Both the position numbers and the translations under genes were made by a program. From Halostagnicola larsenii XH-48 (lineage in GTDB: Archaea > Halobacteriota > Halobacteria > Halobacteriales > Natrialbaceae), in assembly GCF_000517625.1 (NCBI RefSeq), contig NZ_CP007055.1, forward strand, positions 2,666,001-2,730,000: 64,000 nucleotides of DNA, given 5' to 3'. Below are positions 1 through 64,000 of the stretch, piece by piece (position 1 is the stretch's first letter; each line of letters begins with the position of its first letter). The notes beneath the pieces are model-generated. The model was not told the origin of the DNA. It saw only the letters and a list, made by a program, of their open reading frames with translations, and searched no databases.

Positions 1-1520
1 CCTTTCGCGTCCTCGTAGGCCGCATCGTGGCGAGCGAGCACGGCACCGACGCTTCGACGTTCGGCGACGCCCGTGTTTTCCGATTCGTCGATCTCGGCCG
101 CGAAGCCGATCTCCGCGAGGTCCTGGGGATACGAGCGGTGGGTGTTTCGCTCAAGGACCATCACCAGCGAGGGCAGCACCCAGGTCCGGAGCATGGTGTA
201 GTCCTCGCTGTAGGGTTCTTTGATCGTAGCGGGCTCGCCGACTCCGTAGACGGCCTCGTCCGCACCGTCGTCGTCGAGAGTCGGGATCGACAGCCGATCG
301 AAGTTCTCCGCCTCGTTGATCATGTGGAAGTTGAGCAGGTCCTCGAATCCGAGCCCGACGAGACTCCGACGAGTCGCGTCCTCGAGGCGACTGCGTTCGT
401 GTCGACCGCCGACGGTCCCCACGTCGGGGTATCGCGGCTCGAGCTCGTTGAAGCCGTAGGCCCGCCCGAGGTCGTCGATGAGATCCATCGGATGGAGCAC
501 GTCGACGCGGTAGGGCGGAATCGTCATCTCGTACGTGAGGTCATCAGCTTCGTTTTCCTCCGTCTCGGCCTCGAGTCCCGCCCGCTCGGCCAGATCGATG
601 ACTTCCTCGGGATCGAGGTCGATACCGAGAATCGTCTCGATGCGGTCGTGGGCGACGGTCTTGGTCTCGAGAGAGAGATCGGGTCGAACGAGTTCGCGCT
701 CTGGATACGCGACGGTCACCTCCTCGATGGTGCCGCCGCGGGCGCTCAGCGCGTAGCAGATGATCGCGCACATCTTGTCGATCGTCCACTGATCGGTGCC
801 GGTCAGTTCGACGAACAGGTCCCGCGAGTCCGTCGAAACCTCGGTGCGCCGACCGTTGATCACCGGCGGGAACGAAAACAGTCCGAGTTCGTCGTAAATC
901 GCCGGATAGCGCTCGGTATCACGAACGAGGTCGGCGTAGGTTTCGCCGGTGGGGTGCTCGGAGAGCACGTCCGCGGGCGTCATTTCCTGGTCCGAATCCA
1001 GCGGAACGAACCGGTCGCCGTCGGAAGCAATGCCGGTGTAGCGTACGCTCGAGTCGGCGTCCCCGGCCGAACTCCCCTTGAGCATGGTGAGATCGTGGAT
1101 ACCGATCGCCCCTTTCGCGCGCTTGCGGCCCATCGTCGCGTGGAGCTTTTCTTGCAACTGGATGAGCGAATCCAACGCGTCCTCGTCTAGATTCACGCCG
1201 CGGACGACCGCGCCCGTGACGTACGGTCGCTCGTCTGGCACCGCATCGTCGACGGTGATCGTCCACTCGGGCGAGTTCGTGTTCGGCACGTAGACGCCCC
1301 GATCGTCGCCGTACTGGTAGCGAAGCGATCGGGCGACGCCTTCGACGGAGAGGCGGTCGAGCCGGTCGGGCGCGAATTCGAGTTCGAACTCGTCGTCCTC
1401 GGTTCGGCCCTCGAACTCCAGACCGAGTCCGAACAGGTCCTCGATCAGGTCGTCGTCGCTCTTTTCGTCGGCGCTGGTTAACTCGCGCAGTTCGTCGGGA
1501 TCGATTTCGACCGTGGGCAT
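1..1520 (-). CDS. pheT: Phenylalanyl-tRNA synthetase beta subunit (partial, C-terminus outside window)
   Basis: This is the beta subunit of the cytosolic (alpha-beta)2 enzyme that charges tRNA-Phe. It runs off the left edge; about 506 residues are visible, against roughly 550-590 for archaeal PheT, so only the last 10-15% is missing. The visible part has the usual PheT order: an N-terminal region, the B3/B4-like region around residues 90-230, the B5 DNA-binding-like domain, and the start of the catalytic-like core (RSLVGLGFEDLLNFHMI). The start ATG overlaps the pheS stop in a TGATG, so the two subunits are translationally coupled. Identification is firm from overall pattern and from pairing with pheS. 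Confidence 0.95.
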   Translation of the reverse strand, partial: MPTVEIDPDELRELTSADEKSDDDLIEDLFGLGLEFEGRTEDDEFELEFAPDRLDRLSVEGVARSLRYQYGDDRGVYVPNTNSPEWTITVDDAVPDERPYVTGAVVRGVNLDEDALDSLIQLQEKLHATMGRKRAKGAIGIHDLTMLKGSSAGDADSSVRYTGIASDGDRFVPLDSDQEMTPADVLSEHPTGETYADLVRDTERYPAIYDELGLFSFPPVINGRRTEVSTDSRDLFVELTGTDQWTIDKMCAIICYALSARGGTIEEVTVAYPERELVRPDLSLETKTVAHDRIETILGIDLDPEEVIDLAERAGLEAETEENEADDLTYEMTIPPYRVDVLHPMDLIDDLGRAYGFNELEPRYPDVGTVGGRHERSRLEDATRRSLVGLGFEDLLNFHMINEAENFDRLSIPTLDDDGADEAVYGVGEPATIKEPYSEDYTMLRTWVLPSLVMVLERNTHRSYPQDLAEIGFAAEIDESENTGVAERRSVGAVLARHDAAYEDAK

Positions 1521-3061
1521 CAGTAAGTCACCTCCGTCTCTCGCAGCAGTTCCAGATCACACAGCGTGCCGTGGATGTCGCGGATGTCCTCGAAGCCGTA
1601 CATCAACATCAGCAGACGCTCCAAGGCCAGCCCCCACGCCATTACGTCACAGTCGACGCCGAGGGGCTCGAGCATTTCTTCGCGGAAGATGCCCGAATTA
1701 CCGATCTCGACGAGCTCGCCCGTCGTCGGATGCGTCCCGAACAGTTCGAAGCTCGGCTCCGTGTACGGGTTATAGTGTGGCTTGAACTCGATATCCGTGA
1801 TCCCGAACTGGGCGTAGAACTCCTCGAAGGTACCCATCAGGTCGCGAACGGAGAGGTCTTCGGCCATCACCCAGCCCTCGATCTGGAAGAACTCGAGCAG
1901 GTGCGTCGGATCGAGCGTATCGTTGCGGTAGACCTTCTCGACGCTGAAGAATCGCTGGGGCGGCTCGAGGTCGCCGATCTCCTCGCCGGAGAGGTATCGC
2001 GCCGAAAGCGAGGTCGTGTGTCCGCGAAGCGCGAGCGCACGCGCGAAGTCCTCGTCCCACGGCGAGTGATAGCCCTCCCCGTCCGCTCCGACGCCCTCGC
2101 GGTGGGCGCGCTCGACGCGGTCGACCAGATCCGCGGGCAGGTCGTCGATGTGGGTCGGCTGCGCTAAGGCGAACCGATCCCAGTGGGTCCGCGCGGGGTG
2201 GTCCTGGGGCATGAACAGACAGTCGTTGATCCAGAAGTCCGCGTCGACGTGGGGGCCTTCCATCTCCTGAAAGCCCATGCCGACGAGAACGTCTTTTACG
2301 CGATCCGCAGTCTGACGCAGGATGTGTGTCTTGCCGCTTTGAGCCGGCTCCGCGTCGGCTTCGACGTTGTACTCGGCGAACGCCGCGTCTTCCCAGTCGC
2401 CGCTGGTGAGCAGTTCGGGCGTGACCTGTCCGACGGTCTCTGCAGTCTCGATCCCCGCCATCAGTTCCGTGACGCCGAGTTCGGTCAACGTCGCGGAGCG
2501 AACGGTCGTCTCGCTGCGCTCGAGTAAGTCCCGACGCTCGAGAGTGTCGATCGTTTCCGCGTCCGTCTCGAGGGAGTCGACGGGCGATTCCTCACCGTCG
2601 CTTCCCGTTACGTCCGCGAGTTCTCCGAGCGCGTTCGCCTCCGAATCCGTCCCGGGATCGGCGTCGGGATCGGCGGTGATCTCGCCGCTGTCGATCGAGC
2701 CGTACCCCTTCCGGGCGTAGTTCGACAGCGCGATGTCGACCGCCTGGCCCTCGAGCCCGGACGCGCCGATGACCTGTCCCATCGAGACGGGGTCGGCGTC
2801 GGCACCGGCCTCGAGTGCGGCCTCGTAGAGTCGAACCTCGGGAAGGCCCTCCTCGACGTACTCGCGGCCCTCCTCGGTGATCGATACCGTTTCGTCGACC
2901 CGTTCCTCGACGGCGACCAGCCCCTCCTCCTCGAGTTCGAAGACCGCGCCGGTCACGGTCTCCGGAGGGAGGTCGGTCGCCGCAGCGAGGGCGTCGACGG
3001 ACTGTGCCTCGTCTGCGCTCGCGGTCTCGACGACCGCGGCCTGTGCGTGTGGGAGTTTCAT
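1520..3061 (-). CDS. pheS: Phenylalanyl-tRNA synthetase alpha subunit
   Basis: Catalytic class II subunit of PheRS, 513 aa. Residues 1-75 and 180-230 look like the winged-helix repeats of archaeal PheS. Residues 130-170 are an acidic linker. The catalytic core follows from about 245, with a motif-2 segment (LFMPQDHPAR, about 281-290) and a motif-3 end (GLALERLLMLMYGF, about 478-491). The length matches archaeal PheS (about 500). It is first in a pheS-pheT operon with a one-base TGATG junction. Upstream, in the same direction, is a TrpRS gene 302 bp away. I see no clear TATA box at the start, so the promoter is unassigned. Confidence 0.96.
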   Translation of the reverse strand: MKLPHAQAAVVETASADEAQSVDALAAATDLPPETVTGAVFELEEEGLVAVEERVDETVSITEEGREYVEEGLPEVRLYEAALEAGADADPVSMGQVIGASGLEGQAVDIALSNYARKGYGSIDSGEITADPDADPGTDSEANALGELADVTGSDGEESPVDSLETDAETIDTLERRDLLERSETTVRSATLTELGVTELMAGIETAETVGQVTPELLTSGDWEDAAFAEYNVEADAEPAQSGKTHILRQTADRVKDVLVGMGFQEMEGPHVDADFWINDCLFMPQDHPARTHWDRFALAQPTHIDDLPADLVDRVERAHREGVGADGEGYHSPWDEDFARALALRGHTTSLSARYLSGEEIGDLEPPQRFFSVEKVYRNDTLDPTHLLEFFQIEGWVMAEDLSVRDLMGTFEEFYAQFGITDIEFKPHYNPYTEPSFELFGTHPTTGELVEIGNSGIFREEMLEPLGVDCDVMAWGLALERLLMLMYGFEDIRDIHGTLCDLELLRETEVTY

Positions 3062-3363
3062 TCGCTTACTTCAATGGCTGTGGGTCGGTCAGTTAGCGGT
3101 TCCGACTCGGTACGGCCGGTTTCGACCCGAGCGGCTCGGCGGAGCCACCCGGACGTCCACCGACGCTCACCGGAAAAAAGCGAAGCCGAATCCCGAAGAC
3201 GGCTGCTGTACCTGTCGAACGACACCGGCACGAACGTGGGATTCGGTTGCCATACCCGGCAGATGAGCGGGTTCGAGCAAAAATCTTGCGGGGCGGTCGC
3301 ACTCCTCGAGAGCGAGCGGGTATCGGCCGGTCGTACCAACCCGTGTCGCGGCGACGCGAGTCC
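3062..3363. other. 302-bp gap between pheS and the long trpS
   Basis: This gap lies between two genes in the same direction, so it should hold the trpS terminator and the pheS promoter. I see a short A-run near 3175-3180 but no convincing TATA element, hairpin, tRNA or small gene. ORFs on both strands here are GC-rich shadows. Confidence 0.4.
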
Positions 3364-4974
3364 CTACCCGCGTCGGGGCGATTCGAGTTCGATATCCGCT
3401 TGCTCGAGCAAGTCCTCGACCTCCTCGCGCTTTTCCTGGTGATTCGCGAGAAAGTCTCGCATCAGTTCGGCGGCCTGTTCCTTGCAGCCGCCACAGAGCC
3501 GGTCGCCGTCGACGCACTCGTCGTAGACCTCCTTCGCGAACTCGTCGTCGTCGCCCGCGAGCAGGTAGGCGTACAGCTCGTAGACCGGACACTCGTCCGC
3601 TCGTCCGCCGAGTTCGCGCTGTTTTTCGGCCGTCTCGCGACCGCCGGTCGTCGCCGACTTGACCTTGTCGTAGCCCTCCTGTGGGTCGTCGAGCAAGGAG
3701 ATGTGGGAGGCTTCGATCGACGAGGACATCTTGCCGCCGGTCAGACCGGTCATGAACCGGTGGTAGATCGACGACGGCGGCACGAATCCGTAGCCGCCGT
3801 TCTCGACTTCGACCGCCTTCGCGAGCGACTCGGCATCCTCGAGGTCGAGGTCGAAGGCGTCGATGTGGCTCTCGTAGACGCGCTTTTCGCCGTCGATCGC
3901 GTCGATGAGCGCCTCGAAGGCGTCGTCGGTCGCCCGCCGATCGAAAAAACGCGTTCGCGGGCGAACCGGCTCCTTGCCAGCCTCGGAAAGCTTCGAGACG
4001 ACCGAACCCAGGGTGTCGGGCGACACGTCGAGTTCCTCGAGCGGCGTCCGTTCGAGTTCGTCGGCAACGTGCACGCAGCGAAGCGCGTCGTCGTCGAAAT
4101 CCGCCGGATCGAGCCGCTCGTAGTACGCCGCGACGAGTTCGCGTTCGTCGTCGTCGAGTTCGAAACTCGCGTAGGCCTTCGAGACCTTGAAGAATCGCAT
4201 CCGCTCGGCGAGGTCTCGAGCCAGCCTGACGTGGGGGTCCTGATCGGGGCCGACGGGGATCACGGTCGGCTTCGGCTCCTCGAGTTGCGGGTAGAGGATG
4301 TCGGCCATCTGGGTCACGACGCTTTGCATGTGCGAGACGTCGGTTTCGCCGTCGAAGCCGTAGATCGCCTCGAACTCCGAGAAGTTCGCCTCCGCGCCGA
4401 GTTCGAACGCCAGATCCTGCACCTCGCGGTTGGTCGACTGACGATACAGGTCGCCCTCCTCGGGATCGAATCCGAGCGCGAGCAAGGAGAGCAGATAGTT
4501 CCGGCTGTGCTCGTCGATCTCGTCCCAGGTCAGCCCGCGGGCGGCGTGAGCCTCGAGATCTGCGATGAGGCCGTACGCGTCGGCTCCCTGCTGTTGGTGC
4601 CAGATGATCTCGTCGAAAACGAGTTTGTGGCCGATGTGGGGATCCCCCGTCGGCATGAACCCGGAGAGGGCAGCAAACGGCTCGTCGTTGCGCATCGCCT
4701 CGGCGACGGGCCGGTAATCCCGGTGGCCGAAGATGACCCCCCGGCGCAACAGATAGTGCGGGTTCGGCACCTCCGGGAGAATTTCGTCGAACTCCTCGAT
4801 GCCGAACTCCTCGAAGAGATTCCGGTAGTCGGAGACGCTCGAGGAACCCCACGGATCCAGCGCAACGTCATCAGCACCTGCGGCTCCACCGTCGGAGCGG
4901 AGGTCCGACGAGGACCGCTCACCGCCGTCCGTTCTCAGTTCCTCGGGCTCCTCGAGTGGCTCGTCTCCGGTCAT
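3364..4974 (-). CDS. trpS: Tryptophanyl-tRNA synthetase paralogue (long form)
   Basis: A class I aminoacyl-tRNA synthetase of the TrpRS family, 536 aa. It has an HIGH-type motif (PTGDPHIGHK, about residues 107-116) and KMSSS near residue 400. Compared with the second TrpRS at 12998-14272 it carries an extra segment of roughly 120-150 residues between the DQDPHVR region and KMSSS, plus an acidic N-terminal tail of about 40 residues. The C-terminus has closely spaced cysteines (CVDGDRLCGGC) that could bind zinc. I start it at ATG 4974; a GTG two codons earlier is possible. It sits between pheST and endA. Haloarchaeal tRNA-Trp genes typically contain an EndA-spliced intron, so the placement beside endA makes biological sense (inference). 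Confidence 0.88.
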   Translation of the reverse strand: MTGDEPLEEPEELRTDGGERSSSDLRSDGGAAGADDVALDPWGSSSVSDYRNLFEEFGIEEFDEILPEVPNPHYLLRRGVIFGHRDYRPVAEAMRNDEPFAALSGFMPTGDPHIGHKLVFDEIIWHQQQGADAYGLIADLEAHAARGLTWDEIDEHSRNYLLSLLALGFDPEEGDLYRQSTNREVQDLAFELGAEANFSEFEAIYGFDGETDVSHMQSVVTQMADILYPQLEEPKPTVIPVGPDQDPHVRLARDLAERMRFFKVSKAYASFELDDDERELVAAYYERLDPADFDDDALRCVHVADELERTPLEELDVSPDTLGSVVSKLSEAGKEPVRPRTRFFDRRATDDAFEALIDAIDGEKRVYESHIDAFDLDLEDAESLAKAVEVENGGYGFVPPSSIYHRFMTGLTGGKMSSSIEASHISLLDDPQEGYDKVKSATTGGRETAEKQRELGGRADECPVYELYAYLLAGDDDEFAKEVYDECVDGDRLCGGCKEQAAELMRDFLANHQEKREEVEDLLEQADIELESPRRG

Positions 4975-5239
4975 TATCACCGTGTTGGCGCGCCAGCGCG
5001 CAAAAGGCTTCGGCTTCGGGGCGGATTCGGCGTGATCGACGAGCCGCCCGGCCGTGGCGCGCGCTCGATCGCGGTTCGTTTGAACCGCGATCGAAAGCCG
5101 TGCGAGGGACGAGTGAGCGAGTCAGGCGAGCGAATGAGTCGGCTGGGGAGGGTGTGGAAATCAGTGTTGCCAGCGTGATAGCGTTCCTGAGTGGGTCACT
5201 CTCACTACTGCACAGTAGATGGTTCCGTTACAGCACGTT
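4975..5239. other. endA-trpS gap with a perfect hairpin
   Basis: 265 bp between endA and trpS, both on the minus strand. It contains the perfect inverted repeat at 5066-5093, described separately, and GAGCGAG-type low-complexity sequence common in haloarchaeal gaps. I see no gene. Confidence 0.4.
5066..5093. terminator. Perfect 12-bp inverted repeat with 4-nt loop (possible terminator or attenuator)
   Basis: The arm CGATCGCGGTTC, the loop GTTT and the exact reverse-complement arm together form a 28-bp hairpin. It lies 147 bp past the endA stop and 92 bp before the trpS start. There is no T-run after it on the minus strand, so a classical intrinsic terminator is not certain. RNA processing or attenuation are alternatives. 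Confidence 0.4.
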
Positions 5240-6286
5240 CTACGGTGTAAGTCGCTCGAGCGACCACCACTCGACCGACTCGCCGTCCACGAGCGCGAAC
5301 ACCATCGTCTTCCGAACGCCGTGGGCGAGCCGAACGTCAAGCGCGAGGTCTCGCGGTTCGAAGACGTGATCCCCGGAGAGCACCCGGATCAGCAACTCGG
5401 AGTGGCCCAGATTATCGACCGAATCGACGTCGGCGTAGGTCCGAAAGTCAGCCCCGAACTTGTAGCCCGTCTTCGGAACGACGCCGCGCCCGCGCAACGT
5501 TTCGTACACCCGAAGTCGCCGATCGAATCGCTCGCCTTCGACCGCCCGCCCCCGCTCGCGAACGACCGACGACTCGAGGTCGAGGACCCCCCGCTCCGCG
5601 AGGTGAGCCGCCTCGAGCAGGGAACACTGCAGCGTCGGCCGGTCGTATTCCCGGCCCTCGAGCGGTTGGCCGTAGAAGGCTGTCTCGTAGAGATCCGCCG
5701 GCGGCTCCCAGACGACGACCCGATCGGCGAGCAGGTCGGCGTCGACTCCCCGGACCGAATCGATCGTCGCGGAGCTTCCGGTCGGCTCCCTCGGGTTCAC
5801 GTCGAAGTACGTGATCTCACTCTCCTCGTCGACGACGGCGAGGACGCTCTCCTCGAGGGCCGCGGCCGGAATGTCGGTTCGCTCGCCGATCACTCGCAGC
5901 GCGTAGGCAACCTCGCCGTCGCCGGGTCCCTTGCCGCGGGGAAACACCGCAAAATCGCCATCAGGCGGATCGGTCACCCACGGCTCCGCAGCGGGCGAGA
6001 GATAGAAACCCCTCGAGCGCAGGTCGGCGTACACGAGGAATCGAACCCCGAAATCGGTGCCGGGCTCGCGGGCGAGCAGGTCCCGGAACGCGAGTCGGTC
6101 CCCGTCGTCGACGACCGCCTCGAGATCGCCGCGATAGAGCAAGTGTGCCGCTTCGACGGGCGCGAGCGCGATTTCGTTGCCCTCGAGCGGATAGCCGTAG
6201 CCCCGTGCGTCGTGATAGCGCTGGCGCGCGTCCGCGCCGACCCTGACGACGCCCGCATCCTCGTCGAACCGACCCTCGAGTGTCAT
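5240..6286 (-). CDS. endA: tRNA-splicing endonuclease (fused two-repeat type)
   Basis: EndA cuts bulge-helix-bulge junctions to remove tRNA and rRNA introns. The 348-aa length is that of the archaeal form in which two EndA units are fused. The N-terminal unit is degenerate (DFGVRFLVYADLRSRGFYL). The C-terminal unit carries the nuclease signature: KTGYKFGADFRTY, then GHSELL, then HGVRKT. These give the Tyr, His and Lys expected of the catalytic triad. I choose ATG 6286, at the usual N-terminus of the family; a longer reading frame upstream is out of character in composition. It follows the NucS-N/zinc-finger gene in the same direction with 88 bp between. Confidence 0.93.
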   Translation of the reverse strand: MTLEGRFDEDAGVVRVGADARQRYHDARGYGYPLEGNEIALAPVEAAHLLYRGDLEAVVDDGDRLAFRDLLAREPGTDFGVRFLVYADLRSRGFYLSPAAEPWVTDPPDGDFAVFPRGKGPGDGEVAYALRVIGERTDIPAAALEESVLAVVDEESEITYFDVNPREPTGSSATIDSVRGVDADLLADRVVVWEPPADLYETAFYGQPLEGREYDRPTLQCSLLEAAHLAERGVLDLESSVVRERGRAVEGERFDRRLRVYETLRGRGVVPKTGYKFGADFRTYADVDSVDNLGHSELLIRVLSGDHVFEPRDLALDVRLAHGVRKTMVFALVDGESVEWWSLERLTP

Positions 6287-6374
6287 GGTCGCGGTTGTGC
6301 CGCCCGGCACAAAGGGACTGTGGATCGGGCCGGGATTCCGGTCATCTACATCGAAAGCCGCCGCGAATCCCGGT

Positions 6375-7139
6375 TTAGTCGCCGCTAGTGGCTTTGGGCG
6401 GCTGCTCGAGCACTCCCTCGCAGGTCGCGTCGAGACAGCGCGTGCCGCTGGGAGTGCTGAACGTCGGGAGGCCGCATCGGCACTCGCCGTCGACGACCCC
6501 CGATGGCACACGAAAACCGGTGTCGCAGTCGGGGTAGTGCTCGCAGCCGGCGAGCAGGCCGCCGCGTCTCAGGATTCGCAGGTCGCCTTCACACCCGGAT
6601 TCGGGGCAGTCCCACTCGCGGTCGAACGCCTCCGTGACCGCGTCGTCGAGCGACTCGCACTGGCGATCGAGACAGACGTTGAACGCCAGTCCGCGTTCGA
6701 CGCGCATTTTGGGGAGGCCGCAGTCACAACTGTCCTCGCGGATCGTCGCGTCGGACGGCACGCCGTAGCGGGTTCCACAGTTCACACAGTCGACGCCGCT
6801 CGAGCGCACGAGTGCACCGCCGCAGTCGGGACAGTCACCAACCGGCGTACCGGCCGCAGAGGCGGGGTAATGGGCGAAGCCGTCCTGTTCGTGGGCCGCG
6901 ATCCGAAGCGTCTGGGTGTCCTTTTTCGCCACGAGCGTGAAGCCGTCCGAACGGTCGCTCGAGACGCTGTCGGCCCGGGTCAACCACGCGACCGGCTGGT
7001 AGCCGTCGATATCGTGGACGAGAACGGTGTTGTCAGGCTTGACGAGCGTCGTCACGCGACCGCGGTACTCCTCTCGAGCCGTTCCGTCGGTGATTACGGT
7101 ACAATCGCCCGCGAGCACGCGGATTGCGTCGTCGATCAT
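6375..7139 (-). CDS. NucS-N-like domain fused to C4 zinc fingers, no nuclease domain
   Basis: 254 aa. Residues 1-60 resemble the N-terminal half of the mismatch endonuclease NucS (YRGRVTTLVKPDNTVLVHD, then GYQPVAW). The rest is cysteine-rich: a CPDCGG-CVNCG ribbon near 103-122, then CDCG, then a topoisomerase-type C4 finger (CPESGCEGDLRILRRGG, then CEHYPDC), then CRCG and a last Cys pair. The C-terminal RecB-like nuclease domain of NucS is absent. A nucleic-acid binding role is likely; no reaction can be assigned. A TATA box 26 bp before the ATG supports the start. Confidence 0.75.
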   Translation of the reverse strand: MIDDAIRVLAGDCTVITDGTAREEYRGRVTTLVKPDNTVLVHDIDGYQPVAWLTRADSVSSDRSDGFTLVAKKDTQTLRIAAHEQDGFAHYPASAAGTPVGDCPDCGGALVRSSGVDCVNCGTRYGVPSDATIREDSCDCGLPKMRVERGLAFNVCLDRQCESLDDAVTEAFDREWDCPESGCEGDLRILRRGGLLAGCEHYPDCDTGFRVPSGVVDGECRCGLPTFSTPSGTRCLDATCEGVLEQPPKATSGD

Positions 7140-7160
7140 GGACGGTCTGGCCGCGGGATC

Positions 7161-7169
7161 GTATATAAA
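7161..7169 (-). promoter_or_regulatory. TATA box for the zinc-finger gene
   Basis: TTTATATAC on the minus strand, centred about 26 bp before ATG 7139. This predicts transcription starting at or next to the start codon (leaderless). Confidence 0.7.
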
Positions 7170-7313
7170 CTCTCGTGGGTTTTCCGGCTGAGACGTTATT
7201 GTCCCGTCGCCGGCTGTAATATGCGTTCAGGCCAGTGAGAATAGCGTACTCGGGGTCGACTACGTCGCGACTGCTCCGAATCTAGTGGGCGCTGATAACG
7301 TACTGAGAGTGGA

Positions 7314-7499
7314 TTACAAATTTTGGTATAGGCCCCATCCAATCATAAGAAGGCCAACAAAAAGATACACTGGCCCCGGAAAACTATACGTTAGAACATC
7401 TGTCCATTGGGCAATACCATACCCGATTAAACAAATCCCAATGACTAACTGAATAGTTCCCGCGACCCAGTTGGGTCGGCTGTTTTCATGCTCAGCCAT
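7314..7499 (-). CDS. Small two-segment membrane protein, unknown function
   Basis: 61 aa. A short polar N-terminus (MAEHENSRPNW) is followed by two hydrophobic segments at about 12-29 and 39-58. The gene is noticeably more AT-rich than its neighbours, which may mean recent arrival or weak codon selection. It lies just after the 2-oxoacid dehydrogenase operon but has its own TATA-like box 27 bp upstream, so it is probably a separate leaderless unit. No family recognised. Confidence 0.6.
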   Translation of the reverse strand: MAEHENSRPNWVAGTIQLVIGICLIGYGIAQWTDVLTYSFPGPVYLFVGLLMIGWGLYQNL

Positions 7500-7521
7500 A
7501 TACGATCAATATGAATTGCTG

Positions 7522-7530
7522 TGTATAAGA
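7522..7530 (-). promoter_or_regulatory. TATA box for the 61-aa membrane protein gene
   Basis: TCTTATACA on the minus strand, centred about 27 bp before ATG 7499, directly after the E2 stop codon. It predicts a leaderless transcript independent of the operon. Confidence 0.6.
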
Positions 7531-7535
7531 ATTAT

Positions 7536-8291
7536 CTAAACGAGCGCTTTCGCATCCTCGAGGTTCGCAGACAGCGTCTCGAGGAATCGCGCCGCGTCCG
7601 CACCGTCGACGACCCGGTGGTCGAAACTCAGGTCGAACGTGATCTGCTTGCGGAATTCCACGCCGCCGTCCTCGTCCGGCCGGGCGCATTCGCGGATGCG
7701 GTTGACGCCGATGATCGCGACCTCGGGCGGGTTGATGATCGGCGTGAACGAGTCGACGCCAAGCACGCCGAGGTTCGTGACCGTGAACGTCCCGCCCTGA
7801 AGATCGGACATCGAGTAGTCGCCGGCCTGCACCGACTCGGTGAGTTCGCGGCGCTCGAGCGCGATTTCCTGGAGCGATTTCGACTCGAGATCAGTCAACA
7901 CCGGCGTCACTAACCCGGCGTCGATATCGACCGCAATGGCGACGTTCTGGGTTTCGTACAGGCGGTGGACGCCGTCCTCGAGCGTCGCGTTAAATCCGGG
8001 GTGTGCCGCGAGCGTTTCCGACAGCGCGCACAGAACGACGTCGAGCACCGAGACATCGACGTCGAATCTCTCGCTCGCGAGCGTCGCGGCCCTCGAGAGT
8101 TCTTCGGCGTCGACCTCGCGGGTCGCCGTCACGTGAGCTGCGTTCTGTGAACTTTCTTGCAGGCGATTCGCGATCGTCCGGCGCATCCCGGTGAGTTTGC
8201 GTTCCTCGAGGACGGTTCGCTCTGTGCCTGACAATTCGTTTTTCGTGCGTTCGGTGTCGCTCGAGTCGCCGTTTTCGGTAGGAGGTAACAT
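7536..8291 (-). CDS. 2-oxoacid dehydrogenase E2, catalytic (acyltransferase) domain only
   Basis: 251 aa. E2 moves the acyl group from lipoate to coenzyme A. The active-site signature DHRVVDG is at about 224-230 (His 225, Asp 229), and the trimer-core pattern GTFTVTNLG is at 167-175. A normal E2 begins with one or more lipoyl domains and a peripheral subunit-binding domain. Here the protein starts almost directly with the catalytic domain (RKLTGMRRTIANRL), and the lipoyl domain is a separate gene 22 bp upstream. I start at ATG 8291; the longer frame reads through the lipoyl gene in the wrong frame. No E3 gene is nearby. Confidence 0.9.
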   Translation of the reverse strand: MLPPTENGDSSDTERTKNELSGTERTVLEERKLTGMRRTIANRLQESSQNAAHVTATREVDAEELSRAATLASERFDVDVSVLDVVLCALSETLAAHPGFNATLEDGVHRLYETQNVAIAVDIDAGLVTPVLTDLESKSLQEIALERRELTESVQAGDYSMSDLQGGTFTVTNLGVLGVDSFTPIINPPEVAIIGVNRIRECARPDEDGGVEFRKQITFDLSFDHRVVDGADAARFLETLSANLEDAKALV

Positions 8292-8313
8292 AGTGAGTTT
8301 CGTAACGCGACGC

Positions 8314-8574
8314 TCACGACGCCTCGAGCACCGCGAGCGTGTCACCGCGCTCGAACTCGTCGTCCTCGTCGCAGACGATTTCGTGGACCGTCCCCGTAAC
8401 GGGTGCCGGCACGTCGACGCTGACCTTTTCGACCTGTATCTCACAGAGCGTGTCGCCTTCCTCGACCTGGCTCCCCTCGCCGGTGAACCAGTTGGTGACG
8501 ACGCCCTCGTCCTCGTCCGCGTCTTCGGGCCAGACGTCCGCCATGTTGATCTCGAGGCGATCGGTTCCAGACAT
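8314..8574 (-). CDS. Free-standing lipoyl-carrier protein of the dehydrogenase complex
   Basis: 86 aa, a single biotinyl/lipoyl domain. The lipoylated lysine should be K50 in EIQVEKVSVDV, on the usual hairpin turn, followed by VPAPVTGTV. It starts 2 bp after the E1 beta stop and is followed 22 bp later by E2, so the four genes form one operon. It would act as the swinging arm that is normally fused to E2. Confidence 0.92.
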   Translation of the reverse strand: MSGTDRLEINMADVWPEDADEDEGVVTNWFTGEGSQVEEGDTLCEIQVEKVSVDVPAPVTGTVHEIVCDEDDEFERGDTLAVLEAS

Positions 8575-8576
8575 GG

Positions 8577-9605
8577 TCAGGAATCGACCGATTTCACGGC
8601 GTCTTCGATATCAGACACCGCCGGAATCACCTCGTTCTCGAGCGGCCTCGAGTACGGAAGCGGTACGTCGGGCACCGCGAGGCGTTCGACGGCCTCGAGC
8701 GACGCCAGGTCCTCCTCCGCGACGCGTGCGACGATCTCGCTCGTGACGCCGTAGGAGCGGTAATCCTCGTCGACGACGACCAGTCGACCGGTCTTTTCGA
8801 CCGACTCGAGGACCGCCTCCGTATCGAGGGGAACGAGCGTCCGGAGGTCGACGATTTCGGCGTCGATGCCATCCTCCGCGAGAGATTCGGCGGCCTCGAG
8901 CGCTCGATGGACGTGCAGGCCGAGGGTGACGACGGTGACGTCCTCGCCCTCCCGTTTGACGTCGGCGCTCCCGAAGGGGATCGTGTACTCCTCTTCTGGA
9001 ACGGGCGTCTTTGGCCCGTCGGGGGCCGGCATCCAGCCGATTCCCATGAGTCGCTTGTGGAACATGTAGACGACCGGGTCGTCGTCGCGGATCGCGTTGT
9101 GCATCAGCCCCTTCGCGTCGTAGGCCGTCGAGGGGACGACGACTTTCATCCCCGGCAGGTGCGCGAAGGTGCCGTAGAGCGTTTGAGAGTGCTGGGCGGC
9201 GTCGTTGTACGTCCCGCCGACGGCCGTCGTCAGCACCATCGGAACGTTGACGCTGCCCCCGCTCATGTAGGTGTTCTTGGCCATCTGGTTGTAGATCTGA
9301 TCCATTCCGACGCCGAAGAAATCGGCGAACATGAGCTCCGCGATCGGGCGCATCCCCGCCTGAGCGGCCCCGACCGCGGCACCGATGTAGGCCGTCTCGC
9401 TGATTGGTACGTCCATGATACGGTCGTGGCCGAATTCGGAGAGCAGACCCTGCGTGCTGTCGAAGATGCCGCCGTAGTCGGCCACGTCCTCGCCCATGTA
9501 GAACACCTCCTCGTCGGCGCGCATCTCGTCGGCGATTGCCTCGACCATCGCCCGGCTCATCGTCAGTTCTCGGTCGATCGTCTGTGCCGATTCCTGTTGT
9601 GCCAT
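8577..9605 (-). CDS. 2-oxoacid dehydrogenase E1 component, beta subunit
   Basis: 342 aa, transketolase-fold beta chain of the thiamine-diphosphate E1 enzyme. It has the expected N-terminal pattern (EVFYMGEDVADYGG), the interface segment (PISETAYIGAAVGAAQAGMRP) and the C-terminal transketolase domain (about 210-330). Sequence style is closest to acetoin or pyruvate E1 beta chains. Its ATG overlaps the E1 alpha stop in TGATG, so the subunits are co-translated. Confidence 0.93.
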   Translation of the reverse strand: MAQQESAQTIDRELTMSRAMVEAIADEMRADEEVFYMGEDVADYGGIFDSTQGLLSEFGHDRIMDVPISETAYIGAAVGAAQAGMRPIAELMFADFFGVGMDQIYNQMAKNTYMSGGSVNVPMVLTTAVGGTYNDAAQHSQTLYGTFAHLPGMKVVVPSTAYDAKGLMHNAIRDDDPVVYMFHKRLMGIGWMPAPDGPKTPVPEEEYTIPFGSADVKREGEDVTVVTLGLHVHRALEAAESLAEDGIDAEIVDLRTLVPLDTEAVLESVEKTGRLVVVDEDYRSYGVTSEIVARVAEEDLASLEAVERLAVPDVPLPYSRPLENEVIPAVSDIEDAVKSVDS

Positions 9606-10660
9606 CAGTCTTCACCCCCCGTTCGAGTCTCGCCGGCAAGCTCGTGCGTCGGCTCGGTCGTCGTCACGCCGGATTCCGGGCCGACGAACACGTCGCCGTA
9701 GGCGTCTTCGGGATCGGGTTCCGGCTGTTCTTTGGCCCACCCGATGGCGTCGTCGACCCGATCGTGTGCGTTCTCTCGAAGCTCCTCGAGAGCCTCGTCC
9801 TCGACGCCCGCCGCGCGAAGCTCCGAGGCGAGGCGTTCGATCGAGTCGCGCTGCTTTGCGGCCGCGGAATCGTCCTCCGGTCGATAACTCTCCGGGTCGC
9901 CCATGAAGTGGCCCATCCGCCGGTGGACCTGCACTTCGAGTAGCGTCGGTCCGTTGCCGTCTCGAGCGCGTCCGACCGCCTCCTTGGCGGCGTCGTAGAC
10001 GGCGGTCGCATCGTCGGAGTCGACGCGCATACCGGGCATGTCGAACCCGCCCGCGCGTTGGGAGGCGTCCTCGAGATCCGTCACGCGATTCTTGGGCATG
10101 CTGATCGCCCAGTCGTTGTCCTCGATGACGAAGACGACGGGAAGATCCTGGACCGCGGCGAAGTTCAGCGACTCGAGAAAGCCGCCCTGACTCACCGCGC
10201 CCTCGCCAAGGAACGCCACTGCAACGCTGTCTTCGTTGCGTTTTTTCGCGGCGAGTCCGGCCCCCACGGCGGGCGGACAGCCCTGCGCGATGATGCCGCT
10301 ACAGGCGAAGTTGACCTCGGGATCGAACAGGTGCATGTGCCCGCCTTTTCCCTTGCTGAGTCCCGTCTCCCGGCCGAAAATCTCCGCGGTCATCCGGTTC
10401 ATGTCGACCCCTTTGGCGATGGCGATGTGGTGGGGCCGGTGGGGTGCCGTGACCGTGTCGTCGTCCCGGAGGTGCTGACAGACGCCCGCGGCAGAGGCCT
10501 CGTGGCCCGCCGCGAGGTGTAACTCCCCGGGAATGGGACCGGCCGAAATGTCGAACGCCGGCTGTTTCCCCTCCAGATACTCCTCCTGAAGGCGCTCCTC
10601 GTAGTACCGGGCCGTGACCATGTCGGTGTACATGGTTTGTAATTTGCTAACTGCCACCAT
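9605..10660 (-). CDS. 2-oxoacid (acetoin-type) dehydrogenase E1 component, alpha subunit
   Basis: 351 aa. This chain binds thiamine diphosphate; the motif runs from FLGEGAVSQGG (about 160-170) to VIEDN about 30 residues on. The segment GLSKGKGGHMHLFDP is very like acetoin dehydrogenase alpha chains, so acetoin, pyruvate or a branched-chain oxoacid are all possible substrates; sequence alone does not decide. ATG 10660 gives the family-typical N-terminus (YTDMVTARYYEERL) and lies about 12 nt after the predicted transcription start. The longer frame to 10882 is low-complexity and opposite the DJ-1 gene. Confidence 0.92.
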   Translation of the reverse strand: MVAVSKLQTMYTDMVTARYYEERLQEEYLEGKQPAFDISAGPIPGELHLAAGHEASAAGVCQHLRDDDTVTAPHRPHHIAIAKGVDMNRMTAEIFGRETGLSKGKGGHMHLFDPEVNFACSGIIAQGCPPAVGAGLAAKKRNEDSVAVAFLGEGAVSQGGFLESLNFAAVQDLPVVFVIEDNDWAISMPKNRVTDLEDASQRAGGFDMPGMRVDSDDATAVYDAAKEAVGRARDGNGPTLLEVQVHRRMGHFMGDPESYRPEDDSAAAKQRDSIERLASELRAAGVEDEALEELRENAHDRVDDAIGWAKEQPEPDPEDAYGDVFVGPESGVTTTEPTHELAGETRTGGED

Positions 10661-10693
10661 GGCATATCCATCACGATTATTCTCCACGAAAGC

Positions 10694-10702
10694 GGTTATA
10701 GG
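10694..10702 (-). promoter_or_regulatory. TATA box for the 2-oxoacid dehydrogenase operon
   Basis: CCTATAACC on the minus strand. A transcription start near 10672 would give a leader of about 12 nt. Confidence 0.5.
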
Positions 10703-10872
10703 TATGCCTCGAGGGTCGCTCAGCGATAGGGTACTGCGGAGGCAACCGGATAGCAGAACGAAACCGGGCAGAATGCAACCGGACGACAGAATCCGACCGG
10801 ACAGCGGCGGTGAACGAATCGCGCCGCGGCTCGAACAGCAACGCTGACGGCCGGTCCCCCCGAAGGGAACGC

Positions 10873-11466
10873 ATGACTCCAATCACTGCCGAAATCCTCC
10901 TCTTCGAGGGCTTCGACGAACTGGACGCTGTCGGTCCCTACGAGGTGTTCGATTACGGCCGAGAGGCGGGCGCACCCCTCGAGACGAGTTTCGTCACGCT
11001 CGAGCCGACGGACCTGGTTCGAGCGAGCCACGGCATGCGTGTCGAACCCGACGGCACGCTCGGCGACCCGGACCTGCTCGTCGTCCCCGGCGGCGGGTGG
11101 GCCAGCGAGGACGGCGGCGTCCGACGAGCAATCAGCGAAACGCGGCTTCCGGCGGCCGTCGCCGACGCACACGCCCGCAGCGCGACGGTCGCCTCGGTCT
11201 GTACCGGCGCGATGATCCTCGCCGACGCTGGCATACTCGAGGGACGACCCGCGACGACCCATCACACCGCACTCGAGGACCTCGCCGAGTACACCGAGAC
11301 CGTCGATCAGCGGGTCGTCGACGACGGCGATATCCTCACGGCCGGCGGGGTCACCTCGGGGATCGATCTGGCGCTGTGGCTGCTCGAGCGGGAGTTCGAC
11401 GCGGACGTCGCCGATTCGGCGGCGGAGGTGTTAGAGCACGAGCGTCAGGGGACGGTACATCGATAG
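10873..11466 (+). CDS. DJ-1/PfpI family protein (GlxA/isonitrile-hydratase-like)
   Basis: 197 aa. The nucleophile-elbow cysteine is C110 in VASVCTGAMILADAGIL, followed by the GR-ATTHH pattern seen in the amidotransferase-like domain of AraC/GlxA-type proteins and isonitrile hydratase. There is no DNA-binding domain here. The acidic residue expected early in the fold is present in FEGFDELDAVGPYEVF. Substrate unknown. It is divergent from the dehydrogenase operon, with 212 bp between start codons. Confidence 0.85.
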   Translation: MTPITAEILLFEGFDELDAVGPYEVFDYGREAGAPLETSFVTLEPTDLVRASHGMRVEPDGTLGDPDLLVVPGGGWASEDGGVRRAISETRLPAAVADAHARSATVASVCTGAMILADAGILEGRPATTHHTALEDLAEYTETVDQRVVDDGDILTAGGVTSGIDLALWLLEREFDADVADSAAEVLEHERQGTVHR

Positions 11467-11722
11467 TCGAACGATTCGAGGCTTCGCAACCGACCCGTCG
11501 CGTCATCGCTACGCCCACCCGTCGGCAGTGGTTCGAACCGGTCACTGAGTGGTTATCGTACCCCGTCGAATTGCGCGACGACGTTTCATGAATAAAATAA
11601 TTTCACTGATAGAAATAGGTTGGTATCACTGACAGAGTGGCTGACAGCAGCGGTATCGAAAGCGAAGGCGAGAAACGGGAAACGGCTATCCGTTCGGCGG
11701 GCGAACCTCGAGTCGACTCCAA

Positions 11723-12373
11723 ATGACTGCTGTACTCTTCGATATGGACGGCGTGATCATCGATTCTGAGGACTACTGGGTCGAGCGCGAACGCGAGCAC
11801 ATTCTGCCGATGACCGTTCCCGACGAGACCGTCCCCGTCGCCGAGATATCGGGGATGAACTACCGGGAAACCTACGAGTATCTCGAGTCGAACTACGAGA
11901 CGGCGATCTCCCGGGAGCGCTTCGTCGAGGTCTTCGCCGAGACGGCCCGCGAGATCTACAGCGAGCACGTCTCGCTCCTGCCGGGGTTTCACGACCACCT
12001 CGATGAACTGCACGACCGGGACGCGACGGTCGCGCTGGTCACCTCCTCGCCCCACGACTGGATCGAAATCGTCTTCGATCGCTTCGATCTCGAGGGCCGG
12101 TTCGACGAGATCGTCAGCGGCGAGGATATCGAGGGACCGGGCAAACCCCATCCATACATCTTCGAGCAGGCGGCGACGAAAATCAACCGCGAGCCCGGCG
12201 ACTGCGTCGCCGTCGAGGACTCCGAAAACGGCGTTCAGTCGGCGTCTCGAGCTGGAACGTACACCGTCGCCTACCGGATCGACGCCCACACGGGACTCGA
12301 CCTCTCGCCGGCGGACGCGATCGTCGAGACGCCCCGTGAGCTTCGGGAGACGGTGCTCGAGCGCGTCTCGTAG
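11723..12373 (+). CDS. HAD-superfamily phosphatase/phosphomutase (beta-phosphoglucomutase-like)
   Basis: 216 aa. Motif I is FDMDGVIIDSE (catalytic Asp 7 and Asp 9), motif II is VTSSP near 105, motif III is GKPHPYIF near 140, and motif IV is VEDSENGV near 163. The cap domain follows motif I directly (subfamily I). This pattern fits PGMB-like or sugar-phosphate phosphatases. The upstream gap (11467-11722) has an AT-rich patch at 11590-11635 with no gene. Confidence 0.88.
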   Translation: MTAVLFDMDGVIIDSEDYWVEREREHILPMTVPDETVPVAEISGMNYRETYEYLESNYETAISRERFVEVFAETAREIYSEHVSLLPGFHDHLDELHDRDATVALVTSSPHDWIEIVFDRFDLEGRFDEIVSGEDIEGPGKPHPYIFEQAATKINREPGDCVAVEDSENGVQSASRAGTYTVAYRIDAHTGLDLSPADAIVETPRELRETVLERVS

Positions 12374-12427
12374 CTATACCGGGCAACCCGATGCGCGCGC
12401 CGATTCCGTTTCGCCCGGTTCGACGCG

Positions 12428-12931
12428 CTACTCGAGCATTGACCGGAACCGAACTGACTCCGAGCGCGTGTCCAGAATCGCCACCGTCCGGTCCTCGTCG
12501 GGCGTCGGCGGAAAGTGCGCGCCGGGATTGAGGACCGTCGTTCGGCCTTCCTCCGAGTGTTCTCGAGCGTGGTGGTGGCCGTAACAGACGTAGTCGTAGC
12601 GCTCGCCCTCGGCGACGGCGCGAACCTCCTCGAGCGATTCGCCGTGGAGGACCGCCACCGAGAGCCCGTCGAACTCGAGGGACGCGAACCGGCCGTGGAG
12701 TTCGCTCTCGCCGCCTAACGAGTCGAACGCCGACTGCAAATTGGCGGCGTCGCCGTCGTTGTTCCCGAGGACGCCGTGGAGTTCGAACTCCGAGAAGTAC
12801 GGCGGGACGAGCGGGGCGACGAAGTCGCCGCAGTGGACCACTATCTCGACGCCTTCGTCGTCGAAAATCTCCGTCGCTCGTTCGATCGCCGGAACGTTAT
12901 CGTGCGTGTCCGCGATGATCCCAACGCGCAT
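12428..12931 (-). CDS. Metallophosphoesterase, YfcE/MJ0936 type
   Basis: 167 aa calcineurin-like phosphodiesterase. Metal ligands are visible as IADTHDN (D8, H10), HCGDF (D37), GNNDG, LHGE and GHHH. The length matches YfcE-type enzymes that cleave phosphodiesters in vitro. It is convergent with the HAD gene (54 bp) and follows the second trpS in the same direction (66 bp). Confidence 0.9.
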   Translation of the reverse strand: MRVGIIADTHDNVPAIERATEIFDDEGVEIVVHCGDFVAPLVPPYFSEFELHGVLGNNDGDAANLQSAFDSLGGESELHGRFASLEFDGLSVAVLHGESLEEVRAVAEGERYDYVCYGHHHAREHSEEGRTTVLNPGAHFPPTPDEDRTVAILDTRSESVRFRSMLE

Positions 12932-12997
12932 ACCCCATCAGGGGACGGCGAGGCACAAATCGGTTCGGGGCGAGGCAGCCACCCAAACGGCGTAGAC

Positions 12998-14272
12998 TCA
13001 CTCGAGTCGCGGAACACCGGCCGACTCGAGCGCCCGCGCCCGCTCTGCCGCCGAGAGCCGGTAGGGCTCGAGTTCGTCCGCAAGCGACCCCAGTTCCGAG
13101 CGCCGGTGCTGGTGGCTGGCCAGGAAGTCGGAAATGCTGTCGATCGCAACCTCCTTTAGCTCGCCGCTTAGCAGGTCGCCGGCACGATACCGGCGGGCGA
13201 GTCGATCGAGTTCGTCGTCGTCGGGTTCGAAGAAGAATCGCAGGTACTGGAACGGAACGTCGACAGCCGGATCGCCGCCGCGCTCGCGGTGTTGCTCGAG
13301 CGTCGGCTGACCGCCGGTGTAGGCGTGCGTCCGGATCGTCTCGGTGACCGCGTCGGGGTCGTCGGTGAGCTCGATCGAGGGCGCGTCGCCGGAGGAACTC
13401 ATCTTCCCCGGGCCCTCGAGACTCGGGAGAAATCGGCCGAGTAGCGCACCGGGTTTGTCGACCGGGAGCGCTTCCTTTGCAGCCACGTCCCGACAGACGC
13501 GGACGTGGGGATCCTGATCGACGGCGATCGGCACGAGCGTCGGCTGGCGTCCGTCGACGAGCTGGGGCAACAGGAGGTGCGTCGCCTGCACTGCCGGGTA
13601 GAACTGCAGGCCGACGGTTTCTTGCTCGCCGTAGACCGCCTCGACGGTCGCCGGCGTGAGATGCTTCGCGAGTCGGACCGCAATCGGGTAGATCACGTCG
13701 GCGTCGGCAGTGTCGACGACGATTCTCGTCCGGTCGGGATCGAATCCAACCGCGAGGACATCTCTAAGGTTCTCTCGAGTGTGCTCGCCGATTTCCGCGA
13801 AGGATTGATTTTTCGCGAGGAACTTCTCGTCGTCCGAAAGCGGAACGTAGACCGTCGCCCCCGTCTCCTGCTGGAAGCGCTTCGCGAGATACAGCGGAAG
13901 GACGTGCCCGAGGTGCATCGCCCCCGAGGGCCCTCGTCCCGTGACGATCGAGTGTGGCGCGCCCGATTCGGCGGCCTGGAGGTACCGGTCGACGTCTCGG
14001 CCGGCGTAGAACGTCCGGCGTCGAACCAGCGGATGGTCCGGAAACCGAGCGATCTGCTCGTCGGTCAGCGGATCGGCCCCGAAGCGCTCTGTGAGTTTTT
14101 CGTAGTCGATCTCGCCCTCGACGGCGTAGGGCGTCACGGTAAAGCCGTCGTCGGCACTCGAGGGTGAGCCAGCGGATTCATCGCCCTCGACTTCTCGCGA
14201 GTCAGCCCGTCCGGGAGTCTCGGTCGGTCGTGAATCGGTACGGTCGTCGGTCGGGTCGGTTGAGTTCGTCAT
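12998..14272 (-). CDS. trpS: Tryptophanyl-tRNA synthetase (canonical archaeal form)
   Basis: 424 aa class I synthetase. After a 45-residue acidic, Ser/Asp-rich tail comes the archaeal/eukaryal TrpRS pattern (YEKLTERFGADPLTDEQI, then HPLVRRRTFYAGRD), an HIGH-type motif as HLGH, DQDPHVRVCRD and KMSSSGD. It lacks the large insertion found in the copy at 3364-4974. ATG 14272 is the last Met before the conserved part with a halophile-like tail; upstream frame is basic and unlikely. Two TrpRS genes are common in haloarchaea; this one most resembles the standard enzyme. Confidence 0.92.
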   Translation of the reverse strand: MTNSTDPTDDRTDSRPTETPGRADSREVEGDESAGSPSSADDGFTVTPYAVEGEIDYEKLTERFGADPLTDEQIARFPDHPLVRRRTFYAGRDVDRYLQAAESGAPHSIVTGRGPSGAMHLGHVLPLYLAKRFQQETGATVYVPLSDDEKFLAKNQSFAEIGEHTRENLRDVLAVGFDPDRTRIVVDTADADVIYPIAVRLAKHLTPATVEAVYGEQETVGLQFYPAVQATHLLLPQLVDGRQPTLVPIAVDQDPHVRVCRDVAAKEALPVDKPGALLGRFLPSLEGPGKMSSSGDAPSIELTDDPDAVTETIRTHAYTGGQPTLEQHRERGGDPAVDVPFQYLRFFFEPDDDELDRLARRYRAGDLLSGELKEVAIDSISDFLASHQHRRSELGSLADELEPYRLSAAERARALESAGVPRLE

Positions 14273-14559
14273 TCGTGTCGGAATGTTCGCGGCGTGGATG
14301 CTGTGGACTCGAGACGTGGCAAAAACAGAAGAGCGCAGGGAGCGAGTGGAGTCCGAACGACGGGTTAGGCCGCGTCGTCCGAACCGACAGGACTGTCCGC
14401 TCTCGAGGGCTCGTGCCAACGCCAGTCGAGAGCGGCTCTCATGATCGGTAGTTTCGACGGAGCGACAAAGAGCGTTTCGGACCGCCGGTCCTGTCAATTA
14501 TTTCAAACTCTTTCGATCGATAGAAAGAGGGATTAGGAGGAACGTGGGGACCTCAAACG

Positions 14560-15366
14560 ATGAAGCGACGACACGCGCTCGCCGCAGGCTGTGTCACCGT
14601 CGGCGGAATCGTCGCCGGTGCCCTCTCGAGACCGTCTCCCGGCGGTGGCCCGGTCGCGGCGACACGGCGGACCCACGGAACGGGCGAGATCGCTCGTCGC
14701 TCGGAACGGCTCCTCGAGGGGACGGACCACGAGACGCCGCTGTACGAGATCGACGCGCCCGCAGACGGGCCCACGGCGATGGTCTTCGGAGGCGTCCACG
14801 GCGACGAGCAAAACGGGATCGCCGTCGCTCACGAGATGACCGACTGGCATCCGGACGCGGGAACCCTCGTCGTCGTCCCCGAAACGAACCGCGTCGCGAT
14901 CGAAAACGAAGAACGGGAAGGGACCGGCGGCGACCTAAACCGGCAATTTCCGCCGGGGGACGAGCCACAGACCGAACTCGCCCGGGGGGTCTGGGACGCC
15001 CTCGAGCGCTACGACCCCGATATCGTCCTCGACCTCCACCGGTCGCTCGGCATCTACGGCGTCCACCAGTACGTCGGACAGGTCGTTTTCTACTCGCCCG
15101 GCGCTCGCGGCCCGGCGGTCGCGAACGCGCTCAACGACGCGATGATCTCCTGGTACATGCCGCTTCACCGGTTTCGAGCCAGCGTGAGCGACATCAACGG
15201 CCCGTTGCTCTTTCAGGCGGCTACCCGCGAACTCGGCTCGACGGGATACCTGCTCGAGTCGACCTCGTTCGTTCTCGACGACGAGGCGATGGTCCGCCAC
15301 ACCCGGTTCGGGGCCGCGAAAGTCCTCGAGTTACACGGCCTGATCGAAACGGAGGAAAGCCGATGA
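14560..15366 (+). CDS. Secreted or membrane-anchored succinylglutamate desuccinylase/aspartoacylase-family amidohydrolase
   Basis: 268 aa. The N-terminus (MKRRHALAAGCVTVGGIVAG) has a twin arginine and one hydrophobic stretch, suggesting Tat export or a membrane anchor. The zinc-carboxypeptidase-like fold is marked by GGVHGDEQNG (His and Glu ligands), NRQFP and LDLHRS (third ligand). Substrate is not evident. A purine-rich ribosome binding sequence (GGAGGAA) lies about 20 bp before the ATG. Its stop overlaps the next start (ATGA). Confidence 0.82.
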   Translation: MKRRHALAAGCVTVGGIVAGALSRPSPGGGPVAATRRTHGTGEIARRSERLLEGTDHETPLYEIDAPADGPTAMVFGGVHGDEQNGIAVAHEMTDWHPDAGTLVVVPETNRVAIENEEREGTGGDLNRQFPPGDEPQTELARGVWDALERYDPDIVLDLHRSLGIYGVHQYVGQVVFYSPGARGPAVANALNDAMISWYMPLHRFRASVSDINGPLLFQAATRELGSTGYLLESTSFVLDDEAMVRHTRFGAAKVLELHGLIETEESR

Positions 15367-15656
15367 GCCCGCACCCATCGCTTCGACAGGTTCTGACCAG
15401 CCCTGTAACGCTATTGACGTACGCGTTGTTTGTGGTGCCGTTCGCGCTCGGATGGCTCCGCTCGTCGTGGATGTCGCCGCTCGCCCTGCCGGGGTATCTC
15501 GTGTTCGTGATCGGATCGGCGGTCGGTAACGCCATCGCTCCGCGATATGAGTTTTGGACCTACTGGATGCCGTTTCTCGTGGGATGTTTCGGACTCTCGA
15601 GCGTCGTCGGCTACGTGTACGAACGCTGGCGAGGTGAGCGATCGGACGGAGAGTGA
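15363..15656 (+). CDS. Small membrane protein coupled to the amidohydrolase
   Basis: 97 aa with three hydrophobic segments (about 15-30, 38-57, 66-84) and a charged C-terminal tail (ERWRGERSDGE). The ATGA overlap with the upstream amidohydrolase gene implies coupled translation and a possible shared location at the membrane. No family recognised. Confidence 0.7.
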   Translation: MSPHPSLRQVLTSPVTLLTYALFVVPFALGWLRSSWMSPLALPGYLVFVIGSAVGNAIAPRYEFWTYWMPFLVGCFGLSSVVGYVYERWRGERSDGE

Positions 15657-15705
15657 ATCCGCCAAAGTATAGTTTCGAGTCGATCGCCACTCCGCAAGTC
15701 GATCC

Positions 15706-16572
15706 CTACGAGTTCCCCGAGGGATCGGGATCCGGATCGGTCACGAACTCGAGAAGGTCGTCGCCGGTGACCTCGAACCCTTCCCGCGAGAAGAAGTTCG
15801 CGACGTTGTAACAATCGCGCTCGAGGAACGTTCGGCTGTTCGGGTGGTGGACGGTAACTGCCTGTCCGAGGTCGATAACGACGAGTTGGCCCTCGTCGAA
15901 GACGATGTTGTACTCGCTCAAGTCGCCGTGGATCAGGCCGGCCGCATAGAGTCGGCGCATGTACTCGCGGACCACCTTGTAGGCGGTCTCGGGGTTTTCG
16001 ATCGAGACTTCGCCCAGGCGCTTGGCGCGTCCGTCCTCGTCGCCGATGTACTCCATCACGAGGACGTTTCGCTCGGTCGCGATCGGATCGGGGACGTTCA
16101 CCCCCGCCGCCTGGGCCCGCTGTAAGTTCGCGTACTCCTTTTTCACCCATGCGAGGACGACGTCTTTTTTCTTGCCGCCGAGTCCCTCGAAGCGCGGATC
16201 GCCCTCGAGATAGTCGCGCATCTGGCGGAAGTTCGAGGAGTTGATCCGGTAGATCTTCACGGCGACCTCGCGGTCGCCCCCCAGCGCGTGGTAGACGTTC
16301 GCCTCCTTGCCGGTCGAGAGCGGGCCGCCGAACGCCTCGACGTGACCGTCCTGGACGAGTTTATAAAGCGCCGCGAACGTCGCGTCGTCGAACACCGACT
16401 GCTCGACCTTGAACTGATCGGCGTCTTTGATCCGCTCTTCGAACTGCTCGAACTCCCGGTCGCGCTTTCGCGCGATCCGGTCGGCTTCGGTGTCCGAGAC
16501 ATCGATTTCCTCCCACTCGTCCCCGGGGGTCTCGACGGCCTCGCTGTCTACCAGTCCGTACTCCGTTTCCAT
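15706..16572 (-). CDS. rio1: RIO1-type serine/threonine kinase
   Basis: 288 aa atypical kinase, used in small ribosomal subunit maturation in archaea and eukaryotes. Visible motifs are the phosphate loop GKEANVYHA, the ATP lysine in AVKIYR, the catalytic loop LIHGDLSEYNIVF and the metal site VIDLGQAV. The flexible-loop signature KKEYANLQRA of RIO1 is present. The N-terminal 50 residues are highly acidic. Single gene, convergent with the 97-aa membrane protein. Confidence 0.94.
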   Translation of the reverse strand: METEYGLVDSEAVETPGDEWEEIDVSDTEADRIARKRDREFEQFEERIKDADQFKVEQSVFDDATFAALYKLVQDGHVEAFGGPLSTGKEANVYHALGGDREVAVKIYRINSSNFRQMRDYLEGDPRFEGLGGKKKDVVLAWVKKEYANLQRAQAAGVNVPDPIATERNVLVMEYIGDEDGRAKRLGEVSIENPETAYKVVREYMRRLYAAGLIHGDLSEYNIVFDEGQLVVIDLGQAVTVHHPNSRTFLERDCYNVANFFSREGFEVTGDDLLEFVTDPDPDPSGNS

Positions 16573-16698
16573 CTACTGTGTGATTGTCGCCCACGCGGGT
16601 AAAGTACCGGGTATCGTTCACCGACGACCGCCGGGTAACCTATCATACGAGGAACGCGACATCGGATCGATTTTGCCGCACCCGCGGAAAGGAGAGGT

Positions 16699-17862
16699 AT
16701 GAACGCGATCAAAGACGCCGTCCACGACTACATCGAGGTCGACGGGGTCGCCCGCGAACTTCTCGATACGGCGGCGGTGCAGCGACTCCGACACGTCAAA
16801 CAGCTCTCGACGGTCCGGCTCGTCTACCCCTCCGCGAGTCACACCCGCTTCGAGCACAGCCTCGGCGTCTATCACCTCGCGAAGCAGGCACTCGAGCATC
16901 TCGAGATCAGCGACGCTCGCGCCGAATCCGTCCGCGCGGCGGCGCTACTGCACGACGTCGGCCACGGACCCTACGGCCACCAGACCGAGCGGATCATCGA
17001 GCGCCGCCTCGGCCGCCACCACGACGACGTCGACCACCTGCTGGCCGACGGCGAACTCGCGACCGTCCTCGAGTCCCACGGCCTCGAGCCGGGAGCGGTC
17101 GCCGACCTGATCGCCGGCGAAGGGAAACTCGGCCAACTCGTCTCGAGCGACCTCGACGTCGACCGGACTGATTACCTCGTTCGCGACGCCCACCACACGG
17201 GCGTCCCCTACGGCACCGTCGATCCCGGTCGACTCGTCCGCGTGCTGCAGTTCGTCGACGGCGACCTCGCGCTCGCGGCGGGCAACGTCGCCACCGCCGA
17301 GAGCCTGCTCGTCGCCCGCGCGCTGATGAACGCGACCGTCTACCGCCACCACGTCTCCCGGATCGCCGGCTCGATGCTCGAGCGAGCCAGCGAACGACTG
17401 CTCGACGAAACCGACCTCGACGCGGCGACGTTCGCCCGGATGACCGACGCCCAACTGCTTGCCGCGCTCCGAGAGTGCGATCGGACCGAGCCGCTCGCCG
17501 CCCGACTCGCCGAGCGTCGCCTGTACAAACGCGCCGTCTGGGCGGAACTCGAAGGGGTCCCCGAATGGGTGCTCGAGGCCGGCCACGCAGCGTGCAGGGA
17601 CCTCGAGGCCGACCTCGAGCGATCGCTCGGCCTCGAACCCGGCGCGGTCATCATCGACTGTCCCGGGCGACCGAGCATGCCCGAAATCAACGCACGGGTC
17701 GTCGTCAACGGCGACGTTCGCCGACTCCACGAACAGTCGCCGCTGGTGCAGGGACTGCAGGCCGCCCAGCGCGCCCAGTGGCGACTCGGCGTCTACGCGC
17801 CCGAGACACACGCTGAGACGGTTCGGGACGCGGCGACGGACGCACTCGAGCTGTCCGGGTAA
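16699..17862 (+). CDS. HD-domain phosphohydrolase (dGTPase-like)
   Basis: 387 aa. Metal-binding HD residues are in HTRFEHSLGVYH, LLHDVGHGPYGH and DVDRTDYLVRDAHHTG. The order and length match the COG1078-type HD hydrolases related to dNTP triphosphohydrolases and SAMHD1. Substrate unproven. It has a good ribosome binding sequence (GGAGAGG) about 5 bp before the ATG. It is divergent from rio1 and ends 24 bp from the alaS stop. Confidence 0.85.
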   Translation: MNAIKDAVHDYIEVDGVARELLDTAAVQRLRHVKQLSTVRLVYPSASHTRFEHSLGVYHLAKQALEHLEISDARAESVRAAALLHDVGHGPYGHQTERIIERRLGRHHDDVDHLLADGELATVLESHGLEPGAVADLIAGEGKLGQLVSSDLDVDRTDYLVRDAHHTGVPYGTVDPGRLVRVLQFVDGDLALAAGNVATAESLLVARALMNATVYRHHVSRIAGSMLERASERLLDETDLDAATFARMTDAQLLAALRECDRTEPLAARLAERRLYKRAVWAELEGVPEWVLEAGHAACRDLEADLERSLGLEPGAVIIDCPGRPSMPEINARVVVNGDVRRLHEQSPLVQGLQAAQRAQWRLGVYAPETHAETVRDAATDALELSG

Positions 17863-17886
17863 ACGCGGTACAAAAGCAGTCGAATC

Positions 17887-20667
17887 TCAGGCGTTCAGCA
17901 CGTGGCGCAATACGTCGGGCGCGTCCTCGAGGGCGTCGTCGAGATCCGCTTCGTTAGGGCCGCCGCCCTGCGCGAAGTCCGGCGGGCCGCCGCCGCCGCC
18001 GCCGACCTTGCTCGCCAGTTCGCTGACGACCTCGCCGGCGTTGACCGCGACGTCGTCGGGGACGGCGACGACGAACTGGGCGCCGCTCTGTCCCGAGCCT
18101 AAGACGGCGACCGCACCGTCCTCGACGAGCGCGTTCGCCGTGGCCCGAAGTTCGTCCATGTCCGCGTCGATGCGCTGGACGACGGCCGTCGCGTCGCCGA
18201 CCTCGACCTCCTCGCCGCCGCCACCGCCGCCCGCACGGGCCGCGGCCAGTTGTTCTTTGAGGTCCTCGATCTGTTTGCCGCGCGCTTTCCACTCCTCGAA
18301 GAACCGCGCTGCAGTCTCGGGGACGTTCTGGGGCGTTACGTCGAGCGTCTCCGCTGCCTCGTAGAGTGCGTCCTCTGTGGCCTGCGTCGAACCGATCGCC
18401 GCCTCGCCGGCGGCGAAGACGAGTCGTTCGACGCCGTCCTGTACGCGTTCGGTGTTGAGCACTTTGATCGCGCCGATGTCACCGGTTCGGGCGACGTGGG
18501 TCCCCCCGCAGGCCTGGATGTCCTCGCCGACCTGGATCAGGCGGATGTTCGTTCCTGGCGGAATGCCGCCCTGATAGAGGTCGAAGCCGTGTTCGGCTTC
18601 TGCCTCGTTTCGGTGGGGCCACTCCTGGGTGACCGCGATGTTGTCCATCACCATCTCGTTGGCGAGGTGTTCGATCAGTTTGACCTCCTCGCGGGAGATT
18701 CGATCGTAGTGGCGAACGTCGATTCGGGAGGATTCGACGCCCTTCTGGGCGCCGGCCTGTCGAATGTGCTCGCCGAGTACCTGTCTGGCGGCGTGGACGA
18801 CGATGTGGGTCGCCGTGTGCTGGCGCATGAGCTGTCGGCGACGGGGGCCGTTAATCTGGCCGTTGACGAACTCGCCTTTCCCCACTCGCTCGTCGGCCCG
18901 GTGGAAAATGACGCCGTCTTCGACCTGCACGTCTCGAATCTCGACGGTCGTATTGTCGGTCGAAATGGTTCCCGTATCGGCCGGCTGTCCGCCGCCTTCC
19001 GGGTAGAACATCGTCTGATCGAGGACGATATCGTAGCCGTCCTCGCGCTCGAAGACATCGAGGATGACGGCTTCGAACTGGGTCCGTTGCTGGTCGTCGT
19101 AGTAGAGTTTCTCCGTCTCCGGGAGGTCCGAGAACCGATCGTCCTCGTCGTCTGCACCCTCGAGTTCGGCATCCGTCGTATCATGTCGGTCGGCGACGAG
19201 GCTGTAGAAGTCGTCCGGAACGTCGACTTCAGCACCGGCCTCCGCAGCGATTTCCTCGACCATGTCGGGCTGGATGCCGTGGGAGTCGTAGAGTTCGATC
19301 AGTTCGTCGGTCGGGATCGGCTCGCCTTTCTTGGCGTACTCCTCGGCGAGGGTTTCGACCCGTCGACCGCCGCGGTCGAGCGTCTCGCGGTACTTCTCGA
19401 CTTCCGTCCGGACGATGTCGCGGACGGTGTCGCGGTTCTCGTACTCGAGTCGCTCGGCCTGCATGTCGACGAGTTCGTCGAGCGGCGCGTCGACGCCGAC
19501 GGTGTCACAGAGCCGCTTCGTGCGCCGAAGCACCATTCGCGTGAGATAACCGGTGCCGACGTTCGAGGGGACAATTCCGTCACCGAGCATGTACGCGAGC
19601 GTCCGGCAGTGATCCGCGATGGCGTAGATCGACTCGAGCGGTTCCAAGAGGTCGCGAAGCTCATCGGTCGGAATGTCGAGCGCGTCGGCGATGTCGTCTC
19701 GCGCCGCCTCGACGTCGTCGACGTCGTCGATGTCGAGTTGGCCCGAGAGCCGCGACGCGCGGGCGATGATCTCCTCTTCGCGCTCGGTGTGCTCGAGGCC
19801 CGCGTTCTCGGTGAGGAAGTCGATCATCTCGGGGTAGATCGCCTGATAGACCGTCGGCGTGCCCTGGCTCATCCAGGTCCAGCGCTCGAGGCCGTAGCCC
19901 GTGTCGACGACGTAGGTGTCCATGTAGGAGTAGCGGTTCCCGTCTTTGAGTTCGTACTCGCCGTCGGGGTCTTGCTCCATGCACATGAAGACCAGCGTCG
20001 CCAGCTCGAGGCCGCGGTAGATGACCTCGATGGCGGGGCCAGCGTTGCCGCCGCCGACCCAGGGATCCTCGATGTAGGTGACCTCGGTGATGTCCGCACC
20101 CATCGACTCGAGCAGTTCGTCGCAGTACTGGACCGTCTGGTCCTTCCAGTAGACCTCCCCCTGGTAGGCGTACTGCTCGGGGTCGTCGATATCCTCGCGC
20201 GCGTTGAACGCGTGGTGGGCCATCATCTCGAAGGCCATCGTGTGGCGACCCGTCTTCCCGACGTTGTCGATGTCCTGCATCCGGATGCAGGGCTGGGAGA
20301 TCGTCAGCGGGTTCGCCGGCGGCGGCGTCTGGCCGCTCGTGATCAGCGGCTGGAAGTCGTAGATCGACGCCTGGGTCAACAACACGTCATCGCGCCAGCG
20401 GTTCGCCGCGACGGGATAGGGGTCGATGCGCTCGTGGTCGTGGTCCTCGAAAAAGGAGAGAAAGGCCTCCCGCATCTCCTCGAGGCTGTACTCCTGTTCG
20501 AAGCCGGGGCTCCCGATGAAGTCGTACTCGGCACACGGGGGTTCGCCGCAGGTCTCCCGCTCGTGATCGCGCGTCCAGAAGTGCGCGCCACACTCCGAGC
20601 ACGTCTTTCGCTCGAAGCCCTCCTCCTCGAAGTACTCGAGGCGGTATTCTTCCTCCAGTTCGCTCAT
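17887..20667 (-). CDS. alaS: Alanyl-tRNA synthetase
   Basis: 926 aa archaeal AlaRS. An N-terminal zinc-ribbon-like stretch (CSECGAHF, then CGEPPC, residues about 20-46) is typical of archaeal enzymes. The class II core follows. The editing domain has the zinc ligands HTATH (about 640) and CGGTH (about 745). A C-Ala region ends the protein with a Gly-rich insert (residues about 828-835 and near the end). ATG 20667 gives the standard [13 protein letters not shown] start; the extra 41 codons upstream include a spurious Cys-rich piece. The complete complementary strand is open for 815 codons, which is a GC-codon shadow and not a gene. Confidence 0.96.
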
Positions 20668-21037
20668 TCTACGTGTGATTGGCTCTGGAAAGCCTAAAAC
20701 AGTTCCGCAACGGGTATCCGAGAAATAATCGCAAGACAAACACGTTGTTTCAGGAGTCTGAGTCGGTTGTACCGACGCGAGGAAAGCCACCTACCGCGTC
20801 GAAACGTCCGTCAGTAGGCGACAAACGGGTGTTTCGAAAAGACGGTACCTCGAGTGAGTGAGTACGAATCAGTTGTGTTATCATTCCGTCCGGCGCTCGA
20901 GGATCGTCGGCTGTTTCGAAACGAGCGTCGGAAACCGGGACGAATCGTCGGCCCCGGCCGTAGTCTGAGTGCAGACGGTAACTTCGAACTGCGTCTCCGT
21001 TACCAGTGTCGTTTTAGTGTGAGACGCAGACGGAAAC
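20668..21037. other. Divergent intergenic region alaS / HTH gene
   Basis: 370 bp holding the promoters for two divergent genes. The HTH promoter is clear (TATA at 21011-21018). No clear TATA was found for alaS. A 60-codon frame at 20679-20861 has no family look. No RNA gene was seen. Confidence 0.4.
21011..21018 (+). promoter_or_regulatory. TATA box for the HTH-membrane regulator
   Basis: GTTTTAGT centred about 24 bp before ATG 21038; predicts a leaderless start. Confidence 0.55.
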
Positions 21038-21511
21038 ATGAACACGACCATGGGACGACTGTTTTCGAGAGATTCCGACGCGACGGTCGAGCGAAGCGAG
21101 ACGCCACAAGTCGTCTGTCTCGACGACGATCACGCGAACGAGATCCTCGGGGCCCTCCAATCGGAGACCGCGCAGTCTGCGTTTCGCGCGCTGAATCGAG
21201 AACCGATGGCCGCGGCGGAACTCGCGGCCGAACTCGAGGTATCGGTCCAGACGGCCGGCTACCACATAGAGAACCTGCTCGACGCGAACCTCATCGAACA
21301 GCACGAGACGGTTTACTCCGAAAAGGGGCGCGAGATGGCCGTCTACGGCCCGGCAACGGAACCGACCATGCTGTTTTTCGGCACCTCGGACGACCAGCGA
21401 GCGCTCGAGTCGGCGTTCAGGGAGTACGCCTCGGTGCTCGGGGTCGGGGCCGTCGTACTCGCGATTCGGGGGGTGCTATCGCCGTTAGAACCTCTTTTCG
21501 ACTGGCTGTAG
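21038..21511 (+). CDS. ArsR-like winged-helix regulator with C-terminal membrane helix
   Basis: 157 aa. Residues 30-105 form a winged helix (ILGALQSETAQSAFRALN, then SVQTAGYHIENLLDANLIEQ). Residues 131-150 are hydrophobic (GVGAVVLAIRGVLSPLEPLF), suggesting a membrane-tethered DNA-binding protein, a layout frequent in haloarchaea. The start could also be the Met at codon 5. Ligand unknown. Confidence 0.8.
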   Translation: MNTTMGRLFSRDSDATVERSETPQVVCLDDDHANEILGALQSETAQSAFRALNREPMAAAELAAELEVSVQTAGYHIENLLDANLIEQHETVYSEKGREMAVYGPATEPTMLFFGTSDDQRALESAFREYASVLGVGAVVLAIRGVLSPLEPLFDWL

Positions 21512-21545
21512 CGGATCGCGGGAGTCCATCGCCGGCGTCGTTCGG

Positions 21546-22367
21546 TCACGAGGGATCCGCGTCTTCGACGAGCGTGGACTCGTCGAACTCCCCGGGCATC
21601 GTTCCCGATCGGGCGAAGACGTACAGCGCCGTTTTCGCGATCGCTCCGAGCGTGTACCCGGCGAGCATGCCGAGACCGACGAGCAGTCCGCCGCCGAGAA
21701 CGGCGACGAGCAGCGCGGCGTCACCGGGGACGACGACGTACAACGCGACGCCGACTACCAGCCCCGGAACGAACAACAGGGCGGTGACGAACCCGACGCC
21801 GAACTCGGAGCCGAGCGTTTCGCCCCACGTGTCACGGATGATCTGGCCGCTCTCCTGTATCATCGTGGTCGGCCCGGCGTCCTCGAGGACGACCACCGGG
21901 ATGACGAAGTACGTCAGCGCGAGCCACCCGGTGCTAAGCAGCGCCGAGAGGATGACGCCGACGATATCGCTCGATTCCTCAAGCGCCTGCAGCGCGAGAC
22001 CGACGAACGCGCTCAGGATCGACCAGACCAAAAGCGCCCGGAGATGGGAGCAGGCGGCGCGGAACGCGTCGGTCGCCGACGGCGTCTGTCCGGCGAACGT
22101 TTCCCTGCTCGCCCAGACGAGCGCGGCGATGCTAACGGAGACGAGGAACATCGACCCGGCGTAGGCACCAACCAGCAGCGCGATCACGAGGGCGAGCGAC
22201 TCCGATCCGCCGAGTGCGACGAACCCGCCGAAGACGGTGGCGAGATACGCGACGGTTGCGACGCCCCCAACGATCGGATAGACCGTCAACCGCGGGTTCG
22301 CCCGAAGGACCGCTGCGCTGCCGCCAGCGAGTCGAAACCCGGTTCCGAGCCGGTCGCGGAGACTCAT
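21546..22367 (-). CDS. Multi-pass membrane protein (haloarchaeal family of unknown function)
   Basis: 273 aa with about six hydrophobic segments in pairs (28-50, 57-84, 105-130, 136-160, 190-215, 220-250). The pattern resembles uncharacterised DUF6159-like integral membrane proteins (recollection, not searched). The start ATG overlaps the stop of a possible 44-codon leader ORF (ATGA). The acidic C-terminal tail is cytoplasmic-like. Confidence 0.78.
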   Translation of the reverse strand: MSLRDRLGTGFRLAGGSAAVLRANPRLTVYPIVGGVATVAYLATVFGGFVALGGSESLALVIALLVGAYAGSMFLVSVSIAALVWASRETFAGQTPSATDAFRAACSHLRALLVWSILSAFVGLALQALEESSDIVGVILSALLSTGWLALTYFVIPVVVLEDAGPTTMIQESGQIIRDTWGETLGSEFGVGFVTALLFVPGLVVGVALYVVVPGDAALLVAVLGGGLLVGLGMLAGYTLGAIAKTALYVFARSGTMPGEFDESTLVEDADPS

Positions 22368-22498
22368 CCGTCGATCACCACCGCCTGCAATCCCGTTCTC
22401 GCCGGTCGCTCGACCGGCATCTCCGCTCGCGCTCGAGACGGAGTCGCGCCCGAGTCACCGTACCCCGTCGTCCACTGGTGTCTGAATGTCCCAGCCAT
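22364..22498 (-). CDS. Possible 44-aa leader peptide ORF
   Basis: ATG 22498 lies 27 bp downstream of a strong TATA-like box, exactly where a leaderless start is expected. The stop overlaps the next gene's start as ATGA. The sequence begins MAGTFRHQWTTGYGDS, is polar to basic, and has no recognisable domain. It could be a real micro-gene or a coupling leader for the membrane protein. The case rests on position alone. Confidence 0.4.
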   Translation of the reverse strand: MAGTFRHQWTTGYGDSGATPSRARAEMPVERPARTGLQAVVIDG

Positions 22499-22518
22499 AC
22501 GGGTCTATTTGTTGGATA

Positions 22519-22529
22519 GAAATAAAAAT
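22519..22529 (-). promoter_or_regulatory. TATA box upstream of the 44-aa ORF and membrane protein
   Basis: ATTTTTATTTC on the minus strand, in an AT-rich patch; the predicted transcription start falls on ATG 22498, 131 bp before the next gene's start. Confidence 0.6.
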
Positions 22530-22583
22530 CAGCCGAAGGGTTCGAACTGGTTCGAACACATACCGACCCCTGATCCGGTCCGC

Positions 22584-23576
22584 TCACGCCTCGTTTTCGA
22601 GCGCCAGCGCCGCCAGCATCGCCTCGAGTTGCAGTCGTTCGTTCGCGCCCTCCGTGATCCGGTAGTCGACCTCGCCGAGTCGCTCGAGCAGTCGCACGGT
22701 CGCCTCCTCCGAGAGGTCGAACTCCCAGGCCGAGCGGTGAAGCTGATCGATCACGTCGCCGCCCGCGAGCCCGCGGTCCATCAGCAGCGTCTCGAGGGTC
22801 GAGCGGGCGGCGGTGAAGTCGCCGTCGATGGCCTGTGCGACCATCGCCTCGACCTCCTCGGGACGGGCGGTGGCCGTGATCGCGAAGACGCCGTCCTCGT
22901 CGACCGTTTCGCCCATCACCGCCGCGGCCTGCAGGCCGTTGATCGCCTTTCGCATGTCGCCCGCGGCGGCGTAGACCAGCGCGTCGACGCCGCCGTCGGT
23001 CACCTCGATGTCCTCGTTTTCGGCGATTTCGCGCACCTGTTCCTCGATCGCCGATTCGGAGAGTTCGGTGAAGCGAAACACCGCACACCGGGACTGGATG
23101 GGGTCGATGATCTGACTCGAGTAGTTACACGAGAGGATAAAGCGAGTGTTGTGCGAGAACTGCTCCATCGTCCGGCGGAGCGCGGACTGGGCGTCCGAAG
23201 TCAGCGCGTCGGCTTCGTCCAGAAAGATGATCCGGTAGTCGTAGCCGCCGAAACTCGAGCGCGCGAAGTTCTTGATCCGGTCGCGGACGACGTCGATCCC
23301 GCGCTGGTCGGAGGCGTTCAACTCGAGGAAGTTATCGCGCCAGTCGTTTCCATAGATTTCGCGGGCTACAGCCTGTGAAGCCGTAGTTTTCCCGGTACCG
23401 GCCGGACCCCCCAGCATGAGGTGCGGCAGGTCGTCCTGCTCGACGTACTGGGAGAGCCGCGGGATGATGTCTTCGTGGCCCTTGATGTCGTCGAGGGTTT
23501 CGGGACGATACTTCTCGATCCAGACTTCGGTCCGTCCCGGCGTCGACTCCGCGGTCTCGGCGTCGGCCTCGCTCAT
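22584..23576 (-). CDS. rfcS: Replication factor C small subunit (clamp loader)
   Basis: 330 aa AAA+ ATPase that loads the PCNA ring on primed DNA. Motifs: RFC box [14 protein letters not shown] (about 20-33), Walker [11 protein letters not shown] (about 54-63), Walker B FLDEADAL (about 118-125), sensor 1 LSCNYSSQI and the SRC arginine finger QSRC. Length matches archaeal RfcS. ATG 23576 is chosen because the RFC box is then near the N-terminus; upstream codons are unrelated. Its neighbour, the polymer-forming membrane protein, is divergent. Confidence 0.95.
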
Positions 23577-23705
23577 ACACGTCGAGAAGGGCGGGCCGAA
23601 GATAAAACGACCGAACCGCGAGCAAATTGGATCGCCCGAGCGGCCGGTTCGAAACGGCCTCGAGTCGCCCGTACTGACCCTCTCCGAAAATGTCATCACA
23701 GACAC

Positions 23706-23713
23706 TATTTTAT
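23706..23713 (+). promoter_or_regulatory. TATA box for the polymer-forming membrane protein gene
   Basis: TATTTTAT 29 bp before ATG 23738. It lies inside the longest reading frame (which would begin at 23690), so it argues for the shorter start and a leaderless mRNA. Confidence 0.65.
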
Positions 23714-23737
23714 CGTCCAGCGCGGCGTATCGGCAAT

Positions 23738-24868
23738 ATGTCATCGTCCACCGCAGCAATGTCGGAATCGAGCGCGTCGAAACGCTCATCGACTGGCGGC
23801 CTGGCTCGAGTCGCCGTGCTCGTGTTGGTCCTCGTACTCGTCGTCGGAATCGGGCCGGGGCTCGTCGCGGCCCAGTCGATCGAGGGGCCCGACGGCGTCG
23901 ACGGCACAGTCACCGTCGACGAGGGAGAAACCGTCGACAGCGTCGAGGCGTTCGCGGGGAACGTCATCGTCGACGGCACCGTCACCGGCGACGTGAACGC
24001 GGTCGCCGGGAACGTCTACATCAATGGAGAGGTCGAGGGGGACGTTTCGGTCGTCTCGGGCAATCTCGAGGTCGCCGGAGCCGTCAACGGCGACGTGAGC
24101 GCAGCCGCGGGCAACGTTCGCCTCACCGAGGCGGGATCCGTTGGCGGCGAGTTCCAGGCGGGCGGCGGTGCCGTCTTCGTCGACGGCACGATCGACGGCG
24201 ACGCGACGATCGGCGCAGACACGATCGAACTCGGCGAGACGGGCGTCATCTCGGGCGACCTCGAGTACAGTGGCGACCTGCAGGGCGAGACGGGTGTCGT
24301 CGAGGGGGAGACCACCCAAACCTCGTCGGTCGGCGTCGGTCCCGTACAGGGGCTCGAGCCGATCGTGACGTGGCTGTTCGCGCTGTATACGCTGGCGCTG
24401 AACCTGCTCTTGGGAGCGGCGTTGCTCTTGCTCTTCCCGCGCTTTTCAGCCGGTGTCGCCGACCGGGTCGCGTCCGTTCCGGTCCGGGCGGGGCTGGTCG
24501 GGCTGGCGGTCCTCATCGTCGTACCCATCGCGCTGATCGCTCTGGCGATCACGGTCGTTGGGATTCCGCTCTCGATCGTCGGCGGGTTCGTCTTCGCGCT
24601 GTTCGTCTGGATCGGGATCGTCTACGGGCGGTTCGCCGTGGCGGCCTGGCTCCTGTCGCTCGTGGGGATCGGCAATCGCTGGCTCGCGCTCGTCGTGGGG
24701 TTAGTCGGCGGTGCGGCGCTCGCACAGATCCCGATCGTCGGCCCCGCTGTGAACGTCCTGATCTTCCTGCTCGGTCTCGGCGCGCTCGCGATGACGCTCT
24801 TCAGCGGCCGACGACGGAGCCGCGAATCCACGACACCGACGGGAACCGACGGATCGACCGCTGACTGA
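23738..24868 (+). CDS. Exported polymer-forming (bactofilin-like) repeat protein with membrane domain
   Basis: 376 aa from ATG 23738. After a signal-like segment (residues 22-45, [20 protein letters not shown]) comes a run of short beta-helix repeats with a regular G-D-V/I-N/D pattern (for example [20 protein letters not shown]) to about residue 190. This is the pattern of polymer-forming cytoskeletal proteins. Four or so transmembrane segments follow (about 205-345), then a short basic tail. The repeat part would be extracellular if the signal is cleaved or an anchor. Function unknown; cell-envelope scaffolding is a guess. Confidence 0.8.
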
Positions 24869-24976
24869 CTAGCGACAACTGATCACCGCCGATTGACTAG
24901 CGACGACTGACCGGGCTCGAGCGCTCGGCCCAGCGGCCAACGACGCCCTCAAGTCCGGACGGCGACAACGGGGCGT

Positions 24977-25210
24977 ATGCGCGTCACCGTGGACGTCAAA
25001 GGCGAAGGGACCCACGAGTTCGCCCTCGAGGACGTCCCTACTAACTCGGACGGAGCGGTGGACAGCAAGCCGACCTACGCCGATCTGCTTGCCGAAGTCG
25101 ATCTGAGCCCCCACGAGGTGTCCGTTCTCGTCGATGGCCGTCCCGTTCCAGAGGACCAGCCAGTCGACACGGAGCACATCACGGTACTTCGATTGATCAA
25201 GGGCGGGTAA
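24977..25210 (+). CDS. samp2: Ubiquitin-like small archaeal modifier protein 2
   Basis: 77 aa beta-grasp protein ending in Gly-Gly (VLRLIKGG), the feature needed for adenylation and isopeptide attachment. The segment DLSPHEVSVLVDGRPVPEDQ is nearly the same as I recall for SAMP2 of Haloferax volcanii, which also acts in tRNA thiolation as a sulfur carrier. It has an 11-residue extension between the first strands (TNSDGAVDSKP). It stands alone; no E1 (UbaA) gene is in the window. Confidence 0.93.
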   Translation: MRVTVDVKGEGTHEFALEDVPTNSDGAVDSKPTYADLLAEVDLSPHEVSVLVDGRPVPEDQPVDTEHITVLRLIKGG

Positions 25211-25825
25211 TCCCGTATTACCAAATTCACCCGCGCGGCCGGTAAATGAGCGCCAGCCGGTCGATCTCACGAGCTACCGACCGAACTACTCATCCTTCGG
25301 TTCGGGCCACTATAGAGTGTCTCCCGACGGGATAGGGCGGGAAAGCCCAGAAGTGGTTTGTCGGTTCGACCGAACCGGCGGTCGGTTTCCATCTGTGAAC
25401 GCTTCTCGATTCCAGCGGTCGCTCGAGTCGGTACTCGACGGCTCGCATGTCTCGAGAATCCGGACAGTCCGTTCACTGCCGGCTCGAATTCCGTCTCGTG
25501 TCCACGCTCGAGCATTGCTCGAGAACTGAGGTGTCTCCGCGTTGGTCGCTAGTATTGATTGTCGGGACATATTACTGGTCGGTAAGCCGGTGAATCGGAC
25601 GAGAGTCAATCGTCTTTTATCGGCCCCCGTCTCTCGATTTCGGTGGGCGGCCGTCTACAGGCCGTTGTGGATGTCGATGAAATGCACTCTCGACCTGTGA
25701 TGATCAGCCGTCCGTGTTACTCCCCGTAGCAAATAGTTCACCGATCGTGTCGGCCACGTCAGCAACAGGCTTTTTTGCAGACTCAAAAATATCTACACAA
25801 TTACAAAGGCCGGTTCGAGCCTACG
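25211..25825. other. 615-bp gap downstream of samp2
   Basis: No convincing gene. ORFs on both strands (up to about 100 codons) lack any family look. There is a TATA-like ACATATTAC at about 25566-25574 and a second AT-rich patch with AAAAATATC near 25785-25793, the latter suited to the MscS-like gene. A non-coding RNA is possible but not shown. Confidence 0.35.
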
Positions 25826-26623
25826 ATGACAGGCATGGTACAATCCCTACCCGCACAGGCGGTACAGCTTCCCAACTGGCTGCAGGACCCGGTAGCAGAA
25901 CTGATAACATTCGTTCCCCGGCTGGTCGGTGCGGTGATCATCCTCCTCATCGGCTGGGTCATCGGTCGCTTCGCGGCGGGCGTCGTAGGCCGCATCGCCG
26001 ACGGCATCGAACTCGATCGAATGGTCCTCGAAACGCCGCTCGGACGCATCCTCGGCGGGACTGAACAGGCCGTCTCGAGCGCGTTCGGTTCGTTGGCGAA
26101 GTGGTTCGTCTACGCGCTCGCGATTCTCGCGGCGGCGAACGCGCTGGCGATTCCGACGCTCTCGGAGTGGATCTCGACGGCGGTGTCGTACCTGCCGGCG
26201 TTCATCGCCGGCCTGCTCGTCATCGTCCTCGGGTTCGTCGTGGCGGACTTCGTCGGCGACGTCATCGAACGGACCCGGGCCGCGACGCAGACGTCCTACG
26301 CGAGCTGGTTCGCGAACGGCGCCCGGATGTTCCTCTACTTCACGGCGATCGTCATCGGCCTCGATACGATGGGGATCGACGTCGACATCCTCTACGTCTT
26401 CGCCAGAGCGCTCGCGTGGGGACTGGCGGCCGCGGTGGCCATCGGTGCCGGCGTCGCGTTCGGATGGGGCGGCAAAGACTACGTCTCCGAAAACATCGAC
26501 GGCTGGATGGGACGGACGAGTACGGTCGCGCCGTCCGAAGAGAGCCGATCCGAGAGTCCGCGCAGTAGCGACCACGATACGGGCTCCGAACCGAGCGCCG
26601 GACCGGGCGCAGAAGACGACTAG
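25826..26623 (+). CDS. MscS-like/small-conductance mechanosensitive channel membrane protein
   Basis: 265 aa. Five hydrophobic segments lie at about 28-50, 80-105, 115-145, 165-185 and 195-215. The conserved TM helix repeats (GAVIILLIGWVIGRFAAGVVGRI) and the last segment (AIGAGVAFGWGGKDYVSENIDGWM) are typical of the MscS-related TM-helix family, without the cytoplasmic beta domain of full MscS. A 40-residue acidic tail follows. I start at ATG 25826; a second Met three codons on is possible. Confidence 0.8.
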   Translation: MTGMVQSLPAQAVQLPNWLQDPVAELITFVPRLVGAVIILLIGWVIGRFAAGVVGRIADGIELDRMVLETPLGRILGGTEQAVSSAFGSLAKWFVYALAILAAANALAIPTLSEWISTAVSYLPAFIAGLLVIVLGFVVADFVGDVIERTRAATQTSYASWFANGARMFLYFTAIVIGLDTMGIDVDILYVFARALAWGLAAAVAIGAGVAFGWGGKDYVSENIDGWMGRTSTVAPSEESRSESPRSSDHDTGSEPSAGPGAEDD

Positions 26624-26672
26624 TCGCGCCGCTCACGGCCTCGAAAATCCGCTGCGTACGGGCTGGAAAGCG

Positions 26673-27098
26673 TCACTCGGCCGGCGGTGCTATTTTTTCG
26701 GCGTGCTCGTCGTCTCCCTCGAGGGGAAAGAGCGGCTTGACCGGCACGACGACGTAGGACGTGACGAGTTTCCCGTCGATCGGTCGTCGCTTCTCGACGC
26801 GGGCGAGTCGATGCGTCCCAGCGTAGACGCGCTCGATCCGCTCGAGGATCGATTCGAACGCGTCGGCGTCGAATCGCTCGGCCGGAACGCGGTCCGTGGC
26901 GACCGCGACGCCGCGTGATCGTGCGTAGACGTCGAGGCGGCCGTCGAAGACGCGCTCGAGTTCGGCGATTCGCTCGTGAACGTCGCCGATCGACTCCCGA
27001 CCCGGTCTCGGGGGGAACGCAACGTACGCCTGATACTGGTCGGGCCCGTCCGCGACGAGGCGCTTCCAGAGTCGCTTTACTCGAGAGGTCCGTGTCAT
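26673..27098 (-). CDS. Conserved haloarchaeal protein, unknown function
   Basis: 141 aa, soluble. The composition and regular pattern (KRLWKRLVADGPDQYQAYV, then VFDGRLDVYARSRGVAVATDRVP) look like a real protein, but I recognise no domain. It has no obvious partner and is convergent with the MscS-like gene, 49 bp away. Confidence 0.65.
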   Translation of the reverse strand: MTRTSRVKRLWKRLVADGPDQYQAYVAFPPRPGRESIGDVHERIAELERVFDGRLDVYARSRGVAVATDRVPAERFDADAFESILERIERVYAGTHRLARVEKRRPIDGKLVTSYVVVPVKPLFPLEGDDEHAEKIAPPAE

Positions 27099-27383
27099 CG
27101 ACGTAGTACGTGACGTGCCCGCAGGGCGTTTGGAGTGCGTTCGGCCAGTTGCGAGTTCTCGGTCCCCGACGAACCGTCGGCCAATTGCGAGTCTTCTGCA
27201 GACGGCGAGTCTTCGACCGGTCGGTGTGTATCCTGCCGCATCGTTCTCACGTTCGTCTCGTCCGCGCCAGTAATACGTCCTTTGTTGTCCGCTCAGGGAG
27301 GTCAGCGAGCCGTTTATTCACTGAAACCGACCGTTTCGAAGTCCGCGAGACATTTGTACGGTCGGCCGATACTGGCGTGCAGA

Positions 27384-27836
27384 ATGCGTCCCACAATCCC
27401 CGCTCGATCGACACTCTTCCTCGCAGTTTCGGCCGGGTTCGTCGCCCTCGGCGTCGCGATTAACGACGGATTTGCGCCCTCGCTCCGAACGATTCTCGCG
27501 CTCGCGGTGACGGCTGTCGGACTCTTCGGCGTCGCCACCGCCGTCGGCGACCGCCCGCTCGAGTCGCTGCGCCTCGCTACGGGTCGGTTGTGGACGGTCG
27601 CGTTCGTGGCGTTTCTTCCCTACGGTCTGACGACATCCCCGAACAGCGAGGAAGCCGCCGCTCTCGGCGAGGCGCTCTCCGGACCGTTCGCAAGCGCCGC
27701 GCTCGAGGCCGTCGCCGGGGCCGGGATCCTCTGTGCGGTCGTGGTAACGGTACTTTATGCGTTCGCGAGCTACGGAATCTATCCGGGGCGGCCGACGCCC
27801 GAAGAGCGCGTGCTGGAAGAGCGGCAAAACGAATAG
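27384..27836 (+). CDS. Four-segment membrane protein, unknown function
   Basis: 150 aa. Hydrophobic segments lie at about 8-25, 30-50, 66-82 and 108-130; the C-terminal 20 residues are charged (RPTPEERVLEERQNE). ATG 27384 is preferred because the preceding 83 in-frame codons are low-complexity and do not look coding. Likely a haloarchaea-specific family. Confidence 0.68.
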   Translation: MRPTIPARSTLFLAVSAGFVALGVAINDGFAPSLRTILALAVTAVGLFGVATAVGDRPLESLRLATGRLWTVAFVAFLPYGLTTSPNSEEAAALGEALSGPFASAALEAVAGAGILCAVVVTVLYAFASYGIYPGRPTPEERVLEERQNE

Positions 27837-27885
27837 GTACGCCGAGGGTCGAGAGTCAGCGGCCGTACGGTAGCCACCAGAACCG

Positions 27886-28404
27886 ATGTACACGCGCATT
27901 GCAACCCAGGACGACGCCCTCGAGGTCCGGCGGATTCTCGACGCGGCGATGTTAGAGCCCGGCGACGTCGAGAGTCGAATCGACGCGAACGACGTCTTCG
28001 TCGCGGGGGATCGGTGGCCGGCGACTCGCGCCGACCACGGCAGATCGGCACAGGGCGGTGGGAGCACACGAACTGAGAGCGACGACGCAGCACAGATTGG
28101 ACGTGAGGAGTCGACAGATACCGACGAGCGGATACTCGGAGCCATCGTCCTCGAGCCGCTCGCGGACGTTGGGGAGCCGCCCGAATCCGCTGCAGAGGGA
28201 GCCCACGTCAGCGCGATCGGCGTTCGACGGCGACATCGAGGACGGGGGATCGGACGTGCGCTAATCGAACGCGCACTCGAGCGCGAGGGCCGGTTGACCG
28301 CACACTTCGACGCCGGCGTTCGGCCGTTTTACGAGTCGCTCGAGTTTTCGATCGAGGCAATCGACGACGAGCGGTATCGGGGCTCGCTGGCCGGACCGCG
28401 CTGA
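27886..28404 (+). CDS. GNAT-family N-acetyltransferase
   Basis: 172 aa. The acetyl-CoA binding motif is RRRHRGRGIGRALIERAL (about 115-132), and the C-terminal strand PFYESLEFS is typical of GNATs. Residues 46-80 form a Ser/Asp/Gly-rich insertion between strands 2 and 3, unusual for the fold. Substrate unknown. It follows the membrane protein by 49 bp and could be co-transcribed. Confidence 0.82.
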   Translation: MYTRIATQDDALEVRRILDAAMLEPGDVESRIDANDVFVAGDRWPATRADHGRSAQGGGSTRTESDDAAQIGREESTDTDERILGAIVLEPLADVGEPPESAAEGAHVSAIGVRRRHRGRGIGRALIERALEREGRLTAHFDAGVRPFYESLEFSIEAIDDERYRGSLAGPR

Positions 28405-28452
28405 GAGGACGGGGCGCTGTCTTCGGAGAGGACGAGTCGGTTATCGCTTAAA

Positions 28453-28544
28453 GCATGGGTCAGTCATCCCTGAAAGTGCGGATCAGTCATCTCTGAGAGC
28501 GCGGGTCGGTTAGCTCTGAGCGCGCGGGTTGGTTTTATGAACGA
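28453..28544. repeat. Four imperfect 23-bp tandem units
   Basis: Units begin at 28453, 28476, 28499 and 28522. Each contains a GCGCGGGTCRGT-like core followed by about CATCTCTGA; the fourth is only half conserved and runs into the TATA-like box of the next gene. They fill most of the gap between the GNAT gene and a small membrane protein. Confidence 0.7.
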
Positions 28545-28565
28545 GACCGTGGTACGTCGGTGCGC

Positions 28566-28934
28566 ATGAATCTACAACGGCTCCTCCGCGGTGATCCCGG
28601 ACGGAATTCGCTGCTGTACCTCGGGATCGGCGTCATCTCGCTGATGAAAGCCCTCGCCGTTCGAGATGACTCCGCACGGTTTCGCCGAGAACTGCTCGAC
28701 GCCGGGCTATTCATCGGCGTCGGTCTCGCCCTGCGACGGTACAGCACGATGCGGGCACAAAAGCGCGCGGAACTCGAGGAACAGCTTCCGAACTGGATCG
28801 TCGACGCCGCCGGCTCGACGGGGTCACAGAGCGGTCTACGAACGCGAGCGAAACGACGGCTCACCAGCAGGACGAAAGCGGAGCCGAGACCGACGCTCGG
28901 CGACCGTGCGCGACGTGTCCTACAAAAGCGCTAA
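28566..28934 (+). CDS. Small membrane protein with basic tail, unknown function
   Basis: 122 aa. Two weak hydrophobic segments (about 12-30 and 43-58) are followed by a basic C-terminus rich in Arg/Lys (TRAKRRLTSRTK), unusual for a halophile protein. ATG 28566 lies about 32 bp after GGTTTTATG (28530-28538), a TATA candidate at the end of the 23-bp repeats. No family recognised. Confidence 0.6.
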   Translation: MNLQRLLRGDPGRNSLLYLGIGVISLMKALAVRDDSARFRRELLDAGLFIGVGLALRRYSTMRAQKRAELEEQLPNWIVDAAGSTGSQSGLRTRAKRRLTSRTKAEPRPTLGDRARRVLQKR

Positions 28935-28999
28935 CTGTGCCTGGAGGCTGAAAAAGCGCTCACCGACAGACTGCAAGAACACGCTCCGCAGAAGCGTCT

Positions 29000-30346
29000 T
29001 CACCTCGAGACGGGCTCGAGTTCGGCGGTGAAGTGGCGCAGTTCCGGAATCTCGGGCTCGGTCGCGAGTCGGAGCCCGTCGACTGTATCGCGGTTTTCGT
29101 AGGCTCTTTTGACCGTCTCGAGAACGTGTTCGAAGTGTTCCTGATGGTAGGTTCGACGCGGAATCGCGAGGCGGACGAGTTCCGGCCGGTCCGAATCGGG
29201 GAACGCGAAGCTGCCGAGTTCGACCCCGCGAACCCCGCCTTCGCGGTAGAGTTCGCAGACGAGGACCTGTCCGGGGAACTCGCTCGAGTCGAGATGAGGG
29301 TAAAACGACCCGGCGTCGAGATAGACGGCGTGGCCGCCGACGGGCGTGTAGGTTGGGATGTCGGCTTCCTCGAGCATCGATCCGAGCGTTCGAACCTGCT
29401 CGATTCGGTCCTCGATGTAGGCGTCGGTGACCGCCTCGCGAAGCCCGACGGCCATCGCCTCTATGTCCCGGCCGGCCATGCCGCCGTAGGTCGGGAACCC
29501 TTCGTAGAGGATGGCTCGGCTCTTACAGCGCTCGAAGAGGGCTTCGTCTCGAGTCGCGACGAACCCGCCCGTGTTCGCGAGGCCGTCTTTCTTCCCGCTC
29601 ATCACGACGGCGTCGGCGTACTCGAGTTGTTCTCGAGCGATGTCGGCGACGGACATCTCGGCGTACTCGTCCTCGCGTTCGCGGACGAAGAAGGCGTTCT
29701 CGGCAAATCGACAGGCGTCGATGACGAACGTGGCGTCGATCTCATCGGCGAAGGCGCGAACCCGGCGCGTGTTCTCGATGCTGACCGGTTGGCCCGCCGT
29801 CGAGTTGTTGGTGATCGTCGAGATGACCAGCGGCACGTTCTCCGCGCCGACCTCCGAGACGGCCTCGCGGGCGCGCTCGACGGAGAAGTTCCCCTTGAAC
29901 GACTCGGCGGCGCTCAGGTCGTGTGCGCCTTCAATCGGGCAGTCGACGGCTTCCGCACCCTGATTCGCGACGTGCGCTCGAGTCGTATCGAAGTGGGTGT
30001 TGTTCGGGACGACGTCGCCCTCGGAGAGAATGGACCCGTAGAGCACGTTCTCCGCGCCTCGGCCCTGATGGGCCGGGATCACGTACGGGAACCCCATCAC
30101 GTCCGCGACGGCCGACTCGAGCCGTTCGAAACTCGGCGACCCGGCATAGGACTCGTCGCCGCGGTGCAACGCGGCCCACTGCTCGTCGCTCATCGCTCCC
30201 GTTCCGCTATCGGTGAGAAGATCGATGTAGACGTCGTCGGCCGCGAGCGCGAAGACGTTGTAGCCGGCTTCCTCGAGCGCGCGTTCGCGCTCGTCCCTGC
30301 CGGGTAACCGGATCCGTTCTACGGCTTTTGACTTGTAAGCAACCAT
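29000..30346 (-). CDS. tnaA: Tryptophanase/tyrosine phenol-lyase family (beta-eliminating lyase)
   Basis: 448 aa PLP enzyme that splits tryptophan to indole, pyruvate and ammonia in the best-known members. It matches E. coli TnaA along the length: DVYIDLLTDSGTGAMS (39-54), PAHQGRGAE (91-99), DACRFAENAFFVREREDEY (210-228), the PLP lysine pair in SGKKDG (K252-K253), YEGFPTYGGM, and the C-terminal RLAIPRRTYHQEH. Tryptophan rather than tyrosine is inferred from closeness to TnaA. Start ATG 30346 fits the family N-terminus. It is divergent from an acyl-CoA ligase; no tryptophan permease is in view. Confidence 0.9.
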   Translation of the reverse strand: MVAYKSKAVERIRLPGRDERERALEEAGYNVFALAADDVYIDLLTDSGTGAMSDEQWAALHRGDESYAGSPSFERLESAVADVMGFPYVIPAHQGRGAENVLYGSILSEGDVVPNNTHFDTTRAHVANQGAEAVDCPIEGAHDLSAAESFKGNFSVERAREAVSEVGAENVPLVISTITNNSTAGQPVSIENTRRVRAFADEIDATFVIDACRFAENAFFVREREDEYAEMSVADIAREQLEYADAVVMSGKKDGLANTGGFVATRDEALFERCKSRAILYEGFPTYGGMAGRDIEAMAVGLREAVTDAYIEDRIEQVRTLGSMLEEADIPTYTPVGGHAVYLDAGSFYPHLDSSEFPGQVLVCELYREGGVRGVELGSFAFPDSDRPELVRLAIPRRTYHQEHFEHVLETVKRAYENRDTVDGLRLATEPEIPELRHFTAELEPVSR

Positions 30347-30383
30347 GAAATGGCCGACGGCCTCGAGATTGTTTACTCTATCT

Positions 30384-30392
30384 GATATAAAG
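30384..30392 (-). promoter_or_regulatory. TATA box for tnaA
   Basis: CTTTATATC on the minus strand; predicted transcription start near 30362, giving a leader of about 16 nt. Confidence 0.6.
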
Positions 30393-30506
30393 TGGCCATC
30401 GAGGGGCCGACCCGGCACCCAGTCGACGGCTTCGCGCAGTAATGGACTGAAACGCGTTCGACTGAGCCGTCGCCAATTTCGGTAGGCTGACAGTGTGATA
30501 CCAACA

Positions 30507-30517
30507 CATACTATTAT
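30507..30517 (+). promoter_or_regulatory. TATA box for the acyl-CoA ligase gene
   Basis: CATACTATTAT, predicted start about 30539 and the ATG at 30543, so nearly leaderless. It supports that start over the in-frame codons upstream, which would precede the transcript. Confidence 0.55.
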
Positions 30518-30542
30518 GAGGAATAGGACAGAATCCAGAGAC

Positions 30543-32174
30543 ATGGCTGGGTACGACCAGACGTTGAGACCGTTTCTGTGGCGTGCCGAACGACTGTATC
30601 CTGACCGAGAGGTCGTCTCGCGGACCCACGAGGGGATCGAACGACACACGTACAGCGAGTACGCCGATCGAACCCGGCAGTTAGCGAACGCGCTCTCTGA
30701 TCTCGGAGTCGGCGACGGGGGCGAGCGGGTCGGCACGTTCTGCTGGAATCACAGCAGACACGCCGAAATCTACTTCGGGGCGCCCAACATCGGGGGACAA
30801 CTGCACACGATCAATCCGCTGCTTCCGCCCGAGCACATTCAGTACATCGTCGAGAACGCCGCGGACGCGGTGCTTTTCGTCGATCCCTCGCTGCTCGAGC
30901 CCCTCGAAGCGGCCTACGACGAGGCGGCGTTCTCGAGCGTCGAGCAGTACGTCGTCATCGGAACGGAGGTCCCCGAAACGAGTCTCGGTCCCGTCACCGA
31001 CTACGAGTCCTTTATCGGTGGACAGCCGACCGAGTACGACTGGCCCGAACTCGACGAGGAAACGCCGGCGGGGATGTGCTACACCTCCGGAACCACCGGC
31101 AAGCCCAAAGGCGTCGAGTACACCCAGCGGATGCTGTGGTCGCACACGATGTCCACGCTCACCCCGCAAGGACTCGGCGTTCGCGACGCCGACGTTGTGA
31201 TGCCCGTCGTCCCGATGTTCCACGTCAACGCCTGGGGACTGCCGTTTACGGCCACCGCCGCCGGCGCGAAGCACGTCTATCCCGGCCCCTCGCCCTCCCC
31301 CGCCGACCTCGTTTCGCTCATCGAGGAGGAAGGCGTCACCCTCACCGCCGGCGTGCCGACGGTCTGGCTCGGCGTCCTCGAGTATCTCGAAGAGAACGAC
31401 GCGGACCTCTCCTCGTTAGAGCGCATCGTCATCGGCGGCAGCGCGGCCCCCAAAAGCCTGATCGAGCGGTACGACGACCTCGGCGTCGACGTCGTCCACG
31501 CCTGGGGAATGACCGAGATGTCGCCCGTCGGGACCGTCGCACACATCAAGGAAGGACTCGGCGACCTCTCGGCCGACCAGCAGTACGAGAAACGCGGCAA
31601 ACAGGGACTGGTCGTCCCCGGCCTCGAGTTCAAAGTGGTCGACGACGACGGCGAGGAAATCGAGTGGAACGGCGAGGAGTTCGGCGAACTGTACGTTCGG
31701 GGCCCGTGGGTGACCGACTCGTACTTCAAACGCCCCGACGCGAACGAGGCGGATTTCGAGGGCTCGTGGCTCAAAACCGGCGACATCGTCACCGTCGACG
31801 ACGAGGGCTACATCCAGATCGTCGACCGCGCCAAGGACGTGATCAAAAGCGGCGGCGAGTGGATCTCCTCGGTCGAACTCGAGAACGCGATCATGGCCCA
31901 CGACGCCGTCAGCGAGGCGACCGTCATCGGCGTCCCCCACGAACGCTGGCAGGAACGACCCGCCGCGTTCGTGGTTCCCGCCGACGGTGCGGACCTCGAG
32001 GAAGACGAGTTCGAGAGCGAACTCGAGTCTTTCGTCGGCGAGAGCTACCCCGACTGGTGGACGCCCGACACCGTGGTCTTCATCGACGAGGTACCGAAGA
32101 CCGCGACCGGGAAGTTCAACAAGAAGGTGCTACGCGAGGAGTACGCGACGGAGGATCTGCTCGCAGAGGAGTAA
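30543..32174 (+). CDS. Acyl-CoA synthetase (AMP-forming, long/medium-chain fatty-acid type)
   Basis: 543 aa member of the acyl-adenylate family. The P-loop-like motif is [16 protein letters not shown] (about 178-193). Further motifs are GWGMTEMSP-like [11 protein letters not shown] (about 320), the hinge [32 protein letters not shown] with the linker Asp, and the catalytic lysine in [12 protein letters not shown] near the end. Length and motifs match long/medium-chain ligases of haloarchaea. Substrate chain length cannot be read from sequence. Divergent from tnaA. Confidence 0.9.
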
Positions 32175-32317
32175 ACTGCCTCGGCGTCTCGGACCGCGAG
32201 ATCTCGAAGCGTCCAAAGACGGGTTAGTAAGGACGAATCGGGACTATACCCCCGTGATTCGCTGACTCGGCGAACGCTAGTGATGTACTATAGGTACCTA
32301 CGATCAATCACTGGTCG

Positions 32318-32701
32318 ATGAACGAATCTCGATCGCTTCCCGAACGGCTCACCGACGACCTGACGGCAGATCTGTCGGTCAGCATCGCCGCGGTCGCCAT
32401 CGCACTCGTCGCGTTTTTCCTCGCTCCGGTCGGGGAAAGCGTCGGCAATCGATTCCTGTTGATCTGTACGCTCGGCATCTTTATCCCGTACGCGTACGGC
32501 GAGTACTGGCCGGTCGAGTATTCGCCGACGTACGCGGTCGTCTGGACGATCGCGGCGGGCCTCGTAACGTCGGGGCTCTTTATCGGGGTCTTTGCGGTGG
32601 CCCAGTCCGTGCTGTCGAGTACCGCTGCGGGGGTCGTCGCGTTTGTTGCAACCGTCTGCGTGCAGTACGGGATCGCGATGGTGTTCCCCCGCGTTCGCTA
32701 A
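32318..32701 (+). CDS. Four-segment membrane protein, unknown function
   Basis: 127 aa with hydrophobic segments at about 22-40, 45-62, 70-95 and 100-122 after a polar N-terminus (MNESRSLPERLTDDLTADLS). No motif for a specific activity. Monocistronic as far as visible. Confidence 0.65.
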   Translation: MNESRSLPERLTDDLTADLSVSIAAVAIALVAFFLAPVGESVGNRFLLICTLGIFIPYAYGEYWPVEYSPTYAVVWTIAAGLVTSGLFIGVFAVAQSVLSSTAAGVVAFVATVCVQYGIAMVFPRVR

Positions 32702-32905
32702 CGACGGACCGAAGACGGGAAACGACGTACTCGAGGAAGGGAGCCGCCGAAACGAACGGAGCCGAACGGCGTGTGACACAGAACGCAAAACATACATCGA
32801 GAATCGTACGTGATAGTCGTGACGGGACCTTACCGGACGGGGCGAGACGAATTTCAAACACGCGTTCGGAACTCGAGACGCCGGACCATCGCAGAGCCAC
32901 GACAC

Positions 32906-33283
32906 GTGAGCGAATCAAATCGAGACGACAACGACGAGCGTGGATCCGATCGATCCCACGAGATATTCGCCCAGCTCGACGACGAGTACGCGCGCGAAAT
33001 CCTCGTCGAGACGGTCAATGGCTCGCGGTCGGCACACGAACTCAGCGAGGCGTGCGACGCCTCGTTGTCGACGATCTACCGGCGGGCTGAACGGCTCATC
33101 GAGTGTGGACTCCTCGCAGAGCAGACCGTCGTCGAAGCGGACGGGAACCACTACAGCGTGTACGAAGCCCGACTCGACAACCTCACGGTCGACTTAGACG
33201 AGGACGGCTTCACCGTCACGATCGAATCGAAACCGACGGAGAGCCTCTCAGACCGGTTCACAAGTATGTGGGAGGGACTTTGA
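32906..33283 (+). CDS. Winged-helix transcriptional regulator (ArsR-like)
   Basis: 125 aa from GTG 32906. Residues 15-80 form a winged helix (IFAQLDDEYAREILVETVN, then SAHELSEACDASLSTIYRRAERLIECGLL). A C-terminal beta stretch follows. An upstream in-frame ATG at 32810 would add a basic, non-conserved-looking 32 residues, so GTG is preferred. The next gene begins 1 bp after its stop and encodes a three-segment membrane protein, a pairing repeated in haloarchaea (recollection). Confidence 0.8.
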   Translation: MSESNRDDNDERGSDRSHEIFAQLDDEYAREILVETVNGSRSAHELSEACDASLSTIYRRAERLIECGLLAEQTVVEADGNHYSVYEARLDNLTVDLDEDGFTVTIESKPTESLSDRFTSMWEGL

Positions 33284-33284
33284 T

Positions 33285-33617
33285 ATGACACTGACTCCAG
33301 CGGCGACGAACCTCTCGTTCGACTACCTGACGTTACTTTCGGTGACGCTCGTCGCGATCGGGTTGGCGCTGTTCATCGTGTTTCAGGCCTATCGCGGCTA
33401 TCGCCACCACGAGAGCCGTCGAATGCTATTTCTGGCGCTGGGATTGTGCCTGCTGACGATCGTTCCGTTCGCGTTTTCGATCGTCGTCGATTCGGTAGCG
33501 CAATTAACGACGCTCGAGCCTCGGGTCAGGTCGTACTACCTTCCGATGGCGAGCCGTCTCAGCGAAGTCGGCGGACTCGGTTGTCTGCTCTATTCGCTTC
33601 TGATCGACGCTGAGTGA
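33285..33617 (+). CDS. Small membrane protein paired with HTH regulator (DUF7521-like)
   Basis: 110 aa with three hydrophobic segments (about 14-36, 47-66, 88-105). It begins 1 bp after the HTH stop, so the two are co-translated. A second protein of the same look, without an adjacent HTH gene, is at 53220-53531. The membrane partner may sense a signal for the regulator (inference). Confidence 0.72.
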   Translation: MTLTPAATNLSFDYLTLLSVTLVAIGLALFIVFQAYRGYRHHESRRMLFLALGLCLLTIVPFAFSIVVDSVAQLTTLEPRVRSYYLPMASRLSEVGGLGCLLYSLLIDAE

Positions 33618-33647
33618 CGATTTCCACGTCCGCCGCGCAACTGACGG

Positions 33648-33794
33648 TTAGAGAAGCAACGAAACGACCGCGAGCACCAGAAAGATGAGCACGAGCCACT
33701 TCGCGATCGTCATCGTGATCCCCGCGATCCCGCTCAGGCCGAAGAAGCCCGCGATTACTGCGATGACGAAGAACGTGAGTGCGAGTTCTAACAT
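33648..33794 (-). CDS. 48-aa DUF1328/YtjA-type membrane protein
   Basis: Reads MLELALTFFVIAVIAGFFG, then GIAGITMTIAKWLVLIFLV, then AVVSLLL. Two hydrophobic helices are separated by the GLSGIAG turn, which is the signature of the short DUF1328 proteins of bacteria and archaea. Too short for normal gene callers. TATA-like ATTTTCAC lies near 33820. Function unknown. Confidence 0.85.
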   Translation of the reverse strand: MLELALTFFVIAVIAGFFGLSGIAGITMTIAKWLVLIFLVLAVVSLLL

Positions 33795-33898
33795 GGCTCG
33801 AACAATGTGCCATCCGTGAAAATCACTTGAGCCAGACTATGCAAGCCAGGAGAATGCGAGGCGAATAAAAACGAGGCGATCGGAACCGCTCTCGAGAC

Positions 33899-35077
33899 CT
33901 AGAACAGGTCTTGCGTTATTTCTAAAGTTTCCTCGCGGTCGTCCCAGTCGACGACGAGCGCGACGCTGGTCGCGCTCGTGATAATGTCCTGGAGGTTGAT
34001 CCGGGCGTCCGAGAGCGGGTTGACGATGTCGCTGATGATCCCTGGCTGGTTCGGCAGTTCGCCGCCGGTCACGCGGACGACCGCCATCGGCGAGTCGACG
34101 GTGACGCTCGAGAACTCGTCGCGGGCGATGACCTCGCGATGGAGGATGTTTTCGGCTCGCTCGGATTCCTCTTCGTCGATGTAAAACGTCACCGTGTCAA
34201 CGCCGCTTGCGACGGCTTCGATGTTGACGTCGCTCTCGCCGAGCGCTTGGGAAAGGTGCTGGAAGACACCGGGCTGGTTTCGAATCGCCCGACCCGCGAC
34301 GGTGAGACAGGCGATCGGTCGCTCCCGAAGATCGACGAGGTTCTGAAACTCGCCTTCGATGCTCGTCCCGCCGCTGAGAAGGTCGCCGTGCTGGTAATGG
34401 ACGACCCGAACGTCGAGGGTGTTGTCCTTGTACGAAAGCGCAGAGGGCGCGACGACCTCTGCGCCCCGGAACGACAGGTTTCGAAGTTCGTCGACGGAGA
34501 TTTCGCCGACGTTTCTGGCCCCTTCGACGACCCGCGGATCGCCGGTCATGACGCCCTCGACGTCGGTGACGATGACGACCTCGTCCGCGTCCATGTACTT
34601 GCCGAGCATGACGGCCGTCGTGTCGCTGCCGCCCCGACCGAGCGTGGTGATCGAGCCGTTCGTTCCCTCCGCGAGGAATCCGGTGATGACCGGCACGACG
34701 TCCTCGAGGGTCTCGGCGACCTCGAAGGCGCGCCGTTGGGTCTCCTCGACGTCGACCTCGCCGTGCTCGTCGGTGATAATCGGCCAATCCTCGCTGCCCG
34801 GCTCGAGGAATCGCGCTTCGATGTCGCGGGCCGAAAGCGCCGCTTTAAGCATCCTGACGGAGGTTCGCTCGCCCATGCTGACGATCTGGGCTCTGTCCTC
34901 GTCGCCGGTTTCGAACGTAATATCCTCGAGCAAATCGTCGGTGGTCGATCCCATCGCGCTCGCGACGACGGCGATTTCGTGGCCGTCTTCGACTGCCGCA
35001 GCGACGGAATCTGCGGCCCGGTTGATTCGGTCGCCCGTTCCGAGACTCGTTCCCCCGAATTTAGCTACGACGCGCAT
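33899..35077 (-). CDS. lysC: Aspartate kinase
   Basis: 392 aa. It makes aspartyl phosphate for Lys, Thr and Met synthesis. The N-terminal amino-acid kinase domain begins with MRVVAKFGGTSLGTGDRI and includes the FLAEGTNGSITTLGRGGSDTTA catalytic region (about 143-164). Two C-terminal ACT domains start near 265 (LTVAGRAIRNQPGVFQHL) and 340 (VRVTGGELPNQPGIISDI), the allosteric part. ATG 35077 places the KFGGTS motif at residue 6, as is standard. Next to a divergent GNAT gene. Confidence 0.93.
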   Translation of the reverse strand: MRVVAKFGGTSLGTGDRINRAADSVAAAVEDGHEIAVVASAMGSTTDDLLEDITFETGDEDRAQIVSMGERTSVRMLKAALSARDIEARFLEPGSEDWPIITDEHGEVDVEETQRRAFEVAETLEDVVPVITGFLAEGTNGSITTLGRGGSDTTAVMLGKYMDADEVVIVTDVEGVMTGDPRVVEGARNVGEISVDELRNLSFRGAEVVAPSALSYKDNTLDVRVVHYQHGDLLSGGTSIEGEFQNLVDLRERPIACLTVAGRAIRNQPGVFQHLSQALGESDVNIEAVASGVDTVTFYIDEEESERAENILHREVIARDEFSSVTVDSPMAVVRVTGGELPNQPGIISDIVNPLSDARINLQDIITSATSVALVVDWDDREETLEITQDLF

Positions 35078-35307
35078 AGAGACACCCCACAATCGACGTG
35101 AGTGGCCGTGGTATTGCTCATGTGCCAGTTCATTACAAGAGCGAGCAAATAACTGTGTCCCATCGGTCGCGTTTTTACCCGCGACCGGATCGACGCGAAC
35201 GATTCGGTACGAGGGGTCAGACGGGTCGGTCCAACCGCGCCTACAGTGATGGCGAGGGTCCAATCACTCTCACGGCGGTGTCGAATACCGACGCGCCGCC
35301 GGGCGGG

Positions 35308-35316
35308 ATTTATAGT
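35308..35316 (+). promoter_or_regulatory. TATA box for the GNAT-like gene
   Basis: ATTTATAGT centred 29 bp before ATG 35341; predicts a leaderless transcript. Confidence 0.65.
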
Positions 35317-35340
35317 AGTGCAAGCCATTACCACACAATA

Positions 35341-35784
35341 ATGAACATACGCGACGCACTCGAGGCCGATGCCGATGCGCTTGCGTCCATCGCTGACTCG
35401 CCAACTGACGTGATGCGGAATCTCGTGCACGATCGGACGGTCCGCGTCGCTGAAGACAGCACCCACGATCCAAACGCGGACGTTCAGGCCAGCGACACGC
35501 AGTACGACGAATCGAATCCCGAGGACCTGCTCGGGTTCGTGAGTTTTGACGCGAAAGACGACACGGTCCACGTCACCCAGATCGGCGGCACGGACGACGC
35601 CTGCGTCGAACTGCTGGCCGAGCCCGTTCGGTTCGCGGAGGGTGAATCGATGACCGTCGAACTCCTCGTCCCGCCGGAGGCCGACGGCGTCAAAGCCGCC
35701 GCCGACCAACTCGGCTTTCGAAACTGCGGGTCGGGCCCCCGGTTCGAAAACGCGCGCACGGAGAAGTTTCAGCTCGAGCCCTGA
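35341..35784 (+). CDS. GNAT-like acetyltransferase-fold protein
   Basis: 147 aa. The start (MNIRDALEADADALASIAD) and the pattern ending in AADQLGFRNCGSGPRFENARTEKF look like the GNAT fold, but the usual acetyl-CoA loop (R/Q-x-x-G-x-G/A) is not clear, so activity is doubtful. Residues 40-60 form an acidic insertion. ATG 35341 fits the TATA box. Confidence 0.68.
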   Translation: MNIRDALEADADALASIADSPTDVMRNLVHDRTVRVAEDSTHDPNADVQASDTQYDESNPEDLLGFVSFDAKDDTVHVTQIGGTDDACVELLAEPVRFAEGESMTVELLVPPEADGVKAAADQLGFRNCGSGPRFENARTEKFQLEP

Positions 35785-35865
35785 TTCGACTCGAGCCGTG
35801 ATAGATTAGGGCTCGGTTTCGACTCGAGCACGTTCGACCCGAACACAAGAGAGAGTGTCGGCGTC

Positions 35866-37473
35866 TTAGCTGAACTTCTGGACGGTTACGTCGAGCGTGT
35901 CGAGATCGACGATCGGCGCGTAGCCGGCGTCGGGGTCGATGTTGACGCTCTTCTGGAAATCCGTCTGGGCCTGCCAGCATCCGGAGTTGATCGCGAGTAC
36001 GTTGTGGTACTTGCCGAAGCCGAGTTTGTGGACGTGGCCGGTGTGAAAAATGTCGGGGACGTCTTCGATAATCAGGTAATCTTCCTTCTCGGGAGCGAGC
36101 CTCGTGTGACCGCCGAACTGCGGGGCGACGTGGCGCTTTTTGAGGAGGTGGTACATCGCTTTGTGCGGTTCGTCGTAGTTCGCCTTCTCCTCGGGCAGTT
36201 CAGCGATCACTTCGTCGAGGCTGACGCCGTGATACATCAGGACCGAGACTCCCTCGAGGGTAACCGTCGAGGGATTGCTCACGATCCGCGGATCGTGGGC
36301 GGACATGATGTTTCGGAGGCGCTCGTCGAATCCCGGCTGGGGCTCTGCGAGTCGGACCGCGTCGTGGTTTCCCGGAATCATCACGATATCTAAATCGCCG
36401 GGTACCCGTTTGAGACACTCGTTGAACGCCTCGTACTGGTCGTAGATGTCGACGATGTCGAGTTCCTCGTCCTGATCCGGATAGACGCCGACGCCCTCGA
36501 CCATGTCGCCGGCGAGCAACAGGTACTCGACGTGCTGGGCCTCTTCGGTGTGCAGCCAGTCCGCAAATCGGTTCCAGGCGTCCGCCATGAACTCCTGGCT
36601 GCCCACGTGGACGTCGCTGATGAGCGCGGCCTGAACGTGGCGGTCCGCGGTGGACGGTTCGTACGTCCGCGGCACGTCCGGAAACGACATCGAGTCGACG
36701 AACGCGATGCCCGAATCGTCCGCCAGCGTCCCCTCCATCGCCAGCACCTCGTCGCAGAGCAACTCCTCGACGAGGTCGGCGTACTCCCTGTCTTTCATCA
36801 CCAGCCACGGGAACGTCCCGGTCGCGTCCTCGAGTTCGATCAGCCAGTGCCCGCTCGCGGTCGAGCGAATGTCGTTGACGAGTCCGACCATCGCCGCCTC
36901 GCTCCCGCCCGGCATGCTCTGGATGGCGGAGGCCGGACGATGGTTGAACCGACCGCGAAGTTTCGACCCCAACCGCTCGAGTCGGTCGCGAAAGACGGCG
37001 ACGAAGTCCTTGTACTCGCCCGTTCCAGTACTCTCACCGGTCATATCGTTCGCGATCTCGAGCGAGCGTCTCGAGATGTCGCTCGACCGCTCGATGTGGT
37101 CGACAGACCCCTCCGTTTCAACTGGAGGATCGGTCCTCGGTGTGGGTGACGGTTGGGAGGGGTCTCCAGTCGAAACGGAGGGGTTGTTCTGCGGCCGGTC
37201 TGTGGAATCGTCTCCGTCCCTCGAAGGATTGGATGGGGGCGATTCGCTCGATACTGGCGATGATTCGCTCGAGGCCGGCGTCGACTCCTCGAGAACCGCT
37301 CGAACGTGCTCCGTGCGCACGACCAGCGTTCTCTCGGGTAGCTGCTCGACGACCTGCTCGAGGGTCGGCTGTGGTCGCTCCGCGGCGGCGATGAGGGTCA
37401 CGGCCTCGCGCTCTGCGTTGTACCCGCGGGTGGTCAATTCGCTGACGATCCGGGCCGGACCCTCGAGTGGCAC
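35866..37473 (-). CDS. polD1: DNA polymerase D small subunit (DP1, 3'-5' exonuclease)
   Basis: 535 aa small subunit of the archaeal replicative polymerase D. The Mre11-like phosphoesterase motifs are all present: LISDVHVGSQEF, LLAGDMVEGVG, MIPGNHDAV, LMYHGV, FGGHTRLAPE and HTGHVHKLG, so the proofreading nuclease should be active. The OB-fold region precedes it. Residues 62-150 are a Ser/Pro/Asp-rich disordered linker, whose DNA holds two ORB-like boxes (37107-37128 and 37163-37184). The start is GTG 37473, giving the family-typical MPLEGPARIV. It shares a 102-bp divergent promoter region with the signal peptidase gene. Confidence 0.93.
   Translation of the reverse strand: MPLEGPARIVSELTTRGYNAEREAVTLIAAAERPQPTLEQVVEQLPERTLVVRTEHVRAVLEESTPASSESSPVSSESPPSNPSRDGDDSTDRPQNNPSVSTGDPSQPSPTPRTDPPVETEGSVDHIERSSDISRRSLEIANDMTGESTGTGEYKDFVAVFRDRLERLGSKLRGRFNHRPASAIQSMPGGSEAAMVGLVNDIRSTASGHWLIELEDATGTFPWLVMKDREYADLVEELLCDEVLAMEGTLADDSGIAFVDSMSFPDVPRTYEPSTADRHVQAALISDVHVGSQEFMADAWNRFADWLHTEEAQHVEYLLLAGDMVEGVGVYPDQDEELDIVDIYDQYEAFNECLKRVPGDLDIVMIPGNHDAVRLAEPQPGFDERLRNIMSAHDPRIVSNPSTVTLEGVSVLMYHGVSLDEVIAELPEEKANYDEPHKAMYHLLKKRHVAPQFGGHTRLAPEKEDYLIIEDVPDIFHTGHVHKLGFGKYHNVLAINSGCWQAQTDFQKSVNIDPDAGYAPIVDLDTLDVTVQKFS
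37107..37128 (-). promoter_or_regulatory. ORB-like Orc1 box inside polD1
   Basis: On the minus strand, CTCCAGTTGAAACGGAGGGG. It matches the haloarchaeal ORB pattern TCCAGTSGAAACNRAGGGG. It encodes PVETEG in the disordered linker of DP1. Confidence 0.6.
37163..37184 (+). promoter_or_regulatory. ORB-like Orc1 box inside polD1, opposite orientation
   Basis: CTCCAGTCGAAACGGAGGGG on the plus strand, 34 bp from the previous box. The two are arranged outward-facing, as in the main origin. The minus strand reads as SVSTG in the DP1 linker. Confidence 0.6.
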
Positions 37474-37575
37474 ACGATTCGCATTCGCGAGTGGCGAGAA
37501 AAGGATGACGGATCGGCTCCCCGCGAATGACGCGGAGGGGAAAGTTGATACACGGTCCTCGCAAAATGAAATTCA

Positions 37576-38823
37576 ATGGGCGATGGCGACGGCAACGACG
37601 GCTACGACGACCGAGACCGAACCGGTTCGTCGTCCGAGTCAGACGACTATCGCGAACCGGAGAACAACGGGAACGAACCCAAAAACGGTACCGAGGAGCC
37701 CGGGTACGGTGCCGACAAATCCGAGCCTGACAGCGATGAACTCGAGGATCGCACCGACGAATCCGAGACCGGCACTGACGAACTCGAGAACGGCACCGAT
37801 GAACCCGGCAATCACGGGGACGAATCCGAAATAGCCGACCCGGAATCTTCTCGAGCGACTGCCGACGGATTCGACGATCCGGACGACCGGACGGACTCGA
37901 GTCGGACCTCGAGTTCTCGAAGCGGGTCCGACAGCTCTCGAGGCGTCGCTGAAACCTCGCAAGGAGCGGGCGAAACGCCTCGCACACGATCCGATCGCGC
38001 TCGAGCGCAGTCCAACGACGCTCGAAGGGAGACCAACGACGCTCGAAGCGACTCGACAGACCGGGTGACGATCGAGGACGACGGACTCCTCCGGTGGTTC
38101 TTGAAGACGGAGGATGGAACCGTCATGATGGTCCGGGATGTCCTGACAAGTGTCGCGATCGTTGCAGCAATTGGACTTGTGTTGTTCGCCATCAGCGGAA
38201 TCTGGCCGCCGCTGGTCGCCGTCGAGAGCGGAAGTATGCACCCCAATATGCAGGAAGGGGATCTGATCTTCGTCGTCGGTGAGGATCGGTTCGTCGGAGA
38301 TAACCCGGTCGACGGAACCGGCGTCGTCACGCTCGAGAGCGGCCAGGAAAGCGGCTACGACAAGTTCGGAAAGGCCGGTGACGTCGTCGTGTTTCAGCCG
38401 GGTGGGAGCGAAACAGCTACACCAGTGATACACAGAGCCCACTTCTGGGTCGAAAAGGGAGATAACTGGGTCGAACAGGCGGATCCGGCGATCATCGGCG
38501 AGGACACGACCTGTAGTGAGGTTGAGTCATGTCCGGCAGACCACGATGGATTCATCACGAAAGGGGATGATAACGGCGGCTACGATCAGGAAGCCGGGGC
38601 CGGTGCGAGGTCTAATGCTATCGTCAAACCCGAATGGATCACCGGAAAGGCGTCGTTCCGGATTCCGTGGCTCGGAAACATCCGCCTGCTGTTCGATAAG
38701 TACCTGTTCGGAGCGATCAGCGGGACGGTCGCGCCACAGGCGGTCGCCGGCGTTTCGATTGGAGCCAGCAGCGTCGCCGGAGCCGTTACCGTTGCGGGAA
38801 AACACTGGTCTGATCGAAACTGA
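37576..38823 (+). CDS. sec11: Type I signal peptidase (S26, archaeal) with long acidic N-terminal extension
   Basis: 415 aa membrane protease that removes signal peptides. Residues 1-170 are disordered, very rich in Asp, Glu, Ser and Asn, with repeating NGTDEP/GTDELE-like units. A membrane helix (about 190-210) is followed by the catalytic Ser220 in VESGSMHPNMQEGD, then VIHRAHF holding the catalytic His. A second hydrophobic segment is near the C-terminus (IGASSVAGAVTVAG). Archaeal signal peptidases are usually about 200-300 aa, so the extension is unusual. Divergent from polD1; convergent with orc1, 54 bp between. Confidence 0.9.
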   Translation: MGDGDGNDGYDDRDRTGSSSESDDYREPENNGNEPKNGTEEPGYGADKSEPDSDELEDRTDESETGTDELENGTDEPGNHGDESEIADPESSRATADGFDDPDDRTDSSRTSSSRSGSDSSRGVAETSQGAGETPRTRSDRARAQSNDARRETNDARSDSTDRVTIEDDGLLRWFLKTEDGTVMMVRDVLTSVAIVAAIGLVLFAISGIWPPLVAVESGSMHPNMQEGDLIFVVGEDRFVGDNPVDGTGVVTLESGQESGYDKFGKAGDVVVFQPGGSETATPVIHRAHFWVEKGDNWVEQADPAIIGEDTTCSEVESCPADHDGFITKGDDNGGYDQEAGAGARSNAIVKPEWITGKASFRIPWLGNIRLLFDKYLFGAISGTVAPQAVAGVSIGASSVAGAVTVAGKHWSDRN

Positions 38824-38877
38824 ATTACGACGACTTTATCGGACGGAAACGGCGACCTCGAGTAGACTACACAGAAA

Positions 38878-40956
38878 CTAGTTTTCGAACCGCGCCTGCA
38901 CGAACGGCTGGATATCGTCGATATCGCTCAGTCTCGAGTCGCTCAGTAAGACGGCCTCCGTCTCCTCGAGTGGAACGGAGAGGCTGATCTCCTTGGTCCG
39001 GCCGTACCGTCCCTTCGAGACGACGACCGCGTTTACGATCCCGAGCATGTCGAGTTCGCTGATGAGGTCCGTCACGCGCCGCTGGGTGAGCACGTCGGCG
39101 TCGATCTCCTCGCAGAGGCGCTTGTAAATGTTGAACACTTCGCCCGTGTTGATGCTTTTGACGCCGTGTTTCTCGAGCGAGATGATCGAGAAAAGGACGA
39201 GTTTGCTCTGGGTAGGTAACGTTCGAACGACTTCGACGACCCGATCGAGTTCGATCTTGTCCTGGGCCTGTCGGACGTGTTCCTCGACGATGGTTTCCGA
39301 TTGGGACCGCTCGGCGAGTTCGCCCGCCGTTCGAAGGAGATCAAGCGCGCGACGCGCGTCGCCGTGTTCCTGGGCGGCAAAGGCCGCACACAACGGGATC
39401 ACGTCACCCGAGAGCGCACCGCCTTTGAACGCGACCTCCGAGCGGTGCTGGAGGATATCGCGCAGCTGGTTCGCGTCGTAGGGCGGGAAGACGATCTCTT
39501 CTTCGCCCAGACTCGACTTGACGCGCGGATCGAGAAAGTCAGTGAACTTCAGGTCGTTCGAAATACCGATGATCGAGACGCGAGAGTTCTCGAGTTCGGA
39601 GTTCATCCGCGAAAGGTTATAGAGCGTATCGTCGCCGCTTTTCTCGACGAGTTTGTCGATCTCGTCGAGCATGATGACGACGACCCGTTCTGAGTAATCG
39701 ACCGCATCGAAAAAGACGCTGTAGACCCGATCGGTCGGCCACCCGGTCATCGGAACCTCCTCGAAGGACTCCTTGTCTTCTTCGAGTTTCGCGATCCGAT
39801 CCTCGACGTCCTCGAGCGAGTCGAACGGTGTCGACTCGAGGGGGTGCTCGACGATACCGGTCGACGGCTCCCCGTCACCGGATTCGAACCCCTCAGTTTC
39901 GACTGGAGAATCGTCCGACGAAAGGTCGATATCCGACTCATCCGAGTCGCGGTCAGCAGCGGTCATAGCTGGATCGAGAGATGAAGTCGAATCGGGGGAT
40001 GAAGTCGAATCAGGACTTGAAGTCGAGTTGGGATTTGAACTGGAATTCGACCGTGCGCGCGAAGAAGTCGCTTCATCGCTCTGGTGAGCCCCAGCGTTCA
40101 CCGAGTCATCTGACTTGTCGGAGTCGCCGCCCGAAGAGTCGTCGGTATCGAAGTTCGGGCCATCCGCCGCCGATATGCTAGTTTGCTCGGTCGTCACGTT
40201 ACTCGATCCAGCGACGTCGTCGTGATCCATCGCCGAATCTGCCGACGAGGGGCTTGGAGCGGTCTCATCCGATGCGTTCGAATCGGTTGGATTCGCGTCC
40301 GTCGTCGACCGATTGCTCTCCGTTCCCGTATTCGCCCCTGGGTCAGCGCTCGAGGCGAGTCCCGCTTGGTGTTGCGTACTCGAAATATCCTCGGATGATT
40401 GTCCACGTCCCGTGTCCGAATCGTGGCCGCGGTCGAATTCCTCGACCGACTCGATGAGCGATCGGAGTTCGGCGATGCGCGTTTCGATCCGGTCTTCGTT
40501 CTCTTCGATGAACTTGTTCGCGAGTTGTGCGAGCACCCGATACTGCGTATCGGTCACTTCGCAGTTGATGTACTCGACGTCGCAGGGAACGCTGTATTTC
40601 GACGACGTGCTTTCGAGTTCCTTGCTCACGAATTTTGCGCTCGCGGTCTTTCCCGTTCCCGTCTTGCCGTAGATCAGGATGTTCGAGGGGGTTTCCCCAC
40701 GCAACGCGGCGACGAGGATCGTCGCCATCTTGTTGATCTGGTCGCTCCGGTGGGGGAGTTCATGTGGCGTGTACGATGGTCTGAGAACCTCCTTGTTCTC
40801 GAAGATTGGCTCACCGCTCAACAGATCGTCGAACAGACCCTGGTTCGGCTCGTCGTCGCCGAGATTGGATCCTTTCAACTCGGTAGAGAACCCGTCAGGG
40901 CCTCCGAGTTCGACGTTTCGGTCCGAATCCGTCATATCTAATTCGTCGTCAGACAT
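38878..40956 (-). CDS. orc1: Orc1/Cdc6 origin-binding protein with a ~200-aa disordered insertion
   Basis: 692 aa; the usual length is about 370-520. The AAA+ core has Walker A GKTGTGKT (97-104), Walker B VVIMLDEIDKL (about 426-436), sensor 1 GISND and an arginine finger region, then a C-terminal winged helix (QSKLVLFSIISLEKHG to TDLISELDMLG). Between helix 3 and Walker B, residues about 175-375 are low-complexity Ser/Asp/Thr/Glu with an 18-bp DNA repeat (STSSPD units). ATG 40956. It lies beside the non-coding origin and the conserved origin-associated genes, as in oriC1 of other haloarchaea, so this is likely the primary initiator. Confidence 0.93.
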   Translation of the reverse strand: MSDDELDMTDSDRNVELGGPDGFSTELKGSNLGDDEPNQGLFDDLLSGEPIFENKEVLRPSYTPHELPHRSDQINKMATILVAALRGETPSNILIYGKTGTGKTASAKFVSKELESTSSKYSVPCDVEYINCEVTDTQYRVLAQLANKFIEENEDRIETRIAELRSLIESVEEFDRGHDSDTGRGQSSEDISSTQHQAGLASSADPGANTGTESNRSTTDANPTDSNASDETAPSPSSADSAMDHDDVAGSSNVTTEQTSISAADGPNFDTDDSSGGDSDKSDDSVNAGAHQSDEATSSRARSNSSSNPNSTSSPDSTSSPDSTSSLDPAMTAADRDSDESDIDLSSDDSPVETEGFESGDGEPSTGIVEHPLESTPFDSLEDVEDRIAKLEEDKESFEEVPMTGWPTDRVYSVFFDAVDYSERVVVIMLDEIDKLVEKSGDDTLYNLSRMNSELENSRVSIIGISNDLKFTDFLDPRVKSSLGEEEIVFPPYDANQLRDILQHRSEVAFKGGALSGDVIPLCAAFAAQEHGDARRALDLLRTAGELAERSQSETIVEEHVRQAQDKIELDRVVEVVRTLPTQSKLVLFSIISLEKHGVKSINTGEVFNIYKRLCEEIDADVLTQRRVTDLISELDMLGIVNAVVVSKGRYGRTKEISLSVPLEETEAVLLSDSRLSDIDDIQPFVQARFEN
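39888..39908 (-). promoter_or_regulatory. ORB-like box inside orc1
   Basis: CTCCAGTCGAAACTGAGGGG on the minus strand. It encodes PVETEG in the disordered insertion, the same peptide as in DP1. Confidence 0.55.
39970..40045. repeat. 18-bp tandem repeats in the orc1 insertion
   Basis: About four units of GATGAAGTCGAATCNGGN with 18-bp spacing, encoding SSPDST-type hexapeptides. They look like slippage expansion of coding DNA. Confidence 0.65.
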
Positions 40957-40978
40957 TCGTCGTGCGTACACCCCGTCA

Positions 40979-40990
40979 TTTCGAGTGGAA
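40979..40990 (-). promoter_or_regulatory. ORB half-site near the orc1 start
   Basis: TTTCGAGTGGAA on the plus strand, 23 bp upstream of the orc1 ATG. It shares 11 bases with units of the 24-bp array. It could let Orc1 control its own gene (inference). Confidence 0.4.
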
Positions 40991-41014
40991 CGTGACTCGA
41001 GCGCGAGCTATTGT

Positions 41015-41028
41015 GGCCCGTACGGGCC
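41015..41028. promoter_or_regulatory. Perfect 14-bp palindrome upstream of orc1
   Basis: GGCCCGTACGGGCC, 59 bp before the orc1 start. Fully symmetrical; a possible dimer-binding operator. Confidence 0.35.
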
Positions 41029-41199
41029 TGAAAGAAGCCATTCAAGCGTACGAGTTCGCGATCGGAGTCCAGTTGATGCAAACGAACCAGAGGAACACCT
41101 AGCTATTAAATTCTTCCCTTCTGATTCCAAGAATTGTCGTTTCGCAGTTATTTCGAGAACGGCCAACGTACTCAGAAGGACACTTCCTATTCAGGACGG

Positions 41200-41288
41200 A
41201 TAGTATCCAGAAGGGGCAGATTCGTATCCAAGAGGAATAGTATACTTGTGTCGTGCGTGATGTTCCGTACGTGCGTGATGTTGCTTTT
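41200..41288. repeat. Two short direct-repeat pairs upstream of orc1
   Basis: One pair is about 20-21 bp (41200-41219 and 41220-41240, each with GTATCCA). The other is 18 bp (41253-41270 and 41271-41288, each starting GTGCGTGATGTT). They are part of the repeat-rich origin. Confidence 0.5.
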
Positions 41289-41605
41289 GGTGGTGTTGGC
41301 TATAGTGCCGTAGAAAGTTTCGAGCATGCTGCTGAACCACGGGTACCGCACGGTTCTCGAGAGAGTGATCGAACTTCGTTCAGGACGCCGTTCCATCAGA
41401 AGTATTCCACGAGAATCGGGGGTAGAGAACCGGGAGGACGATAGTTTTACGCGAGCGGCAGGTTCGACGACTTTCTTCGATATTGGTTGCAGTTGAACAT
41501 ACTACTAATAGCCGAGCATTGGCGGGGTGTCTCCAATTGATGCGAACGATTGTTGATTTTCGCGGTGGAAGTGCGATATGATTGCTGTCGGAGATGATAC
41601 ATAGA

Positions 41606-41710
41606 CAGTAATCGGGCTGTAGTGAACTGTATATGGGTTGTGGTGGGCTGTATGCGGGCTGTGGTAGGCTGTATTCGAGATGTAGTGGACTGTATAGCTG
41701 ATCTAGTTGC
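41606..41710. repeat. 21-bp degenerate tandem array left of the left ORB (origin iterons)
   Basis: Consecutive 21-bp units begin at 41606, 41627, 41648, 41669 and 41690. Each starts CTGTAT (or close) followed by a base and CGGGCTGT, and ends GTGG. The first four are well conserved and the fifth is degenerate. The spacing is exactly two helical turns. Array and left ORB are separated by about 30-45 bp. It could also be read as a seven-residue coding repeat, but no plausible gene contains it. Confidence 0.75.
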
Positions 41711-41740
41711 GGAGTTGATACCATGGAAGTTGTCGTGGAA

Positions 41741-41766
41741 CCCCCCACCCCTTCGTTTCAGGTGGA
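41741..41766 (-). promoter_or_regulatory. Left origin recognition box (full ORB)
   Basis: Minus strand: CTCCACCTGAAACGAAGGGG then TGGGGGG. Full ORB including the long G-string, which points leftward, away from the AT-rich core. Confidence 0.88.
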
Positions 41767-41846
41767 GAAGGTTACGAGAGGGGGTAGGGTTGCGAGAGTG
41801 TTTTATTATGGGAAGATTCATATTGATTGCTTCGAAACAGTATCCG

Positions 41847-41940
41847 TAGAACTAGCAAAACCAATAGATTACTAGAGTTAGATTAAGTTATCCTAGTCGT
41901 TACTAGAACGGCGCGTCTATAGCAACTCAGTTACTAGAAC
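41847..41940. repeat. CTAG-rich repeats in the AT-rich unwinding region
   Basis: GTTACTAGAAC occurs exactly at 41899-41909 and 41930-41940, with related copies at 41847-41855 and 41868-41878. Five CTAG sites fall in 85 bp (41852-41936). The stretch is much more AT-rich than the window and is the likely duplex-unwinding element. Confidence 0.7.
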
Positions 41941-42060
41941 TCTGAATCTCCGCTCTATCCCGTCACGAAGCGGTCTACCCGTTCTTTTCGTCTTTTAGAG
42001 CGACGTTCTTTCTCATCCTACCCGATTTTCCCCACTTTGGCACCCCCACCACTTCTCCAT

Positions 42061-42086
42061 CTCCAGTCGAAACAAAGGGGTGGGGG
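42061..42086 (+). promoter_or_regulatory. Right origin recognition box (full ORB)
   Basis: CTCCAGTCGAAACAAAGGGG then TGGGGGA. A full ORB on the plus strand with the G-string pointing rightward, inverted relative to the left ORB. Confidence 0.9.
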
Positions 42087-42255
42087 ATCAGCCGGAAATA
42101 CTAGTATGGTTCTAGTACTCATACAATTACCTCGCTACCCGAGTACTCGTGACCTTCCCAGTCAACCACAGTCCTTCTCGTTTTCACGGGTCTGGAACCA
42201 TATCGACTCTCGAGCGAGAGATATTCGTCTCCGTTCTCGATTTCACGCACCTCTC

Positions 42256-42326
42256 TTTCGAGTGGGTCTATTCCGACTGTTTCGGGGGGTCTACTCCATC
42301 TGTTTCGAGTGGATTTATTCCGACTG
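42256..42326. repeat. Three 23-24-bp direct repeats of ORB half-sites
   Basis: Units at 42256-42279, 42280-42302 and 42303-42326. Each begins TTTCGAGTGG or a variant, resembling the inner ORB motif TTTCGACTGGA without its G-string, and ends CCGACTG or CCATCTG. They lie about 170 bp right of the right ORB. Confidence 0.65.
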
Positions 42327-42548
42327 TGTGCTCGAGTTAGCACGTTAGGATGTCGATCAAGAAATTCTCCTTCGTGTGGACTTATCCGGACACTCTCCTT
42401 TCGTCTGTTTTCCGGTCCCGCATCCAACAGTATCGCAGATCGTTACTCTCCTTGTTGTTGGATATTCAATACGTCTGACGTAGGCTTAAGTGAGTTCAGT
42501 TCCGTAGTACGCGCAGATGCACCCATATGGTGCTGGAGGCCCCCTAGG

Positions 42549-43187
42549 ATGGGACTGTTAAAAGGACTTAAAGATAGTATCTCTCGCGCTACGGATCGGC
42601 TGTTTTCCGAACAGGAGCCAAAGCGGATTGGAATCTACGGGCCGCCGAACGCCGGGAAGACGACGTTAGCGAATCGCATTGCTCGAGACTGGACAGGTGA
42701 CGCAATCGGAACGGAGAGTCACATTCCACACGAAACGCGTCGCGCGCGAAGAAAAGAAGGAGTCGAAATCGAGCGCAACGGCAAATCCGTGACGATCGAT
42801 ATCGTCGACACCCCCGGTGTGACGACCAAGGTCGACTACGAAGAGTTTACCGGGGAGATGGAAGAAGACGACGCGATTCGGCGCTCTCGAGAGGCGACCG
42901 AAGGTGTCGCAGAGGCAATGCACTGGCTTCGTGAGGACGTCGATGGCGTCATCTACGTTCTCGATAGCGCCGAAGACCCGATCACACAGGTCAATACGAT
43001 GCTGATCGGGATCATCGAATCGCGAGACCTCCCAGTGCTCATCTTCGCGAACAAGATCGATCTGGACGACTCGAGTGTCAAGCGCATCGAGGATGCGTTC
43101 CCACAGCATAAGACCGTCCCGCTGTCGGCCAAAGAAGGTGACAACATGGACGAAGTGTACGAAAACATCGCGGAGTACTTCGGGTGA
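42549..43187 (+). CDS. Origin-associated Era-like GTPase (Oap cluster)
   Basis: 212 aa P-loop GTPase. G1 is GPPNAGKT (31-38), G3 is DTPG (87-90), G4 is NKID (about 165) and G5 is LSAKEGD (about 192). The N-terminus (MGLLKGLKDSISRATDRLF) is amphipathic. This gene, followed by a DUF2073 gene and a zinc-ribbon gene, forms the conserved origin-associated (oap) set beside haloarchaeal orc1 origins. I do not assign the A/B/C letter because I am unsure of it. It starts the operon; the next gene follows after 6 bp. Its role in replication is not established. Confidence 0.88.
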   Translation: MGLLKGLKDSISRATDRLFSEQEPKRIGIYGPPNAGKTTLANRIARDWTGDAIGTESHIPHETRRARRKEGVEIERNGKSVTIDIVDTPGVTTKVDYEEFTGEMEEDDAIRRSREATEGVAEAMHWLREDVDGVIYVLDSAEDPITQVNTMLIGIIESRDLPVLIFANKIDLDDSSVKRIEDAFPQHKTVPLSAKEGDNMDEVYENIAEYFG

Positions 43188-43193
43188 TCTGAG

Positions 43194-43604
43194 ATGCCCA
43201 AAGCAACGAACGCGGACGACGGAGACGGACCGGAGAGCCCCGACGGTGTCCAGATCGATCTCATCAGCGGCGAACGAATGGAAGGGATGGCCAGCATGGA
43301 GAAGATCCGGATGATCCTCGACGGCGTCCACGACGGCAATATCGTCATCCTCGAGGAAGGCCTTTCGCCCGACGAGGAGAGTCGCCTCATCGAGGTAACG
43401 ATGGCCGAAATTAGTCCCGACGAGTTCAACGGGATCGAGATCGAAACCTACCCGAAATCGAGTACGGGAAATTCCTCGATTCTCGGCCGGATTATGGGTA
43501 ACAACGAGTCGGCAAACAAACTCACCGTTATCGGTCCGGCCAACCAGATCGAAACACTCCACAAGGACGAAACGCTCATCAGCGCGCTCGTCAGCCGTAA
43601 CTAA
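43194..43604 (+). CDS. DUF2073 origin-associated protein
   Basis: 136 aa. The conserved segment runs from GVQIDLISGERMEGMASMEKIRMILDG (split here: IDLISGERM, then MEKIRMILDGVHDGNIVI) through VTMAEISPDEFNGIEIETYP to NNESANKLTVIGPA. This is the euryarchaeal DUF2073 family, nearly always next to the Era-like GTPase. Nucleic-acid binding has been suggested for related proteins, but I cannot show it. Its stop overlaps the next start (TAATG). Confidence 0.88.
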   Translation: MPKATNADDGDGPESPDGVQIDLISGERMEGMASMEKIRMILDGVHDGNIVILEEGLSPDEESRLIEVTMAEISPDEFNGIEIETYPKSSTGNSSILGRIMGNNESANKLTVIGPANQIETLHKDETLISALVSRN

Positions 43605-44791
43605 TGCCCCATCAGTGTACGAACTGCGGCCGAACGTTCCCCGACGGTTCGAAGGAGATGCTCTCTGGTTGTCCCGACTGCGGCGGCAACAAGTTCCAGT
43701 TTGCGCCCTCCTCGGCGGCCGATGCGAATTCTCCCACTAATTCGCCGGACAACTCGAGGACCCCGCCCGAGCGACCGACCGGCGAGTCGGCCGACAGCGT
43801 CGCTGCTCGAGCGGCTGAATCGGTTCGTGATTTCGTCTCGACTGGATCGGATTCTTCGAGCGGTGAGGCTCGCAGCTCTGATCAACATGGTGGAGAGAGC
43901 GCTGAAACCAACGTTTCGGGACAGCAAGCGGTCGACGTTGAGGCCAGTTCGAAAACAGAATCTGGCGACACCTCACAGAAACCAACGGCCGACGAGCCCA
44001 CCCAGAACGCAACTGACGAGTCCACCCAGAACGCAACCGACGAACCCATCCAGAACACAAAAACGGATGAGACCGCTCGGAACACGGTTTCCGACTGGAC
44101 GACAGCGAGCGAAAGCGACGATGTTCCGTCCTCGAGCGGGGAGTTTCCAGAGTGGCCCGACTCCGCTCGACCGCCTGAGGACCGATCTACTGCGCCGTCG
44201 AAGGATCCATCGACCGCCACTTCTTCGTCTGCGGACGCGTCTGTACCCAGTGGTGTCACCGACGCCACTTCCGCATCCGACTCGTCTGCATCCGACTCGT
44301 CTTCTAAGTCGCAGGACCCGCAGGATTCGAGCGGTGACACGGATGAGAATCGGCCCCGCTCAGATGAGTCGACAACAGCGGAGCCGACAACAACGGAGCC
44401 GGCACAATCCGAACAGGCCGAACAGACCGAAACGGAACCCATTGAGAGCGAAACGGAACCCATCGAGAGCGAGGATACGGCCCAGGCAAGCGCCAGAAGC
44501 GATGTCGTCCAGACCGACGAACTCCCGGATTCTTCGGAGCCGATCGAGGACGCCACCGCGCCGGATCACGGCCGAGTCGTAAGCGAACCGACCGGAGAAC
44601 AACCGTCGCTCGAGGAGCTTCGTGCTGAGCTCAACGAACAGTTCGAGAGCATCAAAATCCTCAAACCGGGTCAGTACGAGTTGAATCTGATGGAACTGTA
44701 CAACCGCGAGGAGTACATTATCTCGCTGCAGGAGGACGGCCGATACGTCATCGACGTTCCTGACTCCTGGCGGGATGGCGACGGGGAGTAA
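43604..44791 (+). CDS. Origin-associated zinc-ribbon protein with ~300-aa disordered linker
   Basis: 395 aa. A zinc ribbon at the N-terminus uses C5, C8, C23 and C26. Residues about 37-335 are low-complexity Ser/Thr/Asp/Glu/Gln with internal repeats (TQNATDES, SASDSSASDS, TEPIESE). A conserved C-terminal piece (about 335-395: LEELRAELNEQFESIKILKP, YELNLMELYNREEYIISL) ends the protein. The third member of the origin-associated set. The linker length is exceptional and parallels the insertions in Orc1, DP1 and the signal peptidase. Confidence 0.85.
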   Translation: MPHQCTNCGRTFPDGSKEMLSGCPDCGGNKFQFAPSSAADANSPTNSPDNSRTPPERPTGESADSVAARAAESVRDFVSTGSDSSSGEARSSDQHGGESAETNVSGQQAVDVEASSKTESGDTSQKPTADEPTQNATDESTQNATDEPIQNTKTDETARNTVSDWTTASESDDVPSSSGEFPEWPDSARPPEDRSTAPSKDPSTATSSSADASVPSGVTDATSASDSSASDSSSKSQDPQDSSGDTDENRPRSDESTTAEPTTTEPAQSEQAEQTETEPIESETEPIESEDTAQASARSDVVQTDELPDSSEPIEDATAPDHGRVVSEPTGEQPSLEELRAELNEQFESIKILKPGQYELNLMELYNREEYIISLQEDGRYVIDVPDSWRDGDGE

Positions 44792-44880
44792 CTCTGCCCT
44801 CTGTTTCAACTCCAACAGCCCATCGATCGATTTCCGTCTATTGGGGTTGCATTTCCGCATCTAACTCCTTTAGGCTGTGG

Positions 44881-44903
44881 TTCCAGTCGAAATAGAGGGG
44901 GTC
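44881..44903 (+). promoter_or_regulatory. ORB-like box downstream of the origin operon
   Basis: TTCCAGTCGAAATAGAGGGG then GTC. One C-to-T change within the GAAAC core. Paired with a weaker inverted box at 44797-44815. Confidence 0.55.
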
Positions 44904-45065
44904 TGTCGAGACAACATCGTGGTCTGTTGATATAAAACGCTCATCCGCACCTTGTATTCACAACTCGATCAAAAGTCCTCCAACGAGCGTTCCACTCGAC
45001 GTTTGTTGTCCTTCATGGTCGAACCAGTCATCGAACGGTTCCACCGAATTCACTGGAGAAAGATG

Positions 45066-45073
45066 GATTTAAG
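45066..45073 (+). promoter_or_regulatory. TATA box for the 29-aa gene and its partner
   Basis: GATTTAAG centred 28 bp before ATG 45098; predicts a leaderless bicistronic mRNA. Confidence 0.6.
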
Positions 45074-45097
45074 CAACGTGACCGAGACGATTTTGGT

Positions 45098-45187
45098 ATG
45101 AGTACCGCAACCAAGATCGTTCTCACCACGGTCGCCGCATCGGCGTTACTGTCGATCCTGCTCGTCTTCCAGTCAGTCTTCGTCTGA
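45098..45187 (+). CDS. 29-aa membrane microprotein
   Basis: Reads MSTATKIVLTTVAASALLSI then LLVFQSVFV: one predicted transmembrane helix filling almost the whole chain. The stop overlaps the next ATG as TGATG, and a TATA box sits at the leaderless distance. Real translation is likely because both ends are constrained. Function unknown; it may help or localise the protein encoded next. Confidence 0.6.
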   Translation: MSTATKIVLTTVAASALLSILLVFQSVFV

Positions 45188-45975
45188 TGTTCGAGGATCG
45201 TAGCCTCTCGAGCCCGGTAACGGACGCTCGCGCGGAGTACGAACCAACGGCTCTCGTTTTGGACTGCGATCAGGACTTCGAAACGCTTCCGCCGGCACAG
45301 GCCGAAGATCTCGGACTCGTCGTCGATTCGCTCGAGCCGGCGACGTATCCCGACTCGTGGCTCCCCGACGATGCTCCGGAACTGCTGCACCGATACGCAG
45401 GAACTGACTTTACGATCGGCATGCCGGGTGATGGAAGCATCGCCTGGACCCGACAGACTGATCCGCCGGTCGTTATCGTCAAACCTCGAGTCGAGGGGTC
45501 TCCGGACGAGTTTATCGACTTTTTGATCGCGGAAGCGTTCGTCGAACTTTCACTCGACGTTCCAGAGCACTTCCTCGGATTCTTCGAAGCGCAGTACACC
45601 GATCTGTCAGCCGCGACACCGCTCGACCCGAATTCGACCTACCAGATCGCAGCGGCGCTGTTCGACGCCTGGACGGGCCTGCAGACTCGAGAAGCGTTCG
45701 CACACTGGCACGAGGACCATCCCGAACTCGCTCGAGCGTGGCAGGACGCGGGCTCGAGTCTCGAGCAACGAGTTTCCGAACTCCCGCGGGCGGTCGCACG
45801 CGGTGAAACGGATTTTGCCGATGCGACTGAGCTCGCGTGTGCGGCGATCAAACACGCGATCGAGTTGCCGGCACCGTTCGGCGCGCTCGATACGCAGGCC
45901 TACCGAGATCACGGCCCCGAGTACGCGATTCAGTGGGTTCGAAAAACGTTCGACGCACTCGAAGACGAGCCGTAG
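45187..45975 (+). CDS. Conserved haloarchaeal protein, unknown function
   Basis: 262 aa, acidic and soluble. No motif recognised. Patterns such as PEHFLGFFEAQYTDLSAATP and FDAWTGLQTREAFAHWHEDHPELARAWQ look conserved and helical. Coupled by TGATG to the 29-aa microprotein gene. Confidence 0.72.
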   Translation: MFEDRSLSSPVTDARAEYEPTALVLDCDQDFETLPPAQAEDLGLVVDSLEPATYPDSWLPDDAPELLHRYAGTDFTIGMPGDGSIAWTRQTDPPVVIVKPRVEGSPDEFIDFLIAEAFVELSLDVPEHFLGFFEAQYTDLSAATPLDPNSTYQIAAALFDAWTGLQTREAFAHWHEDHPELARAWQDAGSSLEQRVSELPRAVARGETDFADATELACAAIKHAIELPAPFGALDTQAYRDHGPEYAIQWVRKTFDALEDEP

Positions 45976-45990
45976 CCGGCACAATCGCTC

Positions 45991-46110
45991 TTTCTCAGGC
46001 TGGAGGAGCTTTCTCAGGCCAGAGGAGGTGTGAAATACGAGAACGACCTTTTGCACGCTCGAAATGGATTTAACGGTCTTTCGCACGTCAGAAGTGGATT
46101 CGGACGATCG
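45991..46110. repeat. Two adjacent short tandem duplications
   Basis: A 19-bp pair (45991-46009 and 46010-46028, each starting TTTCTCAGGC) is followed by a 30-bp-period pair (TTGCACG at 46051, TCGCACG at 46081, each followed by a GTGGATT-like or ATGGATT segment). They fill the gap between convergent genes. Confidence 0.6.
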
Positions 46111-46130
46111 ATTCGATACGTTCGGTCGAA

Positions 46131-46709
46131 TTAGAATTCCGCGGCGACGGTTCCGTCCTCGTCGAGGTCGATCACGCCATCGAAGCGGTCGCGAAACGCG
46201 TCGACGATTTCGTCGTCGTGGACCTCTTCGGAGAGATGAAAGAGTCCGATCGCATCGTACTCCTCGAGCAACTCGAGGATCGCTTCGACGGCCTCGAGCG
46301 CTGCTTCGTCGTCGGCGTAGTAGGCCAGCTCCGTTACCGAATCGATGCTGACGCGAAGTTTCCCCTCGTGTGCGTCGAGAAACCCGTCGATGTGCTCTAA
46401 GATCGCGTCGATATCGTCCGGTGCGCTGACGTAGTGGACGGTATCGCTCGAGCGACGGGAGTGCCCTCGTTCGATGCTCAGCGTGTCGAGGATCTCCGCC
46501 GACTCTTCGTCGACGTCGTAGTACTCAAGTTTTTGTCTCGCTTCGCGGGCAGTGGTTCGGGTGGAGACGACGAGAAATTTATCGGTGTCCGTTTTGAAAA
46601 ACTCCGTATCGATTCGGTCTGTTTCACCCGTGCTCGGATGGAGAAGTAGTATTCCAGTTCCGCCCGGTACCGTCGACGGCGTATCATCGATCTCGAGGGT
46701 ATACTCCAT
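46131..46709 (-). CDS. RecA/KaiC-like haloarchaeal protein (HTR-like)
   Basis: 192 aa. The pattern (GTGILLLHPSTGETDRIDTEFF, then FLVVSTRTTAREARQKLEYYDV, then SIDSVTELAYYADDEAALEAV split by variable parts) resembles degraded RecA/KaiC-type ATPase folds common in haloarchaea, but there is no Walker A lysine, so ATP hydrolysis is unlikely. A TATA box 29 bp upstream fixes the start at ATG 46709. Confidence 0.72.
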   Translation of the reverse strand: MEYTLEIDDTPSTVPGGTGILLLHPSTGETDRIDTEFFKTDTDKFLVVSTRTTAREARQKLEYYDVDEESAEILDTLSIERGHSRRSSDTVHYVSAPDDIDAILEHIDGFLDAHEGKLRVSIDSVTELAYYADDEAALEAVEAILELLEEYDAIGLFHLSEEVHDDEIVDAFRDRFDGVIDLDEDGTVAAEF

Positions 46710-46734
46710 ATTGAGGGTATCAACTTTCGGGATC

Positions 46735-46743
46735 GACTTAAGC
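46735..46743 (-). promoter_or_regulatory. TATA box for the KaiC-like gene
   Basis: GCTTAAGTC on the minus strand, 29 bp before ATG 46709; leaderless. Confidence 0.55.
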
Positions 46744-46982
46744 GTGCGGATGTATCGAAACACGGCGACGTAGCGAGTGGTCCGTATCGGTCCTTGTATG
46801 GCATTACTGCCGATCTCTGTGTACCGCTATCATTTGACTGGCTTGCCGGTGCTCGAGGCGGTCGATTTCACTGCAGGCGCTCGAGTGCTATGGGAAAAGG
46901 ACGAGAGGTGGGACAGCTATTGGCTGGTCTCGATCCGATGCCCAGGGATCTCCTCCAACCGAAACCTCTCTACCCTTCTATT

Positions 46983-46998
46983 TTTAGGGCAGCCTAAA
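46983..46998. promoter_or_regulatory. DtxR/SirR-like metal-repressor operator
   Basis: TTTAGG, four bases, CCTAAA: a perfect inverted repeat. Sites of the form TTAGG-N-CCTAA are the known style of DtxR/IdeR/MntR-type iron or manganese repressors. It overlaps a TATA-like element and lies about 120 bp before the methyltransferase start. Confidence 0.5.
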
Positions 46999-47120
46999 GA
47001 ATCTGTCGGTCGATTCCTCACGGCGTTCTGGAACGGCACGTCGATACAGGGTGTCGCCGTACCAACTGGCAGGTCGGGTGATGCGAACGCGTTTTGTCTT
47101 TCGCTCCGTACTGTCGTCAC

Positions 47121-47801
47121 ATGAGCGTTCGCGAGGAGTTCGACGAGTGGGCGACCGATGGCCGCGACAGAGGGATGGAGGAGCGACACTGGCACACTGC
47201 AAAGCACGCGCTCGCGAGGATGCCAGTCGAGTCCGGCGATATCGTCCTCGACCTCGGCTGTGGAAGCGGGTACGCCGGCCGTGCGATTCGAGACACCAAC
47301 GACGCAGGTCGCGTTTACGGACTCGATGGATCGCCCGAGATGGCGTCTAACGCCACGGAGTACACGGACGACCCTCGAGTCGCGTTCGTCGTCGGCGATT
47401 TCGGTTCGCTGCCGTTCGAGACGAACTCGATCGATCACGTTTGGTCGATGGAAGCGTTCTATTACGCGGCAGATCCCCACGAAACCCTCGAGGAAATCGC
47501 CCGCGTGCTCGCGCCGGGTGGCACGTTCTACTGCGCCGTGAACTATTACGAGGAAAACGTCCACTCACACGAGTGGCAGGAGTTCATCACCGTCGAGATG
47601 ACCCGCTGGTCTCGCGAGCAGTACCGAGAGGCGTTCCGAAACGCGGGCCTTTCGGTTGCGGCCCAGGACAACATTCCGGACCGCGAAATCACGATCCCGA
47701 ACGAAGCCGAGTTCCCGATCGACGACTGGGAGAATCGCGAGGCGATGGTCGAACGGTATCGGGAGTACGGCACCCTGCTCACGGTCGGCGTCGCGACCTG
47801 A
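47121..47801 (+). CDS. SAM-dependent methyltransferase (class I)
   Basis: 226 aa. Motif I is VLDLGCGSGYAGR (about 43-55), motif II YGLDGSPEM, motif IV SIDHVWSMEAFYYAADP, and post-motif LAPGGTFYCAVNYYEEN. This is the Methyltransf_11 type, similar to UbiE-like small-molecule methyltransferases. The C-terminal part is atypical and gives no substrate. ATG 47121 is preferred. The upstream metal-repressor-like site suggests control by iron or manganese. Confidence 0.85.
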   Translation: MSVREEFDEWATDGRDRGMEERHWHTAKHALARMPVESGDIVLDLGCGSGYAGRAIRDTNDAGRVYGLDGSPEMASNATEYTDDPRVAFVVGDFGSLPFETNSIDHVWSMEAFYYAADPHETLEEIARVLAPGGTFYCAVNYYEENVHSHEWQEFITVEMTRWSREQYREAFRNAGLSVAAQDNIPDREITIPNEAEFPIDDWENREAMVERYREYGTLLTVGVAT

Positions 47802-47829
47802 TCGCACCGAATCTCGTAAACCGCATCGA

Positions 47830-47849
47830 ACCCCTCGATTTCCACTCGA
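47830..47849 (-). promoter_or_regulatory. ORB-like box (weaker)
   Basis: Minus strand: CTCGAGTGGAAATCGAGGGG. Two to three differences from the ORB consensus. Confidence 0.4.
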
Positions 47850-47949
47850 GCGCGTTGTTATCACCCCGTATCGGCGAGGTACGTATCGTTGTTGTTGTTT
47901 CGTTCCACATCCGTTCGACCCGAAATGGTCCTCGTTTCGCGACGAATCC

Positions 47950-48012
47950 GCATTGTATGCGAGTTCTGGTGCATTGTATGCGAGTTCTGGTGCATTGTAT
48001 GCGAGTTCTCGA
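47950..48012. repeat. 21-bp tandem array, three near-perfect copies
   Basis: Copies start at 47950, 47971 and 47992; the first two are identical and the third differs only in its last bases. In the register starting TTGTAT the unit reads TTGTATGCG, then AGTTCTGGTGCA. It matches the 21-bp origin unit at about 14-15 of 21 positions in the same register. Confidence 0.85.
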
Positions 48013-48054
48013 GCCACAAACAATGCCGGAGAGTTCTCGAGCGTCGAAGATCGC

Positions 48055-48076
48055 TCCCCCTCTCGTTTCCGGTCGA
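48055..48076 (-). promoter_or_regulatory. ORB-like box of the second module
   Basis: Minus strand: TCGACCGGAAACGAGAGGGG then GA. GAAAC core and G-string preserved; one extra base between them compared with the origin ORBs. Confidence 0.45.
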
Positions 48077-48094
48077 AACTCCTTCGAGAGACGG

Positions 48095-48673
48095 CTACTG
48101 TTCGAATCGCTCGCCCGCTGGAATCGTCACCTCGAGCCAGTTCTCCTCGGGCGGGAGCGGACAGTCGAACGTCTCGCTGTAGGCACAAAACGGCGTGTAT
48201 GCGAGATTCAGATCCAGAACGAGTTCGTCGCCGTCCTCGAGGTCCTGATCGGGCGCGAGTTCCATATACCGACCGCCGCCGTAGGTCTGCTGTCCCGTCG
48301 TCTTGTCCCGGAACGGGATAAAAAGCGGCTCTTCTTCGGGTCGTTCCATCTGGTAGGCCGCTAGTTCGTAGGTACCGTCCGCCAGATCCGGATCGTCGCG
48401 CTCGAGGTTGAACGAGAGCGTGACGACCCGAAGATATCGAACCTCTCGCCCCGTCGTCGTATCCATCGTGACGGGCTCTGGGTCGTCGTGGACGGTCGCA
48501 CTTGCGTGTACGCGATACTCGGCATTCGGCTCGAAATATTCGAGGCCCGAGAAATCCTCGCGTTCTTCGGGCGGGATCGGCGACTGGGGATGGTCGGCGA
48601 AGAACTCGTCTTTCTCGGCGCGCTTTTCCTCGAGTTTCACACGCCACGTGTCGACATCGAACGAATCGCTCAT
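48095..48673 (-). CDS. DUF1684 family protein
   Basis: 192 aa. The DUF1684 pattern is clear: WRVKLEEKRAEKDEFFADHPQSPIP near the start (split: WRVKLEEKRAEKDEF, then HPQSPIP), GGGRYMELAP near 135, and LDLNLAYTPFCAYSE then CPLPPEENWLEVTIPAGE at the end. The conserved Tyr-Cys-rich end suggests an enzyme, but its reaction is unknown. Convergent with the methyltransferase. Confidence 0.92.
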   Translation of the reverse strand: MSDSFDVDTWRVKLEEKRAEKDEFFADHPQSPIPPEEREDFSGLEYFEPNAEYRVHASATVHDDPEPVTMDTTTGREVRYLRVVTLSFNLERDDPDLADGTYELAAYQMERPEEEPLFIPFRDKTTGQQTYGGGRYMELAPDQDLEDGDELVLDLNLAYTPFCAYSETFDCPLPPEENWLEVTIPAGERFEQ

Positions 48674-48785
48674 AGGATAGGTAGGGGCTACTGACTCGAG
48701 TGGGTTATGATTCGGCGACGACCCACGAGATCTTTCTAATCATCGCTGTCGCCGCTATCGTCGGTCGAAACCGACGAACCGGTCG

Positions 48786-49025
48786 TTACTCGGTGATCGT
48801 GAGGATGCCGTTTTTCACCGAGACGTCGCTCGCGTCGGCCGGCAGTTCGAACTCGAACTGCTCGTCGCCGGTGACGACGATCGCCGTGCCGTCGACCACG
48901 TCGACCGTGATGTCGCCTGCCCCAACGCCGAAATCGACCGCGATAACCGCGCTGTCGTCGTAGTCGTAGGTCCGAACGGTGGCTCCGTGTCGGTCGACAT
49001 CTCGAAGTTGTTTTGGGACTCTCAT
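48786..49025 (-). CDS. Small Hsp20/alpha-crystallin-like domain protein
   Basis: 79 aa. A compact beta-sandwich pattern (VIAVDFGVGAGDITVDVVDG, then FELPADASDVSVKNGILTITE) is that of the alpha-crystallin core without the usual N-terminal arm. Likely a minimal Hsp20-like haloarchaeal protein. Not in an operon. Confidence 0.8.
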   Translation of the reverse strand: MRVPKQLRDVDRHGATVRTYDYDDSAVIAVDFGVGAGDITVDVVDGTAIVVTGDEQFEFELPADASDVSVKNGILTITE

Positions 49026-49249
49026 ACCATCCCTAGGTGACCGAGACGTGTAAGCCCCACGCTGGCAGTATCACCCTCCGATTTCTCGGTTCACTTGCGC
49101 TCACTGTCGGAATTTCTGTAGACTCGTTCGACACGAACGAGCGAGTCTGAGCCAGCGTTCGTCCACCCAGCCGACGACATTTACCGAGGCTAGTGTTTAT
49201 CCCGGAAGCCGCCCCTATCGAGGTCCGTCAACGATATGGACGACCGACG

Positions 49250-51640
49250 ATGAATACGGACAGCATGAGGAACTGGCGCTCGGTGTTCGGCCACCCCACT
49301 CCCTACGACGAGCAGGTCGACGGTATCGAGTCGGCCATCGAAACCGCTCGAGATGGCGGCTATACCGTAATCGAGGGGGCCTGTGGCACCGGCAAGACGA
49401 TGATCGCGCTCACCGCGGGGATCGAGCTGGTTCGCGATCCCGACAGCGACTTCGAGCGCGTGTTCGTCCTCACGAGCGTCAAACAGCAACTCCACCAGTT
49501 CGAAGAAGACCTCGAGACGATCAACGAGAACCTCCCGACCGACTGGAACCCGGTTTCCGGGCTCACCCTCGTCGGAAAGGCAGACGTCTGCCCGTACAAC
49601 CGCGAGGGGAAGGCGGGAATCGACGACAGTAACGTCTACGACCGATGCGAATCGCTTCGGGACCGGACGCGAGCATTAACCGGCGAGGGCGGGTCCACGA
49701 CGGCTGGGAATCTCGCCTCGCGCGCACGAAGTCAACAGATCGGGCTCGCCGACAGCGGGTCCCGCGGCGGGTCGGCGAACTTCCTCGAGACCGCCGGCGA
49801 AGCGACGCCGTACCCGCCGGACCTGCCCGAGTACGACGACGGCGGGCCAGCCGGGAGCGAAGTCGAGTACTGCCCGTTCTACGCGCAGTACCTCGAGGAT
49901 CTCCCCGACGAGGGCAGCGACGGCGACGCCGCTGAGGCGGTCCCCTTCGATTTCACCGAAACGGGACTCGTAACGCCCGAGGACCTAGTCGGACTCTCTG
50001 CCAGCCGTGGAACCTGTCCGCACTCGGTGATGGGCGCCGTGCTCGGCCACGTCGAGGTCGTCATTGGGAATTACTACCACGCGTTCGATCCCACGACGAC
50101 GTCGTCGTTTACCGGCGCGCTGCTCGATGACTCCACGTTCGTCGTCTGCGACGAAGCGCACATGCTCGAACCCCGCGTTCGCAATCTCGTGAGCGACGGG
50201 GTCGCCGACCGGACGCTTCGAGATGCGGAGACGGAACTCTCGCGCGTGATCCAGCCGGTTCGGCAGGAACGGCAGGGGAGACAGACTGAGGGCGGGTCCA
50301 AGACGGCGGACGCCGATCTCGTTCGCGGCGAACTCGCCGATAGCGACGTTTCGTACGATGAGCTCGAGCGGACCCTCGAGTTCGTTCAGGATCTGCGGGG
50401 CGAACTCGACCGCCGGGTGGAAGCCCGTCTCGACGCCGAGTACGGAAACTGGAAGGCGGATCTAACCCAGCTCGAGGACGACGAAATCCCGCTTCGAGAC
50501 CCCGCCAAACCGGCCGAGGACGAACTGAGCGAGTGGGCGTCTCGAGCGGGTTACAGCGACTCGGTGTGGGTTCGCGCGGAGGCGGTCGGTGCGGTCGTCG
50601 AACGAATTTTGAACAGCGCGGAGGACGAGGAGCGAACTCGTTCGATGCCCGCCGCCGGCCGTCTCTTCGGCGAGTGGTACCGTCGCGGTCACACCGACTA
50701 CTTCAGAGAGATCGAACTCGAGCGGACGTGGAACGAGATGGAGCCCCAGGATTCCTGGCGGCGGGCCTACACGGCTCGAATCGCGCTACACAACTGCGTT
50801 CCGAGCGACGCGATCGGTTCCCAACTCTCGAAGTTCGGCGGCGGCGTTCTCATGAGCGCGACGCTCGAGCCCATGGACGCGTTCACGGAGGTGACGGGCC
50901 TCGAGTACCTCGAACGCGAGGAGGACCGCCCGGTGACCACACGCCAGTACGGCCTGCACTTTCCGGCGGAAAACCGTGAGAGCTTCGCGGTCGCCGCACC
51001 GAAGTTCACCTACGAGAACAGGGGCCGGACCGGCGAGGAAACTCCGACGCGCGAAAGTTACGTCGACGCGCTCGAGCGGGTCGCCGAACTGCCGGGGAAC
51101 GTGCTCGTCGGGATGCCGAGTTACGCCGAGGCCGAGTGGGCGGCGGGCGAACTCGAGGCCCGAATCGAAAAACCCGTCCTGCTCGACGCCTCGAGCAGCG
51201 ACGACACCACGCAGTCGCTGAAAGACGAGTTCTTCGCGGGTGAGGGGAAGGTGCTGGTGACGAGTCTGCGCGGAACGCTCACCGAGGGCGTCGACTACCG
51301 CGGTGACCGATTGTCGGCGGCCGTCGTCTGTGGCGTCCCCATCGTCAACACCTCGAGCCCCCGGACGAAGGCCGTTCGTCGCGCTTACGACGACGAGTTC
51401 GGCGACGGGTTCGAGTACGCGTTGACCGTACCAGCCGTGCGGAAGGCCCGACAGGCGGTCGGTCGAGTGGTTCGAAGCCCCGAGGACGTCGGGGTTCGCG
51501 TCCTGCTCGACGAACGCTACGCCCGCGACAGCTGGGATTCGGTCCGTTCGTATCTCGCCGCCGACGAGGAGTTCCAGCCGGTGAGCCCCGACATGCTCGA
51601 ACTCGGTCTCGAGCGGTTTCGGTCGCGACTTGAATCGTAG
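49250..51640 (+). CDS. XPD/DinG-like superfamily 2 helicase with Fe-S cluster
   Basis: 796 aa. Walker A is GACGTGKT (43-50). Four cysteines suited to a 4Fe-4S cluster are at DVCPYN (about 118), DRCESL (about 136), EYCPFY (about 225) and GTCPHS (about 268). The DEAH-type box is VVCDEAHMLEP (about 300). The C-terminal helicase domain has the RxxQAxGRxxR pattern (ARQAVGRVVRSPED). It should be a 5'-3' DNA helicase in repair. The Fe-S domain has a 90-residue insertion between Cys2 and Cys3 relative to short XPDs. ATG 49250 is one of two close candidates (next Met at 49265). Confidence 0.9.
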   Translation: MNTDSMRNWRSVFGHPTPYDEQVDGIESAIETARDGGYTVIEGACGTGKTMIALTAGIELVRDPDSDFERVFVLTSVKQQLHQFEEDLETINENLPTDWNPVSGLTLVGKADVCPYNREGKAGIDDSNVYDRCESLRDRTRALTGEGGSTTAGNLASRARSQQIGLADSGSRGGSANFLETAGEATPYPPDLPEYDDGGPAGSEVEYCPFYAQYLEDLPDEGSDGDAAEAVPFDFTETGLVTPEDLVGLSASRGTCPHSVMGAVLGHVEVVIGNYYHAFDPTTTSSFTGALLDDSTFVVCDEAHMLEPRVRNLVSDGVADRTLRDAETELSRVIQPVRQERQGRQTEGGSKTADADLVRGELADSDVSYDELERTLEFVQDLRGELDRRVEARLDAEYGNWKADLTQLEDDEIPLRDPAKPAEDELSEWASRAGYSDSVWVRAEAVGAVVERILNSAEDEERTRSMPAAGRLFGEWYRRGHTDYFREIELERTWNEMEPQDSWRRAYTARIALHNCVPSDAIGSQLSKFGGGVLMSATLEPMDAFTEVTGLEYLEREEDRPVTTRQYGLHFPAENRESFAVAAPKFTYENRGRTGEETPTRESYVDALERVAELPGNVLVGMPSYAEAEWAAGELEARIEKPVLLDASSSDDTTQSLKDEFFAGEGKVLVTSLRGTLTEGVDYRGDRLSAAVVCGVPIVNTSSPRTKAVRRAYDDEFGDGFEYALTVPAVRKARQAVGRVVRSPEDVGVRVLLDERYARDSWDSVRSYLAADEEFQPVSPDMLELGLERFRSRLES

Positions 51641-51731
51641 GTTCCTCGAGCCGTAAGTGCCTCGAGATGCAACTCGAGCCGGTGATTTCTCACCGCATTC
51701 GACCAAATCGAAGCTCGAGAACGTCGTCGAA

Positions 51732-53090
51732 TTAGCTCGCCGTGCCGGCCGGAGTGTCCGTCCGTTCGGTTGCGGTCGTGGCGTTTCTCCCAAATCGACG
51801 TCCGATAGCGAACAGCGGAACGCCGAGCAGTGCCGTTCCGAGGAGTATTCCCGCGAACATCGTCGGGGTGACGAGCACGATCCCGATCTGCGGGACGAGC
51901 GCCAATCCAGCCACTATTGGCCCCAGCGCGGCGATGAACGGGAACAGGAAGCGGGCGGGATGTTTCGCGCCGGCGAGCACGCCGAACGGAAGAAAAATCA
52001 GCGGGCCGGCGAAGAACACGAGGTTCGCGCTCAGTGGCGCACCGACGACAAGTGCACCCGTCCACGCGAGGGCCGCGACGGCCGCGATTCTCGAGACGTT
52101 CCTGTCGGTGTTCACGTTCACGAAGTCCGTGAGTATCGCAGCGACGGCCGTCAGGAACGTCTGCGGCGCGAGGGCGATACCGATGATTGCGAATATAATC
52201 CAGAAATCGCCAGCGGTGACAGCCGCGAGGACGGCGAACGCAGCGTAGAGGCCGGCACCGACGCCGAGCCATCGCGTGATCGTTCGCCCTCGAGAAAACG
52301 TTCGTGGAAGCCGGTTGCCGGCCAGAAGCAATCCGGCCGCGACGAGACCGAGGAGTCCCGTCGGAAGCGCTGCGAACTCGCGCAGGTCCGACTCGATCAG
52401 TCCGAACGAGTGGGCCTCGAGCGCGCCGCTCGTGGCCGCCTTCGAGACGAGACCGTCGTCGGGGGCGAACGCGACGGTCGCATCGCGACCGAGTTCGGGG
52501 CCGTCGTATTGCTGATCGGTATCGGACGTCCAGGTCGCTTGATTCTCGGTGCTCGTCCCCCCGGGCGGCGCGTGCGTAACCGTCGTTCCAGATGGTCCCG
52601 TGATCGTGAGCGTGTCCGCGTTGACGTACACGTCAGTCGTCGGCGGGGACTGGGTGAACTCGTCGAACACGATCACGCCGCCGGGGTACTGGTGGGTGGC
52701 GTCGTCGACGGCGAACGTGACCGTGAGGGTGCGGTCCTCGAGCGTCGCCGAGAGGTTTTCGGGTTCGCCTTCGAGTATTCTAGACCGGGAATAGGTCTGA
52801 GTGACGGTGCGCTCGAGGGCAGTCTGGTTCTCCTCGAACTGGGTTGCAGCGGTTCGGTTCAGGGTGGCGGTGGCTCGCCACTGGCTGTCCCCGTCGGCAG
52901 TGACTCGGATACCCAGGCTGCTCTCATCGACGCTGGCGTTGACACCGTTTTCATCGGCCGTCCACTCGAAGTCGTCTCCACAGACTCCGCAGACGCCTTC
53001 CGGCGGCGGCGCTGCCGAACCTGCCGGGACGAACGCGACTACGAGTACGAAGACTGCAGCGAGGACGAAGAGTACGTGTGGAGGACGCAT
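51732..53090 (-). CDS. Exported multi-pass membrane protein with N-terminal extracellular domain
   Basis: 452 aa. A signal peptide (MRPPHVLFVLAAVFVLVVAF) is followed by an extracytoplasmic beta-rich domain to about residue 215, with a CGVCGDD pair near the start that may form a disulfide or bind metal. The C-terminal half has about seven hydrophobic segments. Haloarchaea-specific family as far as I can tell. ATG 53090 is chosen over GTG 53111 because the TATA box (53117-53125) would place transcription start after the longer start. Confidence 0.78.
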   Translation of the reverse strand: MRPPHVLFVLAAVFVLVVAFVPAGSAAPPPEGVCGVCGDDFEWTADENGVNASVDESSLGIRVTADGDSQWRATATLNRTAATQFEENQTALERTVTQTYSRSRILEGEPENLSATLEDRTLTVTFAVDDATHQYPGGVIVFDEFTQSPPTTDVYVNADTLTITGPSGTTVTHAPPGGTSTENQATWTSDTDQQYDGPELGRDATVAFAPDDGLVSKAATSGALEAHSFGLIESDLREFAALPTGLLGLVAAGLLLAGNRLPRTFSRGRTITRWLGVGAGLYAAFAVLAAVTAGDFWIIFAIIGIALAPQTFLTAVAAILTDFVNVNTDRNVSRIAAVAALAWTGALVVGAPLSANLVFFAGPLIFLPFGVLAGAKHPARFLFPFIAALGPIVAGLALVPQIGIVLVTPTMFAGILLGTALLGVPLFAIGRRFGRNATTATERTDTPAGTAS

Positions 53091-53116
53091 TACCGAAGAT
53101 ATCACACCCACGTGTC

Positions 53117-53125
53117 AAATAATTA
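53117..53125 (-). promoter_or_regulatory. TATA box for the exported membrane protein
   Basis: TAATTATTT on the minus strand, about 31 bp before ATG 53090. Confidence 0.55.
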
Positions 53126-53219
53126 TGCAACGGATACTATCGCACATCGAAGAACGTCACGTTGACGACCGTATACCCAGATTGCGGCCGGGATCCACCG
53201 CCTGCAGGCGGCGGCGCAC

Positions 53220-53531
53220 TCAACGGATTATCGTCGTCGAACCGGACGCCGAGTCGGTCATCTCCGCGTACAGCGAGTAGAGCAAGATAGCAAACCCGAA
53301 CGCGGTGAACGAGTTCTGGACGGCGACGCCGAGCGCGACGTTTCCCTCGAGCGAGTGGACGAGGCCGCCGAGGATCGAGCCGACGATGATACAACAAAAG
53401 CCGATCGTGACGGCTCGAAGCGCCGGTGCGCCGGTGCGTCTGTACGCGCGAAAGGCCAGCGCCGCCACGGCGCCGCCCATCAGGAGCGTCGCGGTGTTCG
53501 CGATTGCGATGATTGGCGTGTATTCGTTCAT
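53220..53531 (-). CDS. Small membrane protein (DUF7521-like), second copy
   Basis: 103 aa with three hydrophobic segments (about 5-27, 37-58, 68-88) and the same layout as the protein at 33285-33617, including a final LLYSLYAE-like motif (LLYSLLIDAE in the other). Unlike that copy it has no HTH gene beside it. Its upstream region carries a 20-bp tandem array. Confidence 0.72.
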   Translation of the reverse strand: MNEYTPIIAIANTATLLMGGAVAALAFRAYRRTGAPALRAVTIGFCCIIVGSILGGLVHSLEGNVALGVAVQNSFTAFGFAILLYSLYAEMTDSASGSTTIIR

Positions 53532-53915
53532 GTGCTCGAGTCTGCCGAATTTTGGGTTTGTCTGCCGAATCCCGGTTTTATTTGCCGAGGTCCGGGCCCC
53601 TCGGCTGCGTTCTGGGCTCGTCGGTCGCGTTCTGTGACCGTCGGTGTGCCAGCACCAAACGGTTTCAAAGAGGCCTACTCGATCAGCGGTCCGTGAAGAT
53701 CGATTTTGGAGGCGGCCGTCACAGGTGTCGCGCCCGATTACGTATCACGCAATGGCCCCGAATATCGGAGCCACTACGTGGAATCCAACGCGCGACCGGA
53801 GACGCGATCGGATTTCGAACCGATGTGGAAACTACTGAATCAGTCACTCTCTTTAGTAATGGGTTCGGTTCTCAGCCTCGAAGAACTGAACCGAATATGT
53901 TCGCACTGGCGTCCG
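53532..53915. other. 384-bp gap with a 20-bp repeat array
   Basis: Apart from the array at 53541-53650 I see no gene. The rest (53651-53915) is less GC-rich and holds ORFs without a family look. Confidence 0.45.
53541..53650. repeat. Degenerate 20-bp tandem array, about 5.5 units
   Basis: Units begin every 20 bp at 53541, 53561, 53581, 53601, 53621 and 53641. Early units start TCTGCCGAAT and later ones drift to TCGGTCGCGT, with a middle TTCTGGG/TCCCGG-like part. It begins 10 bp before the start codon of the minus-strand membrane protein gene, so it overlaps that gene's promoter. Confidence 0.7.
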
Positions 53916-55016
53916 CTACGGCGGCGCTTCGACGAACCGGGCGTCCTCGGGAGCGAACCCGACGGTCAGATCGCCATCGGGGACCTCCTCGAGCGCCAAG
54001 ACGACCGGGGTTCCGTTCCATCGGCCGTGAACGCGGACGACCGGGCCGAGGAATTCGCTGGTTTCGACGGTCACCGGAAATCGGTTGGTCGATGCCGTTC
54101 GCGAGAGGTGTTCCGGCCGAATACAGATCGTCACGCGGTCGTCTGACCCGTTCGATCCGCGTCGTCTCGACTCGCCGAGCGTCGACCGACCGTCCTCTCG
54201 CTCGAGCAGCGGCAGCCGAAACGTTCGGTCGCCAATCGCCACGCGCGTCTCGTCCGCATTCGACTCGAGCACGCTGGCCTCGAAGACGTTGTTGTCGCCG
54301 ATGAACTCGGCGACGAACCGACTCGCCGGCCGTCGATAGATCGTCTCCGGCGGACCGACCTGCTCGACCGCGCCGTCGTTCATCACGGCGACGCGGTCGG
54401 AGATGGCCAGGGCCTCTTCCTGGTCGTGTGTCACGTAGACGGTCGTGATCTCGAGTCGTTCCTGAATCCGTTTGAGCTGTCGTCGAAGCGACTCCCGAAG
54501 CCGGGCGTCGAGCGCGCTCATCGGCTCGTCGAGCAGGAGGACGCTGGGTTCGGGGGCGAGGGCGCGCGCGAGCGCGACGCGTTGTTGCTGGCCGCCCGAG
54601 AGCTGTTCCGGTTCCCTCTCGCCCATCCCCTCGAGATCGACCAGTTCGAGCAGCTCCGCGATGCGCTGGTCGCTCGAGGGGCCGCCGTCCGACTCCAGAA
54701 ACCGGAGGCCGTAGCCGACGTTTTCGGCGACGGTCATGTGCGGAAAGAGCGCGTAACTCTGGAAGACGACGCCGACGTCGCGGTTTTCCGGCTCGGTCCC
54801 GGTCGCGGGCTCGCCGTCGAAGGCGACCGTTCCCGCCGTCGGCTCCTCGAAGCCCGCGATCGTCCGGAGCGTCGTCGTCTTTCCGCAGCCCGAGGGCCCG
54901 ACGAGCGTGAAGAACTCGCCGTCTCGAACGCGAAGATCGATGTCCTCGAGCGCCGCCGTCGCGTCGTCGCTCGAGCCGTACCGTTTGGAGACGGACTCGA
55001 GGCGGAGTTCGGTCAC
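53916..55016 (-). CDS. ABC transporter ATPase (thiamine/iron-type importer)
   Basis: 366 aa. Walker A is GPSGCGKTT (39-47), the signature is LSGGQQQRVALARAL (about 140-154), Walker B is VLLLDEPMSALDA and the H-loop is THDQEE. A TOBE-like domain fills residues about 240-366. The C-terminal domain is longer than in bacterial ThiQ and more like the PotA/FbpC type. GTG 55016 overlaps the permease stop in GTGA. It energises the permease and binding protein encoded upstream. Confidence 0.9.
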   Translation of the reverse strand: MTELRLESVSKRYGSSDDATAALEDIDLRVRDGEFFTLVGPSGCGKTTTLRTIAGFEEPTAGTVAFDGEPATGTEPENRDVGVVFQSYALFPHMTVAENVGYGLRFLESDGGPSSDQRIAELLELVDLEGMGEREPEQLSGGQQQRVALARALAPEPSVLLLDEPMSALDARLRESLRRQLKRIQERLEITTVYVTHDQEEALAISDRVAVMNDGAVEQVGPPETIYRRPASRFVAEFIGDNNVFEASVLESNADETRVAIGDRTFRLPLLEREDGRSTLGESRRRGSNGSDDRVTICIRPEHLSRTASTNRFPVTVETSEFLGPVVRVHGRWNGTPVVLALEEVPDGDLTVGFAPEDARFVEAPP

Positions 55017-57004
55017 CCTTCGAACCTCCCACCGACGCGGTCGATGACGACGAAACTCGAGGCGGTGACCAAGAGTAGGATCGTCCCCATGGCGATTGCG
55101 GGGCCGGATCGCCGCCCCAGGTACCGCTCGAGTGCGACTGGCATGGTGTAGGCGTCGGTTCCCCCGGCCAAAATCACCGTCGAAGAGAACTCGCCGATCG
55201 AGATGGCGAAGGCGAACGCCGCGCCGGCGACGATCCCGCTCGCGATCAGCGGCAGTTCGATATCGAGGAGGGCGCGGGCTCGGGAGGCACCGAGTGCGCG
55301 GGCGGACTCGACCATCGCCGGATCGAGATTCGACAGCAGCGGCGAGACGTTCCGCGTCACGAACGGATAGGCTGCGACGGCGTGTGCGACGACGATGGCG
55401 ACCGCGCCGGTCACTTCCAACCGCCAGCCGTAGGGCAGCGAGATTCCGAAGACGAGCCCCTGCAAGAGCCCGATTCCGACGACGACGCCGCTGACAGCGA
55501 GTGGCACCATCGCGAGGGTTTCGATAACCGTTCCGGTCCGCCCGGCTCGAGCGGTGAGCACGCTCACGACGACGCCCATCGGAACGGCGAGGAAGAGCGT
55601 CCCGACGCCGAACAGCAGCGAGTTTCGAATCGCCGGATACGGCCGCGTCTGGAAGGCCGCCCCGTCTAGCTGTCGCTCGAGCAGGAACGAAAAGTGTCCG
55701 AGCGTGAATCCGCCGGCGTCGGTGACGCTCCCGACGACGAGACTCGCCATCGGGCCGACGAAGACGACGAGCGCGAGGAACCCGTAACAGATAATTGCGA
55801 GTCGCCGCGGCGACAGCGCGGTTCGAACGTCGGGAAAGAGTCGCTCTCGAGCGGTCGTCGCGTCGGCTCGGGCGAGTCCGGACTGGGCGGACTCGTATCG
55901 GAGGTATACGTAGGTGAGCGAGAGCGAGAGGACCGTCTCGAGCAGTGCCAGCGCCGCGGCCTCGGCGTAGTCCAGTTGCCGCATACGGTCGTAGATCCAG
56001 ACTTCGACTGTCGCCAGCTCGAGCCCGCCCAGCGCGAGGACGATGGGGAAGGTCATGAACGTGAAGATGAACGTCAGCAGCGCGCCGGTCAATATCGCGG
56101 GAAGCAACTGCGGGACGACGACGTCGAGAAACGCGCGGCGTCGACTCGCACCCAGGCTGCGTGCGGTTTCGACGGTTCGCGTGTCGACGGACTCCCAGGC
56201 GGCGACAGTGATCCTGGCGATCAGCGGCGCGTTGTAGAACGCGTGGGCCAGGATAACGATCGCGAGCGGACTGAACTGCATGAACGAAACCGGGCCGAGG
56301 CCGGCCAGCCCGAGCAAGGAGTTGAGCGTCCCCGCCTGCCCGAACATGGCGTAGAATCCGACCGCGACCAGAATCCCGGGGAGGACGAACGGGAGGATCG
56401 TCAGCGACCGAATCGTCCGCCGGCCGCGAAACTCGTAGTTCGCGAGCACGGACGCCGCCGGCAGCCCGAGCGCGAGACTCGCGATCGTCGAGAGCACCGC
56501 CTGATAGGCGGTAAATCCGAAGAGCCCTCCCCGAACACCCGGCGTCTGAATCGACAGCCAGGGCAGTGGAACGTCGAGTCCCGGAATCGGCGTCACGACC
56601 GTCAGCGAGATAGAAACCGCGCCGATCCAGCCCGCGAGCGCGCCGAGGTGGCTCCCGATTGCGAGCGGGTTCTCGAACACCCCTGCCAGCGATCCGACGT
56701 AGAACGGATCGCTGAGGACCGCACGAACGGGCTCGAGCGTCGGTACTCCGTCGATGAACGCCGCGTTCGCGAAGACGATGCCGATCGGAAAATACAACAT
56801 GACGACGAGCACGCCCGCGGTCACCAGCGCCGTTAGATGCAGGGCGTGGCGCTCGAGCCAGCTACCGCTCTCGTTGGTCCGGAGAAACGTACTTCCTCGG
56901 AGAAACTCACTATCCCGGAACAATTCGCTGTCTGGGAGATACCGGCGGATCGAGTAGCGTCCGAACCAGTCTCGATCGCCGTCGGCGTCGTCGCTTCGTG
57001 TCAC
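55013..57004 (-). CDS. thiP: ABC transporter permease, two fused halves (ThiP-like)
   Basis: 663 aa with about twelve membrane segments. Two permease units each carry an EAA-type loop: AWESVDTRTVETARSLGASRRRAFLDV (split: VETARSLGASRRRAFL) in the first half and MVESARALGASRARALLDIE in the second. This fused form is typical of thiamine and iron(III) importers. Starts with GTG 57004, 6 bp after the binding-protein stop. The substrate call rests on the binding protein. Confidence 0.88.
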   Translation of the reverse strand: MTRSDDADGDRDWFGRYSIRRYLPDSELFRDSEFLRGSTFLRTNESGSWLERHALHLTALVTAGVLVVMLYFPIGIVFANAAFIDGVPTLEPVRAVLSDPFYVGSLAGVFENPLAIGSHLGALAGWIGAVSISLTVVTPIPGLDVPLPWLSIQTPGVRGGLFGFTAYQAVLSTIASLALGLPAASVLANYEFRGRRTIRSLTILPFVLPGILVAVGFYAMFGQAGTLNSLLGLAGLGPVSFMQFSPLAIVILAHAFYNAPLIARITVAAWESVDTRTVETARSLGASRRRAFLDVVVPQLLPAILTGALLTFIFTFMTFPIVLALGGLELATVEVWIYDRMRQLDYAEAAALALLETVLSLSLTYVYLRYESAQSGLARADATTARERLFPDVRTALSPRRLAIICYGFLALVVFVGPMASLVVGSVTDAGGFTLGHFSFLLERQLDGAAFQTRPYPAIRNSLLFGVGTLFLAVPMGVVVSVLTARAGRTGTVIETLAMVPLAVSGVVVGIGLLQGLVFGISLPYGWRLEVTGAVAIVVAHAVAAYPFVTRNVSPLLSNLDPAMVESARALGASRARALLDIELPLIASGIVAGAAFAFAISIGEFSSTVILAGGTDAYTMPVALERYLGRRSGPAIAMGTILLLVTASSFVVIDRVGGRFEG

Positions 57005-57010
57005 GATGCG

Positions 57011-58102
57011 TTACTGAGCGATTGCCTGTCCCCACTCGTCGATCCAGTCGGTGAGGTTCCCCTCGAGTTCGTCGTAGGTGAACGTGACCGATTCCTCGGG
57101 TTCGAGGGCGTGGTCGTAGAAGTCCTCGTCTAGATCGACGTGTTCGTCCGCGACCGCCGGGAACTGGACGTTTTTCTCTGCGATCGCCGCCTGAGCCTCG
57201 CTCGTGAGCACGAAGTCCATGAAGTCGTGTGCGAGGTCGGCGTTTTCGCTGTCGGCGAAGACGGCCATCCCCTCGTGATTTTCGTACCCCTTGCCGTCGA
57301 GAAACGCGACCTGATGGCGCGTGAGGTCGCCGCCCGCGTAAAAGACCTGATCGGTCGAGTAGGAGACGATGACCGACCGTTCCTCGTTGTCGTAGGGACC
57401 GTAGTACGTGTCCGTCCAGCTATCGCCGATCAAGGTGTCGTTTTCCTGGAGGCCCTTCCAGTACTCGAGGTAGCCGTCCTCGCCGTACTCGTCGATCGTC
57501 CAGAGCAGAAAGGCCCGTCCCGGATCGGAATCCTGGGCGTTCTGGACGACGAACTCGTTTTCGTACTCGCTGTCGAGCAGCCCCTCGAGCGTTTCGGGCG
57601 TCTCGACGGCGCTCTCGTCGTAGACGAGGCTAATGTATCCCGTGTCGTAGGGTACCACCCGATCGTCCGGGTCGCCGAAGTCGATGTCGTCTCGAACACG
57701 GTCGATATTCTCGAGTTGCTCTCGATCGACCGAGGCGAACAGTTCCCCGTCGTATGCTCCGTCGATGCGGACCAGATCATCGACGTTGAGTCCCAGATAG
57801 ATGTCCGGCCCGATTTCGGTGCCCTGTTGAGCATTCCGAACGTAGCGATTGATCCCGTTTTCGGGGACCGTCCACTTGATCTCGGCGTCGGGATACTTCT
57901 CCTCGAACGCCTCTTTGAGCCACTCGGCCGGCGACGTCACGTCTTCGAAGTTTCCCTCGACGAAGGACGTGTAGGTCGCGATCTCGAGCGGCCCGTCGCC
58001 GTTTCCGTCTCCATCCCCGTCGTTTTCGCGGGTTAGACACCCGGCTAATCCCACAGTAGCGGCCCCCATCCCAGCCGCGCGCACGAACGATCGTCGGTGC
58101 AT
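57011..58102 (-). CDS. thiB: Thiamine-type ABC transporter substrate-binding lipoprotein (TbpA/ThiB-like)
   Basis: 363 aa. The N-terminus has a Tat motif (HRRSFVRAAG) and a lipobox ending LAGC (Cys 22), then an acidic linker (NDGDGDGNGDG), the standard halophile lipoprotein design. The body resembles thiamine-binding TbpA: ATYTSF, VVPYDTGYISLVYDES, then SDPGRAFLLWTIDEYGEDGYLEYWKGL and VSYSTDQVFY. No TPP riboswitch is visible; the mRNA appears leaderless from the TATA at 58125-58133. Confidence 0.88.
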   Translation of the reverse strand: MHRRSFVRAAGMGAATVGLAGCLTRENDGDGDGNGDGPLEIATYTSFVEGNFEDVTSPAEWLKEAFEEKYPDAEIKWTVPENGINRYVRNAQQGTEIGPDIYLGLNVDDLVRIDGAYDGELFASVDREQLENIDRVRDDIDFGDPDDRVVPYDTGYISLVYDESAVETPETLEGLLDSEYENEFVVQNAQDSDPGRAFLLWTIDEYGEDGYLEYWKGLQENDTLIGDSWTDTYYGPYDNEERSVIVSYSTDQVFYAGGDLTRHQVAFLDGKGYENHEGMAVFADSENADLAHDFMDFVLTSEAQAAIAEKNVQFPAVADEHVDLDEDFYDHALEPEESVTFTYDELEGNLTDWIDEWGQAIAQ

Positions 58103-58124
58103 TACTGGGTTGTTACACTGGGTG

Positions 58125-58133
58125 GTCTTAAGC
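58125..58133 (-). promoter_or_regulatory. TATA box for the thiamine importer operon
   Basis: GCTTAAGAC on the minus strand, 27 bp before ATG 58102. A leaderless start leaves no room for a 5' UTR riboswitch. Confidence 0.6.
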
Positions 58134-58270
58134 GTCGTGATCGATCGTTTTGCGGTCAGAATGGCAGTACCGGGGGATTCTGGGCGCTTCCCGTCTTTGC
58201 AGCCCGATCAGCCTTCGACGCCTGTCGCCCCACGCCTTTTTTGCCGCGCCAGACGACTAGGAATTCGAGT

Positions 58271-58942
58271 ATGGTTTCCGGACGAACACTCGTGAACGCG
58301 GTCATCGGCGCGGTCGTCGGCGTCGTCTTTTCCTTTCTTCCGATATCGCCCGCTATCGGTGGCGCGGTGGCCGGCTTCCTCGAGGGGCCGGACGGTCGCG
58401 ACGGAGCCGTTGCCGGCGCACTAGCCGGGCTGATCATGTTCTTGCCGATGGCCGTCATGGCGATGCTCGTCCTCGCCTTCTTCGGATTCGGCGTCGGGTT
58501 CGTCGGCGTCCCTGCCGTCGGTGCCCTGTTCGGGCTGGTGGTCCTCGGATTGATCATCGGGACGATTTTCGTCTCCATCGTCGGGCTCTCGGTCCTCGGC
58601 GGACTGCTCGGCGCGTACGTGGCTCGAGAGTACCCCGACAAACACGCCGCTTCGCGGGAAACGATCGGGATGGGCCGAGAATCGCCCCGTCCGCGGGAGA
58701 CGGCGTACTCCACCTCTCCGTCCACAACGGGTGAGCGCTCGTCCGAGGCCGATCGGTCCGGCCGCGCCGACGACGGTCGGGTCGACGACCGCGAACCGGG
58801 CTCCTACTGGGATCGGGACCGGCCGCCGGTCAACGACGATTTCGGCGGCTTTCGGGCGGGCACTCGAGACAGTCCTGCCGATGAGCGCGACGACGAGAGA
58901 GACAGGGACGCTCGAGACGCCGACGATTCCGTCGATAACTGA
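58271..58942 (+). CDS. Membrane protein of DUF5518-like type with acidic tail
   Basis: 223 aa. The N-terminal 125 residues are hydrophobic and Gly-rich (four segments, with GFLEGPDGRDGAVAGALAG in the first loop); the C-terminal 100 are disordered, rich in Asp, Arg and Ser. The GPDGRDGA loop is typical of a small membrane family in haloarchaea. Function unknown. Confidence 0.75.
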   Translation: MVSGRTLVNAVIGAVVGVVFSFLPISPAIGGAVAGFLEGPDGRDGAVAGALAGLIMFLPMAVMAMLVLAFFGFGVGFVGVPAVGALFGLVVLGLIIGTIFVSIVGLSVLGGLLGAYVAREYPDKHAASRETIGMGRESPRPRETAYSTSPSTTGERSSEADRSGRADDGRVDDREPGSYWDRDRPPVNDDFGGFRAGTRDSPADERDDERDRDARDADDSVDN

Positions 58943-58962
58943 ACAACCGATCGCCGACCGCG

Positions 58963-60564
58963 CTACTCGTAACGCAGCGCGTCGATCGGGTCCGTTCGCG
59001 CGGCTCGCCAGGCGGGGTACAACCCGGAGACGATGCCGACGAGGACGCCGACGATGATGGCGAGTGCGACGTACTCGAGCGGATAGACTAGCGGGAGTCC
59101 GATGTACCACGCGCCGAGATAGCCCGTCGCGAACCCGAGTGCGGTTCCGATCACCGCGCCGATCAGCCCGAGGATCACGGCCTCCATCAGGAAGAGTCCG
59201 AGAACGTCGCGATTCTGCGCCCCAACGGCTTTCATGATGCCGATCTCGCGCGTTCGTTCGGTGACCGACACCAGCATGATGTTCGCGATTCCGATCGAGC
59301 CGACGAGCAACGAGATCGCCGCGATGCCGACGATGAAGCTCTGGAGCAAGTTGAGGATGTCCTGTACCTGTTGGAGGAGTTCGGTACTGGTCTCGAGCGA
59401 GATGGCCAGATCGTCTCCGAGGAACTCGCTCGCGTCGGACTCGTCGCTCTCGAGATAGTTCGTCGCGGCGTCTCGAGCGGCCTCGATGGCCGCGTCGTCG
59501 TTCGACTCCGCCTCGACCACAATGGCGGTAAATCGGACGTTCTCGGCGCTCGACCCGCCATCGGAACCGTCCTGCATCGAGAGCGTGCGGCCTTGCAGGT
59601 CGGCAGCGCTCGCTTGCCATCCGTCTTCCTGTTGACCGCCATCGCTCTGGAGGCTCACCTCGGTTGGCTGATCGTCGTCAGTTGCAGCGGTCGGTTGCTC
59701 GGCGGCAGCTTCGTTGGTCGATTGCTCGCTGTCGCTCGCGTTGTCCGGCTGCCCACCCTCACTCGCGTTGTCTGGCTGTTCGCTGTCGCTTGCGTTGTCC
59801 GACTGCCCATCCTCGCTCGCCCCCGTCCCGTCGTCTTGACCACTTTCGTTAGCCTGCTGGTCACCACCGTCTGTCTGGCTGATTCCCCCACTGGCTCCAG
59901 CGGCCATTCCCGCCATCTGGTCCGTGTAGTACGGATCCGTCGGAACGTAGATCCGCGGCGAGCTCTCGAAGCCCTCGAACGGGCTCAGGCCTTCGGAGGT
60001 GTCGGTGATCCCGACAACCTCGGTTTCGACCTCCTGCCCGCCCAGCAGAGTGATCGTGAGGGTATCGCCGACCTCGAGATCGTCTTCGAACTGACCCGCC
60101 GCCGCTGGGTTGAGCACCGCCTGGGTTTCTCCCATCTCGAACCGTTCGCCCTCCTCGAGGCTGTCCGCTTGAACGTACGACGGCCCAGACGCGACGACGC
60201 CGTCGCCCTGTGGCACCGTTTCGTTCCCGTCGGAGACCGTCTGGGTCGGCAACGGCGCGTAGCCGTAGGCCGCCTCGACGTCCTCGAGTTCGCTGACCGC
60301 CTCGAGGTCGCTCTGGGTAAAGACCGGCTGCGAGCCGGCACCCGGGCCGGCCTCGACGTCGGGATCGGCCGCCCAGCCGTAGAGGTTCCGCTGGTCGTCC
60401 GGGCTGATGTCGCCGATGACCCCCGCCTGCAGGCTCGCGCCGAGCGTGACGAACGCGATCACCGCCGCGATGCCGATCACGACCCCCAGCATCGTCAACC
60501 CCGACCGAAGCTTGTGGCCCGCGATCGAGCGCCAGGAGAGGCGCAGGCTCTCGAGGGGCTTCAT
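58963..60564 (-). CDS. MacB/FtsX-type ABC transporter permease
   Basis: 533 aa. A transmembrane helix at about 22-45 is followed by a large extracytoplasmic MacB-core domain with a low-complexity insert (residues about 235-320) made of repeating 9-residue NASDSEQPD units. Three C-terminal helices carry the FtsX signature (TERTREIGIMKAVGAQNRDVLGLFL). It should export or insert lipoproteins or small molecules with the ATPase encoded just upstream (ATGA overlap). Confidence 0.88.
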   Translation of the reverse strand: MKPLESLRLSWRSIAGHKLRSGLTMLGVVIGIAAVIAFVTLGASLQAGVIGDISPDDQRNLYGWAADPDVEAGPGAGSQPVFTQSDLEAVSELEDVEAAYGYAPLPTQTVSDGNETVPQGDGVVASGPSYVQADSLEEGERFEMGETQAVLNPAAAGQFEDDLEVGDTLTITLLGGQEVETEVVGITDTSEGLSPFEGFESSPRIYVPTDPYYTDQMAGMAAGASGGISQTDGGDQQANESGQDDGTGASEDGQSDNASDSEQPDNASEGGQPDNASDSEQSTNEAAAEQPTAATDDDQPTEVSLQSDGGQQEDGWQASAADLQGRTLSMQDGSDGGSSAENVRFTAIVVEAESNDDAAIEAARDAATNYLESDESDASEFLGDDLAISLETSTELLQQVQDILNLLQSFIVGIAAISLLVGSIGIANIMLVSVTERTREIGIMKAVGAQNRDVLGLFLMEAVILGLIGAVIGTALGFATGYLGAWYIGLPLVYPLEYVALAIIVGVLVGIVSGLYPAWRAARTDPIDALRYE

Positions 60565-61286
60565 TTCTCGTCGCCCTCCTCGAGGTCCTCGATCCGTTCG
60601 ATCCCGCCGTCGAGCAGGTGGACGATCCGCTCGGCGCGCTCGGCGACGTGGCGCTCGTGAGTCACGACGATCATCGTCGTCCCGCCGCCGTGGAACTCCG
60701 CGAAGAGGTCGAGCACCTGCGATTCGGTCTCCGTATCGAGGTTCCCCGAGGGTTCGTCGGCGAGCACGATCGACGGGTCGTTCACCAGCGCTCGAGCGAG
60801 CGCGACCCGCTGGCGCTGGCCGCCCGATAACTCGTTCGGGAGGTGATCGATGCGGTCTCCCAGTCCGACGCGCTCTAAGAGTTCGCGCGCCCGGTCGCGA
60901 CGCTCGCTCCGAGAACTCCCCTGAAACAGCTGCGGAAGCGCGACGTTCTCGAGGGCGTTCAGCCGGGGCATGAGGTTGAACGTCTGGAAGACGAAGCCGA
61001 CTTCCGTGCCGCGCAGGCGGGTCCGTTCACGTCCCGAGAGCGCGCTCACGTCTCGGCCGTCGACGACGACCGACCCCTCCGTCGGCGTATCGAGACAGCC
61101 GACGAGGTTCATCAGCGTCGATTTGCCCGACCCGCTCGGGCCCATTATCGCGGTGTAGGAGCCTCGAGGGATCTCCAGTGAGACGCCATCGAGCGCGTGG
61201 ACGGGCTCGCCCAACTGGTAGGTTTTGCGGACGCCCTCGAGCGAGACCGCGATTTCGGTCTCCGGCATCGTCCCCGTATTCGACAT
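60561..61286 (-). CDS. ABC transporter ATPase, LolD/MacB family
   Basis: 241 aa. Walker A GPSGSGKST, signature LSGGQRQRVALARALVNDP, Walker B IVLADEPSGNLD, and the family hallmark LRGTEVGFVFQTFNLMPRLNALENVALP (split: VGFVFQTFNLMPRL). It partners with the following permease through an ATGA overlap. ATG 61286 gives a normal N-terminus; the next Met six codons on is possible. Divergent from rpiA. Confidence 0.92.
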   Translation of the reverse strand: MSNTGTMPETEIAVSLEGVRKTYQLGEPVHALDGVSLEIPRGSYTAIMGPSGSGKSTLMNLVGCLDTPTEGSVVVDGRDVSALSGRERTRLRGTEVGFVFQTFNLMPRLNALENVALPQLFQGSSRSERRDRARELLERVGLGDRIDHLPNELSGGQRQRVALARALVNDPSIVLADEPSGNLDTETESQVLDLFAEFHGGGTTMIVVTHERHVAERAERIVHLLDGGIERIEDLEEGDEK

Positions 61287-61413
61287 GGTGGTCCCGTCCA
61301 CACCGCCGGCGAAAAACCTTCGCGGGTGTTCGACGGGTTCGCGCCCGGTTTTCGCCCGCGCTGGCTCGCCCAGAGGTGCAACGTTTTTTGCGCCCCCGCA
61401 CAGTGCTCGAGAC

Positions 61414-62148
61414 ATGAAGCGCACTGGCGGCACAGACGAGGCGAAACGCCGGGCGGGCGAACGCGCCGCCGAGGAGGTCGAAGACGGGTTCGTCGTCGGG
61501 CTCGGAACCGGCTCGACGACGGCACACGCGATCAGGGCGATCGGCGAGGCGGTCGAGAACGGACTCGAGGTTCGAGGCATTCCAACGTCGTTCCAGTCCC
61601 GACAGCTCGCGCTCGAGGTCGGCATTCCGCTCACGTCGCTCGATGCCGTCTCGAGCGTCGACCTCGCCATCGACGGTGCCGATCAGGTGGTCGACACCGG
61701 CGACGGCACCGAGCAGGTCCTCGACAGATCCGACGCGGGCGACGGTGACCTGATCAAAGGCGGCGGCGCGGCCCACACGCGAGAAAAACTCGTCGACGCC
61801 GCGGCCGATCGGTTCGTCGTCGTCGCCGACCCCTCGAAGCTCGTCGACCGACTCGAAGGTCCGGTCCCGCTCGAGGTGATACCCGACGCCCACACGGTCG
61901 TCGCCGACGCAATCTGCGAACTGGGCGGGGATTCGACCCTTCGGGCGGCCGAGTGCAAGGATGGCCCAGTTGTGACCGACAACGGCAACCTCGTCCTCGA
62001 TTGCTCGTTCGGGCCGCTCGAGGACCCCGAACGCCTCGCGAGCCGACTCGCCTCGATCCCCGGCGTCGTCGAACACGGACTGTTCGTCGGACGGACCGAC
62101 GCGGCCTACGTCGGAACCGAGTCGGGCGTCGAGGTTAGAGAGTACTGA
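61414..62148 (+). CDS. rpiA: Ribose-5-phosphate isomerase A
   Basis: 244 aa. It interconverts ribose-5-P and ribulose-5-P. Motifs: VVGLGTGSTTAHAIRAIGE (27-45), GIPTSFQSRQLALEVGIPL (58-76), AIDGADQV (84-91), KGGGAAHTREKLV and VTDNGNLVLDCSF. An acidic insertion (VDTGDGTEQVLDRSDAGDG) between DGADQV and KGGG is longer than in bacterial enzymes. The catalytic acidic and lysine residues are present. Confidence 0.95.
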   Translation: MKRTGGTDEAKRRAGERAAEEVEDGFVVGLGTGSTTAHAIRAIGEAVENGLEVRGIPTSFQSRQLALEVGIPLTSLDAVSSVDLAIDGADQVVDTGDGTEQVLDRSDAGDGDLIKGGGAAHTREKLVDAAADRFVVVADPSKLVDRLEGPVPLEVIPDAHTVVADAICELGGDSTLRAAECKDGPVVTDNGNLVLDCSFGPLEDPERLASRLASIPGVVEHGLFVGRTDAAYVGTESGVEVREY

Positions 62149-62213
62149 GGTCGTCGTCACTGTTCGTCTCGCAGGTTGCGGTGTTTTGCAATTCTCGAGT
62201 CGGCGGTCACCGT

Positions 62214-62654
62214 TCACTCACTCTCGAGCTTCGACGTGACCTGTGCCATAACTTCCCAGACAACTCGAGTCGGATTCGTTGACGAGAACTCGTAGGATTC
62301 GTATGTATACGTCCGTTCGGGGTCAGCCCGTTCTTGAAAGTGACCCCATCCATCGACGTGCTCTTGTGGATGGTGGTGCCACCCGAAGTCTCCGGTGGCG
62401 TCGCTGTAGTGAAACGAAAACGCTGGGCGGTCGGTGTTGCTCTCGCCTGCGAACCAGCGAACGGTCAGCGTGGCCTCGTTCACGTCGAGTTCGATCCGAT
62501 CTACCGCGATGTCTGCGACGACGCTGGTGTACTCCCCGGACGGAAATCCTCGAACCGCGGTAACCGCCGGGTGGCGCTCGAGTTCGCGCTGGATTCCCCG
62601 AAGCGCACGATGTGACGCTTGCGCTGAATCGTACGCACGGCCGTTGCCGGCCAT
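62214..62654 (-). CDS. Haloarchaeal protein paired with HTH regulator, unknown function
   Basis: 146 aa. It contains a His-rich segment (FGWHHHPQEHVDGWGHFQER) between beta-like stretches, which looks like a conserved feature, possibly metal-binding. It starts 1 bp after the stop of the HTH gene, so they form an operon. No known family recognised; toxin-like or ligand-sensing roles are guesses only. Confidence 0.68.
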   Translation of the reverse strand: MAGNGRAYDSAQASHRALRGIQRELERHPAVTAVRGFPSGEYTSVVADIAVDRIELDVNEATLTVRWFAGESNTDRPAFSFHYSDATGDFGWHHHPQEHVDGWGHFQERADPERTYTYESYEFSSTNPTRVVWEVMAQVTSKLESE

Positions 62655-62655
62655 A

Positions 62656-63177
62656 TTAGGCGAACGCTCGGGAATATCGAGTGTACGTCGCGTAGTGTTC
62701 GATGGCGTCCTCGACAGCCTCGAGACGATATCGGACGAGTTCCCAGTCGCCTGCGGTCTGTAGGACGGCTCGCGTTTCCTCGGATTCGTCCGTTTCGGCG
62801 GCACATCCGCGGAGTTCGTCCGGCGAATCGACCGCGTACTCCTCGCGCCACGTTTCGATTTCCGTTTGCAGATCGGCCTTCAACTGGATGAGTTCGTCGC
62901 GGTCGTGCGAATCGAGCAGATCCCGAAGTAGTTGCATCCGCGTGTGAAGCGGATCCGGCGAGTAAAACGTCGTACCGTCGCGTTCGGTCTTTAGGAGGAC
63001 GTTCATCTCTGCGAGCCGCTCGAGGTGGTCTCTCGCGGTATTTTCGGCGACGTAGGCTTCGTTTGCGATGTACGACGCCGGTCGGGGCTCGGAGACGGTT
63101 TCCGTGACCGATCGGACCCTATCGAACGCGCTCGTTTGGGCTTTCCAGGCGTCAATTCCAGGAGCGTCTTCGTCCAT
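62656..63177 (-). CDS. Winged-helix regulator (haloarchaeal DUF7342-like)
   Basis: 173 aa. The HTH occupies about 20-75 (FDRVRSVTETVSEPRPASYI, then VAENTARDHLERLAEMNVLL), then a helical C-terminal region (TRMQLLRDLLDSHDRDELIQL, ETWREEYAVDSPDEL). A general transcriptional regulator with an unknown signal; it drives a two-gene operon. ATG 63177. Confidence 0.8.
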   Translation of the reverse strand: MDEDAPGIDAWKAQTSAFDRVRSVTETVSEPRPASYIANEAYVAENTARDHLERLAEMNVLLKTERDGTTFYSPDPLHTRMQLLRDLLDSHDRDELIQLKADLQTEIETWREEYAVDSPDELRGCAAETDESEETRAVLQTAGDWELVRYRLEAVEDAIEHYATYTRYSRAFA

Positions 63178-63632
63178 ATCCGCTCTTCTCGTTCTATCGC
63201 AATAAGTCTATCTCGAGATAAAATTATTGATTCAAGCGGTGAGGCGATCGAATAGAGGGCTCCGAGCCGCCACGAACGATGAAACTGAACCGCTTCCCGG
63301 CGACGATTCGGTGTCCGGCCTATCCGCGCTGTGGCGATCCCGTGTTAGTCGTCACCAGCACCGGGCCGACGACCAACCGATCCCACCCCCTGTGGCTGTC
63401 GCGTTGGTGATCCGTCGCTTGAGCACTCGTCGACCGAATGTGCTCGAGTCACCCGGTCGAACCCCTTCGTTTCGCCTCGAACGTTCTTCGAACCCCCTCG
63501 TTTCGACTCGAAAGTTCCGGCGAAAAAGACCCGTTCTGACGATAGTTCGGACCTACAGCCGATGTTGACAGAACCTAGCTGCAGGTCGCCAGACAGTAGC
63601 ACGCATCGAGTGACGGCGAGGTTCGAACTGGA
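63178..63632. other. 455-bp gap with two ORB-like direct repeats
   Basis: Contains the HTH promoter near 63200-63230 (AT-rich, AAAATTATTG on the plus strand) and the ORB-like boxes at 63459-63510. Several ORFs cross it without a family look. Confidence 0.4.
63459..63510 (-). repeat. Two GAAACGAAGGGG-type direct repeats, 30 bp apart
   Basis: Minus strand: GAGGCGAAACGAAGGGG (63462-63480) and GAGTCGAAACGAGGGGG (63492-63510). The GAAAC plus G-string of an ORB is kept but the TCCA start is replaced by CGAG. They face the same way, unlike an origin pair. Confidence 0.4.
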
Positions 63633-63998
63633 TTAGGGACGACGGCTCGAGGGATTCTTCAGTGCCGCGTCTGCGGCGAGGAGCAGAAAGGCGATCACAC
63701 CGATGAACCAGAGCAGGAATACCGGATCGACGTCGGCGGTGGTATAGTAGTGCCCGAACGCCACCGAACTCATGGCCAGTCCGAACATGCCGACTCCGTG
63801 GGCCACTGCCGTTTTCCTGTCTTCGAACGAAATCGTGTGGCTGCGTAGCGAGGCATCGGTTCCGAAGTGAAAATACGCCGTCGCCGCGTACAGACAGCCG
63901 ATCACGAGAAGGATGTACCAGCCAGGTGCAAACATCTGATACGTCGCGGTGCTGACGACTGCACCAACCAGAACGGCCATCAACGGGGATGTATCCAT
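63633..63998 (-). CDS. Four-segment membrane protein (possibly partial at window edge)
   Basis: 121 aa from ATG 63998; it could continue past the window end. Hydrophobic segments at about 5-22, 26-44, 65-83 and 92-110; a conserved-looking His in VAHGVGMFGLAMSSVAFGHYY. Function unknown. Confidence 0.6.
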   Translation of the reverse strand: MDTSPLMAVLVGAVVSTATYQMFAPGWYILLVIGCLYAATAYFHFGTDASLRSHTISFEDRKTAVAHGVGMFGLAMSSVAFGHYYTTADVDPVFLLWFIGVIAFLLLAADAALKNPSSRRP

Positions 63999-64000
63999 AC

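Follow-up and report, generated by a model that had tools for sequence, protein, structure and literature searches.

Two ORB-like boxes lie about 6 kb from oriC1 of Halostagnicola larsenii XH-48, in a 293-bp gap between convergent genes, and on sequence comparison both belong to an origin-proximal field of ORB-like sites found in many haloarchaea. We put at about one in two the probability that these boxes are Orc1 sites within a field of satellite ORBs that titrates or buffers the initiator, with the 21-bp tandem array beside them having no necessary role. The features of the window, that is, the whole stretch of 64,000 nucleotides that was analysed, are collected in Table 1.

Table 1. Genes, boxes and arrays discussed in the text, with scores from the oriC-trained matrix.
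Feature	Position	Strand	Score or source	Remark
PolD small-subunit gene	35866-37473	-		Holds inverted ORB pair
Inverted ORB pair, left half	37108..37126	+	26.6	Inside PolD small-subunit gene
Inverted ORB pair, right half	37165..37183	-	27.5	Inside PolD small-subunit gene
orc1 (Orc1/Cdc6 initiator)	38878..40971	-	Domain calls	Cdc6_C and AAA domains
ORB-like box within orc1	39889..39907	+	22.6	Coding sequence, variable linker
ORB-like box at orc1 5' end	40971..40989	+	24.3	Conserved position
Origin 21-bp array	41613..41696	+	TRF	4 imperfect copies; species-specific
oriC1 left ORB	41748..41766	+	26.4	Extended C-string upstream
oriC1 right ORB	42062..42080	-	28.5	Inverted, with extended G-string
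Weaker ORB-like box	44796..44814	+	18.6	3' of OapC gene
ORB-like box	44882..44900	-	25.0	3' of OapC gene
Methyltransferase gene	47094-47801	+		Left flank of gap
Gap between convergent genes	47802..48094	.	Gene calls	293 bp
Second ORB-like box CCCCTCGATTTCCACTCGA	47831..47849	+	21.1	Conserved one of the two
Gap array, three tandem 21-bp units GCATTGTATGCGAGTTCTGGT	47950..48012	+	TRF	Third unit ends CTCGA; species-specific
ORB-like box CCCTCTCGTTTCCGGTCGA	48058..48076	+	20.0	2 mismatches to ORB pattern
DUF1684 gene	48095-48673	-		Right flank of gap
Tandem ORB-like pair	63462..63511 (63462-63480 and 63493-63511)	+	26.5 and 28.3

ORB-like boxes between the methyltransferase and DUF1684 genes

The earlier note had placed an ORB-like box beside a tandem array between convergent genes, and both the setting and the box are borne out: the neighbours are a methyltransferase gene and a DUF1684 gene, in an order kept in 22 other genomes, and the GTTTC of the box starts at 48063. 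The scoring matrix was built from 90 oriC1 ORBs, all of other species, which themselves score from 12.1 to more than 28 (median 21.5), and the far background, taken as 340 kb of the same chromosome distant from oriC, reaches a maximum of 17.5. Both this box and a second one at 47831, which is absent from the earlier note and is the only conserved box of the gap, carry the ORB core and exceed that maximum (20.0 and 21.1, respectively). By these scores the gap boxes are real, non-random elements.

A box scoring at least 17 was identified in the orthologous gaps of 17 of the 22 relatives (18 of 23 when H. larsenii itself is counted), and shuffled gaps gave on average 0.8 gaps with any match of at least 9. 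Among the five relatives with boxless gaps, three have gaps of only 28-47 bp. The 48058 box was not seen at the same place in the gaps of same-genus genomes, and it may therefore have arisen together with the additional DNA in which the array lies. One genome called as the same genus (G002) has no gap box above 12, and there the GTPase, usually a neighbour of oriC, is not next to any oriC; in this single genome an ORB cluster with an inverted pair is located about 106 kb from the gap.

Since ORB-like boxes and a 21-bp array resembling in form those of oriC share one gap, an accessory or dormant origin built from array and ORB has been considered, but such an origin is very unlikely because the extended G-string and the unwinding region are absent from the gap. 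At oriC1, upstream of orc1, inverted ORBs flank an AT-rich stretch; the gap contains no inverted pair of strong ORBs, as both strong boxes are on the forward strand, and its AT content attains a 60-bp maximum of only 0.53 versus 0.68 in oriC. The sequences upstream of the gap boxes are gcatcgaa and gatcgctcc rather than the CCCCCCA of the extended halophile G-string, an element that is essential for oriC1 function in Haloarcula hispanica (PMC3936714). In addition, no orc/cdc6 gene directly adjoins the gap, and neither 21-bp array is conserved. An ORB-like box alone is no ground for calling an origin.

An origin-centred field of ORB-like sites

Whole genomes were searched with the pattern CCCCYTCRTTTCSASTSGA, allowing at most 2 mismatches. 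The H. larsenii genome contains 19 such sites: the 11 kb around oriC account for 9, and of the others only one lies farther than about 225 kb from it (chromosome C1 being treated as circular). In the window and the next 59 kb, 15 sites score about 20 or higher with the oriC-trained matrix. Across 15 genomes, 118 ORB-like sites were identified more than 2.5 kb from oriC, including 33 within 25 kb (1.6 expected), 59 within 100 kb (6.8 expected) and 86 within 200 kb (13.8 expected); the counts include G009 and G039, which have few near sites and whose oriC, placed solely on the basis of ORB clusters, is uncertain. In the 14 genomes other than H. larsenii the reversed control pattern matched once in total, and at 80 orc1 loci the pattern matched 586 times versus 0 for its reverse. 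Chance matching as a source of ORB-like sites is ruled out by the reversed-pattern and far-background controls.

The density of the field falls steeply within about 10 kb of oriC, and certain box positions recur across species, namely the orc1 5' end, the orc1 coding sequence, the DUF1684 gap and the pair in the PolD small-subunit gene. The distal boxes share the core of the oriC ORBs and have no CCCCCCA extension of the kind seen at oriC. This distribution also bears on the idea that convergent genes simply carry the boxes as gene-end signals of a generic kind, such as those for transcription 3' ends. Several boxes do occupy 3' intergenic space, and pyrimidine runs occur in the core; however, such signals would be spread genome-wide, whereas the boxes concentrate around oriC and several are inside coding sequence, so that this explanation is highly improbable and the origin-centred distribution rules out a generic gene-end signal.

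The inverted pair in the PolD small-subunit gene was found in 62 of the named haloarchaeal loci, with a start-to-start spacing of 57 bp in 54 of the 62. Inside the pair, GTT accounts for 74% of valine codons versus 8% for the gene, and GGC is almost never used for glycine versus 50% for the gene; these unusual codons point to a constraint at the DNA level, although the comparison is somewhat biased because the boxes were picked by their DNA match. The pair thus appears to be a DNA signal embedded in a variable protein linker. The box in the variable-linker coding stretch of orc1 was seen in many relatives. A 57-bp inverted pair also occurs in G009, far from a presumed oriC whose assignment is uncertain.

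Two further groups of boxes were noted in the window. The two boxes 3' of the OapC gene follow a region (43194-44791) in which the gene at 43604-44791 matches the Pfam family OapC (origin-associated protein), and together with the neighbouring GTPase gene it probably represents the known origin-associated cluster. The tandem pair at the far end of the window has its two boxes 31 bp apart, at a distance of 21 kb from oriC, and G003 has a comparable tandem pair about 24 kb from its oriC (C33:184331 and 184363).

Possible roles of the satellite boxes

Under the titration or buffering reading, the two gap boxes would be ORB-type sites for Orc1, the initiator of oriC1, and would belong to the satellite ORBs that in haloarchaea extend to about 200 kb from oriC1 on either side. 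With the ORB core kept but the extended G-string and unwinding region missing, such satellites are expected to be bound by Orc1 yet not to fire. As they would be copied soon after initiation, they could soak up Orc1 next to the new origins and so damp re-initiation. The box at the orc1 5' end could add a layer of autoregulation, which is suggested by its conserved position there.

It is plausible that titration or buffering, as proposed for the oriC2D region of Haloarcula, is the role that best fits the boxes. Initiator-type boxes were indeed found outside, but near, the origin, and G002, where no oriC adjoins the GTPase and the gap has no strong box, was counted in support. Counted on the other side were the five relatives without a gap box, the species specificity of the 48058 box and the G009 pair, as sites may in some cases be retained at a distance from the origin. 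The steep decay over about 10 kb counts against simple titration, which would need no such closeness.

In Haloarcula hispanica the ORB-rich oriC2D, located downstream of cdc6E, negatively controls oriC2 (PMC3936714), and its restraint was attributed, probably, to titration of the initiator (PMC3936714; reviewed in PMC4010727). The H. larsenii boxes resemble oriC2D in being ORB elements that lie near an initiator gene but not in the origin itself. oriC2D, however, is one compact cluster beside cdc6E that serves oriC2, and its effect was shown genetically, whereas the H. larsenii boxes, single or in pairs, are of the oriC1 type and extend over tens to hundreds of kilobases, some of them within genes; the gap itself holds two boxes only and no dense many-box cluster at one locus. 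The boxes have the same core, CCCCYTCGTTTCNANTGGA, as the haloarchaeal oriC1 ORBs (PMC3528665, PMC3936714), but in the distal ones the extended G-string is missing, and so is the arrangement as an inverted pair on either side of an AT-rich region. As far as the E. coli datA locus and dispersed DnaA boxes are covered by their citation in PMC3936714, the likeness is that extra initiator sites near an origin could lower the free initiator, and the differences are that the proteins and sequences are unrelated and that datA is a single locus.

The main rival reads the field as a signal for the origin domain or for segregation, with Orc1 or another box-reading protein marking or bridging the origin region and the gap boxes being members of it. 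Bacterial parS sites likewise cluster near origins over a broad domain, and the ORB-like sites crowd the origin in a similar way. A cis-acting role in origin-domain marking or segregation (for example, by looping) would account for the steep local density no less well than titration, and for the decay within about 10 kb better than simple titration; moreover, the clustering within about 200 kb, the steep rise near oriC, the recurring positions and the precisely spaced inverted pair are more like a cis-acting mark spread over the region than like one titration cluster. On the other hand, the motif is the ORB of Orc1 itself, unlike in parS fields, no candidate partner protein was found, and we know of no ParB-type reader for an ORB-like motif. 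On balance a segregation signal is rather unlikely, and the gap, for which partition or loading had been proposed earlier, may be such a site.

ORBs and titration by means of ORBs are already known. No description of a dispersed, origin-centred field of oriC1 ORBs was found in the searchable literature, a search whose reach excluded most subscription papers, and looking for Haloferax ChIP-seq data on Orc1, or for ORBs that titrate an initiator, gave nothing beyond oriC2D. A broader and tentative proposal, which we would sooner doubt than accept, is that haloarchaeal chromosomes have a conserved field of Orc1 boxes on the scale of the chromosome, with oriC1 at its centre and part of it within the orc1 and PolD small-subunit coding sequences. 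This field would mark an origin domain linking the dosage of initiator to the duplication or segregation of the origin, as an archaeal counterpart of datA and parS combined. The archaeal safeguard against firing an origin twice is poorly known, and a conserved field with boxes at repeated positions offers concrete, deletable elements for testing initiator titration and origin-domain organisation in haloarchaea, which are tractable hosts for such tests.

The 21-bp arrays of the gap and the origin

For the gap array, the earlier note correctly described a perfect 21-bp tandem repeat (47950-48009, TRF score 120, 2.9 copies), the third unit of which has CTCGA at its end in place of CTGGT. Its proposal that array and box form a second copy of a module shared with the origin is weak: the gap array was absent from the orthologous gaps of 22 relatives, including four assigned to the same genus, and the origin array was not found in oriC of the same-genus genomes G001 and G003 or of the other readable relatives. 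Likewise, the suggested genome scan yielded zero further copies of the gap-array unit, at up to 3 mismatches, elsewhere in the 4.13-Mb H. larsenii genome. The shared module is thus unproven, and array and box need not form one unit. The gap array looks like a species-specific tandem duplication that presumably has no necessary role.

The reported likeness of the two arrays is as described, the consensuses being identical at 14 of 21 positions, in register, at the best of 42 alignments, and the gap array matching single origin copies at 13-15 of 21 (15 of 21 for two of the four). As a single planned test it would be suggestive, but it is statistically weak, as it was picked from 40 array rows in the window, and the proportion of shuffled array units that reach 14 of 21 (0.6%, P ~0.006) is given before correction for these 40 TRF rows. 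The spacing from array to GTTTC, put earlier at about 70 bp in the gap and about 65 bp in the origin, is roughly alike at the two loci, with measured values of 51 and 59 bp, respectively. The register, the two 15-of-21 matches, the shuffling result and the placement of both arrays 51-59 bp before an ORB would fit genuine paralogy, with one origin protein of this species bound by both arrays. However, the P value is uncorrected for the many arrays, both arrays are absent from all relatives examined, and haloarchaeal origins commonly contain short arrays of unrelated sequence, as seen in oriC of the relatives, so that true paralogy is quite improbable. A 23-bp repeat built on TTTCGAGTGG cores also occurs three times between oriC and the GTPase gene, at 42252-42327, and its copies have weak ORB-like scores.
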